Assembly: GCA_002690705.1 (NCBI GenBank)
Contig: NZFO01000009.1
Coordinates: 116,240-180,239 of the forward strand
Direction: 5' to 3'
Source of the DNA: Magnetovibrio sp.
GTDB taxonomy: Bacteria; Pseudomonadota; Alphaproteobacteria; Rhodospirillales; Casp-alpha2
Length of the DNA: 64,000 nucleotides
Position numbers and translations under genes: made by a program
Shown here: one piece after another, positions 1-64,000 of the stretch
Layout of the letters: every line of letters starts with the position of its first letter
Numbering within the stretch: position 1 is the first letter of the stretch
Notes under the pieces: generated by a model
Seen by the model: only the letters and a program-made list of their open reading frames with translations
Databases searched by the model: none
Told to the model about the DNA's origin: nothing

Positions 1-997
1 TTACCTTTGGTTACGGGGAATACCTCGTGGAGCAACGAGCATGAGAAAATAATGGCCCCGCCCTTGTCCGGTCGATAGAGCTCTTGACCATATTCTGGGA
101 ATACCAAGTCTCCACCTTCATACTCATTTGGATTCAAGTTAATAGTGATCGCAAATTTACGGTCTTTGACAGACGGATTTGCGTTGTCTCGATGAACTTT
201 AAAAAATCCGCCCGACTCGGCTTTATAACAACCTATTCGGAAGGACTCGAGGTTGGATGGTGCGAAGTGATGAACCTTTTCTATCTCGGGGAGGATCCTT
301 GGGATCAAACGATCAATAAGTTTTTGCTTAATAGTCTCATTTTCTAGAATAAAATCCTCTCGCTTCTTGAACGAGAGATTGATGGAGTCACGACTTTTAG
401 CGTGTTCTCCAAGGGCGACTTGACCTTGAACCTTATGCCCTTTGTGCCAAAGTCCGACTAACCAGTCACAATCCTCCGCATCAAGTGCACGGGGTACCAT
501 TAGAACAGGAGCAATATTTGTGATCCTTGTTGTAGAAGCATTAAAAACGCACCGTGTAATTTTTTCATTAATCCATGTTGATACCTCATCACCAAGGGTG
601 TCTAACTCAGCGATATCAACAATTCGTTGATTGGGGCATAGAACAAAAATTGCAGGAGCACGGAAGCCAAAAATAGACTCATATCCAGATGTTATTTCTC
701 GTCCGGGGTCTGATATCGTTAGGTAAGGCCACTCAGCAGTGGATTTTTGTAATCTTGCGGTTTCTTGTTCTCCTGGAACAAGGGTCGTAATATCAGCTTG
801 AGAGTGCGAAAAAGACTCCGCTACAACCCCAGAGACTCCCAAAGCAGACAGGGAAGTCTCCCCCAAAAAATTAATATCATCGGTTTACCAGTCACACTGG
901 TATATAACTCAAATCTACCACCCTCGGTATTGTTGCTGCCAAAGATTGGCGCGTGATCTCCTATACCTAAATACCTCGGGGGCTGAACACGACCCAT
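1..997 (-). CDS. Redoxin-like / 2OG-Fe(II) oxygenase (P4H-type), partial, with apparent frameshift
   Basis: Reading the minus strand from ATG at 997 gives a redoxin-like start (GDHAPIFGSNN..., then PMILIF), after which the frame breaks. From about position 868 to the window edge another frame is open with no stop. It reads through a redoxin-like second half into a prolyl-4-hydroxylase-type domain: HxD iron ligands in VHRDN, the family signature YEGGDLVFPEYG, and the distal His in SCSLLHEVFPVTKG. Alphaproteobacteria commonly carry this redoxin plus 2OG-Fe(II) oxygenase fusion (about 370 residues); the redoxin half lacks the usual peroxidatic Cys context. The break lies in a homopolymer pair (C5 at 860-864, A6 at 865-870); one extra A would restore a single frame. 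The C-terminus lies beyond position 1. The physiological substrate is unknown. Either the gene is decaying or the assembly has one base missing. Confidence 0.75.
860..870 (-). other. Homopolymer run at the apparent frameshift
   Basis: Five C followed by six A on the plus strand. On the coding (minus) strand this is T6G5. Adding one T joins PMILIF to LGETSLSALG and restores the full redoxin/oxygenase frame. It is a typical place for slippage, whether in the cell or in sequencing. Confidence 0.6.
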
Positions 998-1146
998 TAT
1001 TTCACCAACTTATAACCATTTTTGATCGATAAAGCGAAAGAGTGCCACAGACAAACCTCGGCGTCGATTGAAGAAAGAAACCAAGTTGATTAGGAAATTT
1101 ACTTAAGACTGGGTTCTCGCAATTTACAAAATTCAAAATGAGCGAT

Positions 1147-2028
1147 TTAAAAAGAATACCCGTAGCGAATACCGATAGACTCCAAGCCTTCGTTTAAAAT
1201 GACATCATGACGACCCAAGGCACTTCCATCCCGAGTATTCTTTTCGCATAAACTAGCGTTCGAACTGTGATCCAAATGAGTCATTATGGAGTGGTGCTTG
1301 TCGATACGGTAACCGAAATTGATATGTTCTCTGAATAATAATCTGCAGCCTAATGACTTGCGTTTTTGACCGTCTTTATCACCAACAAGACGACCATCGT
1401 GAATCATACCGCCTAATCCAAGGCCAAAAAACCAATGTTTCCAAAAATCCCACTCCCAATAAAGACCTGCGTAGGCTTGATTAGTATCATCTCCAGAATT
1501 CACACTAACACCGAGGTAAGGTCGAGGTGACCATATGATATTGAGAAGATCGCGTGTTTCGAGGAGGATCTCTATATTGGTATCAACACCTTTTTCCTCT
1601 TTTGCTGAAAATGGACCTGTGTCGTGAGCGAGCGCGCCGAACCTAACCTCAGTGAGAAGATCTTGCCACGACCAACCTCTTAGTGCTAATGGATCGTTAC
1701 TGTTTGGAGGTGTATTTTTTTTTTCGTCGAGCGGTAATGGGGAGCTACGTCGAACTGATTGAGAAGTAATCTGATTTAGTGTTATTTTACTGGGCGGATA
1801 AGGTTTTGGTGATATTGAAAATGGATGTGGTTGTTCTAAAAAACTGTCCATATTGTAGAGGCCACCCCATGACTGGGCAGTAGCAGTTGTCGTAGGAATC
1901 ACACTGATCCAGATCGCAGCCATAACAATAAGTTCTATGCGGTATATACGAGCAGAACTGCGCCCCACTTGCTTTACATTTGAGGCTGGTATAATGCTGA
2001 CTATTTGAAAAATAACGCTTGATACCAA
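1147..2028 (-). CDS. PagL-like acyloxyacyl hydrolase (lipid A 3-O-deacylase family)
   Basis: A 293-residue exported protein. The C-terminal part matches the PagL/acyloxyacyl hydrolase family, an outer-membrane beta-barrel that removes the 3-O acyl chain from lipid A: paired YLGVSVNSGDDTNQAYAGLYWEW strands, the H-x-S active-site pair at about H254 and S256 (DHSSNA) and the terminal strand ESIGIRYGYSF ending in aromatic Phe. The third member of the triad (Glu) could be E262, E280 or E283. Compared with the usual SNA...KNPGLN spacing there is an insertion of roughly 16 residues after EKN. The start is TTG at 2028 with GAGGAAAAAA before it; ATG at residue 36 would leave a signal peptide with no positive charge, so the longer form (RIYRIELIVMAAIW..., cleavage near A51) is preferred. 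It stands alone, about 130 bp downstream of the enolase-like gene. Confidence 0.72.
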   Translation of the reverse strand: MVSSVIFQIVSIIPASNVKQVGRSSARIYRIELIVMAAIWISVIPTTTATAQSWGGLYNMDSFLEQPHPFSISPKPYPPSKITLNQITSQSVRRSSPLPLDEKKNTPPNSNDPLALRGWSWQDLLTEVRFGALAHDTGPFSAKEEKGVDTNIEILLETRDLLNIIWSPRPYLGVSVNSGDDTNQAYAGLYWEWDFWKHWFFGLGLGGMIHDGRLVGDKDGQKRKSLGCRLLFREHINFGYRIDKHHSIMTHLDHSSNASLCEKNTRDGSALGRHDVILNEGLESIGIRYGYSF

Positions 2029-2159
2029 CGTTTTTTCCTCTCGATTCCTTTTCCTAATATTACTCAGTATAACGCGAATACACTAAATAAACACAAAGTC
2101 GTTATTTTATTAACCTATCCATGCATCCGCCGCAAACCGATCAGCGATCTAATGGGATT

Positions 2160-3476
2160 TCAACGAGCCCATGGGAAGTGTTTCTTCGGGGGTAAATTAC
2201 CATCCCGTGGCAAGGTTTCGTCGCTTAAAGAAATGGCCTCGGCGACACGCAAGCCCTCATTCCACATGATCATCCTCTCAGAGCGTCCAAAGGACCGGAA
2301 CTTCAATTGACTCACTCCCCACCCTACTCCTAGATGCAATATCGTCGTATCCTCTGTCTCGCCGTAGCTTCCAGATATGATAGCGCCAAAACCGCATTTT
2401 TGGATTGTTTTAAGGGCGGTCAAGCTTGCCGTGACAGTACCTAATTTGTTTGGATCAATTAAGACTGCGTTACAAACTTTTTTCGGCTCGATGTTTAAGG
2501 CGCGATTGACCCTAGTATTCAAGAGGTGATCGCCGACGACCTGAACACGTTTGCCGACTGCCCATGTAAACCGCGCCAAACCCTCTTCATCATCATTACC
2601 AAGCGGGTTTTCCACCGAGACGATCGGGTATCGCTCAACCCAGTCAACAAGCATGCCTGATAACTCATCGCTCTCCAACGTGCGGGGGGCTTGAGCCAGA
2701 CGATATTGACCGTTTTCGCCGAATTCTGATGCTGAAACGTCGAGTGCTATCGCGACGTCCTCACCGGGTTTCAACTTTGCCGACTCAATAGCCCGCAACA
2801 CCATTTCTAGGCCGTCCTCGTTATTTTTGAAGGTAGGCCCAAAATCTCCGTGATCAGGGACCCCGCGTAGACGATCGGTTTTGAGCATCATTACAAGGGC
2901 ATGATGGTGAACTTTAGCACTCCATTCAAGAGCCTCAGCATAGCTTGACGCGCCGATAGCAGTGATCATAAAGCCCTTTATGTCGACTTGCGGAGTGTCA
3001 CGGGCTCTGCCAAAGATTTGAACCTGAGGCAAAGGCAGTGTGTCAGCATTACTGAGCCCTAAAAGCGCTCCAAGGTACTGCCAAAGAGGTAGTTTTTCGG
3101 CGGCTGCCGCCGCGTGGGTCACGGCCATCGATGCGGCAACCACCGCATTTTTGGGAATATGCTCCGGGTACACGGTTTTGTCCAATCCAATTAACAAGCT
3201 ATCTATTTGTGCCTGATTACGCACGTCTAGCCCCTTTAGTGAGGGCATTATTTTTTCGTAAATAAAATGTAATGCATTTTCGATTTCCAAGCCGATCAAT
3301 GAGAAATGGCGGTCTTGCGTTGCAATAAATTTACTGTTCGCAAATGATCTGCCAAAAGGCACGCTGGCGCGTCCGCGAGCACCATATCGCAATTCGATGT
3401 CCACCTCGATTGCAGGGTAACCCCGTGAGTCACGTACTTTCCGACCATGGACATTTTTGATAAAATTTCGTGTCAC
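2160..3476 (-). CDS. Enolase-family protein lacking catalytic residues (pseudoenzyme)
   Basis: A full-length enolase homologue (438 residues; typical enolase is 425-435). The fold signatures are clear: RKVRDSRGYPAIEVD at the N-terminus, ALDVSASEF, YPIVSVENPL, GETEDTTI and RSERM. The three Mg2+ ligands are kept (D246, E289, D316). The catalytic set is not. The S-G-A-S-T-G loop reads PFGRSFANS, the GG-H-A loop reads GRARD, QEF reads KGF (catalytic Glu to G168), GDEGGF reads GDFGPTF (catalytic Glu to F212), the ILIK base reads LID (D341), and SHRSGET reads SGSYGET (H-R-S lost). Only the second Lys (K392) remains. It cannot be an ordinary phosphopyruvate hydratase. The frame is intact, so it is probably under selection for another role. 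It is divergent from serC-serA, which draws on the same 3-phosphoglycerate pool. Function unknown. Confidence 0.88.
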   Translation of the reverse strand: MTRNFIKNVHGRKVRDSRGYPAIEVDIELRYGARGRASVPFGRSFANSKFIATQDRHFSLIGLEIENALHFIYEKIMPSLKGLDVRNQAQIDSLLIGLDKTVYPEHIPKNAVVAASMAVTHAAAAAEKLPLWQYLGALLGLSNADTLPLPQVQIFGRARDTPQVDIKGFMITAIGASSYAEALEWSAKVHHHALVMMLKTDRLRGVPDHGDFGPTFKNNEDGLEMVLRAIESAKLKPGEDVAIALDVSASEFGENGQYRLAQAPRTLESDELSGMLVDWVERYPIVSVENPLGNDDEEGLARFTWAVGKRVQVVGDHLLNTRVNRALNIEPKKVCNAVLIDPNKLGTVTASLTALKTIQKCGFGAIISGSYGETEDTTILHLGVGWGVSQLKFRSFGRSERMIMWNEGLRVAEAISLSDETLPRDGNLPPKKHFPWAR

Positions 3477-3522
3477 GATTATCCCCTTTGACGCATCCAG
3501 TAATGAGTAAAAACTCCATTTT

Positions 3523-3546
3523 AACTTGGTCAGTATTGACCAAGTT
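3523..3546. promoter_or_regulatory. Perfect 24-bp palindrome (operator candidate)
   Basis: Arms AACTTGGTCA and TGACCAAGTT around GTAT, 47 bp upstream of the enolase-like start. The right arm runs into five T, so read on the plus strand it also resembles a small terminator, but no plus-strand gene ends here. A half-site TTGGTCA recurs at 3784-3790, which favours a dimeric regulator site. The regulator is unknown. Confidence 0.5.
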
Positions 3547-3575
3547 TTTGATTGCGGGAATGCAAACCCGATCCT

Positions 3576-3592
3576 TACCCAGACTCTGGGTA
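3576..3592. promoter_or_regulatory. Perfect 17-bp inverted repeat (operator candidate)
   Basis: TACCCAGA and TCTGGGTA separated by one C, about 100 bp upstream of the enolase-like start. The one-base centre makes a hairpin unlikely and a protein-binding site more likely. Confidence 0.42.
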
Positions 3593-3622
3593 TTGTCGAC
3601 TAAGGCCTGATGTTTTACGAAA

Positions 3623-3657
3623 TTGTAAATGATGTGCGCAGAATGTTTGTAAATGAT
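3623..3657. repeat. Direct repeat TTGTAAATGAT, two copies
   Basis: Identical 11-mers at 3623-3633 and 3647-3657, 24 bp apart start to start, between the two divergent genes. The spacing is close to two helical turns, as for paired binding sites. No regulator can be named. Confidence 0.4.
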
Positions 3658-3924
3658 TTATATAGTTTTTCAAAATTAAGGTGACCTCCCCGGACATCGA
3701 AGACGGTTGAGCTATTTTTAGATCAACATATTACTAATAGGCACCGTCATTAACTTTAGGTGGCTGACATTTGAGATATTACGTTGGTCAGCAAAATTAA
3801 GTGTTACAAATTGGTTTTCTCATGATTAAACGCATTTTCAGAGCTCACGCCTCTTCATAAAATGTGAAATATATGATTTAAAGCACAAAAGGCATTGACG
3901 GATATCATACTAATACATAGGTAT

Positions 3925-3980
3925 GACGTGGGCCACGATCTCCCAACGGGTCGCAGCCCTTCTGTAAGGAAGGGGATTAT
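3925..3980 (+). promoter_or_regulatory. serC-motif-like leader RNA with SD-sequestering hairpin
   Basis: Immediately before the serC start are GGGTCGCAGCCC and then CCCTTC (3957-3962) pairing with GAAGGG (3969-3974) around a six-base loop. The 3' arm contains the Shine-Dalgarno sequence GGAAGGGG (3968-3975), five bases before ATG at 3981, so folding would block translation. Position, target operon and class of organism agree with the serC RNA motif known upstream of serC-serA in Alphaproteobacteria (Rfam family serC). The assignment is from memory of that motif, not from a covariance search. Confidence 0.6.
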
Positions 3981-5153
3981 ATGCAGAAACTAAATAAACC
4001 AATTACTAAACCGTCGTGTTCCCATTTTTCATCTGGCCCATGTGCTAAGCGCCCAGGCTGGTCTGTTGCCTGCCTTGATGTTGCCTCACTCGGACGGTCA
4101 CATCGATCCAAGGTCGGGAAGTCCAAGCTTAGAGAGCTCATAAGTCGAAGCCGATCGATCCTCGGCGTTCCAGAAACGCACCATGTGGGCTTAGTGCCTG
4201 CCTCTGACACAGGCGCGTTTGAGCTTGCCATGTGGTCGTTGTTGGGTGAGAGAGGCATTGATCTTCTAGCGTGGGAGAGCTTTGGACGTGATTGGGTTAG
4301 CGACGTCACAAATCATTTACGATTGAATGATCTTCGTATTTTTGATGCTGATTATGGTGAACTTCCCGATTTGACACTTGTGAATTTTTCGCGGGACGTA
4401 GTGTTCACATGGAATGGAACGACATCAGGGGTCTGTGTACCAAACGGCGACTGGATTGCAAGTGATCGCGAGGGGCTTACAATTTGTGATGCGACTTCAG
4501 CAGCTTTTGCCATGTCATTACCATGGGAAAAGCTAGATGTGGTCACGTACTCTTGGCAAAAGGTTATGGGTGGCGAGGGAGCACATGGAATGCTCATACT
4601 CAGCCCAAACGCAATTAAACGCCTCGAGACTTACAGCCCCCCTTGGCCCCTACCCAAAATTTTTCGATTAACCAAGAACGGAAAGTTGATTAACGGTATT
4701 TTCGAGGGAGCAACTATCAATACACCGTCTATGCTCGCTGTCGAAGACGCTCTGGATGGTCTTAAGTGGGCCGAGGAAATTGGTGGTTTAAAAGCGCTGA
4801 TAGCTAGGACCTCGGCTAATATGTCTGCGATTACCAATTGGATTGATGTCACCAATAATTTTTCTTTTCTGGCAAAAAATCCAACTTTTCGGTCCCCAAC
4901 ATCCGTATGCTTGGAGATTATTTCCCCATGGTTTTGTGGTCTTAGAGATGTCAAGCGCGGTGAAATAGTAAAAGACCTTGTCGACTTGTTGGAAACCGAG
5001 GGTGTTGCCCTTGACATCGGTGCCTACCGCGATGCACCTCTAGGGCTTCGTGTTTGGGCAGGGGCGACGATTGAGACGCATGACTTGGAGGCGTTATTCC
5101 CATGGCTGGAATGGGCTTTGGTTGAGGTTGGTGCAGCACATGCAGCCTTTTAA
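3981..5153 (+). CDS. serC: Phosphoserine aminotransferase
   Basis: 390 residues. It converts 3-phosphohydroxypyruvate and glutamate to O-phosphoserine with PLP, the second step of serine synthesis. The sequence is of the group shared by Alphaproteobacteria and Methanosarcina ([21 protein letters not shown] start), distinct from E. coli SerC. Residues expected to hold PLP include FTWNGTTSG, the Asp in ICDATSAAF and the Schiff-base Lys K194 in [13 protein letters not shown]. The start at 3981 follows a strong GGAAGGGG sequence that is inside a hairpin, suggesting leader control. serA follows after 15 bp, so the two form an operon. Confidence 0.95.
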
Positions 5154-5168
5154 CAATGGAGAATATTT

Positions 5169-6743
5169 ATGGTTAAGGTTCTGATATCGGATAAAATGAG
5201 CCCCAACGCTGAGAGAGTTTTTAATGATCGTGGCATTAGTGTTGACGTTAAACCCGGCATGTCGCCTGAGGAACTTACCGCGTGTATAGCTGAATATGAT
5301 GGTCTGGCTGTTCGCTCCGCTACCAAAGTAACTGCCGGGGTACTCTCCGCCGCGGAAAATCTCAAGGTGGTGGGCCGGGCCGGAATAGGGGTCGATAATG
5401 TTGACCAAAATATTGCGACCCAAAAAGGGGTGGTTGTCATGAATACGCCTTTTGGTAATTCCATTACCACGGCTGAGCACTCGATTTCATTGATGTTAGC
5501 AGTTGCCCGGCAAATTCCAGCAGCTAATTCCTCCACACATGCTGGTAAGTGGGAAAAATCAAAGTTTATGGGGGTAGAGCTTATGGGCAAAACCTTGGGC
5601 ATTATCGGATGCGGTAATATCGGTTCTATCGTTGCCGATCGAGCTCAAGGTTTAAAGATGAAAGTCATCGCGTTCGATCCATTTTTATCTCCAGAGCGAG
5701 CAAAAGATTTGGGTGTTGAAAAGGTGGATTTTGAAGAATTACTTCCGCGCGCTGATTTCATCTGCTTGCACACCCCACTTACGGACGCAACGACCGGTAT
5801 CATTGATGCATCTGCGATTGATAGCATGAAAAAAGGGGTGAGGATTATAAATTGCGCACGTGGTGGATTAATTAATGAAGAGGACTTGAGGGTTGGTCTT
5901 GATTCTGGGAAAATTGCTGGGGCAGCTTTGGATGTTTTTGCCAATGAGCCAGCGACTAATAACGCTTTGTTTGGCCATCCAGCGTTAGTTGCCACCCCAC
6001 ACCTTGGAGCATCCACCACAGAAGCACAAGAAAAGGTTGCTGAGCAGGTGGCTGAGCAAATGGCAGACTTCCTTCTAACCGGTGCGGTTACCAATGCGCT
6101 CAATATGCCGTCAGTTTCAGCGGAAGAAGCCGTTCGATTAAAGCCTTTTATGCATCTAGCGGAAAAATTGGGGAGTTTTGCTGGGCAAGCGACACATAGC
6201 TCTATTAGCGAGATTACTATTTCTTATGAGGGTGGTTGTGGAGCATTGAACTGCAACCCACTGACGGCGATAATGATGCAGGGGTTGTTGTCGCCCTTAA
6301 TGGAGGGGGTAAATATGGTTAATGCTCCCGCGATTGCTAAAAAACGAAATATTAAGGTGCGCGAAGTACGTAGTGATGGAGCCGGGGCCTACCAATCTTT
6401 GATTACTTTGGAGGTCGTTACGGAAAATCAACGACGTTCAATTCGAGGTACATTGTTTAATGAGGAGCCGCGGGTGGTGGAGGTTAAGGGTATTCCTATT
6501 GACGCCACACTTGGACCAAACATGTTGTACGTTACTAACCGGGACAAGCCAGGACTGGTCGGGGCGCTCGGCTCAATCATTGGTGATGCTGGTATCAATA
6601 TCGCGACATTTAACCTTGGTCGTTCCGAAGAGGGTGGAGATGCAATTGCACTCGTTGAAGTTGATGGTGAACCATTACCTGAAGTTCTTGCAGAAATCGC
6701 TGATTTAGAGCATGTCGTGCAGATCATTCCCATGAGGTTTTAA
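5169..6743 (+). CDS. serA: D-3-phosphoglycerate dehydrogenase
   Basis: 524 residues, the long form of the enzyme that oxidises 3-phosphoglycerate with NAD+ at the entry to serine synthesis. Domains in order: catalytic/NAD-binding core (VGRAGIGVDNVD; Rossmann motif GIIGCGNIGS; NCARGGLINEEDL; catalytic His in ATPHLGAST), an intervening ASB-like domain, and a C-terminal ACT domain (YVTNRDKPGLVGALGSI) that in the family binds serine for feedback inhibition. It is the second gene of the serC operon, 15 bp after serC, and ends convergent with metA 60 bp away. Confidence 0.96.
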   Translation: MVKVLISDKMSPNAERVFNDRGISVDVKPGMSPEELTACIAEYDGLAVRSATKVTAGVLSAAENLKVVGRAGIGVDNVDQNIATQKGVVVMNTPFGNSITTAEHSISLMLAVARQIPAANSSTHAGKWEKSKFMGVELMGKTLGIIGCGNIGSIVADRAQGLKMKVIAFDPFLSPERAKDLGVEKVDFEELLPRADFICLHTPLTDATTGIIDASAIDSMKKGVRIINCARGGLINEEDLRVGLDSGKIAGAALDVFANEPATNNALFGHPALVATPHLGASTTEAQEKVAEQVAEQMADFLLTGAVTNALNMPSVSAEEAVRLKPFMHLAEKLGSFAGQATHSSISEITISYEGGCGALNCNPLTAIMMQGLLSPLMEGVNMVNAPAIAKKRNIKVREVRSDGAGAYQSLITLEVVTENQRRSIRGTLFNEEPRVVEVKGIPIDATLGPNMLYVTNRDKPGLVGALGSIIGDAGINIATFNLGRSEEGGDAIALVEVDGEPLPEVLAEIADLEHVVQIIPMRF

Positions 6744-6803
6744 AAGTTCGTTTATTTAACTTGAACTAAGTTTACATATTTATTCGTTCTGACCTTGGGT
6801 TAA

Positions 6804-7724
6804 TTATTCTTGGCCAATTTGATTAATGTCGTATGGTGTGGCTTGGTAAATCATGTTAAGCCAGTTGCCAAAGAGTAAATGCGCACTCGAACGCCACCGG
6901 CTTATAGGTTTTTTTGTTGGATCATCCTTGGGGAAATAGTGTTCCGGCATTAGGGGTGGCGTGCCTTTTTCAGCATCGCGGAGGTATTCATCCTTTAAAG
7001 TTTCAGCATCATACTCTAAATGATTAAACATGTGCACGTGCCGCTTTTCAGGGTCTAACACCATGCAGATACCGGCTTCCACAGAGTCCATAAGAATTTG
7101 TAATTGGGGATAATTGTTAAAGTCTAGTTTGCGATTTTCGGTGTGACGGGATACCGGCACAGCGATAACATCGTTTAGACCCCGCATTAAAAGAGACGTG
7201 TGATCTAATACCTTATGGTCATAAACGCCAAATTTTTTTGTTTTTAATATGTGTTTTGGAATTCCATAAAAATGATAAAGAGCAGCCTGTGCACCCCAAC
7301 AAAGGTTAAAAGTGGAGTGTACATGTTGATTGGACCAATCGAAGATGTGACCCAGTTCCCTCCAATATGTGACATCCTCAAATGGCATGCGCTCGATGGG
7401 TGCACCGGTTACAATAAGCCCGTCGAATTTTTGATTTTTGATTTTTCCAAAGGGTTGGTAAAAATCCAGCAGATGTTGCTCCGGCGTCGTTTTGGGTTTG
7501 TGAGTTTCTAATGCGACCAAGGTCATTTCAATTTGAAGTGGGGTTGAGCCTAATACGCGTGCTAATTGTGTTTCCGTCGTAATTTTTTCAGGCATCAGGT
7601 TCAATACAGCTATTCGCATTGGCCGGATGTCTTGACGTTGAGCACGTTCTTTACCAATTACAACGACTCCTTCAGCCTCAAGGGTTTTTCGAGCTGGCAG
7701 GCCGGAGGGAATCATTATAGGCAT
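6804..7724 (-). CDS. metAA: Homoserine O-acyltransferase (MetA family, predicted acetyl-CoA type)
   Basis: 306 residues from the start MPIMIPSGLPARKTL, which matches the E. coli MetA N-terminus; a longer frame reaches into the upstream gene and is not used. The enzyme acylates homoserine at the first committed step of methionine synthesis. The catalytic Cys is C142 (FNLCWGAQAAL), with the His and Glu of NHLEYD. Residue 111 is Glu (VTGAPIE). In this family Glu at 111 gives acetyl-CoA specificity and Gly gives succinyl-CoA, so I predict homoserine O-acetyltransferase. It starts 7 bp after the ATPase gene ends, so the two are probably co-transcribed. Convergent with serA. Confidence 0.92.
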   Translation of the reverse strand: MPIMIPSGLPARKTLEAEGVVVIGKERAQRQDIRPMRIAVLNLMPEKITTETQLARVLGSTPLQIEMTLVALETHKPKTTPEQHLLDFYQPFGKIKNQKFDGLIVTGAPIERMPFEDVTYWRELGHIFDWSNQHVHSTFNLCWGAQAALYHFYGIPKHILKTKKFGVYDHKVLDHTSLLMRGLNDVIAVPVSRHTENRKLDFNNYPQLQILMDSVEAGICMVLDPEKRHVHMFNHLEYDAETLKDEYLRDAEKGTPPLMPEHYFPKDDPTKKPISRWRSSAHLLFGNWLNMIYQATPYDINQIGQE

Positions 7725-7731
7725 CGACTTA

Positions 7732-8676
7732 TTAATACCGACTATCGGCGCGGGAGCGGCAGGCGCTAATATACGCTTCCAGCTTTTTTGCTGCTGCTTC
7801 TGATTCGCTTGCTTGTGTGCATACGGCTGTATGCAAACGAGACAGAAAACTAACGGAAGTCGGCACAGTTTCCTCAAACGCATTGGACTCAAACAGATCA
7901 TTAGCGGGAATAATGAAGCCGTGCCTCTCCGCAATCATGGCATAGCGGGGCTTTCGGAAGTTGAGCAGGTCAGGGAAAAGTGGGCGGGCAAAATCAAGCG
8001 GATCTACCCCTGCACCGTTATCCGGCTTATTTTCTAAATAACGTGATAGAAACGCTGGATTGTAAAATAGTGGTTTTGGGTGTGAGTGAGCTCGCGCCTT
8101 TAATTGCTTCTCGTACTCAATATCAGCCTGGATATAGAGGATGAGTGTTTTTGGAATCAGTTTAGAAATTACAGGGTCCGACGGGTGATCTAGGTCGATA
8201 ATCTCGCACAAGCTACCAGAGGCATCATTTACGAAGTTACGGCAGCCATATATTTGCCAAGCTTTGTCTATAAATCTTTCTGTGTCTTGCATTGAGCGAG
8301 TTTCAGCGCGTCGATAGTCATTTTGTCGATTTAGAAAGGTTTGCTTTGTTAACCCTCCATTCTGCGGGTCACCGTACATACCGAGGTAGGTTGACACAGG
8401 AGTTAAGTTATCAACGGTGATGTTGTGGTTAATGTATATAGAATCTGAGCGTAGCAGATCTGCAACGAAGGGATCGTTCATTTGCATGATTTTGAATTTT
8501 ATATTATCCAGTATATGCTCAGCTAGGTAACGCGTCCCGATCCGGTAATCAGCAGAGTAATGATACCAGTTGCCCGACTGCCTCAACGATTTTGACAATA
8601 CTGTTTTTCCAACCCCCGACATACCGAGCAGAGAAATCGCGTGGTGAAATTTTTTGAATTCATCTAAGCTGATCAT
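7732..8676 (-). CDS. P-loop ATPase of unknown function
   Basis: 314 residues with a clean Walker A motif GMSGVGKT at 18-25 near the N-terminus and no membrane segment or signal peptide. Later segments (RAETRSMQDTERFIDKAW; NDASGSLCEIID; LILYIQAD) look like a kinase-like nucleotide fold, and NDASGS may hold a Walker B-type or substrate site. I recall similar conserved ATPases in Alphaproteobacteria, but no function. It is the first gene of a likely two-gene unit with metA (7-bp gap). Upstream lie an inverted repeat and an AT-rich hairpin. A role linked to methionine or SAM metabolism is a guess from context only. Confidence 0.8.
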   Translation of the reverse strand: MISLDEFKKFHHAISLLGMSGVGKTVLSKSLRQSGNWYHYSADYRIGTRYLAEHILDNIKFKIMQMNDPFVADLLRSDSIYINHNITVDNLTPVSTYLGMYGDPQNGGLTKQTFLNRQNDYRRAETRSMQDTERFIDKAWQIYGCRNFVNDASGSLCEIIDLDHPSDPVISKLIPKTLILYIQADIEYEKQLKARAHSHPKPLFYNPAFLSRYLENKPDNGAGVDPLDFARPLFPDLLNFRKPRYAMIAERHGFIIPANDLFESNAFEETVPTSVSFLSRLHTAVCTQASESEAAAKKLEAYISACRSRADSRY

Positions 8677-8690
8677 AGTGCCAGTGAAAT

Positions 8691-8712
8691 CTTGACGGCA
8701 GAGACTGTCAAG
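8691..8712 (-). promoter_or_regulatory. Inverted repeat CTTGAC-N10-GTCAAG before the ATPase-metA unit
   Basis: Six-base perfect arms with a ten-base spacer, 15 to 36 bp upstream of the ATPase start. It may be an operator overlapping the promoter, or a leader hairpin. Function not known. Confidence 0.35.
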
Positions 8713-8724
8713 GGTTGCTGGCGG

Positions 8725-8757
8725 CTAAAAATTTTTTTTTTAGTTCAAAATTTTTAG
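8725..8757. terminator. AT-rich hairpin, possible terminator after der
   Basis: Perfect 11-bp arms CTAAAAATTTT and AAAATTTTTAG. The loop on the minus strand is mainly A. A GC-containing stem lies just upstream in the direction of der transcription (8762-8778). There is no clear run of U after the stem, so a terminator role is only possible. Confidence 0.3.
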
Positions 8758-9098
8758 GAGTGGGTCTGCATCCGACCCTAACCTAAGATTTGGCCATTAA
8801 ACACGGTAGTTTAACAGTTGAGATATTCATGAATTATTAGAATTGAATGTTTTAATTTAAACGTCGCGCATCATTAAAAGGCCAATCGTGCAATCGATTT
8901 AGATCGCTGGAGCATTGGACTTGGACCTCAGAGAGAGAGCAGTATTGAAAAGCTCTCGATTCCAGTGAGGGTTGCTAAGATATTTTTTACGGAGTGTGAA
9001 GAGAGCATCCGTATTACTGTAATGGCGAGAGCCGATTGTGATTTCCAGATAGGTGCGGAGTAATAAATGTGTATCACCCTTCGATTTCAAACTGATTT

Positions 9099-10445
9099 TT
9101 ATGCGTAAGGGTTGTCCTGTTGGCGTAAAAGCAGTCGCAGCGGTGTTCCCCAAAGATCAAAGTGCTCGCGTAAACAGTTGGCTAGGTAACGTAGATAAGT
9201 ATCTGACAGCATTTTAGCGCGTGTGGAGAAAATAATAAAAGTTGGTGGTCGAGATTTTGATTGTGTGATATACCGAAGTTTCAACCTTCGCCCGGCAATG
9301 ACAGGTGGGGGGTGCGCCTCAGTAACGTCTAGCAACCATCGATTCAATTTGGCTGTCGAGATCCGCCTGTTCCATTGGTTGTGGAGATCGAAAACTGCTG
9401 GCATCAAACGACCCAACCCCTCTCCTGTTTTGGCTGAACATGTAATAACCGGTACCCCCCGAACCTGCGGTAATGAAGTTTTCAAGCGGTCATGTAAACT
9501 CCGTAATGAAGCTTTTCGATCTTTTGCAATATCCCATTTGTTTACAACGATAATCAGAGCACGCCCTTCCTCAATTACTTGGCGAGCAAGAGTAAGGTCT
9601 TGTCTCTCTAATAAGGCGGTCGAGTCTAAAATAAGGGCAACCACTTCTGCAAACTGCACCGCACGCCGTGAATCTTGGATGGACAGGATTTCGAGTTTTT
9701 TCTCAACCTTTCCACGTCGGCGTATTCCGGCAGTGTCAACGAGGCGTACATCTCTTCCCTCCCATATCCATGGGACGGTAATGGCGTCACGCGTGATTCC
9801 AGCTTCACTCCCTGTCAGCATCCGGTCTTCACCAAGAAGTTGATTGACGAGACTCGATTTTCCCACATTTGGGCGCCCAATAATAGCAAACATAAGGGGT
9901 GGAGGTGTATTTCTCTGACTGAGGTTATTTGTATCGACTGCGCTTTTATTCGGGAGATCCAGAGATAACAGCGCCTCATAGAGGTCGGCCATGCCGAGAC
10001 CATGTGCTGCAGAGACAGCTACAGGTTCCTTTAAACCTAAGCTAAAAGCTTCAATGCGCCCAGCTTCTGATGATTTACCTTCGCATTTGTTGGCGATTAA
10101 AACGACAGGGGTATCGCGTTTACGAAGCCATTGAGCGAAGTGTGTATCTATGGGTGTGACGCCTGTTCGAGCGTCAAACATAAATATTATGATATCAGAC
10201 TCAATTACCGCACGTTCGGTTTGTTCGCGCATTCTTCCTGCCAAATGTTCAGCTGGCGCCTCGTCTAGTCCCGCAGTATCTATCAATCGAAATTTAAAAT
10301 CTCCGATCCGACCCTCACCCTCTCGGCGATCGCGTGTCACTCCGGGAATATCATCAACGATAGCATGCTGCTTTCCTGTTAGGCGATTAAAAAGAGTCGA
10401 TTTTCCTACGTTTGGTCGACCGATGATAGCTATTGTCAATGACAT
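9099..10445 (-). CDS. der: Ribosome-associated GTPase Der (EngA)
   Basis: 448 residues with the two tandem G domains unique to Der, needed for 50S subunit maturation. The first domain has GRPNVGKSTLFN, DIPGVTRDR, DTAGLDE and NKCE. The second has GRPNVGKSSLVNQ, AGITRDAI, DTAGIRRRGKVEK and NKWD. The C-terminal KH-like domain follows (RWLLDVTEAHPPP ... KLRYITQSKSRPPTF). It lies 38 bp downstream of bamB, the usual bamB-der neighbourhood in proteobacteria, and is probably in that operon. Confidence 0.97.
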   Translation of the reverse strand: MSLTIAIIGRPNVGKSTLFNRLTGKQHAIVDDIPGVTRDRREGEGRIGDFKFRLIDTAGLDEAPAEHLAGRMREQTERAVIESDIIIFMFDARTGVTPIDTHFAQWLRKRDTPVVLIANKCEGKSSEAGRIEAFSLGLKEPVAVSAAHGLGMADLYEALLSLDLPNKSAVDTNNLSQRNTPPPLMFAIIGRPNVGKSSLVNQLLGEDRMLTGSEAGITRDAITVPWIWEGRDVRLVDTAGIRRRGKVEKKLEILSIQDSRRAVQFAEVVALILDSTALLERQDLTLARQVIEEGRALIIVVNKWDIAKDRKASLRSLHDRLKTSLPQVRGVPVITCSAKTGEGLGRLMPAVFDLHNQWNRRISTAKLNRWLLDVTEAHPPPVIAGRRLKLRYITQSKSRPPTFIIFSTRAKMLSDTYLRYLANCLREHFDLWGTPLRLLLRQQDNPYA

Positions 10446-10483
10446 GCTTCTTCCATAAACCGCTTAAAATAGTGTTTGATAGA

Positions 10484-11860
10484 TTAGCGGTAGGCGATTA
10501 ACTCCGCATCATCAGCTAAAAAAAACACGCTGCCATTCGCTATAATGGGAGCGACTGTCACTCGGTCGGGCATCTCTTGTATACCTAAAAAGCTACCGGA
10601 GTAGGGTGATACAGCTAGTGCCTCCTCGTTAGAGCCCGCTACTATTAGCCGATCGCTTGCTAAAATTGGCCCCGTCCAAACAATTGGGTTTTTCTTGGAT
10701 TTCCGATCTTCAAAACGCGGCAAGCCGCGAACCCAGTGAATACGGCCATCTTTTCGATTAATTACCACAAGCTCTGACTGTGTTGTGATTACAAAAATAT
10801 AATCTCCGGCCACCCACGGGCTTTCAATGCCAGCAATTTCTCGACTCCAGATGCGTCGTCCAGTCCGTATGTCGAGAGCTGCCATTACACCCCCATTAGA
10901 AATTGCTACCACTAGGCCGCGGTCAATTAACGGACGTCCTCGAATGCCTGACAGATTCGACATCACATCAGTTCGCCGCATAGCAGTAAGAGAGTCTTGC
11001 CACAAGACGCGACCGTTTTCGACTTTTATTGCCAGAAGTTCGCCTGATGTATATGGCACTACCACTACACCTTTATCTACTGCCGGGCTTGCTCCACCGA
11101 GTATACTCGCTATTTGGGGTAGCCCTCTGTGTTGCCATAGAGTTTTTCCGGTTTTCGCATCCAATGCGAAAAGCTGATTATTCATTGTAACTACAAATAA
11201 GCGTCCACCTCGCGCCGTCGGTGCCGAACGGATCGGCGCATTTAAGTTTTTGCGCCATACAACCTCACCACTTGTAGCGTTTAAAGCTATCGCTTCTGCA
11301 AACCCAGTGGTGACAAATAACAGTCCGTCTTCGAAAGCCAGCCCACCCCCGATATGACCTTCATCATCGTCTCCCGGTTGAAGTTTGGCTCGCCATATTT
11401 GGGCGCCATTTTGAGCGTTGAAAGCACTTACTTTGCTATTCGCGTCCACCGCGTAAACAACGCCGTTACTAACGACAGGTGCGCTATTCAATCTTTCATC
11501 ATCACCCGCTCCATCACCAATATCTACTGACCATATTTTTTTTAGTTTGTCGTTTACTTTGATGTGATGCATTGCATGATTTGCGTAGCCACCCGCTTGA
11601 GGCCAATTGGAGTTTGATGTAGGTGCTGGCAGCACTATTGAATGAGCCGATAAAGTTTTATCAGCTGATAAAGAACGATTATCGGTTAAAACCGCATACC
11701 GTTCGCCAGGTAAGGGCTCTGGTGGAGCTGCACCGCGCCACCGATCAACGTTTTCCTGAAATGATGTGCAACCACTGAGCAGCGTAGATAGCACAAATAA
11801 AGTGTACATTGAACCTAAACGCAGCGAGTGTGAGCTCTGGAAAATTGACGTTAAACTCAT
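10484..11860 (-). CDS. bamB: Outer membrane assembly lipoprotein BamB
   Basis: 458 residues. A lipoprotein signal with lipobox LLSG-C (Cys about residue 31) is followed by a PQQ-type beta-propeller: repeated blades such as VVYAVDANSKVSAFNAQNGAQIW, LFALDAKTGKTLWQ and VMAALDIRTGRRIW. In the BAM complex this lipoprotein sits on BamA at the periplasmic side and helps insert beta-barrel proteins. The start at 11860 gives a charged n-region (SHSLRLG); a second ATG at residue 18 would leave only a very short signal. It lies between the YfgM-like gene (23 bp) and der, the usual order. Confidence 0.93.
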   Translation of the reverse strand: MSLTSIFQSSHSLRLGSMYTLFVLSTLLSGCTSFQENVDRWRGAAPPEPLPGERYAVLTDNRSLSADKTLSAHSIVLPAPTSNSNWPQAGGYANHAMHHIKVNDKLKKIWSVDIGDGAGDDERLNSAPVVSNGVVYAVDANSKVSAFNAQNGAQIWRAKLQPGDDDEGHIGGGLAFEDGLLFVTTGFAEAIALNATSGEVVWRKNLNAPIRSAPTARGGRLFVVTMNNQLFALDAKTGKTLWQHRGLPQIASILGGASPAVDKGVVVVPYTSGELLAIKVENGRVLWQDSLTAMRRTDVMSNLSGIRGRPLIDRGLVVAISNGGVMAALDIRTGRRIWSREIAGIESPWVAGDYIFVITTQSELVVINRKDGRIHWVRGLPRFEDRKSKKNPIVWTGPILASDRLIVAGSNEEALAVSPYSGSFLGIQEMPDRVTVAPIIANGSVFFLADDAELIAYR

Positions 11861-11883
11861 CCAAAAATATCCATGTTAACCAG

Positions 11884-12552
11884 TTAGTTATTTTCGGTTA
11901 TAATAAGCATCTCATTTGCACGCGCCTTTACGCCGGGTGGGGCATTACTAGCCTTGGCTAGGTCTTTAAAGATACTTATTGCCGTTTTTATTTTGTTTGA
12001 CCTAAGTGCAACTAAAGCTTGAACCTCTTGAGCATTATGCCGCCACGGCCCAAAGGATTGGGCAAGTTCATTGGCGCGTTCAATCAGTTTGGTTTTACTC
12101 TTTTGCGCATCAATTTCCAAAAGAGCTCCGAGCACAATGGCAAGTTCTCGATAAATCTTCTCTAACGCGGTATCGGTGGAGAGTTCAGTATAAATTTTTA
12201 TGGCGGCGTCAGAATTATTATTTTCCACGTTTAGGGCTGCAGCTCGAAAACGAGCAAGCATTCCAAATCCTATGTCACCCCGACTAGCCAAGCTTTTCAG
12301 CGCATTAATAGCGTCATTTTGCTTGTCCTCGTCAATTAATTTAATTGCATCGGCAAACTGATCACCTTGAGCTTGTCTTTGCCCAAGATCATATTTTTGC
12401 CAGCCCATTGTCCCCGCAACACCGATAACGATTGCTAAGGCACCAGCAATTAAATATTTGCCATAGGAAGTCCAGAGCCTAACAAGGCGCTCTTGTTTGA
12501 GGTCTTCGTCAATTTCGCGAAACAGGAGGTCTTGTTCGTCGGCCACATCCAT
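11884..12552 (-). CDS. YfgM-like membrane-anchored TPR protein
   Basis: 222 residues with a charged cytoplasmic N-terminus (DLLFREIDEDLKQERL), one membrane span at about 31-50 (YLIAGALAIVIGVAGTMGW), and a periplasmic TPR-like region (ADAIKLI..., AALNVENNNSDAAIKIYTEL). This is the TPR_21/YfgM family, which sits at the SecYEG translocon with PpiD in E. coli and is typically encoded just upstream of bamB, as here. Confidence 0.85.
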   Translation of the reverse strand: MDVADEQDLLFREIDEDLKQERLVRLWTSYGKYLIAGALAIVIGVAGTMGWQKYDLGQRQAQGDQFADAIKLIDEDKQNDAINALKSLASRGDIGFGMLARFRAAALNVENNNSDAAIKIYTELSTDTALEKIYRELAIVLGALLEIDAQKSKTKLIERANELAQSFGPWRHNAQEVQALVALRSNKIKTAISIFKDLAKASNAPPGVKARANEMLIITENN

Positions 12553-12637
12553 TCCTCTAAACCACTAATACAAAACTTTATCGCAACATACTTGCAGGTC
12601 GCTCTGGACTCAAGTAGTCCTTCACGGCCTCCCATCT

Positions 12638-13198
12638 CTAAGATTGTTGGCCACGCCATTTTATCGAACACCCCATACTTGCTATCTGTCCGCTTGGCCC
12701 CTCGCCAGTTTTGGCAACTTGCATCATTGCTTCAACCAGTTCGCGACGCGCACTAGGGGGGGCTGGGTCGAGGCCATAGCCGTCAATCCTGCCGCGATAT
12801 TGAAGCCCTAGGTTAGTGTTAAAGCCAAAGAAATCTGGTGTGCAGACCGCGCCGTACGCTCGTGCTACATTTTGACTCTCATCGATTAAATAAGGGAACG
12901 TGAACGTATATTTTTTCGCTATCATTCGCATGTTTTCAAATGAATCCTCGGCATTATAACTAATATCATTGGACATGATTGCAGCTACGCCAATACCGTT
13001 TGCCTGCAATACTTTTGCATCCGTAACCAATCGTTCAAGGATCGCCTTTACGTATGGGCAGTGGTTGCAAATAAACATTATAACGAAACCATACGGAGCT
13101 CGAATATCGGATATAGAATAGTGCTTGCCATCAACACTGGGGAGATTAAAGGCTGGCGCCACCCGGCCAAATTCACAGATCGGAGTTGAATAAAGCAT
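12638..13198 (-). CDS. Thioredoxin-fold (redoxin) protein with CNHC motif
   Basis: 186 residues of the AhpC/TSA-redoxin type. The thioredoxin-like active site is C44-N-H-C47 (FICNHCPYVKAI), at the expected position after the first beta strand, and the cis-Pro region is VCTPDFFGFN. The pattern CNHCPYV is typical of a family of cytoplasmic thioredoxin-like proteins widespread in marine bacteria. No signal peptide. It is 85 bp upstream of the YfgM-like gene on the same strand; whether they share a transcript is unclear. The specific partner is unknown. Confidence 0.85.
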   Translation of the reverse strand: MLYSTPICEFGRVAPAFNLPSVDGKHYSISDIRAPYGFVIMFICNHCPYVKAILERLVTDAKVLQANGIGVAAIMSNDISYNAEDSFENMRMIAKKYTFTFPYLIDESQNVARAYGAVCTPDFFGFNTNLGLQYRGRIDGYGLDPAPPSARRELVEAMMQVAKTGEGPSGQIASMGCSIKWRGQQS

Positions 13199-13346
13199 TA
13201 AAACGACCCTTACCTAAATAATTAATGTATTTAACTTACACTTGACCCGCCTTTGCTTATTAAGCTCAGAATGGCGGTAATTAACTGCGTGTTAAATGAA
13301 TTACGACTAAGCTTGATTGTCTTACAACTTAAATGGTCCAGATAGA

Positions 13347-13745
13347 ATGAATATAAAGCGAACGAGCAATTTGGCGAGACGATTCTTTAAATGTGCAGGT
13401 TTTGCATCACTCATAGGTTTATCTGGGTGCAATGCCCCAACAGTGGCCCCCGGCATTCCAGGTGCAGCGCAAATTGATATGTTAACTTTGATAAGTTCTG
13501 ACAAAACAATGTTTGACCATCTTATGTCTTGGTCCAGCGGAAAGGATTGCTCCTCAATTTATGCAGAAAAAGGTAATCATTACTGCAAGGAAGATGAAGT
13601 CGTGATAACCCCCAATGTTCATTGTTACAAGACTTTAGGCCGCACTACTTGTTATGATCAGCCAGATCCTTTTTCTAATGGACATATAGCAGTTGGTAAC
13701 AATGACCACAATCTGAAAGATACGAAAATAGGGAGACAACGTTAA
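13347..13745 (+). CDS. Small Cys-rich lipoprotein, conserved in Alphaproteobacteria
   Basis: 132 residues from ATG at 13347. A charged n-region (KRTSNLARRFFK) and hydrophobic stretch end in lipobox LSGC. The mature part has conserved Cys patterns GKDCSSIYAEKGNHYC and HCYKTLGRTTCYDQPDP. I recognise this as a recurring alphaproteobacterial lipoprotein without assigned function; four to five Cys suggest disulfides in the periplasm. A TTG ten codons earlier is in frame but has no better ribosome site. The TPR/glycosyltransferase gene follows after 123 bp. Confidence 0.75.
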   Translation: MNIKRTSNLARRFFKCAGFASLIGLSGCNAPTVAPGIPGAAQIDMLTLISSDKTMFDHLMSWSSGKDCSSIYAEKGNHYCKEDEVVITPNVHCYKTLGRTTCYDQPDPFSNGHIAVGNNDHNLKDTKIGRQR

Positions 13746-13868
13746 TGCGTCCAAACCGACGCAAGACGTATAAATACTAATTCGGTCTCCATTGGTGAAT
13801 TGCGAAGAGGGTAAAAGTATTCAACACACTGATAATGAATATGCTCCAAATCAACCGATCCGTTCACC

Positions 13869-15551
13869 ATGAAAAGGGTAACTGAGCGTTTATCTCAAGC
13901 AGTTACTCTGCACCAGAGAAATCAGCTTGATGCGGCGGAAAAGATTTATCTTGAGATTTTAGAAGACTACCCGCGCCACGCTGATACTCATCATTTAATT
14001 GGACTAATTTGTCATGAAAAGGGCGATAATCAGGCGGCACTCGCCAAAATTGAGAGAGCTATTGGGTTAAATTCGACGGTTTCACTGTATCACGTGAACC
14101 TGGCCAGGGTACTATCTGGGCTCGGGAGAGACAGCGATGCCGTATTTTCTGGACGCCGTGCCTTTGATCTTGATCCTATGAATGCTGATAATTTAAGTGA
14201 TTTAGCCGGTGCATTAATCCGCACAGATCAGCCGGAGCAAGCTTTGGAATATGCAATCCGTGCTCTTACGATTCAGCCAGACTTAGAACCTGCCAAGCAA
14301 AATCTTGCGTCAGCACATTTTGAAATTGGAGTGCGTGCTCAAGGAGCCGAGAATATTATTCTTGCTGAATATCATTACAGGGCCGCCTGTAAAACGGATC
14401 CTAATCTGGTTGAAGCATTGGTTAATCTGGGAAACGTTCTAAGACTCCAACTTCGCCTCGAAGCTTCCCTAGCTTGCTATCAAGCGGCATTAAAAATAAA
14501 TCCGAGTTTACCTGAAGCGTATGGTAACCTTGGCGTTGTGACACAAGAAATGGGTGATGCTGGAATGGCTTTAACCTATTACAATAAAGCTCTAAGTATT
14601 GATCCAAACAATCCAGAGATCAGACGCAACCGGTCTCAAGCCCTACTAAAGAGTGGTAATTTTGAGGAAGGTTGGCGGGAATTTGAGTGGCGTTGGCACA
14701 CGCGTCATTTTAAACGCTTTATCAGGCATTGGTCTAAGCCACGGTGGGGAGGGCACTTATTGAAGGGGCAAACACTATTGATCCATGCAGAGCAGGGTTT
14801 TGGAGACACCTTGCAGTTTGCGCGTTACCTCCCGTTAGTTGCAGCCCGTGGCGCTAGAGTCATAGTCGAATGCCCTGAGCCCCTTCAAAGGCTAGTTGCC
14901 AGTATCGATGGTGTTACAAAAACCTGTGGTTTCTCCGAACTGCCCCCTCAACATGATTACCAATTGCCGATGATGAGTCTGCCAGGAGTTTTTGGTACGA
15001 CTTTTGAAAATATAGTAAATGAGGTTCCTTATTTGCGTGCCATTAAACCCGAAGTCGAAAAATGGCACTGTGAAATCAATAGAGGTAGTGCTGGATTTAA
15101 GATTGGCATCGCATGGAAAGGCAGTGCAAACCATCAGCGGAATTCTTGGCGTTCTCCCGGGCTGTCCTCGTTTGGAAAGTTATTTAAAATACCGGGTATT
15201 CGATGGTTTTCATTACAGAAAGACGATGAAGATACAGACCTTTTGGAATTTCAACCAAATTTAGACCTAATCGCGTTGGGGTCGAGTGTGAGGGATTTTG
15301 CGGACACGGCAGCGGTGATTGAAAATCTTGATTTAGTAATCTCACCAGATACGGCTCTTGCGCATCTTGCAGGTGCGCTGGGCCACCCCATCTGGCTAAT
15401 ACTGCCATACGCAAGCGAGTGGCGTTGGTTTGAGGATCGCAAAAAAAGCCCGTGGTACCCTTCTATGCAACTATTTCATCAGCCAACACGAGATGACTGG
15501 GTTGGTGCTGTCGACCTCATGGCACAGGAACTCGAGCAATTAATTCTCTGA
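13869..15551 (+). CDS. TPR protein with C-terminal glycosyltransferase-like domain
   Basis: 560 residues, no signal peptide. The first 270 or so are tetratricopeptide repeats (for example AEKIYLEILEDYPRHADTHHL, LACYQAALKINPSLPEAYGNL, LTYYNKALSIDPNNPEIRRN). The rest looks like a GT-B/heptosyltransferase-type half: GQTLLIHAEQGFGDTLQFARY, KIGIAWKGSANH, WFSLQKDDE and LVISPDTALAHLAGALGHPIW. This TPR plus GT arrangement is frequent in Alphaproteobacteria and often modifies surface or flagellar components; the target here is unknown. Its last 12 bases overlap the convergent PrpF-family gene. There is no strong Shine-Dalgarno sequence before ATG 13869. Confidence 0.87.
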   Translation: MKRVTERLSQAVTLHQRNQLDAAEKIYLEILEDYPRHADTHHLIGLICHEKGDNQAALAKIERAIGLNSTVSLYHVNLARVLSGLGRDSDAVFSGRRAFDLDPMNADNLSDLAGALIRTDQPEQALEYAIRALTIQPDLEPAKQNLASAHFEIGVRAQGAENIILAEYHYRAACKTDPNLVEALVNLGNVLRLQLRLEASLACYQAALKINPSLPEAYGNLGVVTQEMGDAGMALTYYNKALSIDPNNPEIRRNRSQALLKSGNFEEGWREFEWRWHTRHFKRFIRHWSKPRWGGHLLKGQTLLIHAEQGFGDTLQFARYLPLVAARGARVIVECPEPLQRLVASIDGVTKTCGFSELPPQHDYQLPMMSLPGVFGTTFENIVNEVPYLRAIKPEVEKWHCEINRGSAGFKIGIAWKGSANHQRNSWRSPGLSSFGKLFKIPGIRWFSLQKDDEDTDLLEFQPNLDLIALGSSVRDFADTAAVIENLDLVISPDTALAHLAGALGHPIWLILPYASEWRWFEDRKKSPWYPSMQLFHQPTRDDWVGAVDLMAQELEQLIL

Positions 15552-16685
15552 GTCATTTGGTATAAGAACGCTACCTTGCATCAAACGCCTCGCAGTTCTA
15601 TAACTGCGGGCAGAACGTACGCGCCATAAGCCGTCTTCACAATTTAAATCTGCACTAACAGGTAATATGCCAGACGGTGTTCCTATCTTTAGATCATTTT
15701 TTGTTTTTCGTGCCATTTGCTGAGGCAATGTACCTTCAATGCCCACAGCTGCCGCAAGGCAGAGTGCACTTGTTAAAGGCGATACGCGATGGACGTTATT
15801 CATTGACACCACTCTCACTGTGATATCTTGCTCGTCGGCGGATATAATTTCACCATTTATTGCAGTAAATTCCCTTGCCGGTGCAAGTAGCGCGATACGT
15901 GGATTGGATAATGAGATGTCTTCTGGGTTGTTTGCTAATCCCATGTGAACACCTCCAACACGACGGATTATGTCAAGTCGTGTCATTAAGTGTTTATTCC
16001 CATCGATACTCTCCGGCAGTTCTGTGGCAGTAAGCCCTAGTTCTTCGGCTGAGATAAATACCATTCCTGTTGCTGCATCTACCAAAGATACATTGTATAC
16101 TCCGACGTCGGTTGTGAGAACCGTAGTAATCTCATCAGCAGGTAATAATTTCCCAGTCGTGGCTCCACCAGGGTTCAAGTAATCAAGTTGAATTCGCGCC
16201 CCTGTGCCGGGGACACCTTGAATATGAAAATTACCAATTACTGCAGCCCCTCCATCTACAACTGGGACAGTAGCGTGAATGATAACATTGGTATTTGTGT
16301 TATATAATCTTACAATCTGGTTACCATTTCGTAGGCTCGGTGCAAATAAGCCTTCGTCTATCGCAAATGGCCCTACGGCAGAGGATAGATTACCACAATT
16401 GGTTGCGTAATCTACCACGGGTTTATCAACTGAAACCTGACCAAATGTGTAATCTACGTCAGCGTCATCACGAATCGATGGTCGGATAAAAACAATCTTT
16501 GACAACGATGATATCCCACCCCCCATGCCATTTAACTGACGGCGGTAGGGGTCGGGACTACCAATGACTTCGATAAATCTCTTGTCCCGTTCAGCACGGT
16601 TTTTTGGTAAATCTTGCTGGTGAAAAAAGACACCTTTGGACGTACCACCACGGTAAAAGGAGGCTTTAATTTCAATCTGATTCAT
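15540..16685 (-). CDS. PrpF-family isomerase (2-methylaconitate isomerase-like)
   Basis: 381 residues. Family marks of PrpF (diaminopimelate-epimerase fold) are present: FYRGGTSKGVFF at the start, GMGGGISSLSKIVF, ATNCGNLSSAVGPFA with the Cys near the active site, and the terminal KIGTPSGILPVSA. Members isomerise 2-methyl-cis-aconitate in the methylcitrate route or act as 4-oxalomesaconate tautomerase in aromatic degradation. Neither prpB/C/D/acnD nor gal genes are nearby, so substrate cannot be chosen. It lies 123 bp downstream of phnW on the same strand. Confidence 0.85.
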   Translation of the reverse strand: MNQIEIKASFYRGGTSKGVFFHQQDLPKNRAERDKRFIEVIGSPDPYRRQLNGMGGGISSLSKIVFIRPSIRDDADVDYTFGQVSVDKPVVDYATNCGNLSSAVGPFAIDEGLFAPSLRNGNQIVRLYNTNTNVIIHATVPVVDGGAAVIGNFHIQGVPGTGARIQLDYLNPGGATTGKLLPADEITTVLTTDVGVYNVSLVDAATGMVFISAEELGLTATELPESIDGNKHLMTRLDIIRRVGGVHMGLANNPEDISLSNPRIALLAPAREFTAINGEIISADEQDITVRVVSMNNVHRVSPLTSALCLAAAVGIEGTLPQQMARKTKNDLKIGTPSGILPVSADLNCEDGLWRVRSARSYRTARRLMQGSVLIPNDSEN

Positions 16686-16808
16686 AATTCATCGTGCATA
16701 AATATGGCATTTTTTTTGAGATAGGGGTTTTCGTTTCTAAGAGCCACAAAAGTATAACACGTCTCTTCCAACTCTACCTTTTGACACAACTAATGTTTAA
16801 TTAATTTA

Positions 16809-17936
16809 TTAGGAAGTTGGTTTTCCGCTCAAAACCTCCATGTCGCTCATAACGTGCTTGACCGCGTCAAGCATAGTTAAAATCTCTGTTTTTCCCAAAC
16901 GACCAATACAGCCGATTCGAAAACTGGGCGATTTGGTTAGCTTCCCAGGATAAATAACAAATCCACGATTTTTTAACATATCGTAAAAACGACTGAATTC
17001 AAAATTGGGGTCGGCTGGCATATAAAACGTAACAATAATGGGAGCTTGAAGATTATCTGGCAAGAGCGTTTCAAATCCTAATTTGCGCATTCCAGTTACT
17101 AATGTAGTAGCATTGGTTCTGTAACGTGAGCCGCGACCTTTGACGCCACCCTCTGATTCAAACTCATTAATTGCGGTGTGAAGCGCGACGATTACGTGTG
17201 TGGGCGGTGTGAAGCGCCATTGATTACTTGCCTCAAGTGCTTTCCATTGATCATGCAAATCAAGGCTAAGCGAGTGTGCGTTATTAGCCGCTGCTTTGAT
17301 AGCCTCACGTTGAATAATGGCGAACGCCATGCCCGGAACGCCCTCTAAACATTTATTTGAGGAAGCTATGAGAGCCTCGAAGGTGACACTTTTCGCATCC
17401 AGTGAAATTGCGCCAAACGCGCTCATAGCATCAATAATAAGTTTTCGATTATGTTGTGCTGTTGTCTCGGCGATAGCCTCGATTGGATTGAGAATCCCCG
17501 AAGTAGTTTCGCAATGGACAGCAACGACATGTGTAATATTAGGGTCCTTTATAAGTGTGGCCTCCAATTCCTGCATTGATACACACTCGTTCTCAGGGGT
17601 TTCAATAATTGTATAAGATCGTTCTATATAACTGATTATCTTTGCAATACGGTGACCGTATGCGCCATTAATCAAGATCAAAGCTTTGCCGTTACGCGGG
17701 AGTAGCGTGCCAATGGCAGCCTCCACAGCAAATGTTCCACTGCCTTGCAAGGGAATGCAAACGTGGGAGTCAACTGCGTTAACAATCCTGAGAAGCTGCT
17801 CTCGGACGCGACCATCCATCTTTAAAAATGTTGTGTCACGTGATCCCCAATCGTGGAGCATTGCGGTTTTTGTTTCATAAGAGGTTGTCAATGGGCCGGG
17901 AGTGAATAAAAGAGGATCGTTTGCCTTGGAGCTCAT
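16809..17936 (-). CDS. phnW: 2-aminoethylphosphonate-pyruvate transaminase
   Basis: 375 residues. PLP-dependent transfer of the amino group of 2-aminoethylphosphonate to pyruvate, yielding phosphonoacetaldehyde and alanine. The sequence agrees well with PhnW: LLFTPGPLTTS, PLQGSGTFAVEAAIGTL, HCETTSGILNPIE, IDAMSAFGA (Asp on the PLP nitrogen), SNKCLEGVPGM (Schiff-base Lys), and QWRFTPPTHV. No phnX, phnA or phnY is visible in the window, so the fate of phosphonoacetaldehyde must be decided elsewhere. The upstream SDR is 39 bp away. Confidence 0.92.
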   Translation of the reverse strand: MSSKANDPLLFTPGPLTTSYETKTAMLHDWGSRDTTFLKMDGRVREQLLRIVNAVDSHVCIPLQGSGTFAVEAAIGTLLPRNGKALILINGAYGHRIAKIISYIERSYTIIETPENECVSMQELEATLIKDPNITHVVAVHCETTSGILNPIEAIAETTAQHNRKLIIDAMSAFGAISLDAKSVTFEALIASSNKCLEGVPGMAFAIIQREAIKAAANNAHSLSLDLHDQWKALEASNQWRFTPPTHVIVALHTAINEFESEGGVKGRGSRYRTNATTLVTGMRKLGFETLLPDNLQAPIIVTFYMPADPNFEFSRFYDMLKNRGFVIYPGKLTKSPSFRIGCIGRLGKTEILTMLDAVKHVMSDMEVLSGKPTS

Positions 17937-17975
17937 TATGATTTAGTCCTTTTTTCCGACTTTAAATCAGTCATT

Positions 17976-18692
17976 TCAACAGGTAACCAATGCACCGTTA
18001 TTTGTACATTCTGGTTCAGCAAGTGATACAAATGCGTCTGTTAGAGCCTCTGGCGGTTTAACGTTCATCGGATTTTCTCCGGGCATGGCTTGGGCACGCA
18101 TAGCGGTGCGGGTGCTTCCGGGGTTGATCAAGTTGCAACGGATGGACGATCCGGTAATTTCTTTAGCATAGATGCGAACTGCCATTTCTAAAGCGGCTTT
18201 AGACACAGCATAAGCAGACCAATAGGCACGGGGGTTTCCACCGACTGTTGATGTAACAAATATCGCTCGCCCTGAGTCTGATCGGCGTAATAACGGATCC
18301 ATGGCTCGGATTAAACGCCAATTTGCCGTCAAATTAATAGCCATTACTTGATCCCAAAGTCTGGGATCGGCATGCCCAAGTGGTCCTAAGCTGCCAAGAA
18401 TTCCAGCATTCCCGACCAAAACATCTAACCTTCCAAAACGCTCATTTAAAGCCGCAGCTGCGTGGTCTATCTTCTCAAAGTCGGTAAGGTCCATAGGAAT
18501 CAGTGTTGCCGGGGCCCCGGTGATACTCTGGATTTCGTCATCTAACTCTTCGAGGGCTCCCGTCGTACGTGCAATTAGAATTAAATGCGCGCCCTCCTTG
18601 GCATAACGCCGCGCAACAGCTGCACCGATTCCGCGTGACGCACCTGTGATCAGGATATAACGGCCTTCGAGGCGGCGGATGTCCTCTTTCAA
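17976..18692 (-). CDS. SDR-family oxidoreductase adjacent to purF
   Basis: 238 residues, a classical short-chain dehydrogenase/reductase: cofactor motif TGASRGIGAAVA, NAGILG, and catalytic SAYAVSKAA (Tyr-x3-Lys) with the Ser in VTSTVGG. The start overlaps the purF stop by 4 bp, so translation is probably coupled. The purF-SDR pair recurs in Alphaproteobacteria; the substrate is not known. Confidence 0.9.
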   Translation of the reverse strand: MKEDIRRLEGRYILITGASRGIGAAVARRYAKEGAHLILIARTTGALEELDDEIQSITGAPATLIPMDLTDFEKIDHAAAALNERFGRLDVLVGNAGILGSLGPLGHADPRLWDQVMAINLTANWRLIRAMDPLLRRSDSGRAIFVTSTVGGNPRAYWSAYAVSKAALEMAVRIYAKEITGSSIRCNLINPGSTRTAMRAQAMPGENPMNVKPPEALTDAFVSLAEPECTNNGALVTC

Positions 18693-20152
18693 GCTTCTTC
18701 ATCCAAGAGAGTAAAAAGAGTTGGCGACGTGAATTTCTGTTTATCGGATAGTGAAATTGGGTAATCACCAGTAAAGCATGCATCGCAGAATTGTGGTGCT
18801 TTATTTTCTCGCTTATTCAGCCCTACGGCCCGATACAGTCCATCAAGAGAAATAAAAGCTAATGAGTCAACTTTGATATGCTTCGCCATATTCTCGACAT
18901 TGAAGCGACCTGCTAATAACTCCTCTTTTTTTGGTGTATCAATACCGTAGAAGCAAGGGTCGGTCGTTGGAGGGGAGGAAATTCGCATGTGAACCTCTTT
19001 TGCCCCAGCGCTTCGAACCATTTCGACGATTTTCATGGAAGTGGTTCCACGGACGATTGAGTCGTCGACAAGAACGACACGTTTGCCTTTTAATCGTCCC
19101 ACATTGGCGTTGTGCTTTAGGCGTACTCCCAAGTGCCTTATATGATCACTTGGCTCAATAAAGGTGCGTCCGACGTAGTGATTACGGATGATTCCTAATT
19201 CAAATGGTATTCCAGCTTCTCCAGCATATCCAAGTGCTGAAGGCACACCAGAATCTGGGACAGGCACAACGATATCAGCATCCACGTGGCTTTCGCGGGC
19301 AAGTTCTGCACCGATATTTTTTCGAGCATCATAAACATTTCGACCCTCCACTAGACTGTCGGGGCGTGCGAAATAGATATATTCAAAAATACAAAATCTT
19401 GATGAGCGTTCAACGAAGGGTTTAATGCTTCGCAAGCCTTTTTCATCGATCACAAGAATTTCACCGGGTTCGACATCACGAATAAAGTCTGCGCCAATAA
19501 TATCAAAGGCACACGTTTCTGAGCTTAAGACGTAACTACCGGCCAATTTACCGAGTATTAGGGGTCTTACACCGTATGGGTCACGTGCGCCAATGAGCTT
19601 TTTCTGGGTAATTGCGACTAGTGAATATGCCCCCTCGATTTGACCTAGGGCGTCTGTTAGGCGGTCGACTACCCTCCCATAGGCACTGCGTGCAATTAGG
19701 TGGATTATCGTTTCGGTATCGCTGGTAGATTGAAAAAGACAGCCCCTATCTACAAGACTTTTCCGAACTTCATAGGCATTGGTGAGATTCCCATTATGGG
19801 CGACGGCGAGGCCACCAAATTTAAAATCGCCAAATAGTGGTTGGACGTTTCTTAGGACGGTATCCCCGCTAGTAGAATAACGAACATGGCCAATCGAGAC
19901 GTTTCCAGCTAATCGCTCCATAACTGCCGAAGAATTAAAGTTATCGCCGACAAGGCCAAGGGCTCTGTGAGAATAAAATTGACCGCCGTCATAGGCAACA
20001 ATTCCGGCGGACTCTTGCCCTCGATGTTGCAAAGCATGCAGACCGAGTGCTGTATGAGCTGCCGCATCTGGATGACCGTAAATACCAAAAACCCCGCATT
20101 CATCGTGAAAATGGTCGTCATCTGAATATGATATTGAAGTCAATTGTTTCAT
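18689..20152 (-). CDS. purF: Amidophosphoribosyltransferase
   Basis: 487 residues. It makes phosphoribosylamine from PRPP and glutamine, the first step of purine synthesis. The N-terminal nucleophile Cys is in DECGVFGIYG after a short propeptide to be removed; GHVRYSTSGD and the glutamine channel follow. The C-terminal phosphoribosyltransferase domain has VVLVDDSIVRGTTS. Near the end NVENMAKHI and FCDACFTGDYP agree with the family. It is 46 bp downstream of cvpA, the same order as in E. coli (cvpA-purF). Confidence 0.96.
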   Translation of the reverse strand: MKQLTSISYSDDDHFHDECGVFGIYGHPDAAAHTALGLHALQHRGQESAGIVAYDGGQFYSHRALGLVGDNFNSSAVMERLAGNVSIGHVRYSTSGDTVLRNVQPLFGDFKFGGLAVAHNGNLTNAYEVRKSLVDRGCLFQSTSDTETIIHLIARSAYGRVVDRLTDALGQIEGAYSLVAITQKKLIGARDPYGVRPLILGKLAGSYVLSSETCAFDIIGADFIRDVEPGEILVIDEKGLRSIKPFVERSSRFCIFEYIYFARPDSLVEGRNVYDARKNIGAELARESHVDADIVVPVPDSGVPSALGYAGEAGIPFELGIIRNHYVGRTFIEPSDHIRHLGVRLKHNANVGRLKGKRVVLVDDSIVRGTTSMKIVEMVRSAGAKEVHMRISSPPTTDPCFYGIDTPKKEELLAGRFNVENMAKHIKVDSLAFISLDGLYRAVGLNKRENKAPQFCDACFTGDYPISLSDKQKFTSPTLFTLLDEEA

Positions 20153-20198
20153 AATTGCTCCATGGTTGGATTTCCTGATTGCCAGTTACCATGCTTGG

Positions 20199-20879
20199 TC
20201 ATTGCAGTGTATTTCCTATAAGACGGTCCATTTCCTGCCGTTGGCGCTGGCGATAGCCCTCGGGTGATCCGGGAGCAACAGTTTTGGATTTTGGTGTAAT
20301 AATATCTAATACTACTTTGCCGGGAGTACTATTTGCGCCGTTGCTAATGGGTTTGGTTCCGAGCATTCTCGTCGATTCATTGAGATTATCGGGCAATAGA
20401 ATAATCAATTCTCGTGCGGATAGCTCAATCAATTTCATTGTACGTGCATTTTTGACAAAGTCTGGGCGGTTATCCTGTGGTATCACTAAATCTAATCCAA
20501 TATAGGCAATAATAACGATTAACGCACCCCGAATTAAGCCAAAAAGAAATCCAAGAGCCCGGTCGAGTGCGTTTAGCGCACTCGCTTGGACACGCTTCGA
20601 AATAGATCGCGTTACGATAGATAAAAAAACAAGTGTTACTAAAAAAGTACCAACACCAGTTGTGAGATCGGCAACCAATTCCATCGAGATTAATTGACGG
20701 GTAAAGGCCTGAAGGTGGGGAAAGCTATAAAATGTCACAAATATGGCGCCGATCCAACCTGCGATGGCTAATACCTCGTGAACAAAGCCCCGAGCGCGTG
20801 CAAGTAGAGCTGAAATTACCAGTGCGGCAATAACGCCGATATCAAAAATATTTATGGGAAACTCACTTAACCCCTCCAT
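20199..20879 (-). CDS. cvpA: CvpA-family membrane protein
   Basis: 226 residues. Four hydrophobic segments (IGVIAALVISALLARARGF; VLAIAGWIGAIFVTFYSF; TTGVGTFLVTLVFLSIVT; LGFLFGLIRGALIVIIAYIGL) and the conserved ALDRALGFLFGLIRG motif identify CvpA, first linked to colicin V production and membrane homeostasis. The hydrophilic C-terminus ends in a charged tail (YRQRQRQEMDRLI). It begins 1 bp before radA ends on the same strand and precedes purF. Confidence 0.9.
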   Translation of the reverse strand: MEGLSEFPINIFDIGVIAALVISALLARARGFVHEVLAIAGWIGAIFVTFYSFPHLQAFTRQLISMELVADLTTGVGTFLVTLVFLSIVTRSISKRVQASALNALDRALGFLFGLIRGALIVIIAYIGLDLVIPQDNRPDFVKNARTMKLIELSARELIILLPDNLNESTRMLGTKPISNGANSTPGKVVLDIITPKSKTVAPGSPEGYRQRQRQEMDRLIGNTLQ

Positions 20880-20880
20880 T

Positions 20881-22299
20881 TCAGGCTTTACCCTGCAATA
20901 CAGAATTAAAATTATTCAAGTTATTCTCATTAAATAAAAGGACTAAATCCCTCAAGTGCTCAACCTGGAGTATCTGTAATTCTGTATCTGAGGCTCTTGA
21001 TTGGTTGCACTTTGATTTATCCCGTTGAGCTGGGATAATCGCACGTGCAAACCCAAGTTTTTCCGCCTCTTTTAATCGAACATCCATTTGCGATACTGCT
21101 CGCACCTCACCAGATAAACCTAATTCTCCGAATACTACAGTCTCTGATATAACTGGATGGCCTGTGAATGAGGATATCAAGGCGGCGGCTACAGCCAAAT
21201 CTGCGGCTGGCTCTTTAATTCTTAGTCCCCCGGCGACATTGAGATACACCTCAGAGCCTGCGAGAACAACTCCACAACGCGCCTCCAAAACTGCCATTAT
21301 CATCGCTAAGCGACTAGAGTCCCAACCGACGACGGCACGTCTTGGTGTTGCTTGCTGAGATGGCGCGATTAGAGATTGGATCTCCAGAAGCATTGGTCTT
21401 GAGCCCTCAAGTCCAGCAAACACTGAGGCGCCAGTAACTTCACTCTGGTGATTTGTTAAAAAAAGGGCTGAGGGATTTGGGACCTCAAGCAGCCCCTTAT
21501 CTGACATTTCGAATACACCGATTTCATCAGTCGGACCAAATCGATTTTTTACTGAACGGAGAATACGAAACTGATGGCTGGGGTCTCCCTCAAAATAAAG
21601 AACAGTGTCGACCATATGCTCAAGAACCCTCGGGCCAGCAATCGCGCCTTCTTTAGTCACATGCCCTACCAATATTAGAGCGAATCCAAGATGTTTCGCA
21701 CACCGAATTAACTCCTGCGCTGATGTCCGAACTTGCGTAACAGTTCCTGGTGCTGAATCTAGGCTATCCACGTACACGCATTGTATAGAGTCGATAATTA
21801 CTACGTCCGGGGCGCTCGTTCCTTCGAGTGTCGAGATTATATCTCTGACTGAGGTGGTTGAGGCAAGGCCTACATGTGCTTCTGCCAAATTCAGGCGAGC
21901 CGCGCGGAGTCGAAGTTGATCTATCGCTTCTTCGCCGGATATGTATACCACGCGGTTACCCCCGCCTAGTATCGCCGCCGCTTGAATCAACAATGTAGAT
22001 TTGCCAATCCCCGGGTCACCACCTAATAATGTGGCTGATCCGGGTACTAAGCCACCACCATTCACTCGATCAAATTCAGAGAGACCGCTAATGTATCTTG
22101 GAGGAGGTTTTTCATCGCCCCTTAAGCCAACTAGCTCAATCTTCCGTCCTTTAAGGGTACCCAAACCCTGCGGAACCAGTTGTAAACTATCCTCTTCTGA
22201 CAAACTATTCCAAGCGCCGCAAGAATCGCAACGGCCATTCCATTTGGGATGGATCGTGCCGCACTGAGCGCAAACATACCTGGTTGCTTTTCGTGCCAA
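20881..22299 (-). CDS. radA: DNA repair protein RadA (Sms)
   Basis: 472 residues. N-terminal four-Cys zinc finger (CAQCGTIHPKWNGRCDSC), RecA-like ATPase (Walker A GGDPGIGKSTLL, Walker B VVIIDSIQ), the RadA-specific KNRFG motif in SVKNRFGPTDEIGVFEM, and a Lon-like C-terminal domain (LNVAGGLRIKEPAADLAVAAALIS). In the family it is a branch-migration helicase in recombination and repair. Just upstream of cvpA with 1 bp between. Confidence 0.96.
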   Translation of the reverse strand: MARKATRYVCAQCGTIHPKWNGRCDSCGAWNSLSEEDSLQLVPQGLGTLKGRKIELVGLRGDEKPPPRYISGLSEFDRVNGGGLVPGSATLLGGDPGIGKSTLLIQAAAILGGGNRVVYISGEEAIDQLRLRAARLNLAEAHVGLASTTSVRDIISTLEGTSAPDVVIIDSIQCVYVDSLDSAPGTVTQVRTSAQELIRCAKHLGFALILVGHVTKEGAIAGPRVLEHMVDTVLYFEGDPSHQFRILRSVKNRFGPTDEIGVFEMSDKGLLEVPNPSALFLTNHQSEVTGASVFAGLEGSRPMLLEIQSLIAPSQQATPRRAVVGWDSSRLAMIMAVLEARCGVVLAGSEVYLNVAGGLRIKEPAADLAVAAALISSFTGHPVISETVVFGELGLSGEVRAVSQMDVRLKEAEKLGFARAIIPAQRDKSKCNQSRASDTELQILQVEHLRDLVLLFNENNLNNFNSVLQGKA

Positions 22300-22415
22300 A
22301 TTAAACCCTTTTTCATCCCGGTTGGAAGATTTCGGAACGTAGCCCTGACCCAGTCATTGCCATAGAGGATTTGAGCGCCCCACACAACCCGATTAGGTCC
22401 TCGTAAGTTATGATC

Positions 22416-23183
22416 CTACGCTCGTAAAGCCATTTTTATCGGTCCCTCAGTGCGGCCATTAATAAACTGATCGAGCACCTTACTTCCAGAATTATCGACA
22501 TCTGATACTGGGCCTGTCCAGGAAATTTTACCTTGGTGGAGCATGGCTATCGTGTTACCAATTTTTCGGGCCGATTGCATGTCGTGGGTAATAGTTATCG
22601 CTGTGGCACCTATTTTATCATTTACCGCTAAAATAAGATCATTGATGACGTCTGCCATAATTGGGTCAAGCCCTGTGGTAGGTTCATCAAAAAAAACGAT
22701 CGATGGGTCAGACGCGATAGCTCTCGCTAACCCTACACGCTTCTGCATCCCAAACGACAGATCAGTAGGTGATAGATCACAAATTTTTTCACCAAGTCCA
22801 ACAAGTGCCAATTTATCCAAGGCTAAAGTGCGGGCTGCCTCTCGAGAAAGTTTATTTTTTGCCAAAAGCCCGAAAGCAACATTCTCCCACACTGGCATGC
22901 TATCGAACAAAGCAGCGCCTTGAAACATCACGCCAATGTGGTCATTAATTTTTTCTCGCTGACTCGCTGTCATTCTCAAAATATTGTTTCCATCTATCTC
23001 TATTTTACCTTGTTCTGGCGTTAAGAGACCTAGTACACATTTAAGGGTAACTGATTTCCCAGTTCCTGATCCACCAATTATCACAACCGAATCACCTTTT
23101 TTGATCTCGAGTGTAATTCCGGCCAACACATGTTTAGAGCCAAAATTTTTGTGTACATCCTGTATGGAAATTTGCGCTGTCAT
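22416..23183 (-). CDS. mlaF: MlaF-type ABC transporter ATP-binding protein
   Basis: 255 residues. Walker A GGSGTGKS, signature DLSFGMQKRVGLARA, Walker B IVFFDEPTTGLDP and H-loop TITHDM. Together with the overlapping permease it belongs to the Mla/VacJ-Ttg2 class that moves phospholipids between the membranes. ATG lies within the last codons of mlaE (4-bp overlap). The substrate-binding MlaD is not in the window next to it. Confidence 0.92.
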   Translation of the reverse strand: MTAQISIQDVHKNFGSKHVLAGITLEIKKGDSVVIIGGSGTGKSVTLKCVLGLLTPEQGKIEIDGNNILRMTASQREKINDHIGVMFQGAALFDSMPVWENVAFGLLAKNKLSREAARTLALDKLALVGLGEKICDLSPTDLSFGMQKRVGLARAIASDPSIVFFDEPTTGLDPIMADVINDLILAVNDKIGATAITITHDMQSARKIGNTIAMLHQGKISWTGPVSDVDNSGSKVLDQFINGRTEGPIKMALRA

Positions 23184-24010
23184 TTAGCAAAGAACGCTTC
23201 AGTAAGTATGTAGTCAAAGCACAGGATCAAAATGGATGCTGAGACCACAGCATTGGTTGTAGCTCGACCGACCCCTTGTGCCCCTCCCCTAGAATTGTAT
23301 CCATGATAGCAGCCCATAAGTGTTACCAAGAAACCAAAAACTGAGGCCTTTACGAGTCCCGAGACAACATCTGATACCTCCAAAAATTCCAAGGTGTTAC
23401 GAATATAATTCGAAGCATTGAAATCGAGCTTGTAAACCGCTACCAAGTAACCGCCAAAAACCCCAATAATATCTGCAATAAAAACTAGGATAGGCAGCAT
23501 CGTGACGCCTGCAATTAGACGCGGGGCAACCAAATACTTCATCGGGTTTGTCGAGAGTGTTGTCAGTGCATCGATTTGTTCGGTTACGCGCATTGTACCA
23601 ATCTCTGCGGCCATTGCGGCCCCGATCCGGCCTGCGACCATTAGACCAGCCAGTACAGGTCCTAGTTCGCGCGTGATTGATAAAACAACTACGTTTGCAA
23701 TTGCACCTTCTGCTGAAAATCGTGCAAAACCGGTATAGCTTTGTAACGCTAAAACCATACCTGCGAAGACTGCTGTTAAGCCAACTACAGGCAGAGAATA
23801 AAACCCAATTTCAATCATTTGACGGTAGATTATGCGAAAATACCATGGTCCTCTTAAACAATGAGAGGTTCCTTCCAAGGTAAATAGACTAAGTCGCCCG
23901 GCTGTCATAAGAAAAGATAGGATTACCCGCCCAATGGCTTGCAAAAATTGGAATGGTTTAATTTGCGTTTTTGGATACCTGTTAGTTGACATCTTTTCAA
24001 TCTGCCTCAT
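23180..24010 (-). CDS. mlaE: MlaE-type ABC transporter permease
   Basis: 276 residues from ATG 24010, one base after the alr stop; a longer frame overlaps alr and is rejected. ATG 23992 (MSTNRY) is an alternative. The MlaE domain is clear: YRQMIEIGFYSLPVVGLTAVFAGMVLALQ, SITRELGPVLAGLMVAGRIGAAMAAEIGTM with the conserved EIG coupling region, and several membrane spans to the C-terminus. It pairs with MlaF for phospholipid transport in the inner membrane. Confidence 0.91.
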   Translation of the reverse strand: MRQIEKMSTNRYPKTQIKPFQFLQAIGRVILSFLMTAGRLSLFTLEGTSHCLRGPWYFRIIYRQMIEIGFYSLPVVGLTAVFAGMVLALQSYTGFARFSAEGAIANVVVLSITRELGPVLAGLMVAGRIGAAMAAEIGTMRVTEQIDALTTLSTNPMKYLVAPRLIAGVTMLPILVFIADIIGVFGGYLVAVYKLDFNASNYIRNTLEFLEVSDVVSGLVKASVFGFLVTLMGCYHGYNSRGGAQGVGRATTNAVVSASILILCFDYILTEAFFAK

Positions 24011-24011
24011 G

Positions 24012-25124
24012 TCAAAATTTTTTTCTGATGTAACGACGATGATACCGCGAGCCAAGGTTTGTAAGAATCTCATGACTAATCGTTCTTGCACGAGCTGCGA
24101 CGCTATCGACGCTGATATTTGAACCAATAAATTCAACCCAGTCACCCGGTCTGCAGTCTTCAGGCTTAATATTAGTTGCATCTAACATAATTAAATCCAT
24201 CGTAATACGACCAATTATAGTCAGCGGTTGTCCATCGAGGTAACCATGACCACTTCCCGTGATTGAACGTAAATAACCGTCTGCATAGCCTAATGATACG
24301 GTAGCTATTCTCGTGGGTTTTTCAACGGTGTAGGTTCCGCCGTAACTAACTGTCTCTCCTGCTGAGGCATTACGCACTTGGAGAACTCTCGCATGAAGTG
24401 ATAAAACTTGTAGCATCGGGTTTTGGAGCCACGGTGTGGGGTTGCAGCCATATAGGGCTATTCCCGGCCTGACCACGTCGCCACGATAATGTTTTCCTAG
24501 GAAAATCCCGGCGGAGTTTGCAAAGCTAGTTTTACCCATTGGCAGAATATGGCGAGCTGACTCAAAAGCTATTCTTTGTTCTTTGTTCTGGGCATTTTTT
24601 TCCTCATCAGCTGACGCAAAATGGGAGAGCACCAATCGAATATCCATTCCGGCAAGATGTTTTTTGTCTTTCGCTAAAATTTGTAATTCATCTGGTGGCA
24701 AGCCTAATCTGCGCATGCCGGTATCAACATGGATGTCGCACGGTAGAGGCTTTGCGGCGCAAAATGCACGCCAACGAGCAATCTCATCTAGACTCCCCAG
24801 AACAGGGATTAAGTTATAATCCTGATACAATTCGGCGCCACCTGGCAGTAGCCCATTTAAGATGTGAATTTCTGCGGATGGTAACAGTTTTCGCAAAAAA
24901 ACCCCCTCGCTAACATGTGCAGTAAAGAATACTTTACATCCGCAATCCCAAAGAACAGGTGCGACACGATTGATACCCATGCCGTACGCATCCGCCTTCA
25001 CCACTCCCGCTGTTTCGGCTTTCTCAGCGTTTCGCTTAAGGAGTAGATAATTTTCCGCCAAAGCATCGAGGTTTATGGTTGCGATTGCGCCAGCTTGGAT
25101 CTTGGAGACTTGTTTCACGCGCAT
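24012..25124 (-). CDS. alr: Alanine racemase
   Basis: 370 residues. PLP enzyme that supplies D-alanine for peptidoglycan. The Schiff-base Lys is K43 (GVVKADAYGMG); VDTGMRRLGL, FANSAG, RPGIALYG, the catalytic Tyr in TVSYGGTY and VSLGYADGYLR are all in place. Located between dnaB (46 bp) and mlaE (1 bp), the usual alphaproteobacterial order after dnaB. Confidence 0.95.
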   Translation of the reverse strand: MRVKQVSKIQAGAIATINLDALAENYLLLKRNAEKAETAGVVKADAYGMGINRVAPVLWDCGCKVFFTAHVSEGVFLRKLLPSAEIHILNGLLPGGAELYQDYNLIPVLGSLDEIARWRAFCAAKPLPCDIHVDTGMRRLGLPPDELQILAKDKKHLAGMDIRLVLSHFASADEEKNAQNKEQRIAFESARHILPMGKTSFANSAGIFLGKHYRGDVVRPGIALYGCNPTPWLQNPMLQVLSLHARVLQVRNASAGETVSYGGTYTVEKPTRIATVSLGYADGYLRSITGSGHGYLDGQPLTIIGRITMDLIMLDATNIKPEDCRPGDWVEFIGSNISVDSVAARARTISHEILTNLGSRYHRRYIRKKF

Positions 25125-25170
25125 TACAAGTTATCCGATTGCCGGGTATGAGGTTACGGTAATTACTAAC

Positions 25171-26697
25171 TTAAGAGCCAAAATAAGTGTTATCATGATG
25201 TTGATCGAGATCTCCAAACCGGGTGAACTGACCATCAAACATAAGTTTAACAATCCCAATCGGGCCATGTCGCTGTTTAGCAACAATTAATTCGGCAATA
25301 TTATTTACCCGGGATAATCTCTCTTGCCAATTATTGACTCGCTGTGAAAATTTTTCTGCATTCTCATCGGCTCGTTGCTTGGGTTCCGCCTTAGCAAGAT
25401 AATATTCATCCCGGTAGATAAATGCCACGACATCAGCATCCTGTTCGATTGAACCAGATTCTCGTAAATCAGCCAGTTGAGGTCGTTTATCTTCTCGGTT
25501 TTCAACTTGCCGGGAGAGTTGTGACAAAGCAACTACGGGAACGTGTAATTCTTTAGCTAAAGTTTTTAAACCGCGTGTGATTTCTGAAACTTCCTGAACA
25601 CGTCCATCATTGCGAGCATTTGAAGACCCAGAGATTAATTGCAGATAATCTACGATAATTAATCCTAATTTATGTTGTCTTTTTAAACGTCTGGCCCGGG
25701 TCCTTAGCGCGCTTACAGTTAGGGCAGGTGTGTCATCTATGAAAACAGGAACTTGGTGCAGTATTTGGCTTGCTTGAACCAGGCGAGTGAATTCCTCATT
25801 AGTTAGCTCGCCTTTACGCATGCGGTCTGATGAAATATTTGATTGTTCGGAAAGAATTCTTGCCGCTAGTTGCTCTGCAGACATTTCTAGCGAAAAAAAA
25901 CCAACCACAGCTCCTTCCTCGCCCTCTTCTTCCAAGTAGTCCTTGGCTGCATTATAAGCAATGTTAGTAGCCAATGCTGTTTTCCCCATGGCCGGCCGGC
26001 CGGCAAGAATAACCAAATCTGAAGGGTGTAACCCTCCCAGTAAACGGTCTAAATCTCGAAAGCCACTGCTAACGCCTGCCAATTTTCCGTCGCGTTTATG
26101 AGCTGCTTCCGCAACTTGAATCGCACGTACGATCGATTCTTTAAATTCTAGAAAACCACCCTCATAAGTTCCAGCTGTAGCGAGACTGTAAAGGGTTTGC
26201 TCGGCTGCTTCTATCTGATCATTAGCTGTTTCATCTATTTCACCTGTGTACGCCCGGTTTACTACGTCTTCACCAAGATTAATTAGTTCCCGCTTAAGAT
26301 ACAGGTCATGTATAATTCTGCCATATTCTTGTGCATTAATTACTGTTACGGCGGAAGAAGTGATTTCGTCAAGGTACGCCGGGCCACCGACATCGCCCAA
26401 GCTCTCTTCATTTTGAAAGTATCTTTGAAGTGTTATTGAATCTGCTATCTGCCCACGCTCAATCAGTTTTGAGCAAGCTCCATAAATTCGGCCGTTTTGC
26501 AAAAGTGCAAAATGCTGAGACTGGAGATAATCGGATACCATTTCATAGGCCCGATTATTAGCAAAAATCGCACCAAGGAGGGCTTTTTCAGCTTCTATGT
26601 TATGAGGAGATTGCCGAGAAATTCCAGTTTGGCCGTGGTCTCTCTCTTTTTCCATGGCGGAATGTAAATTGGGTGGTGAAGCAATTAACGTTGTCAT
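25171..26697 (-). CDS. dnaB: Replicative DNA helicase DnaB
   Basis: 508 residues. N-terminal DnaG-interacting domain (NIEAEKALLGAIF), linker, then RecA-type helicase domain with Walker A GRPAMGKTA, FFSLEMSAEQLAAR, Walker B IIVDYLQLI, VALSQLSRQVE and the arginine region RLSRVNNIAELIVAKQRHGP. Unwinds DNA at the fork. Two DnaA-box-like 9-mers lie in the 293-bp region before the start. Confidence 0.96.
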   Translation of the reverse strand: MTTLIASPPNLHSAMEKERDHGQTGISRQSPHNIEAEKALLGAIFANNRAYEMVSDYLQSQHFALLQNGRIYGACSKLIERGQIADSITLQRYFQNEESLGDVGGPAYLDEITSSAVTVINAQEYGRIIHDLYLKRELINLGEDVVNRAYTGEIDETANDQIEAAEQTLYSLATAGTYEGGFLEFKESIVRAIQVAEAAHKRDGKLAGVSSGFRDLDRLLGGLHPSDLVILAGRPAMGKTALATNIAYNAAKDYLEEEGEEGAVVGFFSLEMSAEQLAARILSEQSNISSDRMRKGELTNEEFTRLVQASQILHQVPVFIDDTPALTVSALRTRARRLKRQHKLGLIIVDYLQLISGSSNARNDGRVQEVSEITRGLKTLAKELHVPVVALSQLSRQVENREDKRPQLADLRESGSIEQDADVVAFIYRDEYYLAKAEPKQRADENAEKFSQRVNNWQERLSRVNNIAELIVAKQRHGPIGIVKLMFDGQFTRFGDLDQHHDNTYFGS

Positions 26698-26786
26698 GAC
26701 AGACTTACCCTACACGGGATGCAAGCGCGTTGTTATCTGGAAAATATAATCCATCGGGGATGAAATTGTTGTAAACCCCTTCTGGT

Positions 26787-26815
26787 TGTGGATTTCGTGA
26801 ATCACCTGTGGATAA
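26787..26815. promoter_or_regulatory. DnaA-box-like pair upstream of dnaB
   Basis: TGTGGATAA at 26807-26815 is a perfect DnaA box (TTATCCACA on the other strand). A near match TGTGGATTT lies at 26787-26795, exactly 20 bp earlier. Both are about 90-110 bp upstream of dnaB. This could let DnaA control dnaB expression; it could also be chance. There is no AT-rich unwinding region or cluster of boxes that would indicate an origin. Confidence 0.4.
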
Positions 26816-26990
26816 GGCAAGAAACTTTTTTGAAAATTGAAAGCGCGCGGAATATCCTTGCACATCGGCTGTTAACTCTAAATTCAACGTAATTACAAAT
26901 ATCTGCCGACTAACCTTTTAAGTGCTAATTTATGGCCATCATGACTTAATTCTTAAGATTTATGCTCGACTAATTCGCTTGTGATTTGGC

Positions 26991-27713
26991 TTACTCCAGG
27001 TTTTGGCCTCCGTCTGCTTCTGAAATTCTTTCATCTTTTGCCTCAACCGGTCCGTCAATAATGTCTTCTGTCCCCTGAGATAATGCCGTTTCGGCTCCAG
27101 ATACAGCATCTTTGGCTGCTCCTTCCTCAAATATGTCCTCGGCTTGATCTGCTATAGCCTCGGCAGCAACGCTTAATGCCGTCTGATTTGCCTGAGCCTC
27201 GGCGCGGGCTTCTTCCTCAGCTTGGCTGAGAACGGCTCGACCGGTTGAAGCTTGAACCTCCGCTTCATCGGAAGATCGTGCTACATTAGCAGTGACAGTT
27301 ACGGAAACTTCCGGGTGTAATGAAATTAAAATGTCATGAAGTCCTATTGTTTTTATGGGTCGGTTGAGGCGGACTTGATTGCGGTTTAATATAAATCCGT
27401 CAGTTTTGAGTTGATGTGCAACATCACGAGCATTTACTGATCCATAAAGTTGCCCAGATTCGCCAGCTTGTCGAACCAGGGTAACGCTGGTTCCATCTAA
27501 TTTAGTCGAGGCGGCCTCGGCATCAGATCGGCGTTCAAGATTTTGTGCCTCTAGCTGTGCTTTTTGTGTATCAAAGTGTGCTCTATTTTTTTCTGTGGCG
27601 CGGAGGGCTTTGCCGCGTGGCAGCAGAAAATTCCGCGCATATCCGGGTTTAACCGTAACCTCATCACCCATTTGACCAAGCTTCTCAACTCGTTCCAATA
27701 AAATAACCTGCAT
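26991..27713 (-). CDS. rplI: 50S ribosomal protein L9
   Basis: 240 residues. The N-terminal 150 residues are L9: [36 protein letters not shown], then the C-domain ([39 protein letters not shown]). Beyond that is a 90-residue Ala/Glu-rich acidic tail, longer than in E. coli L9 (149) but usual in Alphaproteobacteria. Downstream of the DUF2232 gene, in the rpsF operon order. Confidence 0.95.
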
Positions 27714-27801
27714 AATTTACTCCTTGTTGTTCAGTATCCTCGCAACTAGCGTTTGTTGTATTGCGGTTTGAAACCAAAATAAAAAAGCGTTCTCTCTCGC
27801 T

Positions 27802-28791
27802 TCATCTCTCATCCTCAATATCATTTGCTCCCCGATTCCCACTTGCCTTTCGGGGTAAGTGGGAACGCACACCAAACCATTGTTCGATAATTCCAATTCC
27901 CGCAACAATCAATGCAGCCCAAATTGAAAACACGATAATTAGGTAAAATGTTATCAAAATTGGCATAGTCGCGGTTACCCGCCGGGCTATGGAGTGGACC
28001 ACCGCAAGGCCTACGAAAAAATAGGGGATAGCAAGGACCATCGTTAAATTTTGACCGAAATATTTCCATTCCCCCGAACCTAATAGAGCTAAAAAAGCAG
28101 CGCTAACTAGAGGCCATGAAAGCCAATTGGGTAAATTCAATTCGATATACTTTATGCGTGGGCGTTTATTTTGGCTTAAACGAACGAGTAAGCTTTGTGC
28201 TGCGACAGAGTTGATTGTGATCATTATTAACCAACTTGTTACGACTGTCCCGGGAAATAAAGGGATTAAAACTTGGGTCATCTGTTCACGTTTGATTGTG
28301 TCAACCCGGGGTGCAATACTCATAAAGATCTGATCAAGATGTAACGAGACAAAACTGCTTAATCCGCTTTCACGTGCTAAAATAGCCGATCCAAGCAAGA
28401 GAATCGCGGCAAATATGGCAATAGCTGATAAGACAACTCCCGGGGGCATCCACTCGGCCATAGTTTTTGATCCTAAAAGCGCCAAAGAGCCCTCTGAGGA
28501 GGGCGATTTGCGCATCATTAGCGCCAACTGAACGATCATCCAAGCAGGGGTTGCTTGCAGGAACGCGAATACAACCACCATAACCATACCGCCAAAGATT
28601 GATATCACAAGTGTACCCGTTAGCGCTGCAATTATAGCGGCGCGATTTCCGTATGCTAACCCCACCATAAAGATGGGTAATGGCGCGAAATAAACGAGTC
28701 CAAGGGCGAATGCGACGCCGCTCATAAATGCCATAGCGGCGAAGGCGCTTGCCAACCCCGCGGCGATAGCCGTTAAAGCCTCCTTGGACAT
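27802..28791 (-). CDS. DUF2232 (YybS-like) polytopic membrane protein
   Basis: 329 residues, mostly hydrophobic, with about eight membrane spans (for example FASAFAAMAFMSGVAFALGLVYF; VVLSAIAIFAAILLLGSAIL; VVTSWLIMITINSVAAQSLLV). Position between rpsR and rplI identifies it as the DUF2232 family member conserved in this operon in Alphaproteobacteria and Firmicutes. Function unknown. Confidence 0.87.
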   Translation of the reverse strand: MSKEALTAIAAGLASAFAAMAFMSGVAFALGLVYFAPLPIFMVGLAYGNRAAIIAALTGTLVISIFGGMVMVVVFAFLQATPAWMIVQLALMMRKSPSSEGSLALLGSKTMAEWMPPGVVLSAIAIFAAILLLGSAILARESGLSSFVSLHLDQIFMSIAPRVDTIKREQMTQVLIPLFPGTVVTSWLIMITINSVAAQSLLVRLSQNKRPRIKYIELNLPNWLSWPLVSAAFLALLGSGEWKYFGQNLTMVLAIPYFFVGLAVVHSIARRVTATMPILITFYLIIVFSIWAALIVAGIGIIEQWFGVRSHLPRKASGNRGANDIEDER

Positions 28792-28826
28792 AAATTCAAA
28801 TCCGTCTGCGAGCCGGATGGGCTCCC

Positions 28827-29057
28827 TTACTTACTGTCTACGTAGGGCATAAGTGCCAAATAGCGCGCTCTTTTTATCGCTAAGGAGAGCTCTCGCTGCT
28901 TCTTAGCGGAAACGGCTGTAATTCGGCTTGGCACTATCTTACCCCGTTCGGAGACGAAACGGCTCAGCAATTTTGTATCTTTATAGTCTATGATTTGCGC
29001 GTTTGGTCCAGCAAAAGGGCAACTTTTCCTACGCCGGAAAAAGGATGGCTTGCTCAT
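28827..29057 (-). CDS. rpsR: 30S ribosomal protein S18
   Basis: 76 residues, basic: [26 protein letters not shown] and [28 protein letters not shown] are the family consensus. Its ATG overlaps the rpsF stop by 4 bp. S18 binds S6 on the platform of the small subunit. Confidence 0.97.
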
Positions 29058-29527
29058 GCGTCATCTCCCACAGGTAGAACGCCGCCGTTTGGTATTGGTT
29101 CGGAGAACTCATGCACGGTAGGTTTGGTATCTGAAACTTCCGAGGTTACACCATCATTAAAGTCCCGGCGGGGAGCTCGGTCCCGGCGTGGTCGTTCATC
29201 GCGATCCTTATTCCGCATCACTACAGATGGCCCCTCCTCCAGCTTATTAACCCGCACGGTGAGGTATCGAAGCACATCCTCATTGATCCGCATTTGTCGT
29301 TCCATCTCGTGAAGGGCAGGCGCGGGAGCATCAATATTTAAAAAAACGTAGTGGCCTTTGCGGTTTTTCTTAATTTTATAGGCCATAGTCCGGAGGCCCC
29401 AATTTTCACAACTTGGGATCGATCCCCCTGCTTCCGTGATTACAGTTGTAAAGGTCTCTGTCAGGCCTTCTACTTGGGCCGTAGACACATCTTGGCGCGC
29501 GATAAACACGCTTTCATAGTAAGGCAC
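29054..29527 (-). CDS. rpsF: 30S ribosomal protein S6
   Basis: 157 residues. [42 protein letters not shown] and [13 protein letters not shown] are S6 signatures; a charged 50-residue tail ([14 protein letters not shown]) extends it beyond the E. coli length, as often in Alphaproteobacteria. First gene of the rpsF-rpsR-DUF2232-rplI unit, with GGAGGA about 8-13 bases before the start and a hairpin just above it. Confidence 0.97.
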
Positions 29528-29542
29528 CTATTCATCCTCCCT

Positions 29543-29560
29543 ACGGATTCTCTCATCCGT
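29543..29560 (-). promoter_or_regulatory. rpsF leader hairpin next to the Shine-Dalgarno sequence
   Basis: ACGGAT and ATCCGT form a perfect six-base stem with a six-base loop, ending two bases before GGAGGA (29535-29540). S6-S18 complexes repress their own mRNA by binding a leader element in several bacteria; this hairpin is a candidate, but I do not see the diagnostic bulged CCG with certainty. Confidence 0.4.
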
Positions 29561-29631
29561 GCACCATAATTGGGCCCGGCATAGCCGATCCTAACATTGT
29601 TAAAATCGGCAGGAAGTAAACTATTATCGTA

Positions 29632-29659
29632 ATATACACTCTCCCATCGACTTCGCAAG
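29632..29659 (-). promoter_or_regulatory. Putative rpsF promoter
   Basis: On the minus strand TTGCGA (29654-29659) and TATATT (29632-29637) are separated by 16 bases, about 105 bp upstream of rpsF. A reasonable housekeeping-type promoter by pattern only. Confidence 0.42.
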
Positions 29660-29916
29660 CGTCACACGATCGGGAGCGGGGGAAATATTTCAAAAAAATA
29701 AACTTTTATTTTATTAACTGGTATTAACTATCTAACCTAAATAGCAAACTTTTTTAAGCAGTATGCTTGATGAGAATCTTAACTGCTTATGTCCTCTCGA
29801 ATTTCCCGTTACAATCCGGTGGGTCATAAATCGCATATGCTTGACACCGGCATTGAAGGGCCTTTCACTACCTATTTCGGTGTTTATATACATTTTATTT
29901 TTTTTGAGGGTATACG

Positions 29917-30861
29917 ATGGCGCAAGCATTTGTTTTTCCGGGGCAGGGATCTCAACTCGTCGGTATGGGTAAGGAATTAGCGACTGCATTTAGGTCTGCG
30001 CGAGAAGTGTTTGATGAGGTAGATGACGCTCTGGATCAAAGCCTATCCAAATTAATTTTTGACGGACCTGATGACCAATTGATGCTTACGCAAAACACAC
30101 AGCCTGCTTTGATGGCCGTGAGCATGGCGGTTGCCCGCGTTCTCAAGTATGAGGGGGGAATTGATGTCGGTGAGCATGGGGCTTTCGTCGCAGGCCATTC
30201 TTTGGGTGAATATTCAGCCCTTGCCGCAGTTGGGGTTTTTTCGCTGACGGATGCGGCTCGACTGTTAAAGGTTCGGGGGGAAGCGATGCAAGAGGCCGTT
30301 CCGGTTGGTAAGGGGGCAATGGCTGCAATTTTCGGACTAAGCCCAAATGATGCTATTGCGATCGCAAAAGAAGCTGCCAACGGTGATGTTTGCGATTTCG
30401 CGAATGACAATGCTCCGTCTCAAATTGTGGTGTCTGGTTCTAAAGCGGCCGTGGAGCGGGCGATCGAATTGGCTAGAAATCTGGGAGCTAAGCGCACAGT
30501 AATTTTACCAGTCAGTGCGCCTTTCCATTGTGCTTTAATGTCACCTGCTGCTGACATAATGGGAAGTGCTCTGGCAGGGGTTAGTATGAGAGACCCTTCA
30601 GTCCCTGTAGTTGCGAATATCTCGGCTCAATCAGTAGTTGATGCTGTAACAGCTCGACGTCTGTTAGTGGAGCAGGTGACAGGACGGGTTCGTTGGCGAG
30701 AGAGTATAGTGTACATGAAGGAGGCAGGTGTCACAACTTTCACTGAATTAGGTGCCGGCAAGGTCTTGTCTGGGTTAATTCGCCGGATCGATAGCGAGTT
30801 AATTACGACAAGCGTTGCAACGCCTTGGGAAGTTGAGGCTTATCTGAAAGCCAAATTTTAG
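29917..30861 (+). CDS. fabD: Malonyl-CoA:ACP transacylase
   Basis: 314 residues. Moves malonyl from CoA to ACP for fatty acid elongation. FPGQGSQLVGMG at the start, nucleophile S95 in GHSLGEYSALAA, VSAPFHCALM with the catalytic His, and GAGKVLSGL near the end. GAGGG lies nine bases before ATG. First gene of the fabD-fabG-acpP-fabF cluster, although 364 bp separate it from fabG. Confidence 0.96.
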   Translation: MAQAFVFPGQGSQLVGMGKELATAFRSAREVFDEVDDALDQSLSKLIFDGPDDQLMLTQNTQPALMAVSMAVARVLKYEGGIDVGEHGAFVAGHSLGEYSALAAVGVFSLTDAARLLKVRGEAMQEAVPVGKGAMAAIFGLSPNDAIAIAKEAANGDVCDFANDNAPSQIVVSGSKAAVERAIELARNLGAKRTVILPVSAPFHCALMSPAADIMGSALAGVSMRDPSVPVVANISAQSVVDAVTARRLLVEQVTGRVRWRESIVYMKEAGVTTFTELGAGKVLSGLIRRIDSELITTSVATPWEVEAYLKAKF

Positions 30862-31225
30862 AGGGGATAATAGAATTATTGAGACTTCCCCCATAATTGC
30901 GTCTGCTGGTAACAAATTTCGATAACTCAATATTTTGAATGTCTAGCTATGTATTCATGTCGGCTCGTACTCTGTCTCATATGACCGGTGTTCTTCTGTG
31001 GGCCGTAAGCATGTGAACCTTGGTTGTGATATTTAAGGCAAGTTATGTTACAGCCTTCGTTCATTACTGCGTAGAACAAGTTGCATGAGTATTAAGGGTA
31101 ATGAATGTTTTTACATGGCCTCGGGTGCCAAGCAGGATATAAGTTCCTGAGTCCGAGACTTTTAAATAGGATATACGCACCTTGCATTGAATTAAAGTGT
31201 GTTTCGTGGATGGAGAGACCTAAAT
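30862..31225. other. Gene-free stretch between fabD and fabG
   Basis: 364 bp. In most relatives fabD and fabG are closer. I find no open frame of note, no tRNA and no convincing hairpin terminator. It probably carries a separate fabG promoter, which I cannot place. Confidence 0.4.
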
Positions 31226-31963
31226 ATGTTTAGTTTAGCTGAGAAAACAGTTTTGTTAACGGGAGCATCTGGTGGTATTGGCGGTGCAATAGCTCGAGCG
31301 GTCCGCGAGAGGGGGGCTCATGTTGGGCTCTCTGGCACACGGGTTAAAGCTTTGCAGGCTGTAGCGTCTGATATTGGAGCTGGTGCTTACGTTCTACCGG
31401 CTGATCTGTCGACTCCAGATGGGGTTAATCAACTTGTTGCTGCTGCGACTGACGCGTTGGGAGGCATTGATATTTTAATAAACAATGCTGGCTTGACCCG
31501 GGACAGTTTGGCGATTCGGCTCAAAGACGAAGACTGGCAGACTGTAATTGATGTAAATTTAACCGCAACATTTCGTTTGTCGCGGGCTGTGCTCCGCAGC
31601 ATGGTGAAGGCTCGTTGGGGTAGAATTATAAATATTTCATCAATCGTTGGTATTACGGGAAATGCGGGGCAAACTAACTACGCAGCCTCGAAGGCGGGAA
31701 TAATTGGAATGTCAAAGGCATTAGCTCAAGAGGTAGCTAATCGCAGCGTTACAGTCAATTGTGTGGCTCCGGGTTTTATAACGACGGCAATGACCGAGGC
31801 CCTCTCAACAAGTCAAACACAGAAACTTTTAACTAATATTCCAACAGGTCGGTTGGGCACAGTTCACGATATCTCTGCAGCATGTATCTATTTGGCTAGC
31901 GAAGAAGCGGCTTATGTTACTGGCCATACGCTTCATGTTAATGGCGGGATGGCCATGATCTGA
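31226..31963 (+). CDS. fabG: 3-oxoacyl-ACP reductase
   Basis: 245 residues from ATG 31226, preceded by GGAGAG; an earlier in-frame start (9 codons upstream) would add residues absent from the family. NADPH-dependent reduction of 3-oxoacyl-ACP. TGASGGIGGAIA, NNAGLTRDSL, SSIVG and NYAASKAG (Tyr-x3-Lys), GFITTAMTEAL and the C-terminal HVNGGMAMI are typical FabG. Confidence 0.95.
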   Translation: MFSLAEKTVLLTGASGGIGGAIARAVRERGAHVGLSGTRVKALQAVASDIGAGAYVLPADLSTPDGVNQLVAAATDALGGIDILINNAGLTRDSLAIRLKDEDWQTVIDVNLTATFRLSRAVLRSMVKARWGRIINISSIVGITGNAGQTNYAASKAGIIGMSKALAQEVANRSVTVNCVAPGFITTAMTEALSTSQTQKLLTNIPTGRLGTVHDISAACIYLASEEAAYVTGHTLHVNGGMAMI

Positions 31964-31978
31964 AGAGATTGTTCGCCA

Positions 31979-31992
31979 CTAGCCAAGGCTAG
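31979..31992. promoter_or_regulatory. Inverted repeat CTAGC-CAAG-GCTAG after fabG
   Basis: Perfect 14-base repeat 16 bases after the fabG stop, followed by AAAAG, so not a usual terminator. It sits four bases from the next palindrome. Confidence 0.3.
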
Positions 31993-31996
31993 AAAA

Positions 31997-32010
31997 GTGT
32001 GTTAACACAC
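31997..32010. promoter_or_regulatory. 14-bp palindrome GTGTGTTAACACAC upstream of acpP
   Basis: Fully self-complementary, 91 bp before the acpP start, in the 137-bp fabG-acpP gap. No loop, so more likely a protein site than a hairpin. A regulator of fatty acid synthesis is a natural guess but unproven. Confidence 0.4.
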
Positions 32011-32100
32011 GTCGATCAATTAAGAGAGACAAGGATTAAGGGCGGGCTTTGTCATAACTGTAGTTTTTATTTTAATCAGCAAAAGTACGAGGAAACCGAT

Positions 32101-32337
32101 ATGAGTGATGTCGCGGATCGCGTTAAAAAAATCGTCATTGAACACCTTGGCGTCGACGAAGAAAAAGTCGTTGAAAGCGCGAACTTCATCGAAGATTTAG
32201 GCGCTGACAGCCTCGATACGGTGGAACTTGTAATGGCGTTTGAGGAAGAATTTGGTTGCGAAATACCAGATGATGCGGCCGAAAACATTTCGACGATTAA
32301 AAACGCTATTGATTTTATCGAAACACAGCAGGGTTAA
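32101..32337 (+). CDS. acpP: Acyl carrier protein
   Basis: 78 residues, strongly acidic. Carries acyl chains on phosphopantetheine attached to S37 in [34 protein letters not shown] is the typical start; GAGGAAACCGAT precedes ATG. A longer in-frame extension (34 codons) is not part of the family and is rejected. Confidence 0.97.
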
Positions 32338-32361
32338 GCGTCCTTTGAGGCCCCCAAAAGC

Positions 32362-32398
32362 GCACTTCTCGGGAGGTGCCATTGGTCTTTATTTTTAT
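32362..32398 (+). terminator. Possible attenuating hairpin between acpP and fabF
   Basis: Stem GCACTTC/GGAGGTGC (seven pairs including one G-U, loop of four) at 32362-32379, then a U-rich run TTTATTTTTAT about nine bases later. The gap makes a full terminator unlikely; partial termination or an mRNA 3' end would fit the higher ACP demand. Confidence 0.33.
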
Positions 32399-32428
32399 CA
32401 ATGCGTGTTATTAAATTAATGGGTTGAG

Positions 32429-33691
32429 ATGAGACGTGTGGTAATTACCGGAATGGGAATGGTGTCTTCGCTTGGGGTTGGCTTCAAGCATAATTGGGAG
32501 AGTATTTTAGGTTCTCAGTCCGGCATTCGAAAAATTAAAAATTTTGACGTTAATGATTTACCGGCAAAGATTGGTGGCCAGGTTCCCGAGGGAGCTACTG
32601 GGGATAATCTATTCTATGCTGATGACTGGGTGTCAGCTAAAGACCGTCGGCGAATGGATACATTCATCGTTTATGGACTGTCTGCTGCCCAGCAAGCCAT
32701 TAACGACTCTGGTTGGCTGGTAGACTCGGATGAGAAGGCTTGGCGCAGTGGTGTGCTAATCGGATCGGGAATCGGGGGCTTGCCGTCAATCGCAGACGGC
32801 GCTGTGACCGTAAACCAAGGTCGAGCTCGGAAACTAAGCCCATTTTTTATCCCAGCCAGTTTGATTAATCTGGTGTCTGGGCACGTTTCAATTCGAAATG
32901 GTTTTAAAGGGCCAAACCATGCAGTTGTTACTGCGTGCTCGACGGGGGCCCATGCTATCGGAGATGCTGCCCGAATAATTATGTGGGATGACGCCGACGT
33001 CATGGTCGCTGGGGGGACGGAAGCTGCAATATGTCCAGTTGGTGTTGCTGGCTTTTGCGCAGCGCGCGCGTTATCTACGGGGTTTAATGACACTCCTGAA
33101 AAAGCCTCTAGGCCGTGGGATAAACGTCGGGACGGTTTTGTGATGGGGGACGGTGCTGGCGTTGTTGTTCTCGAAGAACTCGAGCATGCTAAGGCCCGTG
33201 GAGCAAAAATCTATGCGGAAGTTGTTGGTTATGGTATGTCTGGTGACGCTCATCATATTACCGCCCCGGCTGAAAATGGAGATGGGGCTTATCGCTGTAT
33301 GTCGGCTGCTTTAAAGCGAGCGAAGATGACTCCTGCAGACATTAACTATGTAAATGCACATGGAACGTCGACGCCACTTGGCGATGAGATTGAATTGGGT
33401 GCTGTCAAGCGCTTGTTTGGTCATTACTCGAAGGCGATTTACATGTCATCAACAAAGTCTGCCATCGGTCATTTGTTAGGTGCCGCTGGTGCGGTAGAAG
33501 CCATATTCTCGGTTTGTGCGATAAATCATGGGGTTGTACCTCCCACTCTTAACTTGGATGACCCGTCTAACGATTGCGATATTGATCTCGTGCCAAATAT
33601 ACCAAAAGAGACAACCGTAAAAGCGGCGCTGTCCAATTCTTTTGGATTTGGCGGCACCAATGCATCACTTGTTTTCAAAGCCTTCTCGTAA
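32429..33691 (+). CDS. fabF: 3-oxoacyl-ACP synthase II
   Basis: 420 residues. Condenses malonyl-ACP with acyl-ACP. RRVVITGMGMVSSLG at the start, catalytic C170 in VTACSTGAH, His in NAHGTSTPLGD and in KSAIGHLLGAAG, and the terminal SNSFGFGGTNASL. 91 bp after acpP. Confidence 0.97.
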   Translation: MRRVVITGMGMVSSLGVGFKHNWESILGSQSGIRKIKNFDVNDLPAKIGGQVPEGATGDNLFYADDWVSAKDRRRMDTFIVYGLSAAQQAINDSGWLVDSDEKAWRSGVLIGSGIGGLPSIADGAVTVNQGRARKLSPFFIPASLINLVSGHVSIRNGFKGPNHAVVTACSTGAHAIGDAARIIMWDDADVMVAGGTEAAICPVGVAGFCAARALSTGFNDTPEKASRPWDKRRDGFVMGDGAGVVVLEELEHAKARGAKIYAEVVGYGMSGDAHHITAPAENGDGAYRCMSAALKRAKMTPADINYVNAHGTSTPLGDEIELGAVKRLFGHYSKAIYMSSTKSAIGHLLGAAGAVEAIFSVCAINHGVVPPTLNLDDPSNDCDIDLVPNIPKETTVKAALSNSFGFGGTNASLVFKAFS

Positions 33692-34721
33692 TTTAGCACC
33701 TAAGTCCTTCTCGATAGAGAGGTTGAGGAGGGTTCTTTGGGGTGCGGGCGTGACATCTATTTCCGTTGCTGGTTTGATTAGTATTTTGACAGTGGGAGCT
33801 TATTTGTGGCTTGAAAACAAGTTTGGTGCTACCGGCCCACTACAAACTTCCCGTCAAGTAATCATTACTAAAGGGGCCGGCTTAAATAGTGTCGCGCGCG
33901 CCCTGGAGAGTGCCGGTGTTATTGAGAATGCTCGGGTATTCGTATTTGGGTTTAAATTATTCGCAACAAAAAAGCCCATCCGGGCAGGAGAGTTCCAGTT
34001 TCCCGCTGCTATTTCTCCTCTAGGAGCGGCAACTATCTTACAAAGTGGCAAGATGGTTGCACGCCGCCTTACTATACCTGAGGGTCTTACTAGGCGGGAA
34101 GTAAAGGAGTTGATTTTAACTGCTCCCGGTTTGGTTGGCGGGCTAGGCCCACTGCCGAAAGAAGGGTGGATCCTACCAGAGACCTATTACTACAACTTGG
34201 GTGACAAACGAAGCCATATTCTAACACGCATGGAGACAGGGATGCACTCATTGCTCTCACGACTCTGGGTTGCGCGCGATCAGGATTTGCCAATTAAATC
34301 AAAATCTGAGGCTCTAGCTCTTGCGTCTATTGTCGAAAAAGAAACAGGTCTGGCTCGGGAGCGCTCTAGGGTAGCCGGCGTTTTTATTAATCGGCTTCGG
34401 CGCGGTATGCGGTTGCAATCGGATCCTACAGTTTCTTACGGTATCACACTAGGAGGGCGTTCTTTGGGTCGTCCTTTGACACGGGCAGACTTGCGAAAGC
34501 CGTCGGACTTTAATACTTATGTAATCAAGGGTTTACCTCCGGCCGCAATATCTAATCCGGGTGAGGCATCTTTAAGGGCAGTTCTCCAACCCATGAAAAC
34601 GAATGAACTATATTTTGTTGCAAACGGATTTGGAGGCCACGCATTTGCCCAAACACTAGCTCAACACAACATTAATGTTGCAAAATGGCGCAGAATCCAG
34701 AGGCAGAAAAAAACAAAATAA
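33642..34721 (+). CDS. mltG: Endolytic murein transglycosylase MltG
   Basis: 359 residues (YceG-like). One N-terminal membrane span (TSISVAGLISILTVGAYLWLE), LysM-like segment, and the catalytic region LASIVEKETG with the essential Glu, plus RSRVAGVFINRLRRGMRLQSDPTVSYG and GLPPAAISNPG. It cleaves nascent glycan strands in the periplasm. The start is inside fabF: ATG 33642 or 33660 overlaps its 3' end by 32-50 bp. Usual fabF-mltG order. Confidence 0.93.
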   Translation: MDLAAPMHHLFSKPSRNLAPKSFSIERLRRVLWGAGVTSISVAGLISILTVGAYLWLENKFGATGPLQTSRQVIITKGAGLNSVARALESAGVIENARVFVFGFKLFATKKPIRAGEFQFPAAISPLGAATILQSGKMVARRLTIPEGLTRREVKELILTAPGLVGGLGPLPKEGWILPETYYYNLGDKRSHILTRMETGMHSLLSRLWVARDQDLPIKSKSEALALASIVEKETGLARERSRVAGVFINRLRRGMRLQSDPTVSYGITLGGRSLGRPLTRADLRKPSDFNTYVIKGLPPAAISNPGEASLRAVLQPMKTNELYFVANGFGGHAFAQTLAQHNINVAKWRRIQRQKKTK

Positions 34722-34731
34722 ATACCTAGCC

Positions 34732-35496
34732 CTAAGTTTTTTTAGGTAATAAAGCTACTATCTTGTCTCCCAACATGGTCGGCATTAACGCAAGAACTTT
34801 CATGAATAAGTATGTGGGCCACGGGAAAACTATCCGAGGTTTTCTCTTGCTAAGCCCGGTTTTGATTAAAGAAGCCGCGGTTTCAGATGATATTATAAAC
34901 GGCATTGGAAACTGATTAGCCTTAGTTATTCCGCTGGCTACGAAGCCGGGACAAATAATAGAAACTGCAATGCCATCACGAGTTAAAGCGCCACGCAGAG
35001 CATCGCCGTATGCCAGAATTGCGGCCTTTGAAGCAGAGTAAGCTGGGGCCGTCGACATCCCACGTAATCCGGCCAAAGAACTGACGATTGCTATGTGACC
35101 TTTATTACGTGTGCGCATAGATGCAATCGCGGGCCACAGCGTATTTAATACCCCCGAAAAATTAGTTGAGAATATAGTTCTGGCTTGCTCTTCAGTTTCA
35201 AAACTGATTCCACCGGGGCCGCCTGAAATACCTGCATTTGCAATAACCAAGTCGAGTGGTACTGCGGCGTCAACCTCTTTTATCCATAGGGCCATTGCTG
35301 CACGATGAGAAACATCTATGCTTCTTGTCAAAACATGTGCGCCAAGATCTCTGCATGCTATTGCCGTATTTTCCAGGCGCCTCTTGTTTCTTCCCGTCAG
35401 TGACAGAGTGGTGTTGTTCGCTGCATAGGCTTTCGCCAAAGCTGCTCCTATTCCACTCGATGCTCCCGTAATTAAGATGTGCTTGGGGTCTGTCAT
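34732..35496 (-). CDS. SDR-family oxidoreductase
   Basis: 254 residues from MTDPKHILITGASSGIGAAL; eight extra residues upstream are possible but unlikely. NAGISGGPGG, SSLAG and PAYSASKAAILAY (Tyr-x3-Lys) define a classical SDR. The C-terminus has a hydrophobic stretch (WPTYLFMKVLALMPTML), as in membrane-associated members that act on lipid substrates. Convergent with mltG 10 bp away. Substrate unknown. Confidence 0.87.
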   Translation of the reverse strand: MTDPKHILITGASSGIGAALAKAYAANNTTLSLTGRNKRRLENTAIACRDLGAHVLTRSIDVSHRAAMALWIKEVDAAVPLDLVIANAGISGGPGGISFETEEQARTIFSTNFSGVLNTLWPAIASMRTRNKGHIAIVSSLAGLRGMSTAPAYSASKAAILAYGDALRGALTRDGIAVSIICPGFVASGITKANQFPMPFIISSETAASLIKTGLSKRKPRIVFPWPTYLFMKVLALMPTMLGDKIVALLPKKT

Positions 35497-35655
35497 CAAT
35501 ACAATACTGTTATATTTCAATTAAACTGAATTATGTCGTATTACGTCTACTTAAGCTAACGTTGTCACTTGTTGAAAATTTGAATGGCGGGTATACATTT
35601 AACTAACTTCACAATGTTTTTCCAAAACTAAGTTTATACCTGCAGGAAAAGAAGC

Positions 35656-36570
35656 GTGGTGCCAATTGTTGCGAGCCCGAGGTTGTTAAGCTCTATGACC
35701 GGGTTTGCACGTGCTGACGGTAGTAACCCGCTTTGCTCTTGGACATGGGAGGCAAAGAGTGTGAATGCTAAAGGTTTGGATGTACGATTTCGTCTTGGTA
35801 CTGGTTTCGATCATCTTCAAGGTGAACTTAGAGATCGGATACAAAAACAATTTTCACGCGGTAATATCTCTATTAATTTACAGACTAGCTGGATACGACA
35901 AACCGTATTTTATAATGTTAACGATCATGCGATCGCGCGTCTCAGAGTATTGATTCCAGATTTATCAAAAGCTTTTCCTGAGGCGACGCCGCCAACTATT
36001 GATGGTCTTCTTGCACTTAAAGGTGTAATGGAAATTAACGACGAACAACTCAATGAAAACACTCGAGCTTGCCTCGATCCGGATTTGATACGTGACTTTG
36101 AGACAATGCTTGGACAACTTCATAAAAATCGTTTAGCCGAAGGCGCGTATTTAGCTAAAATCATTGAGGAATATTTAGATCAAATTGATGCATTGCGGGC
36201 TTTAGCGGAGACATTGGCCGAGACTTTTCCTGAAATCATAAAAAAACGACTTCTTGGTCAAGTCAGAGAGTTGGTAGATGAAGTGCCATCTTTAACCGAA
36301 GAAAAATTGGCCCAAGAAGTGGCTCTTCTGATGCTGAGGACAGATGTTCGGGAAGAGTTAGATCGTATAAAGGCTCATCTTGAATCGGCGAGGATCCTAT
36401 TGGATGATAAATGCTCAGTTGGGCGTCGATTGGATTTTTTATGCCAGGAGTTTAATCGAGAAGCGAATACATTATGTTCGAAATCATCACATATCTCGTT
36501 GACGCAGATTGGGCTTGATTTAAAAGCAAAGATTGAGCAAATGCGTGAACAAGTACAAAATATTGAGTAA
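35656..36570 (+). CDS. yicC: YicC-family endoribonuclease
   Basis: 304 residues from GTG 35656 with AGGAAAAG before it; the family start SSMTGFARAD begins at residue 13, so ATG 35695 is an alternative. SVNAKGLDVRFRLG, RDRIQKQFSRGNISINL, and the C-terminal RRLDFLCQEFNREANTLCSKS are strongly conserved in YicC, an endoribonuclease linked to sRNA turnover. gmk begins 9 bp later; yicC-gmk is a common pair. Confidence 0.92.
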   Translation: MVPIVASPRLLSSMTGFARADGSNPLCSWTWEAKSVNAKGLDVRFRLGTGFDHLQGELRDRIQKQFSRGNISINLQTSWIRQTVFYNVNDHAIARLRVLIPDLSKAFPEATPPTIDGLLALKGVMEINDEQLNENTRACLDPDLIRDFETMLGQLHKNRLAEGAYLAKIIEEYLDQIDALRALAETLAETFPEIIKKRLLGQVRELVDEVPSLTEEKLAQEVALLMLRTDVREELDRIKAHLESARILLDDKCSVGRRLDFLCQEFNREANTLCSKSSHISLTQIGLDLKAKIEQMREQVQNIE

Positions 36571-36579
36571 CGGCGACCT

Positions 36580-37242
36580 ATGGCGATGAGACATGTTTCC
36601 CGCCGAGGCTTCATGTTGGTGCTTTCATCACCTTCCGGTGCTGGAAAATCCACTATTTCGAGTGGATTATTGGGTAGGCATCCAGAACTAACAATGTCTA
36701 TATCAGCAACCACTCGGCCAATGCGGCCTGGTGAAAAACATGCTAGAGATTATTTGTTTGTTGACCAGTCAGAATTTGACAAAATGGTCCTTTCTGGCGA
36801 GATGCTCGAACATGCGGTAGTATTCGGAAATTCTTATGGTACGCCTAAAGATCCAGTCGTTAATGCCCTTAACGAGGGACGGGACGTACTCTTTGATGTT
36901 GATTGGCAAGGAACTCAACAACTGCGAAAAAATGCACCAGCAGATGTGGTGAGTATTTTTATATTACCACCCTCATTTGATGAATTAGAGCGCCGCTTAC
37001 TCGCTCGTGCACAGGATACTGAAGAAGTTATGCAGGACCGGATGTCACGCGCCCATAATGAGATGAGTCATTGGGCAGAATATGAATACATTATCATAAA
37101 TCAGGAGATTGAAGCCAGCGTCACTGTTGCGGGGGCAATCTTGACGGCTGAGCGATATCGTCGAAAGCGTCAAGCACAACTGGAAATTTTTGTGCGAGGC
37201 ATGAAGAAGCCATCAAATACTACAGACTCTACGGTATTTTAA
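36580..37242 (+). CDS. gmk: Guanylate kinase
   Basis: 220 residues. Phosphorylates GMP to GDP. P-loop SSPSGAGKST, SATTRPMRPGE, GNSYGTPK and VDWQGTQQL are GMK motifs. The C-terminal 12 residues are a non-conserved tail. Ends convergent with the TauD-type gene, 37 bp away. Confidence 0.96.
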   Translation: MAMRHVSRRGFMLVLSSPSGAGKSTISSGLLGRHPELTMSISATTRPMRPGEKHARDYLFVDQSEFDKMVLSGEMLEHAVVFGNSYGTPKDPVVNALNEGRDVLFDVDWQGTQQLRKNAPADVVSIFILPPSFDELERRLLARAQDTEEVMQDRMSRAHNEMSHWAEYEYIIINQEIEASVTVAGAILTAERYRRKRQAQLEIFVRGMKKPSNTTDSTVF

Positions 37243-37279
37243 GTTCTTGGATTAATGCGGCTCTTAAATTTATCAATGC

Positions 37280-38110
37280 TTAAGCAGGGGTATCACCAGC
37301 GATGGTGATCCGATGCATAACCCGTTTAAAACCGTGGTAATCATTAATGGGGTTGTGTTGCGTGGCGCGGTTATCCCAAAAAGCAATTGAGCCCGGCCGC
37401 CACCGAAAACAACATGTAAATTCTGGACGCCGTTGATGCTCAAACAAATATTGTAAAATAGACATACTCTCTTCCTCGCTCATATCTTTTAAACCAATGG
37501 TATGACCATAGTTAACATAGAGTACTCTCTCTCCTGTCTCCGGATGTCTTCGCACAACTGGATGTTCAGCGCGCAGTTGAACATTTTTTGCAAATCCCGG
37601 CTCTGTTTTAAGGCGGGCTTCACGTGATTTGCTAACCTCTTCTTTACATGAGGATGATATCCCCACGAGATTAGCGAGTATTTTTTTCATACCCGGTGAC
37701 AAAGTTTGGTAGGCAAGCACCATATTTGAGAACAGAGTATCCCCACCTACTGGAGGTAACTGTCGAGCGACTAAAATTGCACCCATCGGGGGTTTATCAA
37801 GATATGAGGTATCAGTGTGCCACATGCCACCGAAATTATCGATCTCATGCTCTAACTTGACGACGGGAATGACTTCGGGTGCCTCCTCCAAACCTTTAAC
37901 CAAGGGGTATTCAACTATCGTTCCAAAACGTTTTGCGAGTGTGACGTGTTGTATAGGGGTTATGTTTTGGTCACGAAAGAATATAACTTTGTAGTTGAGG
38001 AGGGCTGAACGGATATTTGAGACGAGTTGGTCCTCGAGTGTTAATGACAAGTCAACACCTTTAATCTCTGCGCCAATTGCTGCGGTGACTGGGTCAATTG
38101 TGATAGTCAT
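37280..38110 (-). CDS. TauD/TfdA-family 2-oxoglutarate dioxygenase
   Basis: 276 residues. Fe(II) ligands H98 and D100 in WHTDTSYLDKPP, distal His in TQHNPINDYHG and the 2OG-binding Arg in RVMHR. The family oxidises taurine, 2,4-D and many other sulfonates, ethers or amines, so the substrate is not decided by sequence. No sulfonate transporter is beside it. 60 bp separate it from rsmA on the same strand, so it may or may not share that transcript. Confidence 0.9.
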   Translation of the reverse strand: MTITIDPVTAAIGAEIKGVDLSLTLEDQLVSNIRSALLNYKVIFFRDQNITPIQHVTLAKRFGTIVEYPLVKGLEEAPEVIPVVKLEHEIDNFGGMWHTDTSYLDKPPMGAILVARQLPPVGGDTLFSNMVLAYQTLSPGMKKILANLVGISSSCKEEVSKSREARLKTEPGFAKNVQLRAEHPVVRRHPETGERVLYVNYGHTIGLKDMSEEESMSILQYLFEHQRRPEFTCCFRWRPGSIAFWDNRATQHNPINDYHGFKRVMHRITIAGDTPA

Positions 38111-38170
38111 TTATGTGCTCAGTTTTGCAGTTCTAAAAGCATAATGTAAGTCCATTGAGGTCTCGATAAT

Positions 38171-39001
38171 TTACGGATGAAGTTTTATGTACAATCTAGC
38201 CAATGCACAAAATGCGTGGACGTCGAGCTCCTCTGCCCTCGCTGTCTCGTCTATACCAACGACAGTTGGATCAAGTTTTAGAGGCTTTAAACTGGATCGG
38301 AGCATTTTTCGACGTTGCCCGAACGCAGCCATTGTCACAGTTTCTAATGCCTTAAAGTTGGCCTCAGCTAATCGATTATTTCGAGGTAGCAAGTTTACGA
38401 CGGTAGACGTGACCTTTGGTGGTGGTGTGAACGCTTCTTTGGGCAAATTGAAAACCAGCTGTACCTCGCATAACCATTGTGTAATCACAGATAATCGACC
38501 ATAGGCTTTAGAGCCGGGGATTGCAGCTAAACGCTCAGCAACTTCGCGCTGAAACATAAGTGTCATTGATGTAACTCCATCTAGGTTTTGGAGCCATCTT
38601 ACTAATAGCGAAGTTGCGATATTGTAAGGTAGATTTGCTACTATTTTTCGCGGTTGTGGTGAGATTGAATTCAGATCCACTCTCATTGCATCTGCTTCAA
38701 TTACCGTTAGCCGAGATGGGTAGGCTTCCGATAACTCTTTCAAGGCATGAATTGCTCGAAAATCGCGCTCAACTGCAAAAACGTGTCCAGCCCCATTGCA
38801 TAATAAAGCGCGAGTTAAGCCTCCCGGTCCCGCGCCAATTTCGACAATATTTTGACCATGGAGGTCACCAGAGGCCTGGGCGATCCGCTTAGTGAGATTA
38901 AGATCCAAAAGAAAATTTTGCCCAAGAGATTTTTTAGCCCGAAGTCCGTGGCGTTTAATGACCTCGCTGATACGCGACAAGTTTGTTTGTGTGGTGCTCA
39001 A
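38171..39001 (-). CDS. rsmA: 16S rRNA dimethyladenosine transferase (KsgA)
   Basis: 276 residues. Dimethylates two adenines in the 3' hairpin of 16S rRNA. KSLGQNFLLDLNL, SAM site VEIGAGPGGLTRAL, the N6 motif NLPYNIATS and PKVTSTVVNL. Overlaps pdxA by 4 bp. Last gene of the lptF-lptG-lptD-surA-pdxA-rsmA unit. Confidence 0.96.
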   Translation of the reverse strand: MSTTQTNLSRISEVIKRHGLRAKKSLGQNFLLDLNLTKRIAQASGDLHGQNIVEIGAGPGGLTRALLCNGAGHVFAVERDFRAIHALKELSEAYPSRLTVIEADAMRVDLNSISPQPRKIVANLPYNIATSLLVRWLQNLDGVTSMTLMFQREVAERLAAIPGSKAYGRLSVITQWLCEVQLVFNLPKEAFTPPPKVTSTVVNLLPRNNRLAEANFKALETVTMAAFGQRRKMLRSSLKPLKLDPTVVGIDETARAEELDVHAFCALARLYIKLHP

Positions 39002-40029
39002 GACCTCAACGCCCGTGTAGCCGCAATTCCTGCAGCCATGTCTAATGCTGCTATTAAACTGGACGGATCAGCCTTTCCAATTCCTGCAATATCGAGAGCT
39101 GTCCCGTGATCTGGTGAGGTGCGAACAATATCCAAACCAAGTGTAATGTTTACCCCACCAAAAAAATCCAACGTTTTGACAGGAATCAAAGCCTGGTCAT
39201 GATACATACAAACTGCAGCGTCGTAATGTTTGCGATGCATCGAGCTAAACATTGTGTCAGGCGATTCTGGACCAAGGATGCGGATACCGTCTGAGCGTAA
39301 CTTATCGATTGCCGGTTGAATTATGGTCGCCTCGTCATCGCCCATTGTCCCTTGCTCTCCGGCGTGAGGGTTTAATCCAGCGATGGCAATACGCGGTCGT
39401 TCAATACCAAAATCATTTATTAAGGCGCTATGTAGAAGAAAAGATTTTTGAATGATTAATGCGGGATTTAAGTCAAACAATGCCTGTCGTAATCCAATGT
39501 GGCTGGTCACAGGAACTACGCGTAGTGAAGGTTGAGCGTTTGAACATGTTAACATCATTGCGGGAGGATTTGCAGTAGTTCGGAGAGCGGCGATGTATTC
39601 AGTATGGCCAGGAAATGAAAAACCTGTTTTGTAAAGGGTATTTTTGTGGATTGGATTTGTGACGACGCCAGCGATAATTTTTTTTCCAGCAAAGGCGACA
39701 GCCATTTTAATTGCCTCGATAACTGTCGATGCATTTTGCAGGTCGGGCACACCCGGCACGGCATTATGTTTCAATGTTACGTTGAAAACTGGGAGCGCCT
39801 GATCAAAAATTTCATTGGCTTCTTCAATATTCGACAGTGATACTACAGGGACATTGAGTTGCAGGAGGTCAGCCAGGTATTTTAGTCTATCTGCATTGTC
39901 AATTGTAACAAATGAAGGGCCGTGTTTGTGACGCCTTAACCAGGCCTTAAGAGTAAGTTCGCCGCCTATACCGGCTGGCTCCCCCATAGTGACAGCAAGA
40001 AGAGAGGGTTTTGCAGCACTTGATGTCAT
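38998..40029 (-). CDS. pdxA: 4-hydroxythreonine-4-phosphate dehydrogenase
   Basis: 343 residues, pyridoxal phosphate synthesis. TMGEPAGIGGELTLKAW, NPIHKNTLYKTGF, PGHTEYIA, GLNPHAGEQGTMG and YHDQALIPVKTLDFFGG ... TSPDHGTALDIAG carry the metal- and substrate-binding residues. Overlaps surA by 4 bp and rsmA by 4 bp, so translation is coupled. Confidence 0.96.
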   Translation of the reverse strand: MTSSAAKPSLLAVTMGEPAGIGGELTLKAWLRRHKHGPSFVTIDNADRLKYLADLLQLNVPVVSLSNIEEANEIFDQALPVFNVTLKHNAVPGVPDLQNASTVIEAIKMAVAFAGKKIIAGVVTNPIHKNTLYKTGFSFPGHTEYIAALRTTANPPAMMLTCSNAQPSLRVVPVTSHIGLRQALFDLNPALIIQKSFLLHSALINDFGIERPRIAIAGLNPHAGEQGTMGDDEATIIQPAIDKLRSDGIRILGPESPDTMFSSMHRKHYDAAVCMYHDQALIPVKTLDFFGGVNITLGLDIVRTSPDHGTALDIAGIGKADPSSLIAALDMAAGIAATRALRS

Positions 40030-41387
40030 CGACGAACTTCCACAATAGCTAACCTATGCAGATTTCTTAAGTATTGCCTCGCCGCTAAATTTAATCGCTG
40101 ATTAATTAACTTTTGTCTGATTTCATTACGTTGGCTCTCAAAGTTGATTTCTTTTATTTTTTGTTCCTTTCTGTCACAAACCATTATAACGATGACTCCG
40201 CTGGCGGTGAGCATTGGCAAGCTGGGTTGACCAACGGGAAGATTAGCAACCAGCTTTTTCAGCTTTTGGGAGAGTTCATCTTGGCGGAAGGTGCCCAAGG
40301 GGCCAGACAAAGGCGATTGAGCAGACTCAACTAGGTTAGCGAATTCTGAGCAATTTTTAGCTCTGCCGGAGAGACCTAGACCCTTATTCATAGCTTTATT
40401 CTTCAAGTCTTCTTTTTCGCCCTCCGTAAAAGGTATATGAATTTGATGAAGGGTTAGTTTTGGTGAGGAGGGAACTTCTGGCTGGAATGGTTTGAATATG
40501 CGTCGTTGTTCGACGCGAAGGATGTAATATCCTTCACTCGTTTTAATTGGACCTGCAACCTCACCTTCAGACATGTTCTTGATTACAGTATCTAATTCCC
40601 AAGGCAGTTGCCCCGGTCTATGCCAACCGAGAATCCCGCCAGACGCGGCGGTTGCACTTTGGGAAAAATTTCGAGATATTGCAGCGAAATTAGCACCTGA
40701 TTTAATTTGGCTAATTAAACGTTTTGCAAGATTTTTAACTTGAATGAGATTTTGTGAGCTATCGATAGGTAAAAATATCTCTGAAATTAGGGTTTCTGGC
40801 TTTCCAGCGTTCCGTTTTAAATTATCCAAATAATCATCAAGTTCCTTCTCTCCTACTGCAATAGTGGGAAGATAGCGACGGTTAATTAACTTTGACCAGG
40901 CTATTTCTGACTCCAAGCGCTCTAAAAATCCTGATACCTCGAGCCGCATTTTTTTCATGATGTCTCGTAAGCCGTTTACTCTCAAACCCGCCCGTCGTTC
41001 AAAGTCACGTTCTGCTGCAATTATTTCTGATCGCGTGACCGATATATCAAAGTCACGCGCTGCTTGAAGTTTTAATTTTTGATCAATAATTGATCGAAGT
41101 GTTTGTCCGATAAGACGACGCCGAGTTTCCGTATTATCTGCGAGATTTGCAAGACGAATAGACAAGGCAAGCCGACTTTGAATATCAAGAATAGAGATCA
41201 TTTCGTCGTTCACGGTAGCTGCAATGGTAATTGGTTGTTGGGCTTCACCAGTTGTGGGAAGGGCTGCGGACAAAATAAAAACAAAAGACGAGAGAAGAAA
41301 TAAAGTTGATGTGCTGAAGGCACGAATAATTCTGTGTTTATGATAAAAACGGTGGAAGTGGTAAATTATATTGAGAGTTGTATGCAT
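40026..41387 (-). CDS. surA: Periplasmic chaperone/PPIase SurA
   Basis: 453 residues. Signal peptide (LFLLSSFVFILSAALPTTGEA), the SurA N-terminal chaperone domain (ATVNDEMISILDIQSRLAL), one good parvulin domain (SQSATAASGGILGWHRPGQLP ... VAGPIKTSEGYYILRV) and a second, degenerate one (LSGPLGTFRQDELSQKL). It escorts outer-membrane proteins, including LptD, which is encoded 4 bp upstream. Confidence 0.92.
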   Translation of the reverse strand: MHTTLNIIYHFHRFYHKHRIIRAFSTSTLFLLSSFVFILSAALPTTGEAQQPITIAATVNDEMISILDIQSRLALSIRLANLADNTETRRRLIGQTLRSIIDQKLKLQAARDFDISVTRSEIIAAERDFERRAGLRVNGLRDIMKKMRLEVSGFLERLESEIAWSKLINRRYLPTIAVGEKELDDYLDNLKRNAGKPETLISEIFLPIDSSQNLIQVKNLAKRLISQIKSGANFAAISRNFSQSATAASGGILGWHRPGQLPWELDTVIKNMSEGEVAGPIKTSEGYYILRVEQRRIFKPFQPEVPSSPKLTLHQIHIPFTEGEKEDLKNKAMNKGLGLSGRAKNCSEFANLVESAQSPLSGPLGTFRQDELSQKLKKLVANLPVGQPSLPMLTASGVIVIMVCDRKEQKIKEINFESQRNEIRQKLINQRLNLAARQYLRNLHRLAIVEVRR

Positions 41388-41391
41388 GGAT

Positions 41392-44133
41392 TTAATTGGA
41401 ACTAATATTAGTGCTGCCTTTTACTTCGCCTAAAGTTTTAAGAACAAGATGGACTGTAATCGCGTCCGTTGGTTTAAGATCTCGGTCTTCGAAGAAAGTC
41501 CTTGAGACATTACTGGTAATAATGACGCATTCAGTCTCGTAGATGGCGTCAAGAGATATTGAGCGCATCTCGCTGCTCTCGAGATCTCGAACAGCCGTAA
41601 TAGCCGTCCTCCAATTTCGATCAATATTGGAGGTCGCGCCAACATTAAGTTCTTCACGTCCACTAAATTCGCTATCTTGTTGAGTTTCTAGCGAGGTGTA
41701 TTGGGCATTTATGGTAATTGCCGGGACCCCACCTTGGACACTAATCTCATTGCGATTAGGAGAAAAATTATCTGCATCCAATCTAGCCCGGTAAAGAACA
41801 TTTAAAAATGATCCGGGTGAGATCGAAGCACTTGTAACGATATCTGAGAAATTATCTTCCAATCCTGAGCCGGCGACAAAAGTAGAATCTTTGCGGGGCC
41901 GGTAACTTTGTCCAATAAATGCCGTGGTGGAACCGCCGCGGGATCCAAACAAACCCCACTTCAAACCGTAGTTCATGCGCGACCCTCCTTGCACGCGGTC
42001 AAGGCCGGAGAACCGATTTATCGAGAAAAGATTTGTTTCATCAAATTCAAAGTCGGTACTATCTTCGTTGGGGATATCATCCGGATTCCCCCCGTTTGGC
42101 GCTATGCCAGCGGAAACGATTGGTTCCAGTATTTGTTGAGTTGTTCCGTGAGTCTTAACGAGAGGTATTTGCCACTGTAAATTTGTAAATGGAAAAAACC
42201 GATGGCTAAAACCTGAAAATTTAACGTTGTCACTGTCCCGTATCAGTCCATTAGTGTGATAAAAGTCGCCATTGAGACCAGCGCTAAAGTTGAGCTGACC
42301 ACCCAAGTTATCCTGAAATACTCGTTCCCACTTTGGATGCATAGAAAGTCGCCGTGTATCAGTTCCTTGCGAACGAGTGAGTGCCAAGACATTTAAGTCA
42401 AATAGTGTGCGACCGCCCATGTTATCTGGCGTTCCCGTATAATTATAATCTATTAGGGGAAGGACAATTGGTGTTGTATCCTGATCATCAGACTCCTGGA
42501 GTCCCTGGAATAATTGTGTTTTTGCCGAAAAATAATTTTGATTTCGAAATCCCTCAACGAACAACTGACTGTCTAAAGAGGAGGGATTGCCGAATCCAAA
42601 ACGGCGAATATATGTATCGTCTGAAGTTCTCTCCAAATTGAATCCCCACCGCCATGTGCGATTAATGTTAAAACGTCCGTTACTTATAATGTGTCCGCGT
42701 AACCCAAAGGTGCCCGGGTCAGTGCTGTACAGATCCCCAGTGTCATCAGTAATGCTAGAATCTATATTTAACTCTCCTCTGTGAACTCGGTTGCGGTATT
42801 GGCCAGACAAAATAGGTGTTGCATTCGACATGAAAATTGGCTCGATCGTCATATCCTCGTTTCTAGATATCGCCCAAAAATAAGGTGTTGCCACGATAGT
42901 TCCAAAATCAGATGAAGAGCCAATACTTGGGAACAGAAAGCCAGATTTTCGGCGGACTGAGGGATCAGGATGGCGAAAATAAGGTGTATAAAAAGCTGGG
43001 ACGCCAAAAAATTCAAGCCATGCATCACGGTACTCAATAGTTTGCTGATCTTTATCATGAGAGACTTTTACAGCTTTTATCTGCCAAAGAGGTGGGGCAT
43101 CTGGGTTATCTTCGCAAAGTTTGCATGGTGAGTAGACGGCATTATGCAATTCTGTAACTTTGCCTGCGGTACGCTTGGCCTTGTTTCCGGCGATACGAGA
43201 TTTATCTTGTAAAACTAATCCAATATTGTGCACTAAGGCGTCTTTTAAGTCGCCGGATATGCCCATTTTATCTCCCAAAAGTAATTCTCCTGAGGGTTCT
43301 GAGAGTATTACATTTCCGACTGCTGAAATAACATCCGCTTTTTGGTCATATATAACCCGATCTGCGCGGAGTGTCCGCTGTCCATGTATAAGTTCAACAT
43401 TACCCTGAGCGTTTACCGAGTTTTTTTCAGGGTCAAAACTTAGTGTGTCAGCGCTAAAACTAGCTGGAATTTTATCGTTAATCTTTCCTGTTTTGGTATC
43501 TAAAACTCTTACACCGCTAAAAGGTGATGATGGCCTGTTCGCTCCATGCACTGGTGTGAGGGCAGGCGACGAGAGGGATTTGATACTAGATTGCGTTGAG
43601 GAATAGGTATTTGTTGGCCCAAAAAGTGTGCCGAGTGGACGAGTTTTTGACACGTCGGAAGTCAGAGGTACATTGAATGGTGGTTTTAAATTGTCAGTTT
43701 TTGGTGGATTAAAGGAAGAAATCTTGCCCAAATCTAAAAACTTATTTGATGTTGTTAAGATATTTGAACGCACATTTGTCTCACTTTTAATCAGTAAACC
43801 CAGCGGTCTTTCGTAAGTTTGCCCGTCAAGTGGCAAATGAACTATGGGTTTTCTGGAATAAGAAATTGGGAATTTCACTGGTACGGGATCAACGGGGGAC
43901 GTCTCGCTCAGGTTTTGAGTTTCCCTGCCAATTAGTATTCCCAAGGGTGGTTTTTTACTCGGTTCAACGGGCTGTATTTGCGGCTCTGACGCTGTTGGTG
44001 TGACATCGTCAGGTGCGATCAACATGCCTAATGGTCGTTCCGAAGCCGCAATGGCCTGAGAGAATAGCCAAGTCCCAAAGATTGCAAATAGTGCGATGGT
44101 GGAAACCATCATTACGTGAAAATATCGGGTCAT
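41392..44133 (-). CDS. lptD: LPS-assembly protein LptD
   Basis: 913 residues, larger than E. coli LptD (784). Signal-like N-terminus, then about 200 residues of low complexity with four copies of a PLG-x-L motif (about 33, 62, 109 and 165), then an OstA/LptA-like domain (SADTLSFDPEKNSVNAQGNVELI...) and the beta-barrel (AFYTPYFRHPDPSVRRKSGFLFP onward). LptD and LptE insert lipopolysaccharide into the outer leaflet. Cys are few: CKLC in the periplasmic part and one Cys near the end (TECV). ATG overlaps the lptG stop by one base. Confidence 0.95.
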   Translation of the reverse strand: MTRYFHVMMVSTIALFAIFGTWLFSQAIAASERPLGMLIAPDDVTPTASEPQIQPVEPSKKPPLGILIGRETQNLSETSPVDPVPVKFPISYSRKPIVHLPLDGQTYERPLGLLIKSETNVRSNILTTSNKFLDLGKISSFNPPKTDNLKPPFNVPLTSDVSKTRPLGTLFGPTNTYSSTQSSIKSLSSPALTPVHGANRPSSPFSGVRVLDTKTGKINDKIPASFSADTLSFDPEKNSVNAQGNVELIHGQRTLRADRVIYDQKADVISAVGNVILSEPSGELLLGDKMGISGDLKDALVHNIGLVLQDKSRIAGNKAKRTAGKVTELHNAVYSPCKLCEDNPDAPPLWQIKAVKVSHDKDQQTIEYRDAWLEFFGVPAFYTPYFRHPDPSVRRKSGFLFPSIGSSSDFGTIVATPYFWAISRNEDMTIEPIFMSNATPILSGQYRNRVHRGELNIDSSITDDTGDLYSTDPGTFGLRGHIISNGRFNINRTWRWGFNLERTSDDTYIRRFGFGNPSSLDSQLFVEGFRNQNYFSAKTQLFQGLQESDDQDTTPIVLPLIDYNYTGTPDNMGGRTLFDLNVLALTRSQGTDTRRLSMHPKWERVFQDNLGGQLNFSAGLNGDFYHTNGLIRDSDNVKFSGFSHRFFPFTNLQWQIPLVKTHGTTQQILEPIVSAGIAPNGGNPDDIPNEDSTDFEFDETNLFSINRFSGLDRVQGGSRMNYGLKWGLFGSRGGSTTAFIGQSYRPRKDSTFVAGSGLEDNFSDIVTSASISPGSFLNVLYRARLDADNFSPNRNEISVQGGVPAITINAQYTSLETQQDSEFSGREELNVGATSNIDRNWRTAITAVRDLESSEMRSISLDAIYETECVIITSNVSRTFFEDRDLKPTDAITVHLVLKTLGEVKGSTNISSN
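43610..44036 (-). repeat. Four PLG-x-L repeats encoded in the LptD N-terminus
   Basis: The four units read RPLGMLIAPD, PPLGILIGRE, RPLGLLIKSE and RPLGTLFGPT, separated by 29, 47 and 56 residues. The spacers are Pro/Ser/Thr-rich. They lie before the LptA-like domain, where E. coli LptD has no counterpart. Confidence 0.8.
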
Positions 44134-45233
44134 TATCCGTCCTCAAGATGTAAAAGCATCGAAAGCCCAAGAAGCATCGCTACACCGGACGGTGACCATG
44201 CAGCCAAAGTTATCGGAATAGAGTCAGAAAGGCCAAGCGCCAAAACAACATCCGAGAAAAAATATAGTGTGAAACCTGTAAATACTCCGCTGGCCACTAC
44301 AAACGTTGTAGCACCGCGCTTAGAATGACGGAGAGTAAATGTCGCGCTTATCAAAACCATAGCGCACATTAACAGTGGCGTTGCAAGCAAACTGTGCCAG
44401 TGCAGTCGGTGTCGGATAGCGGAAAAACCAGCTTTTTCTAATGTTTTTATGAATTCTGGTAAATCCCAAAATGACATGGTTTCTGGTGGTGCAAAACTGT
44501 CTTGAATTCGGTCTAGTGTTAAATCGGTTTCGAGCCATAATTCTCTCTCGATAATGGTAGGCTTTTCAGCCTCAAAGATTCGGGCATCGCGAAAATTCCA
44601 AAATCCATCTTCAAGAGTTGCAGTTTTTCCATGAATGCGGTTTCGAAACTCATCTTTGCCGACATATGTATAAACTGTAACATTCTGTAAAACAACAGTT
44701 TTTTTTGTTTGAATGTAACCTTTAGCATGAACGACAGATTGACCGTCTGGGTTAGCTTGCCGCAGCCAAAGGCCAGAACCTGAGACTGCGAGTAAACTCC
44801 GATTGCCCTTCAAATGTGCAGATTCTAGCTGCTCAAAGCGAGTTAGAGTCATAGACGCTATGGGATTTAGTAAGGTGATGTGTACTATTCCAAGTAGAGT
44901 TGCCATTAGGATTGGGGGTAATAGAAACTGCCATACAGAGACACCAAAGCCACGGGTTACCACCAGTTCGTGTGTGCGGGTCAAACGCCAAAAGCACAGC
45001 ATCCCGCCAAATAAAACTGAAAAAGGCAGAATCTTTTGGCTCATGTGGGGCGTTTTCAATAATGTCATCTTTAGAACAGTCTCGAGGGTTACGTCGGGTT
45101 TTGAAGCTGCCCTTCGAAGAAGTTCGATTGCATCAAACAAAAAAACTAACAGAAGAAAAAGGCTCAACAAGGCTCCCACCGCGATTAAAAAATGACGACC
45201 GACGTATAGTGACAATGTGGCAGATAAGCGCAT
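44133..45233 (-). CDS. lptG: LPS export permease LptG
   Basis: 366 residues. Three N-terminal and three C-terminal membrane spans flank a periplasmic beta-jellyroll-like part (LRQANPDGQSVVHAKGYIQTKK). YVGRHFLIAVGALLSLFLLLVFLFD and MVLISATFTLRHSKRG fit LptG. With LptF and LptB it extracts LPS from the inner membrane. 11 bp after lptF. Confidence 0.94.
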   Translation of the reverse strand: MRLSATLSLYVGRHFLIAVGALLSLFLLLVFLFDAIELLRRAASKPDVTLETVLKMTLLKTPHMSQKILPFSVLFGGMLCFWRLTRTHELVVTRGFGVSVWQFLLPPILMATLLGIVHITLLNPIASMTLTRFEQLESAHLKGNRSLLAVSGSGLWLRQANPDGQSVVHAKGYIQTKKTVVLQNVTVYTYVGKDEFRNRIHGKTATLEDGFWNFRDARIFEAEKPTIIERELWLETDLTLDRIQDSFAPPETMSFWDLPEFIKTLEKAGFSAIRHRLHWHSLLATPLLMCAMVLISATFTLRHSKRGATTFVVASGVFTGFTLYFFSDVVLALGLSDSIPITLAAWSPSGVAMLLGLSMLLHLEDG

Positions 45234-45244
45234 GTTTGATGGTC

Positions 45245-46363
45245 CTAAGCGGCTACTACGCGGCGTCGGAACAGCCGGCCTATGTCAGATAAATGCATGA
45301 ACCAGAAGGCAATTAGTAATGGCACTATAGAATTCACGTAAATAAATGGTATGAAGGCTGGGTTTTTTGCGGCAATATTCTCAAGACCTAATGAGGTGGC
45401 TTGCAAACTTATCATGAGAAAAACGCTAACTATGATCCGTTTTGATTGCGTTCGTCTGCTAAAACTTCCAGTAATTAGACTAGCCAGTGCCAAGACGGTT
45501 AATGTCAATGCCATTATAGGTGTGGATAGGCGCTTGTGTCCCTCTACGGTGTACTTGCCGAAATCTCGCGGATCAACATCGTTTATTTGTCGAATATTAA
45601 ATAGTTCATCGATCTGGCGTTCACGGGGCTCTCTATGACGTTCAGCATTTAATCCCCCGCGTTTACCTAGGTCAAAGGTATACCTATCAAAATATAGGAT
45701 TGACCATTGGTTAGTGTTAGCGTCGACCGCTTGTCGATTTCCCTGAAACATCACGACTTGGGTGTTACCGTTTGATTCCACCAACGCACCCCGAGCAGCC
45801 ATCAGTGTGAATGGTTTGTGTTCATCACGTTGGTCATGAACCAAGATCCCTAATAATTGTCCGTCAGGAGTGCGCTCGCGGACGTAAAGTGTAGTGGCAT
45901 TGTTTATGTTGGTGAATGTTCCCTCGCGTAACAAGACGTGAGAGTAATTATAGCGGATATCCCACTGCATTTCGCGAAATAACCGATACGAGTGAGGCAG
46001 GAAATATAAATTTAATAAGTAGCCGATTACAACTGTAATTAAAGCAAGAACTAAGGCTGGTTTACCCAATGCGAATTGACTAACCCCAGCCGCTCGCATT
46101 ACCACAAGTTCGCGGTCAGCAATCATTTTTGAATAGACAAATACGACGACGCAAAAAAGCGATATAGGAATAATCACGGTCAAAAAACTTGGGAGCATGA
46201 GCAGTGTTAAATAAACAAAAGTTCCCGCACCAACGCCACGGTTGACGATTAATTCAACGAAACGCAATGACTGTGACAGCCAAATTATACAAGTTAATCC
46301 TATTGTGACCAGGATCATGCCGATAAATAGCTGACCGAATACGTAGCGCGTAAAGCCATTCAT
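45245..46363 (-). CDS. lptF: LPS export permease LptF
   Basis: 372 residues of the same YjgP/YjgQ family: YVFGQLFIGMILVTIGLTCIIWL, SRSLRFVE-like LSQSLRFVELIVNRG, ADRELVVMRAAGVSQF, and C-terminal spans. Periplasmic part includes VHDQRDEHKPFTLMAARGALVE. First gene of the lpt-surA-pdxA-rsmA operon; 102 bp after the acyl-CoA dehydrogenase. Confidence 0.94.
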   Translation of the reverse strand: MNGFTRYVFGQLFIGMILVTIGLTCIIWLSQSLRFVELIVNRGVGAGTFVYLTLLMLPSFLTVIIPISLFCVVVFVYSKMIADRELVVMRAAGVSQFALGKPALVLALITVVIGYLLNLYFLPHSYRLFREMQWDIRYNYSHVLLREGTFTNINNATTLYVRERTPDGQLLGILVHDQRDEHKPFTLMAARGALVESNGNTQVVMFQGNRQAVDANTNQWSILYFDRYTFDLGKRGGLNAERHREPRERQIDELFNIRQINDVDPRDFGKYTVEGHKRLSTPIMALTLTVLALASLITGSFSRRTQSKRIIVSVFLMISLQATSLGLENIAAKNPAFIPFIYVNSIVPLLIAFWFMHLSDIGRLFRRRVVAA

Positions 46364-46465
46364 GACTACCTAATCTCCGCCAAACCAAGGCTAAAGTGAG
46401 TCATTACCGATAAAAAATCAAGCTTTAAGAATAATTTAGCGGGTTATATTCATTTCTTACGTCGA

Positions 46466-48259
46466 TCAGAATCCATTGGCTTTTGCAGCTAAAACCGCGG
46501 TGCTTCCATCACGGACAGTCGTCCCCAGCGAGGGACATTGAACTAACAAATGGGTTGCGAAAAAACATGCCGATATAATTTTTGCCTCCATAAAGGCTGG
46601 GTGTCCCTCTGACAATTCCAGTTTAGTGCTGGCAATCAGTGCAGAACGGGCCAAGAGCCAACCACCAGCCGTAAGGCCAAGCAGTCGAAGGTAGGGGACC
46701 GCCCCTGCTGCAACGGCGGTAGGGTTTTCGCCCCAAGTCGAGGCAATCCAATTGGAAGCGCTGTCCAACGCCTCAATTGCATGTTTCAAAGGGGCATGGA
46801 TGACTTTCATTTGGGCTTCCTTGTGATTCAGAAGATCTTCAACAAGTGTAAACATTTCTGAACAAAGAGAGAGTACTGTCTCTGCTTTTTCCCGCCCTAC
46901 TTTTCGCCCTACAAGATCATTAGCTTGAATTCCATTTGTCCCCTCATAGATCGAGGTAATACGGGCATCCCTTAGATATTGTGCGGCGCCCGTCTCTTCG
47001 ATAAACCCCATCCCTCCATGGATCTGGATGCCCATATCAGCCACTTCAATTCCCGTGTCAGAGCTCCATGCTTTAACAACTGGTGTGAGGAGGTCAACTC
47101 GAGCTTGTGCTTTTGCTCTTGCGCCTTCATCGTTTTCTTTATTAGACCGATCAAGATGCGCTGCCGTATAATAAGCTAAAGCTCGCGTAGCCTCGGTTTG
47201 CACCTTCATTGTAAGCAGCATTCGTTTCACATCTGCATGTTCAATAATAGGTACAGGCTCAGGACTATCGCTATCAAGTTTACGACTCTGTACTCGATCG
47301 CGCGCAAATGCTAGGGCTTTTTGATACGCTCGTTCGCCGATAGCTACGCCCTCAAGTCCAACGGCCAGTCGTTCGTTGTTCATCATTGTAAACATATACT
47401 CGAGGCCGCGATTTTCCTCGCCTACAAGAAATCCGATCGCACCGCCATTATCACCATAAGACATTACTGCTGTCGGGCTCGCGTTTATACCCAGTTTGTG
47501 TTCAATAGAGACGCAGCGGAGATCGTTCCTTTCACCCAAACTTCCAGAATTATTTACGAGAAATTTAGGCACTAAAAATAGGGAGATTCCATGCACCCCG
47601 CGTGGCGCGTCCGGGGTTCGCGCAAGAACCATATGAATAATATTTTCGGCCATGTCATGTTCGCCGAATGTGATATAAATTTTAGTACCAGATATCCTGT
47701 AAGCGTCGCCGTCTGGTGTGGCCTTGGACCTAATCCTTCCCAAGTCAGAACCTGCTTGAGGTTCAGAGAGATTCATTGATCCTGTCCACTTGCCGGTGGT
47801 TAAGTTTCTAAGGAATGTGGCCTTTAAAGATGTTGTTCCGTGTTTCTCCAATAGCTCCACAGCACCGCCGGTTAACATAGGGCAAAGTGTGAAGGCCATA
47901 TTTGCAGCATGCCAAATTTCTGAAACAGCAGTAGAAACAAGCCATGGTAACCCTTGACCACCGAATTCAGGATCGAAAGGTAAGCCGTTCCAGCCACCTT
48001 TAACAAACTTATGATATGCTTCTTTAAAGCCACCGGGTGTGCGAACTTCTCCGTTCTCAAGCCTGCATCCTTCTTTATCGCCTATGTGGTTGAGTGGAGC
48101 GATTACTTCGGCGCCTAATTTGCCAGCTTCTTCTAATATTGAATCAACTACTTCGGGAGTTGCGTCTTCGTAACCTTGCAAAGCATTTATGTCTGCCAGT
48201 CCCACAAGCTCATTCAATACAAATCGAATTTCGTCTAAAGGTGCAGTGTAACCTGTCAT
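46466..48259 (-). CDS. Acyl-CoA dehydrogenase, DmdC-like
   Basis: 597 residues from MTGYTAPLDEIRFVLNEL; a further 21 residues upstream would run into azlD and are rejected. MNLSEPQAGSDLG, SGTKIYITFGEHDMAENI, QIHGGMGFIEETG and the catalytic Glu in SIYEGTNGIQA are acyl-CoA dehydrogenase marks, and a C-terminal extra domain of about 130 residues follows. The length and N-terminal segment match the group that includes 3-methylmercaptopropionyl-CoA dehydrogenase (DmdC) of the DMSP demethylation route; many members act on other acyl-CoAs. No dmdA/B/D nearby. Confidence 0.87.
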   Translation of the reverse strand: MTGYTAPLDEIRFVLNELVGLADINALQGYEDATPEVVDSILEEAGKLGAEVIAPLNHIGDKEGCRLENGEVRTPGGFKEAYHKFVKGGWNGLPFDPEFGGQGLPWLVSTAVSEIWHAANMAFTLCPMLTGGAVELLEKHGTTSLKATFLRNLTTGKWTGSMNLSEPQAGSDLGRIRSKATPDGDAYRISGTKIYITFGEHDMAENIIHMVLARTPDAPRGVHGISLFLVPKFLVNNSGSLGERNDLRCVSIEHKLGINASPTAVMSYGDNGGAIGFLVGEENRGLEYMFTMMNNERLAVGLEGVAIGERAYQKALAFARDRVQSRKLDSDSPEPVPIIEHADVKRMLLTMKVQTEATRALAYYTAAHLDRSNKENDEGARAKAQARVDLLTPVVKAWSSDTGIEVADMGIQIHGGMGFIEETGAAQYLRDARITSIYEGTNGIQANDLVGRKVGREKAETVLSLCSEMFTLVEDLLNHKEAQMKVIHAPLKHAIEALDSASNWIASTWGENPTAVAAGAVPYLRLLGLTAGGWLLARSALIASTKLELSEGHPAFMEAKIISACFFATHLLVQCPSLGTTVRDGSTAVLAAKANGF

Positions 48260-48275
48260 GGCAAGCTCCGAGTAA

Positions 48276-48659
48276 TTATCGAAATTTGGTATTAAGATAG
48301 GTTCGGGTTGCCCTGGGAGCAAGCGGGTTAAATTGAAGTAAGGAAATTTGCACCCAAGACATCAATAAAAGCATTGCAACACCTGAAATCGCTCCCAAGA
48401 ACAGTGTGTGCCCGCTAAGAAAGAACACAATAAAAGCACAGATTAATGCAACGGCACGATCTATGATGGGAATTCCAGAGAGCGCAGTCGTTGGGAAAAA
48501 TACAACTCGGATCATAAGGCCCCCGACAAGGGCTTGACCGACACACGCGAACCAATCGAAAATTGGTGTTCTAGGCTGAATACGGCCGGATAATGAAATG
48601 CCAAATACACGGGTACCTAGTGCCGCGAGGGCTCCGAATCCCAACAAAAGCCATGGCAT
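48276..48659 (-). CDS. azlD: AzlD-family branched-chain amino acid export subunit
   Basis: 127 residues with four membrane spans (MPWLLLGFGALAALGTRVFG; ACVGQALVGGLMIRVVFF; DRAVALICAFIVFFLSGHTL; AISGVAMLLLMSWV). The family is the small partner of AzlC in branched-chain amino acid export. Its partner gene just upstream is broken, so its own role may be lost. Ends 16 bp before the dehydrogenase start. Confidence 0.8.
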   Translation of the reverse strand: MPWLLLGFGALAALGTRVFGISLSGRIQPRTPIFDWFACVGQALVGGLMIRVVFFPTTALSGIPIIDRAVALICAFIVFFLSGHTLFLGAISGVAMLLLMSWVQISLLQFNPLAPRATRTYLNTKFR

Positions 48660-48673
48660 CTAATCCATCGTAA

Positions 48674-49443
48674 TCACGCTAATTGGTATTTATTTTGGCG
48701 ACCGAGTAAAAACCCAATTTTACCTGCTCCTAAGCCTCCAGTTACCAAGCCCCACTTAATTGACCATTGCATTAACCAAGGGACTGCTAAAGCGCCTAAG
48801 CCAAGGGCCAGATAATTGCTCAGTTGCCGGATATAGGCCCTTATTAGTAGCAGACATAGTGGCGTGAGCATAAGGAGCGGTAACCCAATGGAAGGGTGTA
48901 ATTCGCTGAGTCCATAAAACCCCGCCCAAGCACCAATTATTGCGCTAAAAAAAATTATTAAACTAAAAGCTGTAAAAATAAACGTCTAGAACCCAATTCC
49001 ATTACGGGTGCGTAAACTGAGACATGAACCCATCCCGTTGGTGAGAGCATGTGAGCGAATAATAAATCATGCTAACGCATCCTGGGGCTCTCTCTAATTA
49101 GGGGCAATGCGGCAACAATTATGGGGATATTGCGTAAATTCGCAATCCCGACTGCTGTAAACATTGCCCATGGACTGATCTCTGTTACTAAGAGCTCCGA
49201 GAAAGTCATAAGTGCCGGCATAGACCAAATAAGTGCTGCCGCTGCACACATGATATTAAAATCAACCCCCACACTTTGGCTTAGGCCGCCATAACCCATC
49301 AGCGCGACGAAAAGGCCTACAGACGGGCTTCCGGCGCCAGCGCCGCGGATGCCTGCCATAAACGGTCTGCGGGCTTCTCCGCTGAATATATGCGACCCCA
49401 CAGTATCTCCCTTCACTGATTTGTAATTGTTTATATTGGACAT
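48674..49443 (-). pseudogene. azlC: Broken azlC
   Basis: Three pieces of one AzlC-like protein. Piece one (from 49443) has FMAGIRGAG ... VGIANLRNIPIIVAALPLIRESPRMR and ends in TAG at 49072-49074, where most relatives continue. The same frame carries on after the stop (HDLLFAHMLSPTGWVHVSVYAPVMEL) and then ends in TAA TAA. A different frame then reads TFIFTAFSLIIFFSAIIGAWAGF and on to a clear AzlC C-terminus, ending at 48674. Two lesions, an in-frame stop and a frameshift near 48980-48990, are hard to explain by one sequencing error. The intact azlD follows. Confidence 0.8.
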
Positions 49444-49864
49444 TCAGCCCAATGGTCTCATCAGAGACTTTTTTAAAAAGAGGAATGTTGAAGAGCGCTG
49501 TAGATGATTTTTTTACACTTCTAATTCCGACCTTTGTTCCACGATCCAGTTTCTTGTCTAGGGAACATGGCAACGCATCAAAGTTTAAGAAGAATTTAGG
49601 CAAGTATTATCTTGAGGATAGGAATCGCCGATTTGAGGGCCCACGTGAAAATCTCTTCTACACCAGTAAAGGTAGGTAATATATCTCCCAAGCAATGTTT
49701 TTGTTCAAAGTATTAATTTTACATATTTTATCTTTTTACTTATCATGAATAAGTACAAGTGAACCTAGTTAATGGTTGACGATGAGTGATGATACCTCTC
49801 GAAACTCTAAATTGTAGTTATCCCATGCGTTCTTTTAAGATGCAGTAAACAGCGTTCAAAACGA
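49444..49864. other. Gene-free stretch between azlC and yaaA
   Basis: 421 bp, AT-rich after 49680. A 75-codon plus-strand frame (49452-49679) has no ribosome site or recognisable protein. I see nothing else. Confidence 0.4.
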
Positions 49865-50638
49865 CTATTCCTGCTCGCGCGTGAAAACCCATTTGCCGTT
49901 TTCAGATAGATCACTGCGGAATTGGTATCCTCCTTCGTTAAACGTTTTGAGCTTTTCTGGGGTCTCAATCTGTTTTGTTATCATGAAGCGCGCCATGGCG
50001 CCGCGCGCACGCTTTGCAAATAATCCCAAGGTGCGAGCTTCACCATTCTTTATCTCCTTAAAAACAGGGGTGATATGGCCTCCAGTCAGTTGAGCCGGCT
50101 TGATAGCTTTGAAGTATTCATTTGAGGCTAGGTTGATAACGGTTGAGTTTTTGTGTTTGGCAGTAACCGCATTAACGGAATCGGTTAATTGACTATTCCA
50201 AAACCCATAAAGATTAGAGTCCCCGGGTGGACAAAACTTGGACCCCATTTCCAGGCGGTAAGGTTGGATTAAATCGAGCGGTCGCAACAAACCATAAAGG
50301 CCCGACAAAATACGGAGGTGGTTTTGAGCGTATAACATATTTTTTGGGGTCATGCTGGTAGCCTTTAACCCGAAATAAGTATCGCCATTAAAAACTAGAG
50401 CAGCCTGCTTGGCATTAGATAGATTGAATGGTGTGGAAAAATCTTGGAAACGTTTGTAATTCAACTCAGCTAATTTGCTGCTTATCTTCATCGTGGAGGC
50501 TAGTTGAGTTCGGTTCAATTTGCGGGCAGAGTTGACCAATTTTTCTGATCTCTCTAAAAAGTCAGGAAGGGTATGGACCGACTCGGTTGTGTCGGCCTCA
50601 AAGTCGATTTTTTTTGCAGGTGATATAAGCGCTAACAT
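49865..50638 (-). CDS. yaaA: Peroxide stress protein YaaA (DUF328/UPF0246)
   Basis: 257 residues. MLALISPAKKIDFEAD, FNGDTYFGLKA, ILSGLYGLLRPLDLIQPYRLEMG and VINLASNEYFKAIK are the strongly conserved UPF0246 motifs. In E. coli YaaA limits free iron and DNA damage under hydrogen peroxide and binds DNA. Divergent from the ArsC-like gene with 116 bp between. Confidence 0.93.
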   Translation of the reverse strand: MLALISPAKKIDFEADTTESVHTLPDFLERSEKLVNSARKLNRTQLASTMKISSKLAELNYKRFQDFSTPFNLSNAKQAALVFNGDTYFGLKATSMTPKNMLYAQNHLRILSGLYGLLRPLDLIQPYRLEMGSKFCPPGDSNLYGFWNSQLTDSVNAVTAKHKNSTVINLASNEYFKAIKPAQLTGGHITPVFKEIKNGEARTLGLFAKRARGAMARFMITKQIETPEKLKTFNEGGYQFRSDLSENGKWVFTREQE

Positions 50639-50754
50639 GTTTGGGTCCCTGAAATTAGCATTAATATGCAGTGAATATTGTTACACAAGATACACATTTG
50701 CTGGGCATCAAGACAACCACTGACAATTTCAAAATATTGAAGGGTATTATTAGT

Positions 50755-51174
50755 GTGATTTTACTATACGGTTTAAAAAGCTGCGATAGCTGCCGCCAAT
50801 CAATGCGGTGGCTTGCGGCTGAGGAAGCAAATACCAAATTTCATGATCTCCGCATAGACGGTCTTCAAACCAGCACTCTTGACAATTGGATCAAAATTGT
50901 TGGTTGGAAAAATCTATTAAACAAGAGCAGCGCCACTTGGCGTGTGCTTCCAACTTCAGTTACTCGTAACCTTAGTGAAAAAACTGCTCGAGACCTGATG
51001 TTAGGGCATCGGGCGTTAATAAAGCGCCCCGTTTTTGAGTTTAGCGCACGCGTTTTAGTTGGCTTCAAAGTCGAACAAAAAACGGAGCTTAAAAATTTTA
51101 TTGATGGGCAGGAAGAGAGGCGACTAATAGAGAGCGAGCGTGCAGAAAAATGTGATATTAATAATAACTGCTAA
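50755..51174 (+). CDS. ArsC/YffB-type thioredoxin-fold protein
   Basis: 139 residues from GTG 50755 with AAGGG before it; the frame is open 28 codons further upstream, without family similarity. LLYGLKSCDSCRQSMRWL has the CxxC at the expected site; KSSATWRVL and LIKRPVFEF (with the conserved RP) place it in the arsenate reductase-like/Spx/YffB family. True arsenate reduction is not shown, since no ars genes are near. Confidence 0.85.
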   Translation: MILLYGLKSCDSCRQSMRWLAAEEANTKFHDLRIDGLQTSTLDNWIKIVGWKNLLNKSSATWRVLPTSVTRNLSEKTARDLMLGHRALIKRPVFEFSARVLVGFKVEQKTELKNFIDGQEERRLIESERAEKCDINNNC

Positions 51175-51555
51175 TTTTTTATCTTAAATAAATACGCATT
51201 TATATGTTAGATATCGCCAGTCAACTTGGGTCACTTTTGGCTCGCTGTGACAAATTAGATAGCTTCAGCATGCAATATGTAAATAATTATGATTTTTTGC
51301 AGGTAAGGTTTTTGATGCGTATCTGGGACATATTATAGATTTTATAATTTTAGATGTTGGTCCAGAAATGCTTGAGAAAAGTGTTGTTTGACGGTGAGCA
51401 AAACTAAATTGAACTAATCAGTATCTTTATGCCAGAAATCGTTGCGTCCGCTCAAATCAATCAATGAAGAGATCAGGTTAAAATTGCAATTTTCGATGTG
51501 TCACCGGGTTCGATCTTGAGCTTCTGAATAGCTCCGCGATCTATGAGCTTTGGGA
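51175..51555. other. Gene-free stretch after the ArsC-like gene
   Basis: 381 bp between two convergent genes. AT-rich, no open frame, no clear hairpin terminator. Nothing recognisable. Confidence 0.4.
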
Positions 51556-52980
51556 TTAAGAATCAGGTAACACCTTGCCGGGATTCATTATATTGGTCGG
51601 GTCGAGCGCACGTTTAATAGTTTGCATGACATCTATCCCCACAGAGTTGTTGTAGCGTTCCACATCCTTTATTTTTAGTTCTCCTATACCGTGCTCCGCG
51701 CTGAAACTTCCGTTTAGTGAGGCAACGTAATCGTGCACCAACTTGTTGAAATGATTCCATTTGGCGAGAAATTCAGCAGGCGCCATACCCTCTGGCTGTG
51801 ACAAATTAAAATGAATATTTCCGTCACCGAAATGTCCAAAGGTGGATGGGCGAATTCCGGGCAGTTCTGCCGTAACAAGTTCACAAGCATGGTGGATGAA
51901 TTCTGCGACTTTTGAAATAGGTACCGACACATCATGTTTGATGCTTGCGCCTGCATGCCCTTGCGCTTCAGGTATAGCTTCACGTAAACTCCAAAAAGCC
52001 TTTGCTTGTGCCTCGGACTGAGCCAATGCCGCGTCAAGTATTATGTTATCTTCCAAAGCACCAGCGAGGGTTTCTTCCAATCGGGCTTGGGCACTGTTGT
52101 CACTACGAAGATTGGAAAGCTCTAAGAATGCATATGCTGGATAGACCTCGCTGAGAGGGTTATTCATTCCCTCGCTATATTTAAACACTTGCTCCATGGA
52201 AAACTGATTTGCGTATTCAAAAGCGGATAACATATCTCCTAAATCGGATTGTGCGCGGGTAAATAATTCCAATGTGTTGTCCACGTTCCTTGCTCCGACT
52301 ATAGCTGTGGCTCGGCGCTTAGGTTTTGGGAATAATTTTAATACGGCTGCAGTGATTACACCAAGTGTACCCTCGGCACCTATAAATAAATGCTTAAGGT
52401 CGTAACCTGTATTGTTCTTTCGGAGTCCCGTCATTCCGTCCCAAATACGGCCGTCTGGAAGGACCACCTCTAGTCCGAGCACAAGATCACGAGCATTACC
52501 ATAGCGTAGAACTTGAATGCCTCCCGCATTGGTTGAGAGATTCCCGCCAATCCTACAACTGCCTTCAGCCGCGAGACTCAAGGGAAAAAGGCGTTCTGCA
52601 TGATCGGCTGCGATTTGGATATCTGCCAAAATACACCCAGCTTCTACTGAAATGGTATTGTTGACTGTGTCAATGGCGCGGACTGTGCTCATCCTTCGGG
52701 TTGAAATGACTATACCCCCATGTGGAACGCCGCCACCAACGAGCCCAGTATTTCCGCTTTGCGGAGTTATTGGAAGTTTAGCGTCTGCGCAGATCGCAAC
52801 TACTCGGGACATCTCTTGCGTCGATGCTGGGCTTATGACCATGTCACATTGTCCGCGCCACAGACCGCGCCACTCCGTCACGTACCCCTCTAAATCTTCT
52901 GTAGTATCTAACCAACCTCTGGAGCCGACAGTTTCCCTCAATGCATCTAGCGCCGTATTCTTATCAACTAATTGGTCCAT
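51556..52980 (-). CDS. FAD-binding oxidase, D-2-hydroxyglutarate/D-lactate dehydrogenase type
   Basis: 474 residues from ATG 52980; other in-frame starts at 53010, 53034 and TTG 53052 cannot be excluded, as none has a good ribosome site. PCMH-type FAD domain (ITPQSGNTGLVGGGVP; CRIGGNLSTNAGG; IGAEGTLGVITAAVLKL) and a GlcD/D2HGDH-type C-terminal domain with FGHFGDGNIHFN and EHGIGELK. Family members oxidise D-2-hydroxyacids; D-2-hydroxyglutarate is the likeliest substrate from the first motif. It could instead be D-lactate or glycolate. Confidence 0.87.
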   Translation of the reverse strand: MDQLVDKNTALDALRETVGSRGWLDTTEDLEGYVTEWRGLWRGQCDMVISPASTQEMSRVVAICADAKLPITPQSGNTGLVGGGVPHGGIVISTRRMSTVRAIDTVNNTISVEAGCILADIQIAADHAERLFPLSLAAEGSCRIGGNLSTNAGGIQVLRYGNARDLVLGLEVVLPDGRIWDGMTGLRKNNTGYDLKHLFIGAEGTLGVITAAVLKLFPKPKRRATAIVGARNVDNTLELFTRAQSDLGDMLSAFEYANQFSMEQVFKYSEGMNNPLSEVYPAYAFLELSNLRSDNSAQARLEETLAGALEDNIILDAALAQSEAQAKAFWSLREAIPEAQGHAGASIKHDVSVPISKVAEFIHHACELVTAELPGIRPSTFGHFGDGNIHFNLSQPEGMAPAEFLAKWNHFNKLVHDYVASLNGSFSAEHGIGELKIKDVERYNNSVGIDVMQTIKRALDPTNIMNPGKVLPDS

Positions 52981-53052
52981 AACAGTATTGTGCAGATGCC
53001 GAGAGGTCATGGCAAGTTTTGCTACACAAGTCATTGGTGAATTACGCCTCAA

Positions 53053-53725
53053 GCCTCATTATGCTCCTTCAGTTCAACTGCAACCAAAGGACTTAAAACA
53101 GGATTTAAGCTGACAGTATCAGCGTCTTGAACCCAGAAAAAAAACTGGTGTAACATTTTAAATAAACCGGCAGGAAGAAACTTAATCGTGACTATTTACC
53201 CCATAAGACCATAAGTTTTAATCTGATAAACATCCACGTAACTCGGTCACTTAGGCGAAAAATGAACCTTAATCGATGGCACGTTTATAACGAAGATGAG
53301 TGATAATTGGATCGTCGGGTCTTGCTTGTTATTAATATGTCATTTCTTAAATTGTCTCTTCTGCGGTAAAACTTAGAGGCCATTGTCGGCAAAACCCATA
53401 TCGTCATTATTAAGGACGTTATTAAAATTTAGGTTAAAGAAAATCTCGGTCAAATTTCCTTGAAATTGTGAGTTGTGGTGAATTGAGACTGTTTATCTCT
53501 GTGAAAACTACTCTGAAATGCATTCTGGTCGCCGCCTTCTGCGCTCGCAGACTACAATGAAACATATTATTAATAATGATATGTTTTGAAACAGTCTAAG
53601 AACTACAAACCGGTTTAGATTTTTCAAAACGGCAATCTAGACCACTAATCTGAAAAAATGCAGTATCTGTCCGGCTACATCTCGGGTAAATAACGTAGTC
53701 ATTATGATATGAAAGCTCTTAGGGA
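53053..53725. other. Long gene-free stretch before the MFS gene
   Basis: 673 bp with frequent stops in all frames by inspection. It contains one notable inverted repeat (entered separately). No tRNA, transposon end or CRISPR-like repeat. It may be a remnant of a lost gene; if so, the remnant is not recognisable. Confidence 0.45.
53560..53586. promoter_or_regulatory. Inverted repeat AAACATAT/ATATGTTT upstream of the MFS gene
   Basis: Eight-base perfect arms with an 11-base AT-rich centre that includes the self-complementary ATTATTAATAAT. 140 bp upstream of the MFS start. Operator or hairpin; regulator unknown. Confidence 0.35.
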
Positions 53726-54970
53726 ATGAATGAAAACCATCGGAAAAAAATTGATTTTGCGTTTTTAAACGCGGGACATTTTTTTGATCATTTCATAATG
53801 TTAATTTTTGCGAGTGTTGCAGTCGCTATAGCGACCGACCGACAAGTCGACATTCCTGGGGTTTCCAGTGAATGGGACTTAAGTTACTCAGACTTAATCC
53901 CTTATTCGGTTGCGGGCTTTGTTGCATTTGGTCTGTTTTCGGTCCCTGCAGCTTGGTTAGCAGACAAATGGAGCCGACCTGGAATGATCGTTATTTTTTT
54001 CCTAGGCATGGGGTTCGCCAGTATAATCGCTGCCTTTGCAACCTCGATCGTTCATCTTGCTGCATTACTTTTTTTGGTGGGAATTTTTGGAGCGATCTAT
54101 CACCCGGTTGGCATTGCCATGGTAATTCAAGGTCGCGATAAAACGGGCATGGCAATAGCCATGAATGGAGTTTTTGGCAATCTTGGAGTTGCCGGGGCAC
54201 CTATCGTGACATTACTTTTCATTGAGTTATTTGGGTGGCGTATGGCGTTCGCATTGCCGGGAGCTGCCTGTGCTTTGGTCGGATTCGTCTATCTGTTCTC
54301 TCTAAAAAATACGAATAAAGTTGAGAAAAAGAGTCAAGATGCTGCTATCAAACGCACGCCGGATAGTTTGGAAATTGACAAAAAAACACTAATTCGTATC
54401 TTTACGATTATATTTTTTTCCGCGGCTCTGGGTAGTTTTATTTTTCAGAGTACGACCTTCGCTTTACCAAAAATATTTGATGAACGTCTGGCCGGGTTCG
54501 TATCGAGTGGTCGCGAAATTGGTTGGTGGTCGTTTATTGTATTTACGATTGCATCCGTAGCTCAATTAATAGTTGGATACCTTGTCGACAATCATTCTGT
54601 CCGCGTGGTGTTTTCGGCAGTCGCGGGCATACAGGCAGCGTTATTTGCCTTGATGCTTAATTTGACGGGCCTGCCAGCACTTATTGTCTCTATTGGGTTT
54701 ATGTTAGTGGTATTCGGTCAGATTCCTATAAATGATGTTTTAATCGGCAGGATTACAAAGAGTGAATGGCGTTCTCGAGCTTATTCAATCCGTTATATTA
54801 TCTCATTTTTTGTAATGGCTGTTGCGGTTCCAGCTGTTTCAAGTCTACACGGTAATTGGGGTTTTCATGCTTTATTTGCACTAATGTCTGTTCTCGCGAG
54901 TTTAATTTTTTGTGCCGTTCTTTTTTTACCGAGTGCTCGGTTGAAAACTCAATCTCAAATCGACCAGTAA
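53726..54970 (+). CDS. Major facilitator superfamily transporter
   Basis: 414 residues with about 12 membrane spans and a charged central loop (KNTNKVEKKSQDAAIKR). VPAAWLADKWSRP corresponds to the MFS GxxADRxGR-type loop 2-3 motif and FGAIYHPVGIAMV to the fosmidomycin-resistance-like branch. Inner-membrane carrier, substrate unknown. Confidence 0.87.
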   Translation: MNENHRKKIDFAFLNAGHFFDHFIMLIFASVAVAIATDRQVDIPGVSSEWDLSYSDLIPYSVAGFVAFGLFSVPAAWLADKWSRPGMIVIFFLGMGFASIIAAFATSIVHLAALLFLVGIFGAIYHPVGIAMVIQGRDKTGMAIAMNGVFGNLGVAGAPIVTLLFIELFGWRMAFALPGAACALVGFVYLFSLKNTNKVEKKSQDAAIKRTPDSLEIDKKTLIRIFTIIFFSAALGSFIFQSTTFALPKIFDERLAGFVSSGREIGWWSFIVFTIASVAQLIVGYLVDNHSVRVVFSAVAGIQAALFALMLNLTGLPALIVSIGFMLVVFGQIPINDVLIGRITKSEWRSRAYSIRYIISFFVMAVAVPAVSSLHGNWGFHALFALMSVLASLIFCAVLFLPSARLKTQSQIDQ

Positions 54971-55075
54971 ATTATCCCCCATTTAGGACAACATAATGAT
55001 GGATTAAAACTGCCAAAATTTTGATGTCTAAACCGCATGATAAATGCTAACAAATCCAGAGATTGTTGGGATCAC

Positions 55076-55091
55076 TGCCAAAGACTTGGCA
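55076..55091. repeat. Inverted repeat TGCCAA-AGAC-TTGGCA
   Basis: Six-base stem and four-base loop in the 195-bp space between the convergent MFS and exonuclease genes. It could be part of a terminator but no T-run follows on either strand. Confidence 0.3.
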
Positions 55092-55165
55092 TGTGTAAGG
55101 TGGGTATTAAATGTGCAGTGAAGTAAGCCTGTAAATTGAACCTAAGCCAACCCACATAAAATTTT

Positions 55166-55735
55166 TTAAAAGTCATTCGAGCGACGCATAATTTCCAGAG
55201 CTTTACCTACGCACCTTGCGTCTGCCAACGCAGTATGGGCATCGCCCGGTGGTTCGAAACCCATCAGCCGTGGCAGGTTGCTACTTACAAGATTCTTCCT
55301 TGGAATACCCAAGAACTTGGAAACGTCGGGTACAACATTAACAAATAATTCTCGAGAAAACGGTGCATTAATCCCTTGAAGATTACAATTTTCAAAAAGT
55401 ATTTTGCCGTCATCTCCAAAGCTATAAATGGCACTTACATTCTTCCCAAGAAATTGAGCAACAATTTCTATAGCTTCAACAAACTCTATACCATGTGCAT
55501 CTAAATTAGCCTGCGTTATACCAGTGAGATTGATAAAATAGTCGCTAAGGTGTGGATTGATAATCGGTTTGAGCAGAAGTTCAATTTGGTCAACTTCTAA
55601 AAAGGTATCGCCTCGAAGTTTTGCCATACCGATTTGGACAAGTTCAACCTCTTGCCCGGGTGTTGACCAACCGTTTTGCCATGAGCCCTCCCAAGCCGTC
55701 CATTCAGAATCGTACACTACCACCTCTCTATTCAT
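55166..55735 (-). CDS. DnaQ-like DEDDh 3'-5' exonuclease
   Basis: 189 residues. First Asp and Glu in VYDSEWTAWEG, middle Asp in YSFGDDGKIL, and H-x4-D in GDAHTALADAR give the full DEDDh set. The rather long first segment and ELVQIGMAKL resemble the ERI1/KapD-like RNases rather than the pol III epsilon subunit. Lies 5 bp after the Sua5 gene. Confidence 0.87.
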   Translation of the reverse strand: MNREVVVYDSEWTAWEGSWQNGWSTPGQEVELVQIGMAKLRGDTFLEVDQIELLLKPIINPHLSDYFINLTGITQANLDAHGIEFVEAIEIVAQFLGKNVSAIYSFGDDGKILFENCNLQGINAPFSRELFVNVVPDVSKFLGIPRKNLVSSNLPRLMGFEPPGDAHTALADARCVGKALEIMRRSNDF

Positions 55736-55740
55736 GACTT

Positions 55741-56706
55741 TTACTCCGCGGCAATTCGCGTGGCGGCGCGTTTCAATCGGTCATTAATAGCCTGCCCTAA
55801 ACCCATACTGGGGATCGGCGCGACAGCAATACTTTTTAAATTTTCTTCATCCATTATTCGGAGCATCTTGAAGAGATTGGCCGCAGCTTCAGTGAGGTTT
55901 CCTGAAGGACTCAAATTTTGCGTGCTTAAGGTCGTGCTTGGACCAAAACCCAAAAGCCCCTCACCACTGCGAGGAGCACTGACATTTAAACGTAATGGGG
56001 TTTGCGGTGCATAATGACGACTTAACTGACCCGGAGACCTATGCGTGAGCTCATTTTCACTTACAAGTTTTAATTTACCGATGCGTTCAGTCAGTTCTTC
56101 AAAGGTTACACCACCGGGTCTCAACAAAACAGGGACGTCACCCCGCGCATCTATAACGGTGGACTCCAGACCCACTGCGCATCTGCCGCCATCAAGCACT
56201 GAGAACGTATCCATGGTCTTTATATTACGGAATGAGTTGACTACATGGGCAGCCTCGGTAGGGCTTACTTCCCCTGAAAGGTTCGCGCTTGGGGCGGCTA
56301 TTGGACAATTAGCTCGGTTCAAGATAGCTCTTGCAATGCTATGAGATGGGATGCGAACTGCCATCGTATCCAGCCCAGCAACTGCGAGAAGGGACACAGT
56401 GCTTTGGTCTTTGCGCTCAAGGACCAGGCTCATAGGCCCTGGCCAAAAAGCGGTAGCTAATGTATGTGCGATTGGAGTAAAATGCACGTGTTCAGAAGCA
56501 CTATCGATATCGGGTACGTGGACGATTAAAGGATTAAAATCGGGCCGGTTTTTAAGCGCGAAAATGGCTGCCACAGCTCCATCGTTGGTCGCATCTGCCC
56601 CAAGTCCATAAACGGTCTCAGTGGGGAATGCGGCCAGGCGCCCGGTAGATATTATATCAGCTGTTCGTTGGATACTGGCGTCATTAAGTCCTGCAATATT
56701 TATCAT
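55741..56706 (-). CDS. L-threonylcarbamoyladenylate synthase (Sua5/YrdC)
   Basis: 321 residues. First step of t6A synthesis for ANN-decoding tRNAs. FPTETVYGLGADATND, KNRPDFNPLIVHV, RIPSHSIARAIL, PIAAPSANLSG and ESTVIDAR are YrdC-domain motifs; the C-terminal Sua5 domain (SPGQLSRHYAPQTPLRL) makes this the long form. Its start overlaps the cysQ stop by 4 bp. Confidence 0.94.
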   Translation of the reverse strand: MINIAGLNDASIQRTADIISTGRLAAFPTETVYGLGADATNDGAVAAIFALKNRPDFNPLIVHVPDIDSASEHVHFTPIAHTLATAFWPGPMSLVLERKDQSTVSLLAVAGLDTMAVRIPSHSIARAILNRANCPIAAPSANLSGEVSPTEAAHVVNSFRNIKTMDTFSVLDGGRCAVGLESTVIDARGDVPVLLRPGGVTFEELTERIGKLKLVSENELTHRSPGQLSRHYAPQTPLRLNVSAPRSGEGLLGFGPSTTLSTQNLSPSGNLTEAAANLFKMLRIMDEENLKSIAVAPIPSMGLGQAINDRLKRAATRIAAE

Positions 56707-57488
56707 TTTTGAGAAGCCAGTACACCCGGACCAACAGCGACAAAGTGGGGATTTTCAAACCCGGGTTTGCCATAAGTTAATTCCTCCCCATCTAAAGTTT
56801 TTACCGAACCACCAGCAAAGTACATCACGGCATGGCCAGCGGCTGTGTCCCACTCCATGGTGCGACCGAGGCGTGGATAAATATCTGCAATACCCTCGGC
56901 AATACGACAGAACTTGAGTGAGCTCCCGGCACTAGCCTCGCTGGTAATATTAAAATTATCTAAATAAATATCTATATCAGGCGTTCGATGTGAGCGACTG
57001 ACCAGTGCTGTTAAGCCACCCTGTGCTTGACGGCATTGAATATTCACGCGGGTTTGATTATTTCCGATCTTGAAGGTGCCGCTATTTAGCCCACAATAAC
57101 TGACACTATTTATGGGGACATGGACAATACCTAAGATGGGCTTTGCATTTTCTATTAATGCGATGTTCACAGTGAATTCGCCGTTCCGAGAGATGAATTC
57201 TTTAGTACCGTCCAGTGGATCCACCAACCAAAAAGGGGTGTCTGGAACATTGGGTAGCTTGCCCATGCTGGCGGCCTCCTCGCCAACAACTGGGAAATCT
57301 GCAGTCACACCCTCGATAATTGCGCGTGTGATTTGTTCCTCCGCGATTTTATCAGCCTTAGTCACAGGTGATTTATCGCCTTTGGCTTCGATATCAAAAT
57401 CTGTCTCGTATATGCGCATTATTTCTTGACCCGCGCGCCGGGCTACACTCTCAATTTGTTTAGCTAATCCGAGGCCAACATTAAGCAC
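56703..57488 (-). CDS. cysQ: 3'(2'),5'-bisphosphate nucleotidase CysQ
   Basis: 261 residues. Hydrolyses 3'-phosphoadenosine 5'-phosphate from sulfate assimilation. GDKSPVTKAD, VVGEEAAS, the Mg2+/phosphatase motif DPLDGTKEF and EWDTAAGHAV are the FIG-superfamily marks. Translation is coupled to Sua5 by a 4-bp overlap. Confidence 0.93.
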   Translation of the reverse strand: MLNVGLGLAKQIESVARRAGQEIMRIYETDFDIEAKGDKSPVTKADKIAEEQITRAIIEGVTADFPVVGEEAASMGKLPNVPDTPFWLVDPLDGTKEFISRNGEFTVNIALIENAKPILGIVHVPINSVSYCGLNSGTFKIGNNQTRVNIQCRQAQGGLTALVSRSHRTPDIDIYLDNFNITSEASAGSSLKFCRIAEGIADIYPRLGRTMEWDTAAGHAVMYFAGGSVKTLDGEELTYGKPGFENPHFVAVGPGVLASQK

Positions 57489-57561
57489 TTTTCGGGTCCT
57501 TTTTTACAAATTTATTATAGGTGCCGGTCACGCAGTGGTTCAGTTATGTCGAGAGTGGACG

Positions 57562-59175
57562 TTAATTTTTGACAAACCCATTCATGTCAACGCTCTCCGT
57601 AACAAAACGCCAAGCTTGAAAGTTTTCGGACCAGTGATTTGTTCCCATGCCTGCTTTCTTTTTAAGATTCTTGAGGAAAGAACTTGGGTCCACCAATTGA
57701 TCCCATACCGAAGGGAGGAAAAGTGCTCGTTGTAATCCGTCGGCGATAACTAGACCGTCTTGGCCTGGTCGCAGTTGAGTTGTTAAATCAACTTCATTTT
57801 CAAATTGTATTGGTGTTTGGGGACTGAGAACTGCAATTGATAAATCTAATGTCTTTCTCTCTGTAATTTGAAGCGCAGCGAAACGCGGGTCTTTAAACGC
57901 TGCCTTGTAAGCATTGTCGGAGACATCGTGTGCTAAGGGTCGGTAGGCATTGGCAGTACCGATACATCCCCTCAACCTCCCGCATTGTGTAATCGTTACA
58001 AAACATGCGCCCATGCAATGCAATGCCCTTGGAGCTTCATCTAATTGTATTGGACCGCCCTCCTCATGATCAAAGCCAAAATCGATTGAGGCAACTGCAA
58101 TCGAGATAAGCGTCGATCCGTGAAGGTTCAAAAGTTCTCGGGTCTCGAGGCCAAAGTCTATCTCCTCTTTATGGTCTATTAACGGTACCGTAGTCCAGCC
58201 AGTTTTGATGTGTTTCCGTGTTAGCAGTGGCTTATTTGCAAATTTTTTTGAACTTGCCGAGATAAATTTTGATATTGGTGCTTTTGACATACGAACACTG
58301 TCTGCTGTGGTTAAGATTTCAAAGTGTTTTGATTTTTGTATCGATTTGAAATGAGGATTACATTTTTTTTTTAGCTCCTCCTTAGGCGTGAAAAAAAGCC
58401 AAGCACCGTATCCCACAACCCGAGCTTTGTGTCCGGCAGTGTCACCAGAGTTACGGAGATCAACTGTGTGAACATCAAGGTTCCGACGTTTGGCTAATGT
58501 TAGCAATCCTCTGATTGGGTAGCGCCCGCAAGCACCGTTTTTTTCAATATTCTCAGGATCGAGATTTTCTATCGCCTTGCAAGTTGCGCGATCCATTCTA
58601 CGCGCGCTTTTATAATCCAAATAGTGACTTAGATCGGAACTAATTACGATAAGCGTCTCACTACCGCCCCATATTGCCTCCAATACATCGGCGACTGTCT
58701 CAGCAGGTGTCACCCCGACAACTAGTGGGACCAATGTGAAACTATCCAGCATCGTTTGAAGGAATGGCAGATGAGCTTCCAAGCTGTGCTCAAGTCTATG
58801 GGGTTCGTTTAAAATAGAGACTTGCTGCATTTGTTCCAGTTGAAAGAATGTTTTTTTATCAATGGGAATTTTACCAAGTGGTGTTGCGAACATATTCGCG
58901 TCACTCAAGGCGATACCGTGGAGCGCGACCCGGTGACAGGGGCCGAGAAGCACTACGCGGTTTATGGTTCTGCGCGATGGTTCTAAGTGTTTGTATGCAG
59001 AAGCTGCAATAGCTCCAGAATAGGCAAGGCCTGCATGCGGAGCAATGAGCGCTTTTGGCACGCGGGTGTGATAAACGGGTGCTTGATCGATATAATTTTT
59101 CACAACCGCGCTCAATTCATCTGGTTCGTTGGGATAAAACTGGCCTGCGACGGCTGACTGACGAATATTAGGCAT
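57562..59175 (-). CDS. Fused AmmeMemoRadiSam protein B (Memo) and protein A (AMMECR1)
   Basis: 537 residues from MPNIRQSAVAGQFYP; upstream in-frame codons (47) are outside the family. Residues 1 to about 270 are a Memo domain: AGQFYPNEPDEL, APHAGLAYSG, LLGPCHRVALHG and HSLEAHLPFLQ supply the metal-type His, and SSDLSHYLD follows. After a linker of about 80 residues comes AMMECR1 (about 350-537) with the signature GRLRGCIGTANAY and AFKDPRFAAL. Normally separate proteins or a fusion, these accompany a radical SAM enzyme; here amrS is at 60575. The biochemical reaction of this system in bacteria is not established to my knowledge. Confidence 0.9.
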   Translation of the reverse strand: MPNIRQSAVAGQFYPNEPDELSAVVKNYIDQAPVYHTRVPKALIAPHAGLAYSGAIAASAYKHLEPSRRTINRVVLLGPCHRVALHGIALSDANMFATPLGKIPIDKKTFFQLEQMQQVSILNEPHRLEHSLEAHLPFLQTMLDSFTLVPLVVGVTPAETVADVLEAIWGGSETLIVISSDLSHYLDYKSARRMDRATCKAIENLDPENIEKNGACGRYPIRGLLTLAKRRNLDVHTVDLRNSGDTAGHKARVVGYGAWLFFTPKEELKKKCNPHFKSIQKSKHFEILTTADSVRMSKAPISKFISASSKKFANKPLLTRKHIKTGWTTVPLIDHKEEIDFGLETRELLNLHGSTLISIAVASIDFGFDHEEGGPIQLDEAPRALHCMGACFVTITQCGRLRGCIGTANAYRPLAHDVSDNAYKAAFKDPRFAALQITERKTLDLSIAVLSPQTPIQFENEVDLTTQLRPGQDGLVIADGLQRALFLPSVWDQLVDPSSFLKNLKKKAGMGTNHWSENFQAWRFVTESVDMNGFVKN

Positions 59176-59464
59176 TTGGGCACCCTTGCGTCGGAACAAT
59201 TTATTGAACCATATTGCTCCATTAGTGTAAACCAAGTCTAGCTGTGGTTCCAGAGTGAAGCGTCGGTTTAAATGGGCTAAGAATTCCTGTATCGGGAATG
59301 TTCGACAGAGATGCAACTATCACAATCGTAAAAGGCAGTTGTCATCAGTTTTTGGACATGCTTTTTTTACCCGATAAATAGTTAGCAATGAGGCTCAGCC
59401 TGTTTATTGCCTTGCTAAGATAACTTTAACGGAGAATGATGTTTATCAAATGCAGGGGATTTAA

Positions 59465-60517
59465 ATGACTTACAATGTTTTAATCTTGGGCGCTTCTTAT
59501 GGATCGTTACTTGGCACTAAGCTTGCCATGGCTGGCCATAATGTGACCCTCGTATGTCGCTCCAAGACTGCCGAACTAATCAACGCTGAGGGAACTGAGG
59601 TACGGGTCAAATTTAAGGGTGAGGATGAGCATCGTTCAATTTTCTCTGATGATGTCTCAGGAAAAGTGCGTGCCCTTACCCCTCAGGGTGTCGTAGTACA
59701 GGATTATGACATGGTGGGTCTCGCTATGCAGGAGCCACAATATGCGCACCATACACTTAGAACGATATTAATAAGAATAGCAGAAGAAAAAATTCCTTGT
59801 CTCTCGATTATGAACATGCCCCCACTTACTTTCTTGAAGCGCATTGAAGGCTTGGATACGAGCAAGTTGGGTGCCAGCTACACGGATCCAACGGTCTGGG
59901 ATCGATTTGACCCTGATTTCATGACCCTATGCAGTCCTGATCCCCAAGCCTTTCGTCCCCCGGAGGAAAAAGCAAATGTGCTTCATGTTGGTTTGCCCAC
60001 GAATTTTAAGGCTTCTGAATTTGGTGACTTTAAGGCCAATAAAATTTTATATAAGTTAGAAGAAGACATAGCATCAACAAGACTGGACGGTAACGATGTG
60101 CCGGTCAAGTTGCGCGTTTATAAATCCATTTTTGTACCATTAGCTAAATGGAGTATGCTGCTAACCGGGAATTATAGGTGTATTACGCGCGAACAACCGC
60201 GAAGCATCCGCGACGCTGTCCATAACGATTTGAAAAAGTCGCAAGAAATATACCAGTTTGTTGATGAGGTCGCGCAGAGGCTTGGCGCTGATCCTACGGA
60301 CAGGGTCCCTTTTGATAAGTATGTTAAAGCTTCTGAAAACTTGGTTAAGCCCTCTTCGGCAGCACGTGCTGTTTCTGCTGGCGCTCCCTTTATTGAACGT
60401 GTTGACGTCTTGGTTAAACTAATTGCTGAGGATCTTGGTCTGTCTAACCGTGATATAAATGAGACGGTGGAGATCGTTGATGAGAAATTGAGCAGTAACA
60501 TCCCGATTTTGGGATAA
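59465..60517 (+). CDS. Ketopantoate reductase-like NAD(P)-binding protein
   Basis: 350 residues. N-terminal Rossmann segment VLILGASYGSLLGTKLAMAGHNVTLVCR has GASYGSLLG in place of the usual GxGxxG. The rest resembles the ApbA/PanE group loosely: PQGVVVQDYDMVGLAMQEPQ, then a helical C-terminal half (KSIFVPLAKWSMLLTGNYR, FDKYVKASENLVKPSSAARAVSAGAPFIER). Too divergent to assign as PanE; the canonical catalytic Lys may be one of K215-225. It lies between amrAB and amrS and reads in the same direction as amrS, 57 bp before it. Possibly part of that system. Confidence 0.8.
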   Translation: MTYNVLILGASYGSLLGTKLAMAGHNVTLVCRSKTAELINAEGTEVRVKFKGEDEHRSIFSDDVSGKVRALTPQGVVVQDYDMVGLAMQEPQYAHHTLRTILIRIAEEKIPCLSIMNMPPLTFLKRIEGLDTSKLGASYTDPTVWDRFDPDFMTLCSPDPQAFRPPEEKANVLHVGLPTNFKASEFGDFKANKILYKLEEDIASTRLDGNDVPVKLRVYKSIFVPLAKWSMLLTGNYRCITREQPRSIRDAVHNDLKKSQEIYQFVDEVAQRLGADPTDRVPFDKYVKASENLVKPSSAARAVSAGAPFIERVDVLVKLIAEDLGLSNRDINETVEIVDEKLSSNIPILG

Positions 60518-60574
60518 TTTAAAGCGGAAGATTTAGGGGTCACCCTGACTCGAAATCTGTGTTAGTTTCTTTTT

Positions 60575-61654
60575 ATGACTGTTGTCTCTACTCAATATTG
60601 GTCGAAAGTCGAAGACGGGCGGATTCAGTGTGACATCTGCCCGCGCCATTGCAAAATGCACGACGGACAACGGGGATTATGTTACGTCAGAGCATGTGAG
60701 GATGGTGGAATCGTTCTCACGACTTACGGGAGGTCAAGCGGGTTTTGCATTGATCCAATAGAAAAAAAACCGTTAAATCACTTTCTTCCCGGCACGCCAG
60801 TGCTTAGTTTCGGAACGGCTGGCTGTAACTTAACGTGTAAATTCTGCCAAAATTGGTCGATCTCCAAAGCCCGAGCGTTTGATAAACTGCAAAGCGAGGC
60901 AACCCCTGAGCGTATTGCGGAGGCCGCCCGCCAAACTGAATGCCGCTCCGTTGCCTACACTTATAACGATCCAGTAATTTTTCTAGAATATGCAATTGAT
61001 ACAGCCAAGGCCTGCCGGGAACGCGGAATTAAGAACGTCGCAGTGACAGCGGGCTATATTTGCCCTGACCCGCGGAAAGAATTTTATTCGTGGATGGATG
61101 CTGCGAACGTCGATCTAAAAGCGTTCACTGAGTATTTTTACAGAGAGCTTTGCACCGCACGATTGCCTGATGTGCTGGACACGTTAAAATATCTTAAACA
61201 CGACACCAATGTGTGGTTTGAGATTACTGATCTTTTAATCCCCGGTGAAAACGATAGCGATGCAGAAATAGATCAAATGACGTCATGGGTGGTCAAGAAT
61301 CTTGGTCCCGAAGTGCCCATGCATTTCTCGGCTTTCCATCCTGATTGGAAGATGCTTGATAAACCCCGTACACCCATAGAAACCCTTAAACGTGCGCGGT
61401 ACATCGCGCAAGGCAACGGCGTTCGTTATGCTTACATAGGTAATGTCCATCACCACGAGGCACAAAGCACTTACTGCCACAATTGTGGTGAGATGTTGAT
61501 TGGGCGTGATTGGTATGAACTTTCAAAATGGATGATAAACCTCCAAGGTAGTAATGTGGGTAACTGCCAGTCCTGTGATGAGCCAGTTCCCGGTATTTTC
61601 GAGGGTCCGCCGGGGGATTGGGGACGCAAACGTCAACCAGTGCGCTTGTCTTGA
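60575..61654 (+). CDS. amrS: AmmeMemoRadiSam system radical SAM enzyme
   Basis: 359 residues. The radical SAM cluster is C84-x3-C88-x2-C91 (GTAGCNLTCKFCQNW). N-terminal Cys C19, C22, C26 and C36 (CDICPRHCKMHDGQRGLC) and a C-terminal Cys pair (CHNCGEMLIG ... CQSC) probably bind metal. PIEKKPLNHFLPG and YTYNDPVIFLEYA are conserved. It is the partner of the fused Memo/AMMECR1 protein on the other strand. Substrate unknown. Confidence 0.93.
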   Translation: MTVVSTQYWSKVEDGRIQCDICPRHCKMHDGQRGLCYVRACEDGGIVLTTYGRSSGFCIDPIEKKPLNHFLPGTPVLSFGTAGCNLTCKFCQNWSISKARAFDKLQSEATPERIAEAARQTECRSVAYTYNDPVIFLEYAIDTAKACRERGIKNVAVTAGYICPDPRKEFYSWMDAANVDLKAFTEYFYRELCTARLPDVLDTLKYLKHDTNVWFEITDLLIPGENDSDAEIDQMTSWVVKNLGPEVPMHFSAFHPDWKMLDKPRTPIETLKRARYIAQGNGVRYAYIGNVHHHEAQSTYCHNCGEMLIGRDWYELSKWMINLQGSNVGNCQSCDEPVPGIFEGPPGDWGRKRQPVRLS

Positions 61655-61726
61655 CTTAGTCGCCTTAACTGACATTTTGCGACCTCTTAAGCGATTCTGC
61701 TTTAAATATTGGACGGAATATTTGAT

Positions 61727-62722
61727 GTGAAAAAATGGTTTGTAATCATTTTAAAGACAGGGGTTTCAGCTGGGTTAATCTGGGTTTTACTGTCTGGGGT
61801 AGATTTTCAATCGCTCAAAATAAAATTTGATAAAATTAACCTGACGCTCGTACTGGTCGCTATGGGGGCCATCATGGCGCAAATCTTCATTGGAACACTG
61901 CGTTGGATGAGCGTACTCAAAGGCTTGGGGGCTAACGTAATGTTCTTTGCATTGGCCAAGCTCTATTATATTGGTGTTTTTTTTAATCAGGCGCTACCCG
62001 GTGGGACTGGGGGCGATGCTGTTCGTGTCTTTTTGAGCTATCGCGAGGGAGTCAACTTTCGTCATGCCTTTAATGGTGTTTTTTTAGAACGTGTTGCGAC
62101 TGTGTTGGCGCTTATCGCATTGGTCGATATTACGCAGCCGTTCTTCATTGAGAGCTTATCTGAGGAGATGGCAAGCGTTAGCCTCACCAGTGCAATTATT
62201 ATATCTCTTGGTGGGATCGTTGGAGTTATACTATTAACACAACTTTACCGGTTTCCCGAGCGTATACAGCACTGGTCCATCATTCGGGGGCTTGGTAATC
62301 TTGGGAGAGATTTGCGATTAATATTTTTTTCATTTAAGCGAGCCGGCCCACCATTATTCTGGAGCCTTGTTGGGCATATAAACGTCTCTTTTTCGGTTTT
62401 TTTACTTGCGACGAGCCTAAGGTTGAATGTGTCATTATTTGATTGCATCATCCTTGTACCACCTGTTTTATTGATTTTATCCATACCTATTTCCATTGGA
62501 GGCTGGGGGGTTCGTGAGGGGGCCATGGTATGGGCATTTGCTTTGGTTGGGGTGCCAAAAGAAGCCGCTTTGGCCCTATCCCTCCTGTTCGGCATTGTGG
62601 TTCTTTTAACGGCGCTACCGGGGGGGGTGGTATGGTTAGTAACACGAAAAGGCGACAATAATAGCTCTAGTATACCTAAGGGTGCCATTGGGGCTATACA
62701 GGACCAGCAGGAAAAAACTTGA
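61727..62722 (+). CDS. UPF0104 / LPG-synthase transmembrane-domain protein
   Basis: 331 residues from GTG 61727, with GGACGGA 8-14 bases before it; a TTG six codons earlier is weaker. About eight membrane spans. FFNQALPGGTGGDAVRVFLSYR and ISIGGWGVREGAMVWAFAL are the signature of the AglD/MprF N-terminal transmembrane family, some members of which flip or synthesise aminoacyl-lipids. The soluble catalytic domain of MprF is absent, so lipid aminoacylation is not implied. 72 bp after amrS. Confidence 0.87.
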   Translation: MKKWFVIILKTGVSAGLIWVLLSGVDFQSLKIKFDKINLTLVLVAMGAIMAQIFIGTLRWMSVLKGLGANVMFFALAKLYYIGVFFNQALPGGTGGDAVRVFLSYREGVNFRHAFNGVFLERVATVLALIALVDITQPFFIESLSEEMASVSLTSAIIISLGGIVGVILLTQLYRFPERIQHWSIIRGLGNLGRDLRLIFFSFKRAGPPLFWSLVGHINVSFSVFLLATSLRLNVSLFDCIILVPPVLLILSIPISIGGWGVREGAMVWAFALVGVPKEAALALSLLFGIVVLLTALPGGVVWLVTRKGDNNSSSIPKGAIGAIQDQQEKT

Positions 62723-62797
62723 AAAGTAGGGCCGCTCTGTTTCTCTGTTATTTAATTATTTTTAATTATCAAATTGTAATTTCAAGGAACTCTATAC

Positions 62798-64000
62798 ATG
62801 AAAATTGTTTTCGCTAATCCGTTCATGCCTTCGACCGGCGTTGCTGTTGTTTTCGCTACAGATACTGGGCGATTTTTAACCTCGGCGTCTAAGCTTGATA
62901 CTGCTGCTAAGGGTGCTCTCACACGCGCCGTTAAAGGCAGTAAATTTAGAGGGCGTAAGGGACAGTCGTTGACCGTAATGGCTCCTGCGAGCGCAAAGCT
63001 TAATCGAATTCTCTTGGTTGGCCTAGGCAAGGCTAAAGACATCGATGAGTTGGCGGCCCAATCCGTTGGTGGAGAGATTTACACTCATATAGGTTCGAGT
63101 GGCCAAACGAGTGCTAATGTAATGGTCGATGAGATTGACGGTGTTAGTATGAAGACAGCAGAGATCGCAGCAAATATAGCTTATGGTGCACGACTGCGCT
63201 CTTACTGCTTCGACAAGTATCTAACAAAGAAGAGGGCGGAGGCCCAACCTAGTCTGAAAACTTTGCGGATTACATGTGTAAGAAGCTTAAATGCTAAATC
63301 GTTATTCCAGCCTTTGAACAGGGTTGCAGATGGTATTTTTATGGCCCGTGACCTCGTTTCTGAGCCTCCGAACGTAATTTATCCGCAGTCATTGGCGCAA
63401 CGCGCTCGAGAATTGTCCAAGCTCGGTGTCAAAGTTGAAGTGCTTGGTGAGGCAAAAATGAGAAAGCTGGGGATGGGAGCACTTTTGGGGGTTGGCCAAG
63501 GTTCTGCGCGGGAGTCACAAATGGTTATAATGCGATGGAACGGCGCCGGAAAAGACTCGAGCCCAATTGCCTTTGTTGGTAAAGGTGTGACTTTTGACAC
63601 AGGTGGAATTTCTATTAAGCCCGCGGGAGGCATGGAGGATATGAAGTGGGACATGGGTGGCTCCGGTGTCGTGATCGGTTTGATGCGGGCACTAGCTGGA
63701 CGCAAAGCGAGAGTAAATGTGGTAGGGGTTGTGGGCCTCGTTGAAAACATGCCCGACGGAAATGCTCAGCGTCCGGGCGATATTGTGACCTCTATGTCTG
63801 GTCAAACCATCGAGGTAATAAATACAGATGCCGAGGGCCGCTTAGTACTTGCCGATGCATTGCATTACACCGTTGAGCGTTTTAAACCCAAATTCATCGT
63901 CGACTTGGCTACATTGACTGGCGCTATCATTGTTTCTTTAGCCGATCAGTATGCAGGTTTATTTACTAATAATGATACGCTGTGCGATCGGCTGTTAACA
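62798..64000 (+). CDS. pepA: Leucyl (cytosol) aminopeptidase, partial
   Basis: 401 codons to the window edge, about 80-90% of a typical PepA. M17 aminopeptidase: GKGVTFDTGGISIKPAGGMEDMKWDMGGSG holds metal ligands, and NTDAEGRLVLADAL is the family signature with the Glu and Arg. Cuts N-terminal residues from peptides in the cytoplasm; in E. coli also acts in plasmid resolution. AAGGAAC precedes ATG 62798. Its 3' end lies beyond 64000. Confidence 0.95.
   Translation, partial: MKIVFANPFMPSTGVAVVFATDTGRFLTSASKLDTAAKGALTRAVKGSKFRGRKGQSLTVMAPASAKLNRILLVGLGKAKDIDELAAQSVGGEIYTHIGSSGQTSANVMVDEIDGVSMKTAEIAANIAYGARLRSYCFDKYLTKKRAEAQPSLKTLRITCVRSLNAKSLFQPLNRVADGIFMARDLVSEPPNVIYPQSLAQRARELSKLGVKVEVLGEAKMRKLGMGALLGVGQGSARESQMVIMRWNGAGKDSSPIAFVGKGVTFDTGGISIKPAGGMEDMKWDMGGSGVVIGLMRALAGRKARVNVVGVVGLVENMPDGNAQRPGDIVTSMSGQTIEVINTDAEGRLVLADALHYTVERFKPKFIVDLATLTGAIIVSLADQYAGLFTNNDTLCDRLLT

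Follow-up and report, generated by a model that had tools for sequence, protein, structure and literature searches.

The window analysed here, a 64,000-nucleotide stretch of a Magnetovibrio sp. genome (contig NZFO01000009.1), contains an enolase-like gene that raises the question of what becomes of an enolase when the reading frame and predicted fold are retained but the catalytic residues are not. The gene lies on the minus strand (2160..3476), starts with GTG, and encodes 438 amino acids with zero internal stops, in a segment where the plus strand is crowded with stops. A Shine-Dalgarno-like sequence (AAAGGGGAT / AAAGGGGATA; 3480..3489, minus strand) is found upstream of the start codon. The Pfam domains Enolase_N (5.5e-30) and Enolase_C (3.8e-57) together span the full length of the protein, and the NCBIfam eno model TIGR01060 scores it at 326.9 bits, above the cut-off of 300, so that automatic annotation would read the product as phosphopyruvate hydratase. 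Open reading frame, translation and full-length profile matches thus agree with the first-pass annotation, which had described an intact 438-codon enolase paralogue. From these data, together with a phylogenetic tree and an AF2 model, we designate the gene an orphan pseudo-enolase of a kinase-coupled variant-enolase family, for which we use our own label ENO2.

The genome has a normal eno elsewhere (G000:C3:132778-134004), with 34% identity to the window protein and every catalytic residue intact, and we mapped the window residues by alignment to this sequence (reference numbers are those of yeast enolase). The 12 functional positions read S44, R159, G168, H209, D246, E289, D316, D341, G369, S370, Y371 and K392. 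As in canonical enolase (TIGR01060; PF00113 and PF03952), the protein has the two-domain fold, the metal ligands D246 (codon 2739..2741), E289 (2610..2612, equivalent to E295) and D316 (2529..2531, equivalent to D320), and counterparts of S39 (S44) and K396 (K392). The residue following D316, an invariant aspartate (D317) in ENO2, is a histidine here. Unlike canonical enolase, it has R159 (3000..3002) for the loop-2 histidine H159 present in all intact relatives, G168 (2973..2975) where canonical enolase has glutamate and ENO2 aspartate, H209 (2850..2852) for the catalytic E211 and D341 (2454..2456) for the catalytic base K345 of both canonical enolase and ENO2, and G369-S370-Y371 (2364..2372; all codons on the minus strand) for H373-R374-S375, which is HRS in canonical enolase and ARS in ENO2. 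The alignment therefore bears out most of the residues originally listed, i.e., the replacements G168, D341 and G369/S370/Y371 and the three retained metal ligands. The second catalytic glutamate had been placed at F212, which is wrong since the aligned residue is H209; also overlooked were the substitution at R159 and the fact that K392 and S44 are kept. That the gene is an ordinary second enolase misread through misalignment, as its passing of the TIGR01060 cut-off could suggest, is scarcely credible, given an alignment that is unambiguous around every motif and a register fixed by intact relatives at 57% identity. In the Mycobacterium tuberculosis enolase, alanine at the equivalents of E168, E211, K345 or D246 abolishes activity (PMC10619443), and from these mutants the window protein can safely be expected to lack enolase activity.

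The gene order in the window is PagL-like, enolase, serC, serA. The PagL-like lipid A deacylase gene (1147..2028, minus strand) is the downstream neighbour and is conserved beside ENO2 in several relatives; on the other side, profile matches identify the divergent serC (phosphoserine transaminase; 3981..5153, plus strand) and serA (phosphoglycerate dehydrogenase; 5169..6743, plus strand). Enolase and serC are separated by a 504-bp gap (3477..3980), in place of which relatives have an APH-type kinase gene, many of them with a DASS-type transporter gene and a cheB-like gene. In G002, a genome of the same genus, the order is cNMP-binding gene, ENO2, kinase, DASS-type transporter, cheB-like gene, serC and serA. 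No kinase remnant was detected in the gap, and a search of the whole genome assembly, with the relatives as positive controls, did not find the APH-type kinase either. The enolase gene thus adjoins serC because kinase, transporter and cheB-like gene have been lost, and an adjacency that is a deletion scar is no argument for a role in 3-phosphoglycerate use, as had been proposed from the serC-serA neighbourhood. A perfect inverted repeat, AACTTGGTCAGTATTGACCAAGTT, followed by TTTTT is located at 3523-3546, 47 bp upstream of the enolase start, and is a candidate terminator or operator. Regulation through this palindrome was set aside, as a perfect match to its 18-bp core occurs once in the genome, and the core is missing from the loci of the relatives.

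A second enolase-like gene occurs in about one third of 120 related genomes, and its products are 42-57% identical to the window protein, compared with 33-39% for the canonical eno of related genomes. The 98 aligned ENO2 members all have exactly the signature S-H-D-E-D-E-D-K-A-R-S-K at the 12 functional positions, where canonical eno has S-H-E-E-D-E-D-K-H-R-S-K; D168 and A373 are thus substituted, and H159, E211, K345, K396 and the metal ligands are intact. It follows that loss of E168 and H373 is not specific to the window protein, but was already a property of the entire family. Directly upstream of ENO2 in the relatives is the gene for an APH-family kinase (PF01636) that is nearest to methylthioribose kinase (S-methyl-5-thioribose kinase, TIGR01767), to which model it scores 50-56 bits against a cut-off of 275. 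Searching GTDB with a kinase alignment returned more than 570 relatives, and among the best 80 loci, which were inspected, the retrieved stretch includes an enolase gene in 77, in nearly every case immediately next to the kinase gene. ENO2 is found in alpha- and betaproteobacteria, Rhodococcus and one haloarchaeon, and the pair with its signature is carried on plasmids or replicons of Rhizobium, Cupriavidus, Azospirillum, Methylobacterium nodulans, Rhodococcus and Haladaptatus; in the records of Rhizobium and Cupriavidus, a few kilobases separate kinase and enolase gene. The kinase is present in 16 of 142 genomes sampled across the class to which the window belongs. Public records annotate the E168D/H373A enolase of the pair (L032-L071, L072-L151 and L152-L159) as eno or phosphopyruvate hydratase.

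A search of GTDB contigs with the window protein as the sole, back-translated query gave zero matches, the sequence being too diverged. Among the solved structures inspected the ENO2 signature was not seen, and the best PDB matches are canonical enolases. Literature searches for the kinase-enolase pair, enolase paralogues and pseudo-enolases returned no match, which is weak evidence because subscription papers were mostly outside the coverage; the pair is widespread, and no description of it was found in the literature searched. Descent of the window gene from ENO2 is direct. By tree placement it is a member of the family, it occupies the locus of the intact G002 copy, with which it shares 57% identity, and both proteins have a C-terminal tail ending in FPW. 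Unlike other ENO2 genes, it has neither an adjacent kinase partner nor the intact signature, the D168/E211/K345/A373-R-S set having been lost.

The anatomy of the pair, its gene neighbourhood and the two substitutions suggest a reaction. D-2-hydroxyacid dehydrogenases are recurrent neighbours; on the simplest reading, a hydroxy-keto acid would first be reduced to a glycerate-like acid. The APH/methylthioribose-kinase-like enzyme may then phosphorylate the 2-hydroxyl of this glycerate-like 2,3-dihydroxy acid, and ENO2 would dehydrate the phosphorylated acid using the standard enolase machinery, with Mg, Lys345 as base and Glu211 as acid. E168 and H373 are positioned on the leaving-group side of canonical enolase, so that their shortening to aspartate and alanine would suit a C3-substituted substrate; the E168D and H373A replacements shrink two side chains beside the leaving group and would probably admit a substituent at C3. 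On Rhizobium plasmids, genes for PEP carboxylase, 2-hydroxyacid dehydrogenase and APH kinase are consecutive (L152 4166-8996 and L158 4151-8972), and near this row are the gene of the variant enolase and genes of the LIV-type ABC transporter kind. The serine cycle contains hydroxypyruvate reductase, glycerate 2-kinase, enolase and PEP carboxylase. The gene set of these accessory replicons is serine-cycle-like, with PEP carboxylase, dehydrogenase, kinase and ENO2 repeating the logic of that cycle.

To relate the state of the active site to the partner, we compared kinase linkage and residues across 38 loci, of which 5 are kinase-less and 33 kinase-linked. E211 and/or K345 has been lost in all five kinase-less copies (those of the window, of G032, and the third copies of genus g3), compared with one of the 33 linked copies. 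The G032 protein has E211Q and K345T, and the kinase is absent from that assembly. Besides an intact kinase-ENO2 pair elsewhere, three g3 genomes (G004, G017 and G023) have a third copy that lacks a kinase and occupies the ancestral serC locus, between a DASS-type transporter gene and a cNMP-binding gene (L062 4726-5964, L063 6608-7843 and L064 7641-8876). These are full-length (411-412 residues) and have lost the catalytic and most of the metal residues. In G028, the same degenerate g3 copy is cut by a contig end (L177 1-3000), and the neighbouring DASS-type gene is apparently broken into two frames, unless this is an assembly error. G033 has kept its kinase, and its ENO2 (L035 8888-10216) carries K345N, which may be a sequencing error or mark the beginning of loss. 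The comparison suggests that ENO2 loses its active site in the absence of the kinase; because only two or three independent events underlie it, the association is suggestive and does not amount to proof. The window and G032 assemblies are of MAG quality (96.5% and 94% complete), which means that a contig with the kinase could have been missed, while the locus itself is contiguous. In the lineage of the window, loss of the kinase and flanking genes would have ended the substrate supply, after which the active site may have been freed from selection as the remainder of the protein stayed folded. We consider it likely that the window gene descends from the kinase-coupled ENO2 family and has been both orphaned and catalytically disabled.

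In trees calculated with and without the dead g3 copies, the window copy is the sister of the intact ENO2 of G002 with starred support, and its branch is about 15 times longer. A single clade of the window and dead g3 copies (99/95 support) was set aside as evidence for a common origin of the losses, since long branches meet there and without g3 the window copy falls beside G002; the grouping may reflect long-branch attraction. Identity between the window genome and G002 is 78% for serA, 69% for serC and 57% for ENO2, where intact ENO2 proteins at a similar distance are about 75% identical. The window ENO2 has evolved 2-3 times faster than its relatives, and serA and serC of the same genome show no comparable acceleration. 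A free two-ratio codon model put the synonymous divergence (dS) of the window branch at its bound and was dropped; instead, dS was calibrated on serA (ratio 1.5) and serC (ratio 2.0). With this calibration, on which omega depends because dS is near saturation, omega on the window branch is about 0.08-0.11, compared with 0.04 in the relatives, and both omega = 1 (LRT >215) and equality with the background (LRT 18-40) are rejected. On the average of the branch, the gene is under purifying selection, although relaxed.

These values bear on the simplest alternative, that the gene is a recent pseudogene in fully neutral decay. The strong acceleration is confined to the enolase gene, and the catalytic residues were apparently lost after the kinase, as such decay would predict, but neutrality of the whole branch is rejected in the free model as well (LRT 72.7), and the gene has no stops, no frameshifts, only in-frame indels, and an omega far below 1. 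The probability of finding no stop is 0.0005 if all divergence were neutral; if only the excess change were, some five stops should have arisen, with a probability of 0.0045 of finding none (indels not counted). We therefore regard neutral decay as unlikely, in line with the original view that an ordinary pseudogene would look different.

The losses are focused at the active site. Family-invariant columns within three residues of a catalytic residue are changed in 20 of 36 cases, compared with 10 of 46 elsewhere (p = 0.0017). With 37% of the invariant columns lost overall, keeping the three metal ligands is not unusual, and the most degenerate g3 copies have lost two of the three, so that the weight originally placed on the retained metal site cannot be upheld; retention of these ligands is statistically ordinary, and we dropped it as proof of function.

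The AF2 model of the window protein has the enolase fold (pLDDT 84.5, pTM 0.87), with TM values of about 0.85-0.89 to PDB enolases; since homologues went into its construction, it speaks for a sequence compatible with this fold and does not prove that the protein is stable. With its predicted fold retained and catalytic residues lost, the protein has the anatomy of a pseudoenzyme, and the earlier proposal of a non-catalytic enolase paralogue holds at the level of residues, reading frame and model. Confidence in the model is lowest for the catalytic loops 43-59 and 371-374 and for residues 101-106. An active enzyme with a new reaction could in principle make use of the retained D246, E289, D316, K392 and S44, but the general acid and base (now H209 and D341), the loop-2 histidine (now R159) and the counterparts of the phosphate-binding R374 and S375 have all been replaced, the two catalytic loops are modelled with little confidence, and the substituted residues are found in no orthologue, which makes such an enzyme highly improbable. 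Homologues with the same substitutions, which would be expected of a repurposed enzyme, do not exist among the relatives: the dead copies have no new conserved motif in common and each is degenerate in its own way, arguing against one common new active site.

It is less straightforward to judge whether the enolase shell has been recruited to a non-catalytic task, e.g., as a metabolite sensor, in binding of Mg or carboxylate, or as a protein partner, and is kept by selection. Such a role would account for the frame remaining intact where stops were expected, for the retained metal ligands, K392, S44 and ribosome-binding site, and for the core, where 74 hydrophobic columns away from the active site contain 4 polar residues compared with 9.8 expected neutrally (P 0.024). 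The g3 kinase-less copies are likewise full-length, with core hydrophobicity kept (P at most 0.002 vs neutral) and a confident predicted enolase fold. Against recruitment, the dead copies lack a common new motif, the closest dead g3 pair (G023/G028) has an omega of 0.50 (0.24-1.15), which is compatible with relaxed constraint, and invariant columns are changed no less often (37%) than the 95-99% (29%) and 80-95% (32%) conservation classes, as broad relaxation predicts; retained folding may also reflect the cost of misfolded protein. We hold recruitment to be a real but minority possibility, and give much the same credence to the full scenario in which a dismantled kinase-enolase pathway left an enolase-fold pseudoenzyme with a selected non-catalytic role, with parallels in g3 and G032. 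Because relaxed constraint combined with continued folding suffices to explain the invariant-column losses, the g3 omega and the missing common motif without a new function, we lean towards the window protein being a remnant under weak constraint, which still has to fold for as long as it is expressed.

The bialaphos pathway offers one parallel in its carboxyphosphonoenolpyruvate synthase, an enolase homologue that has taken on another reaction; the likeness is by description, and no phosphonate genes were seen near the window gene. The archaeal enolase paralogues arCOG01169 and arCOG01170 are comparable in that a second enolase evolves fast next to a conserved one, and were inferred to be non-glycolytic (PMC4390880). 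They differ from the window protein in lineage and in their ribosomal superoperon context.

Of more value than the reading of this one gene are the kinase-coupled ENO2 family itself and the degeneration of its active site in kinase-less copies. Records annotated as eno hide a separate, kinase-coupled family with D168 and A373 across bacteria and archaea, a sign of a metabolic step masked by automatic annotation. Furthermore, the intact pair, G033, G032, the window and genus g3 form a natural series of an enzyme becoming a pseudoenzyme while its fold persists, and this series makes the question of decay or repurposing directly testable.
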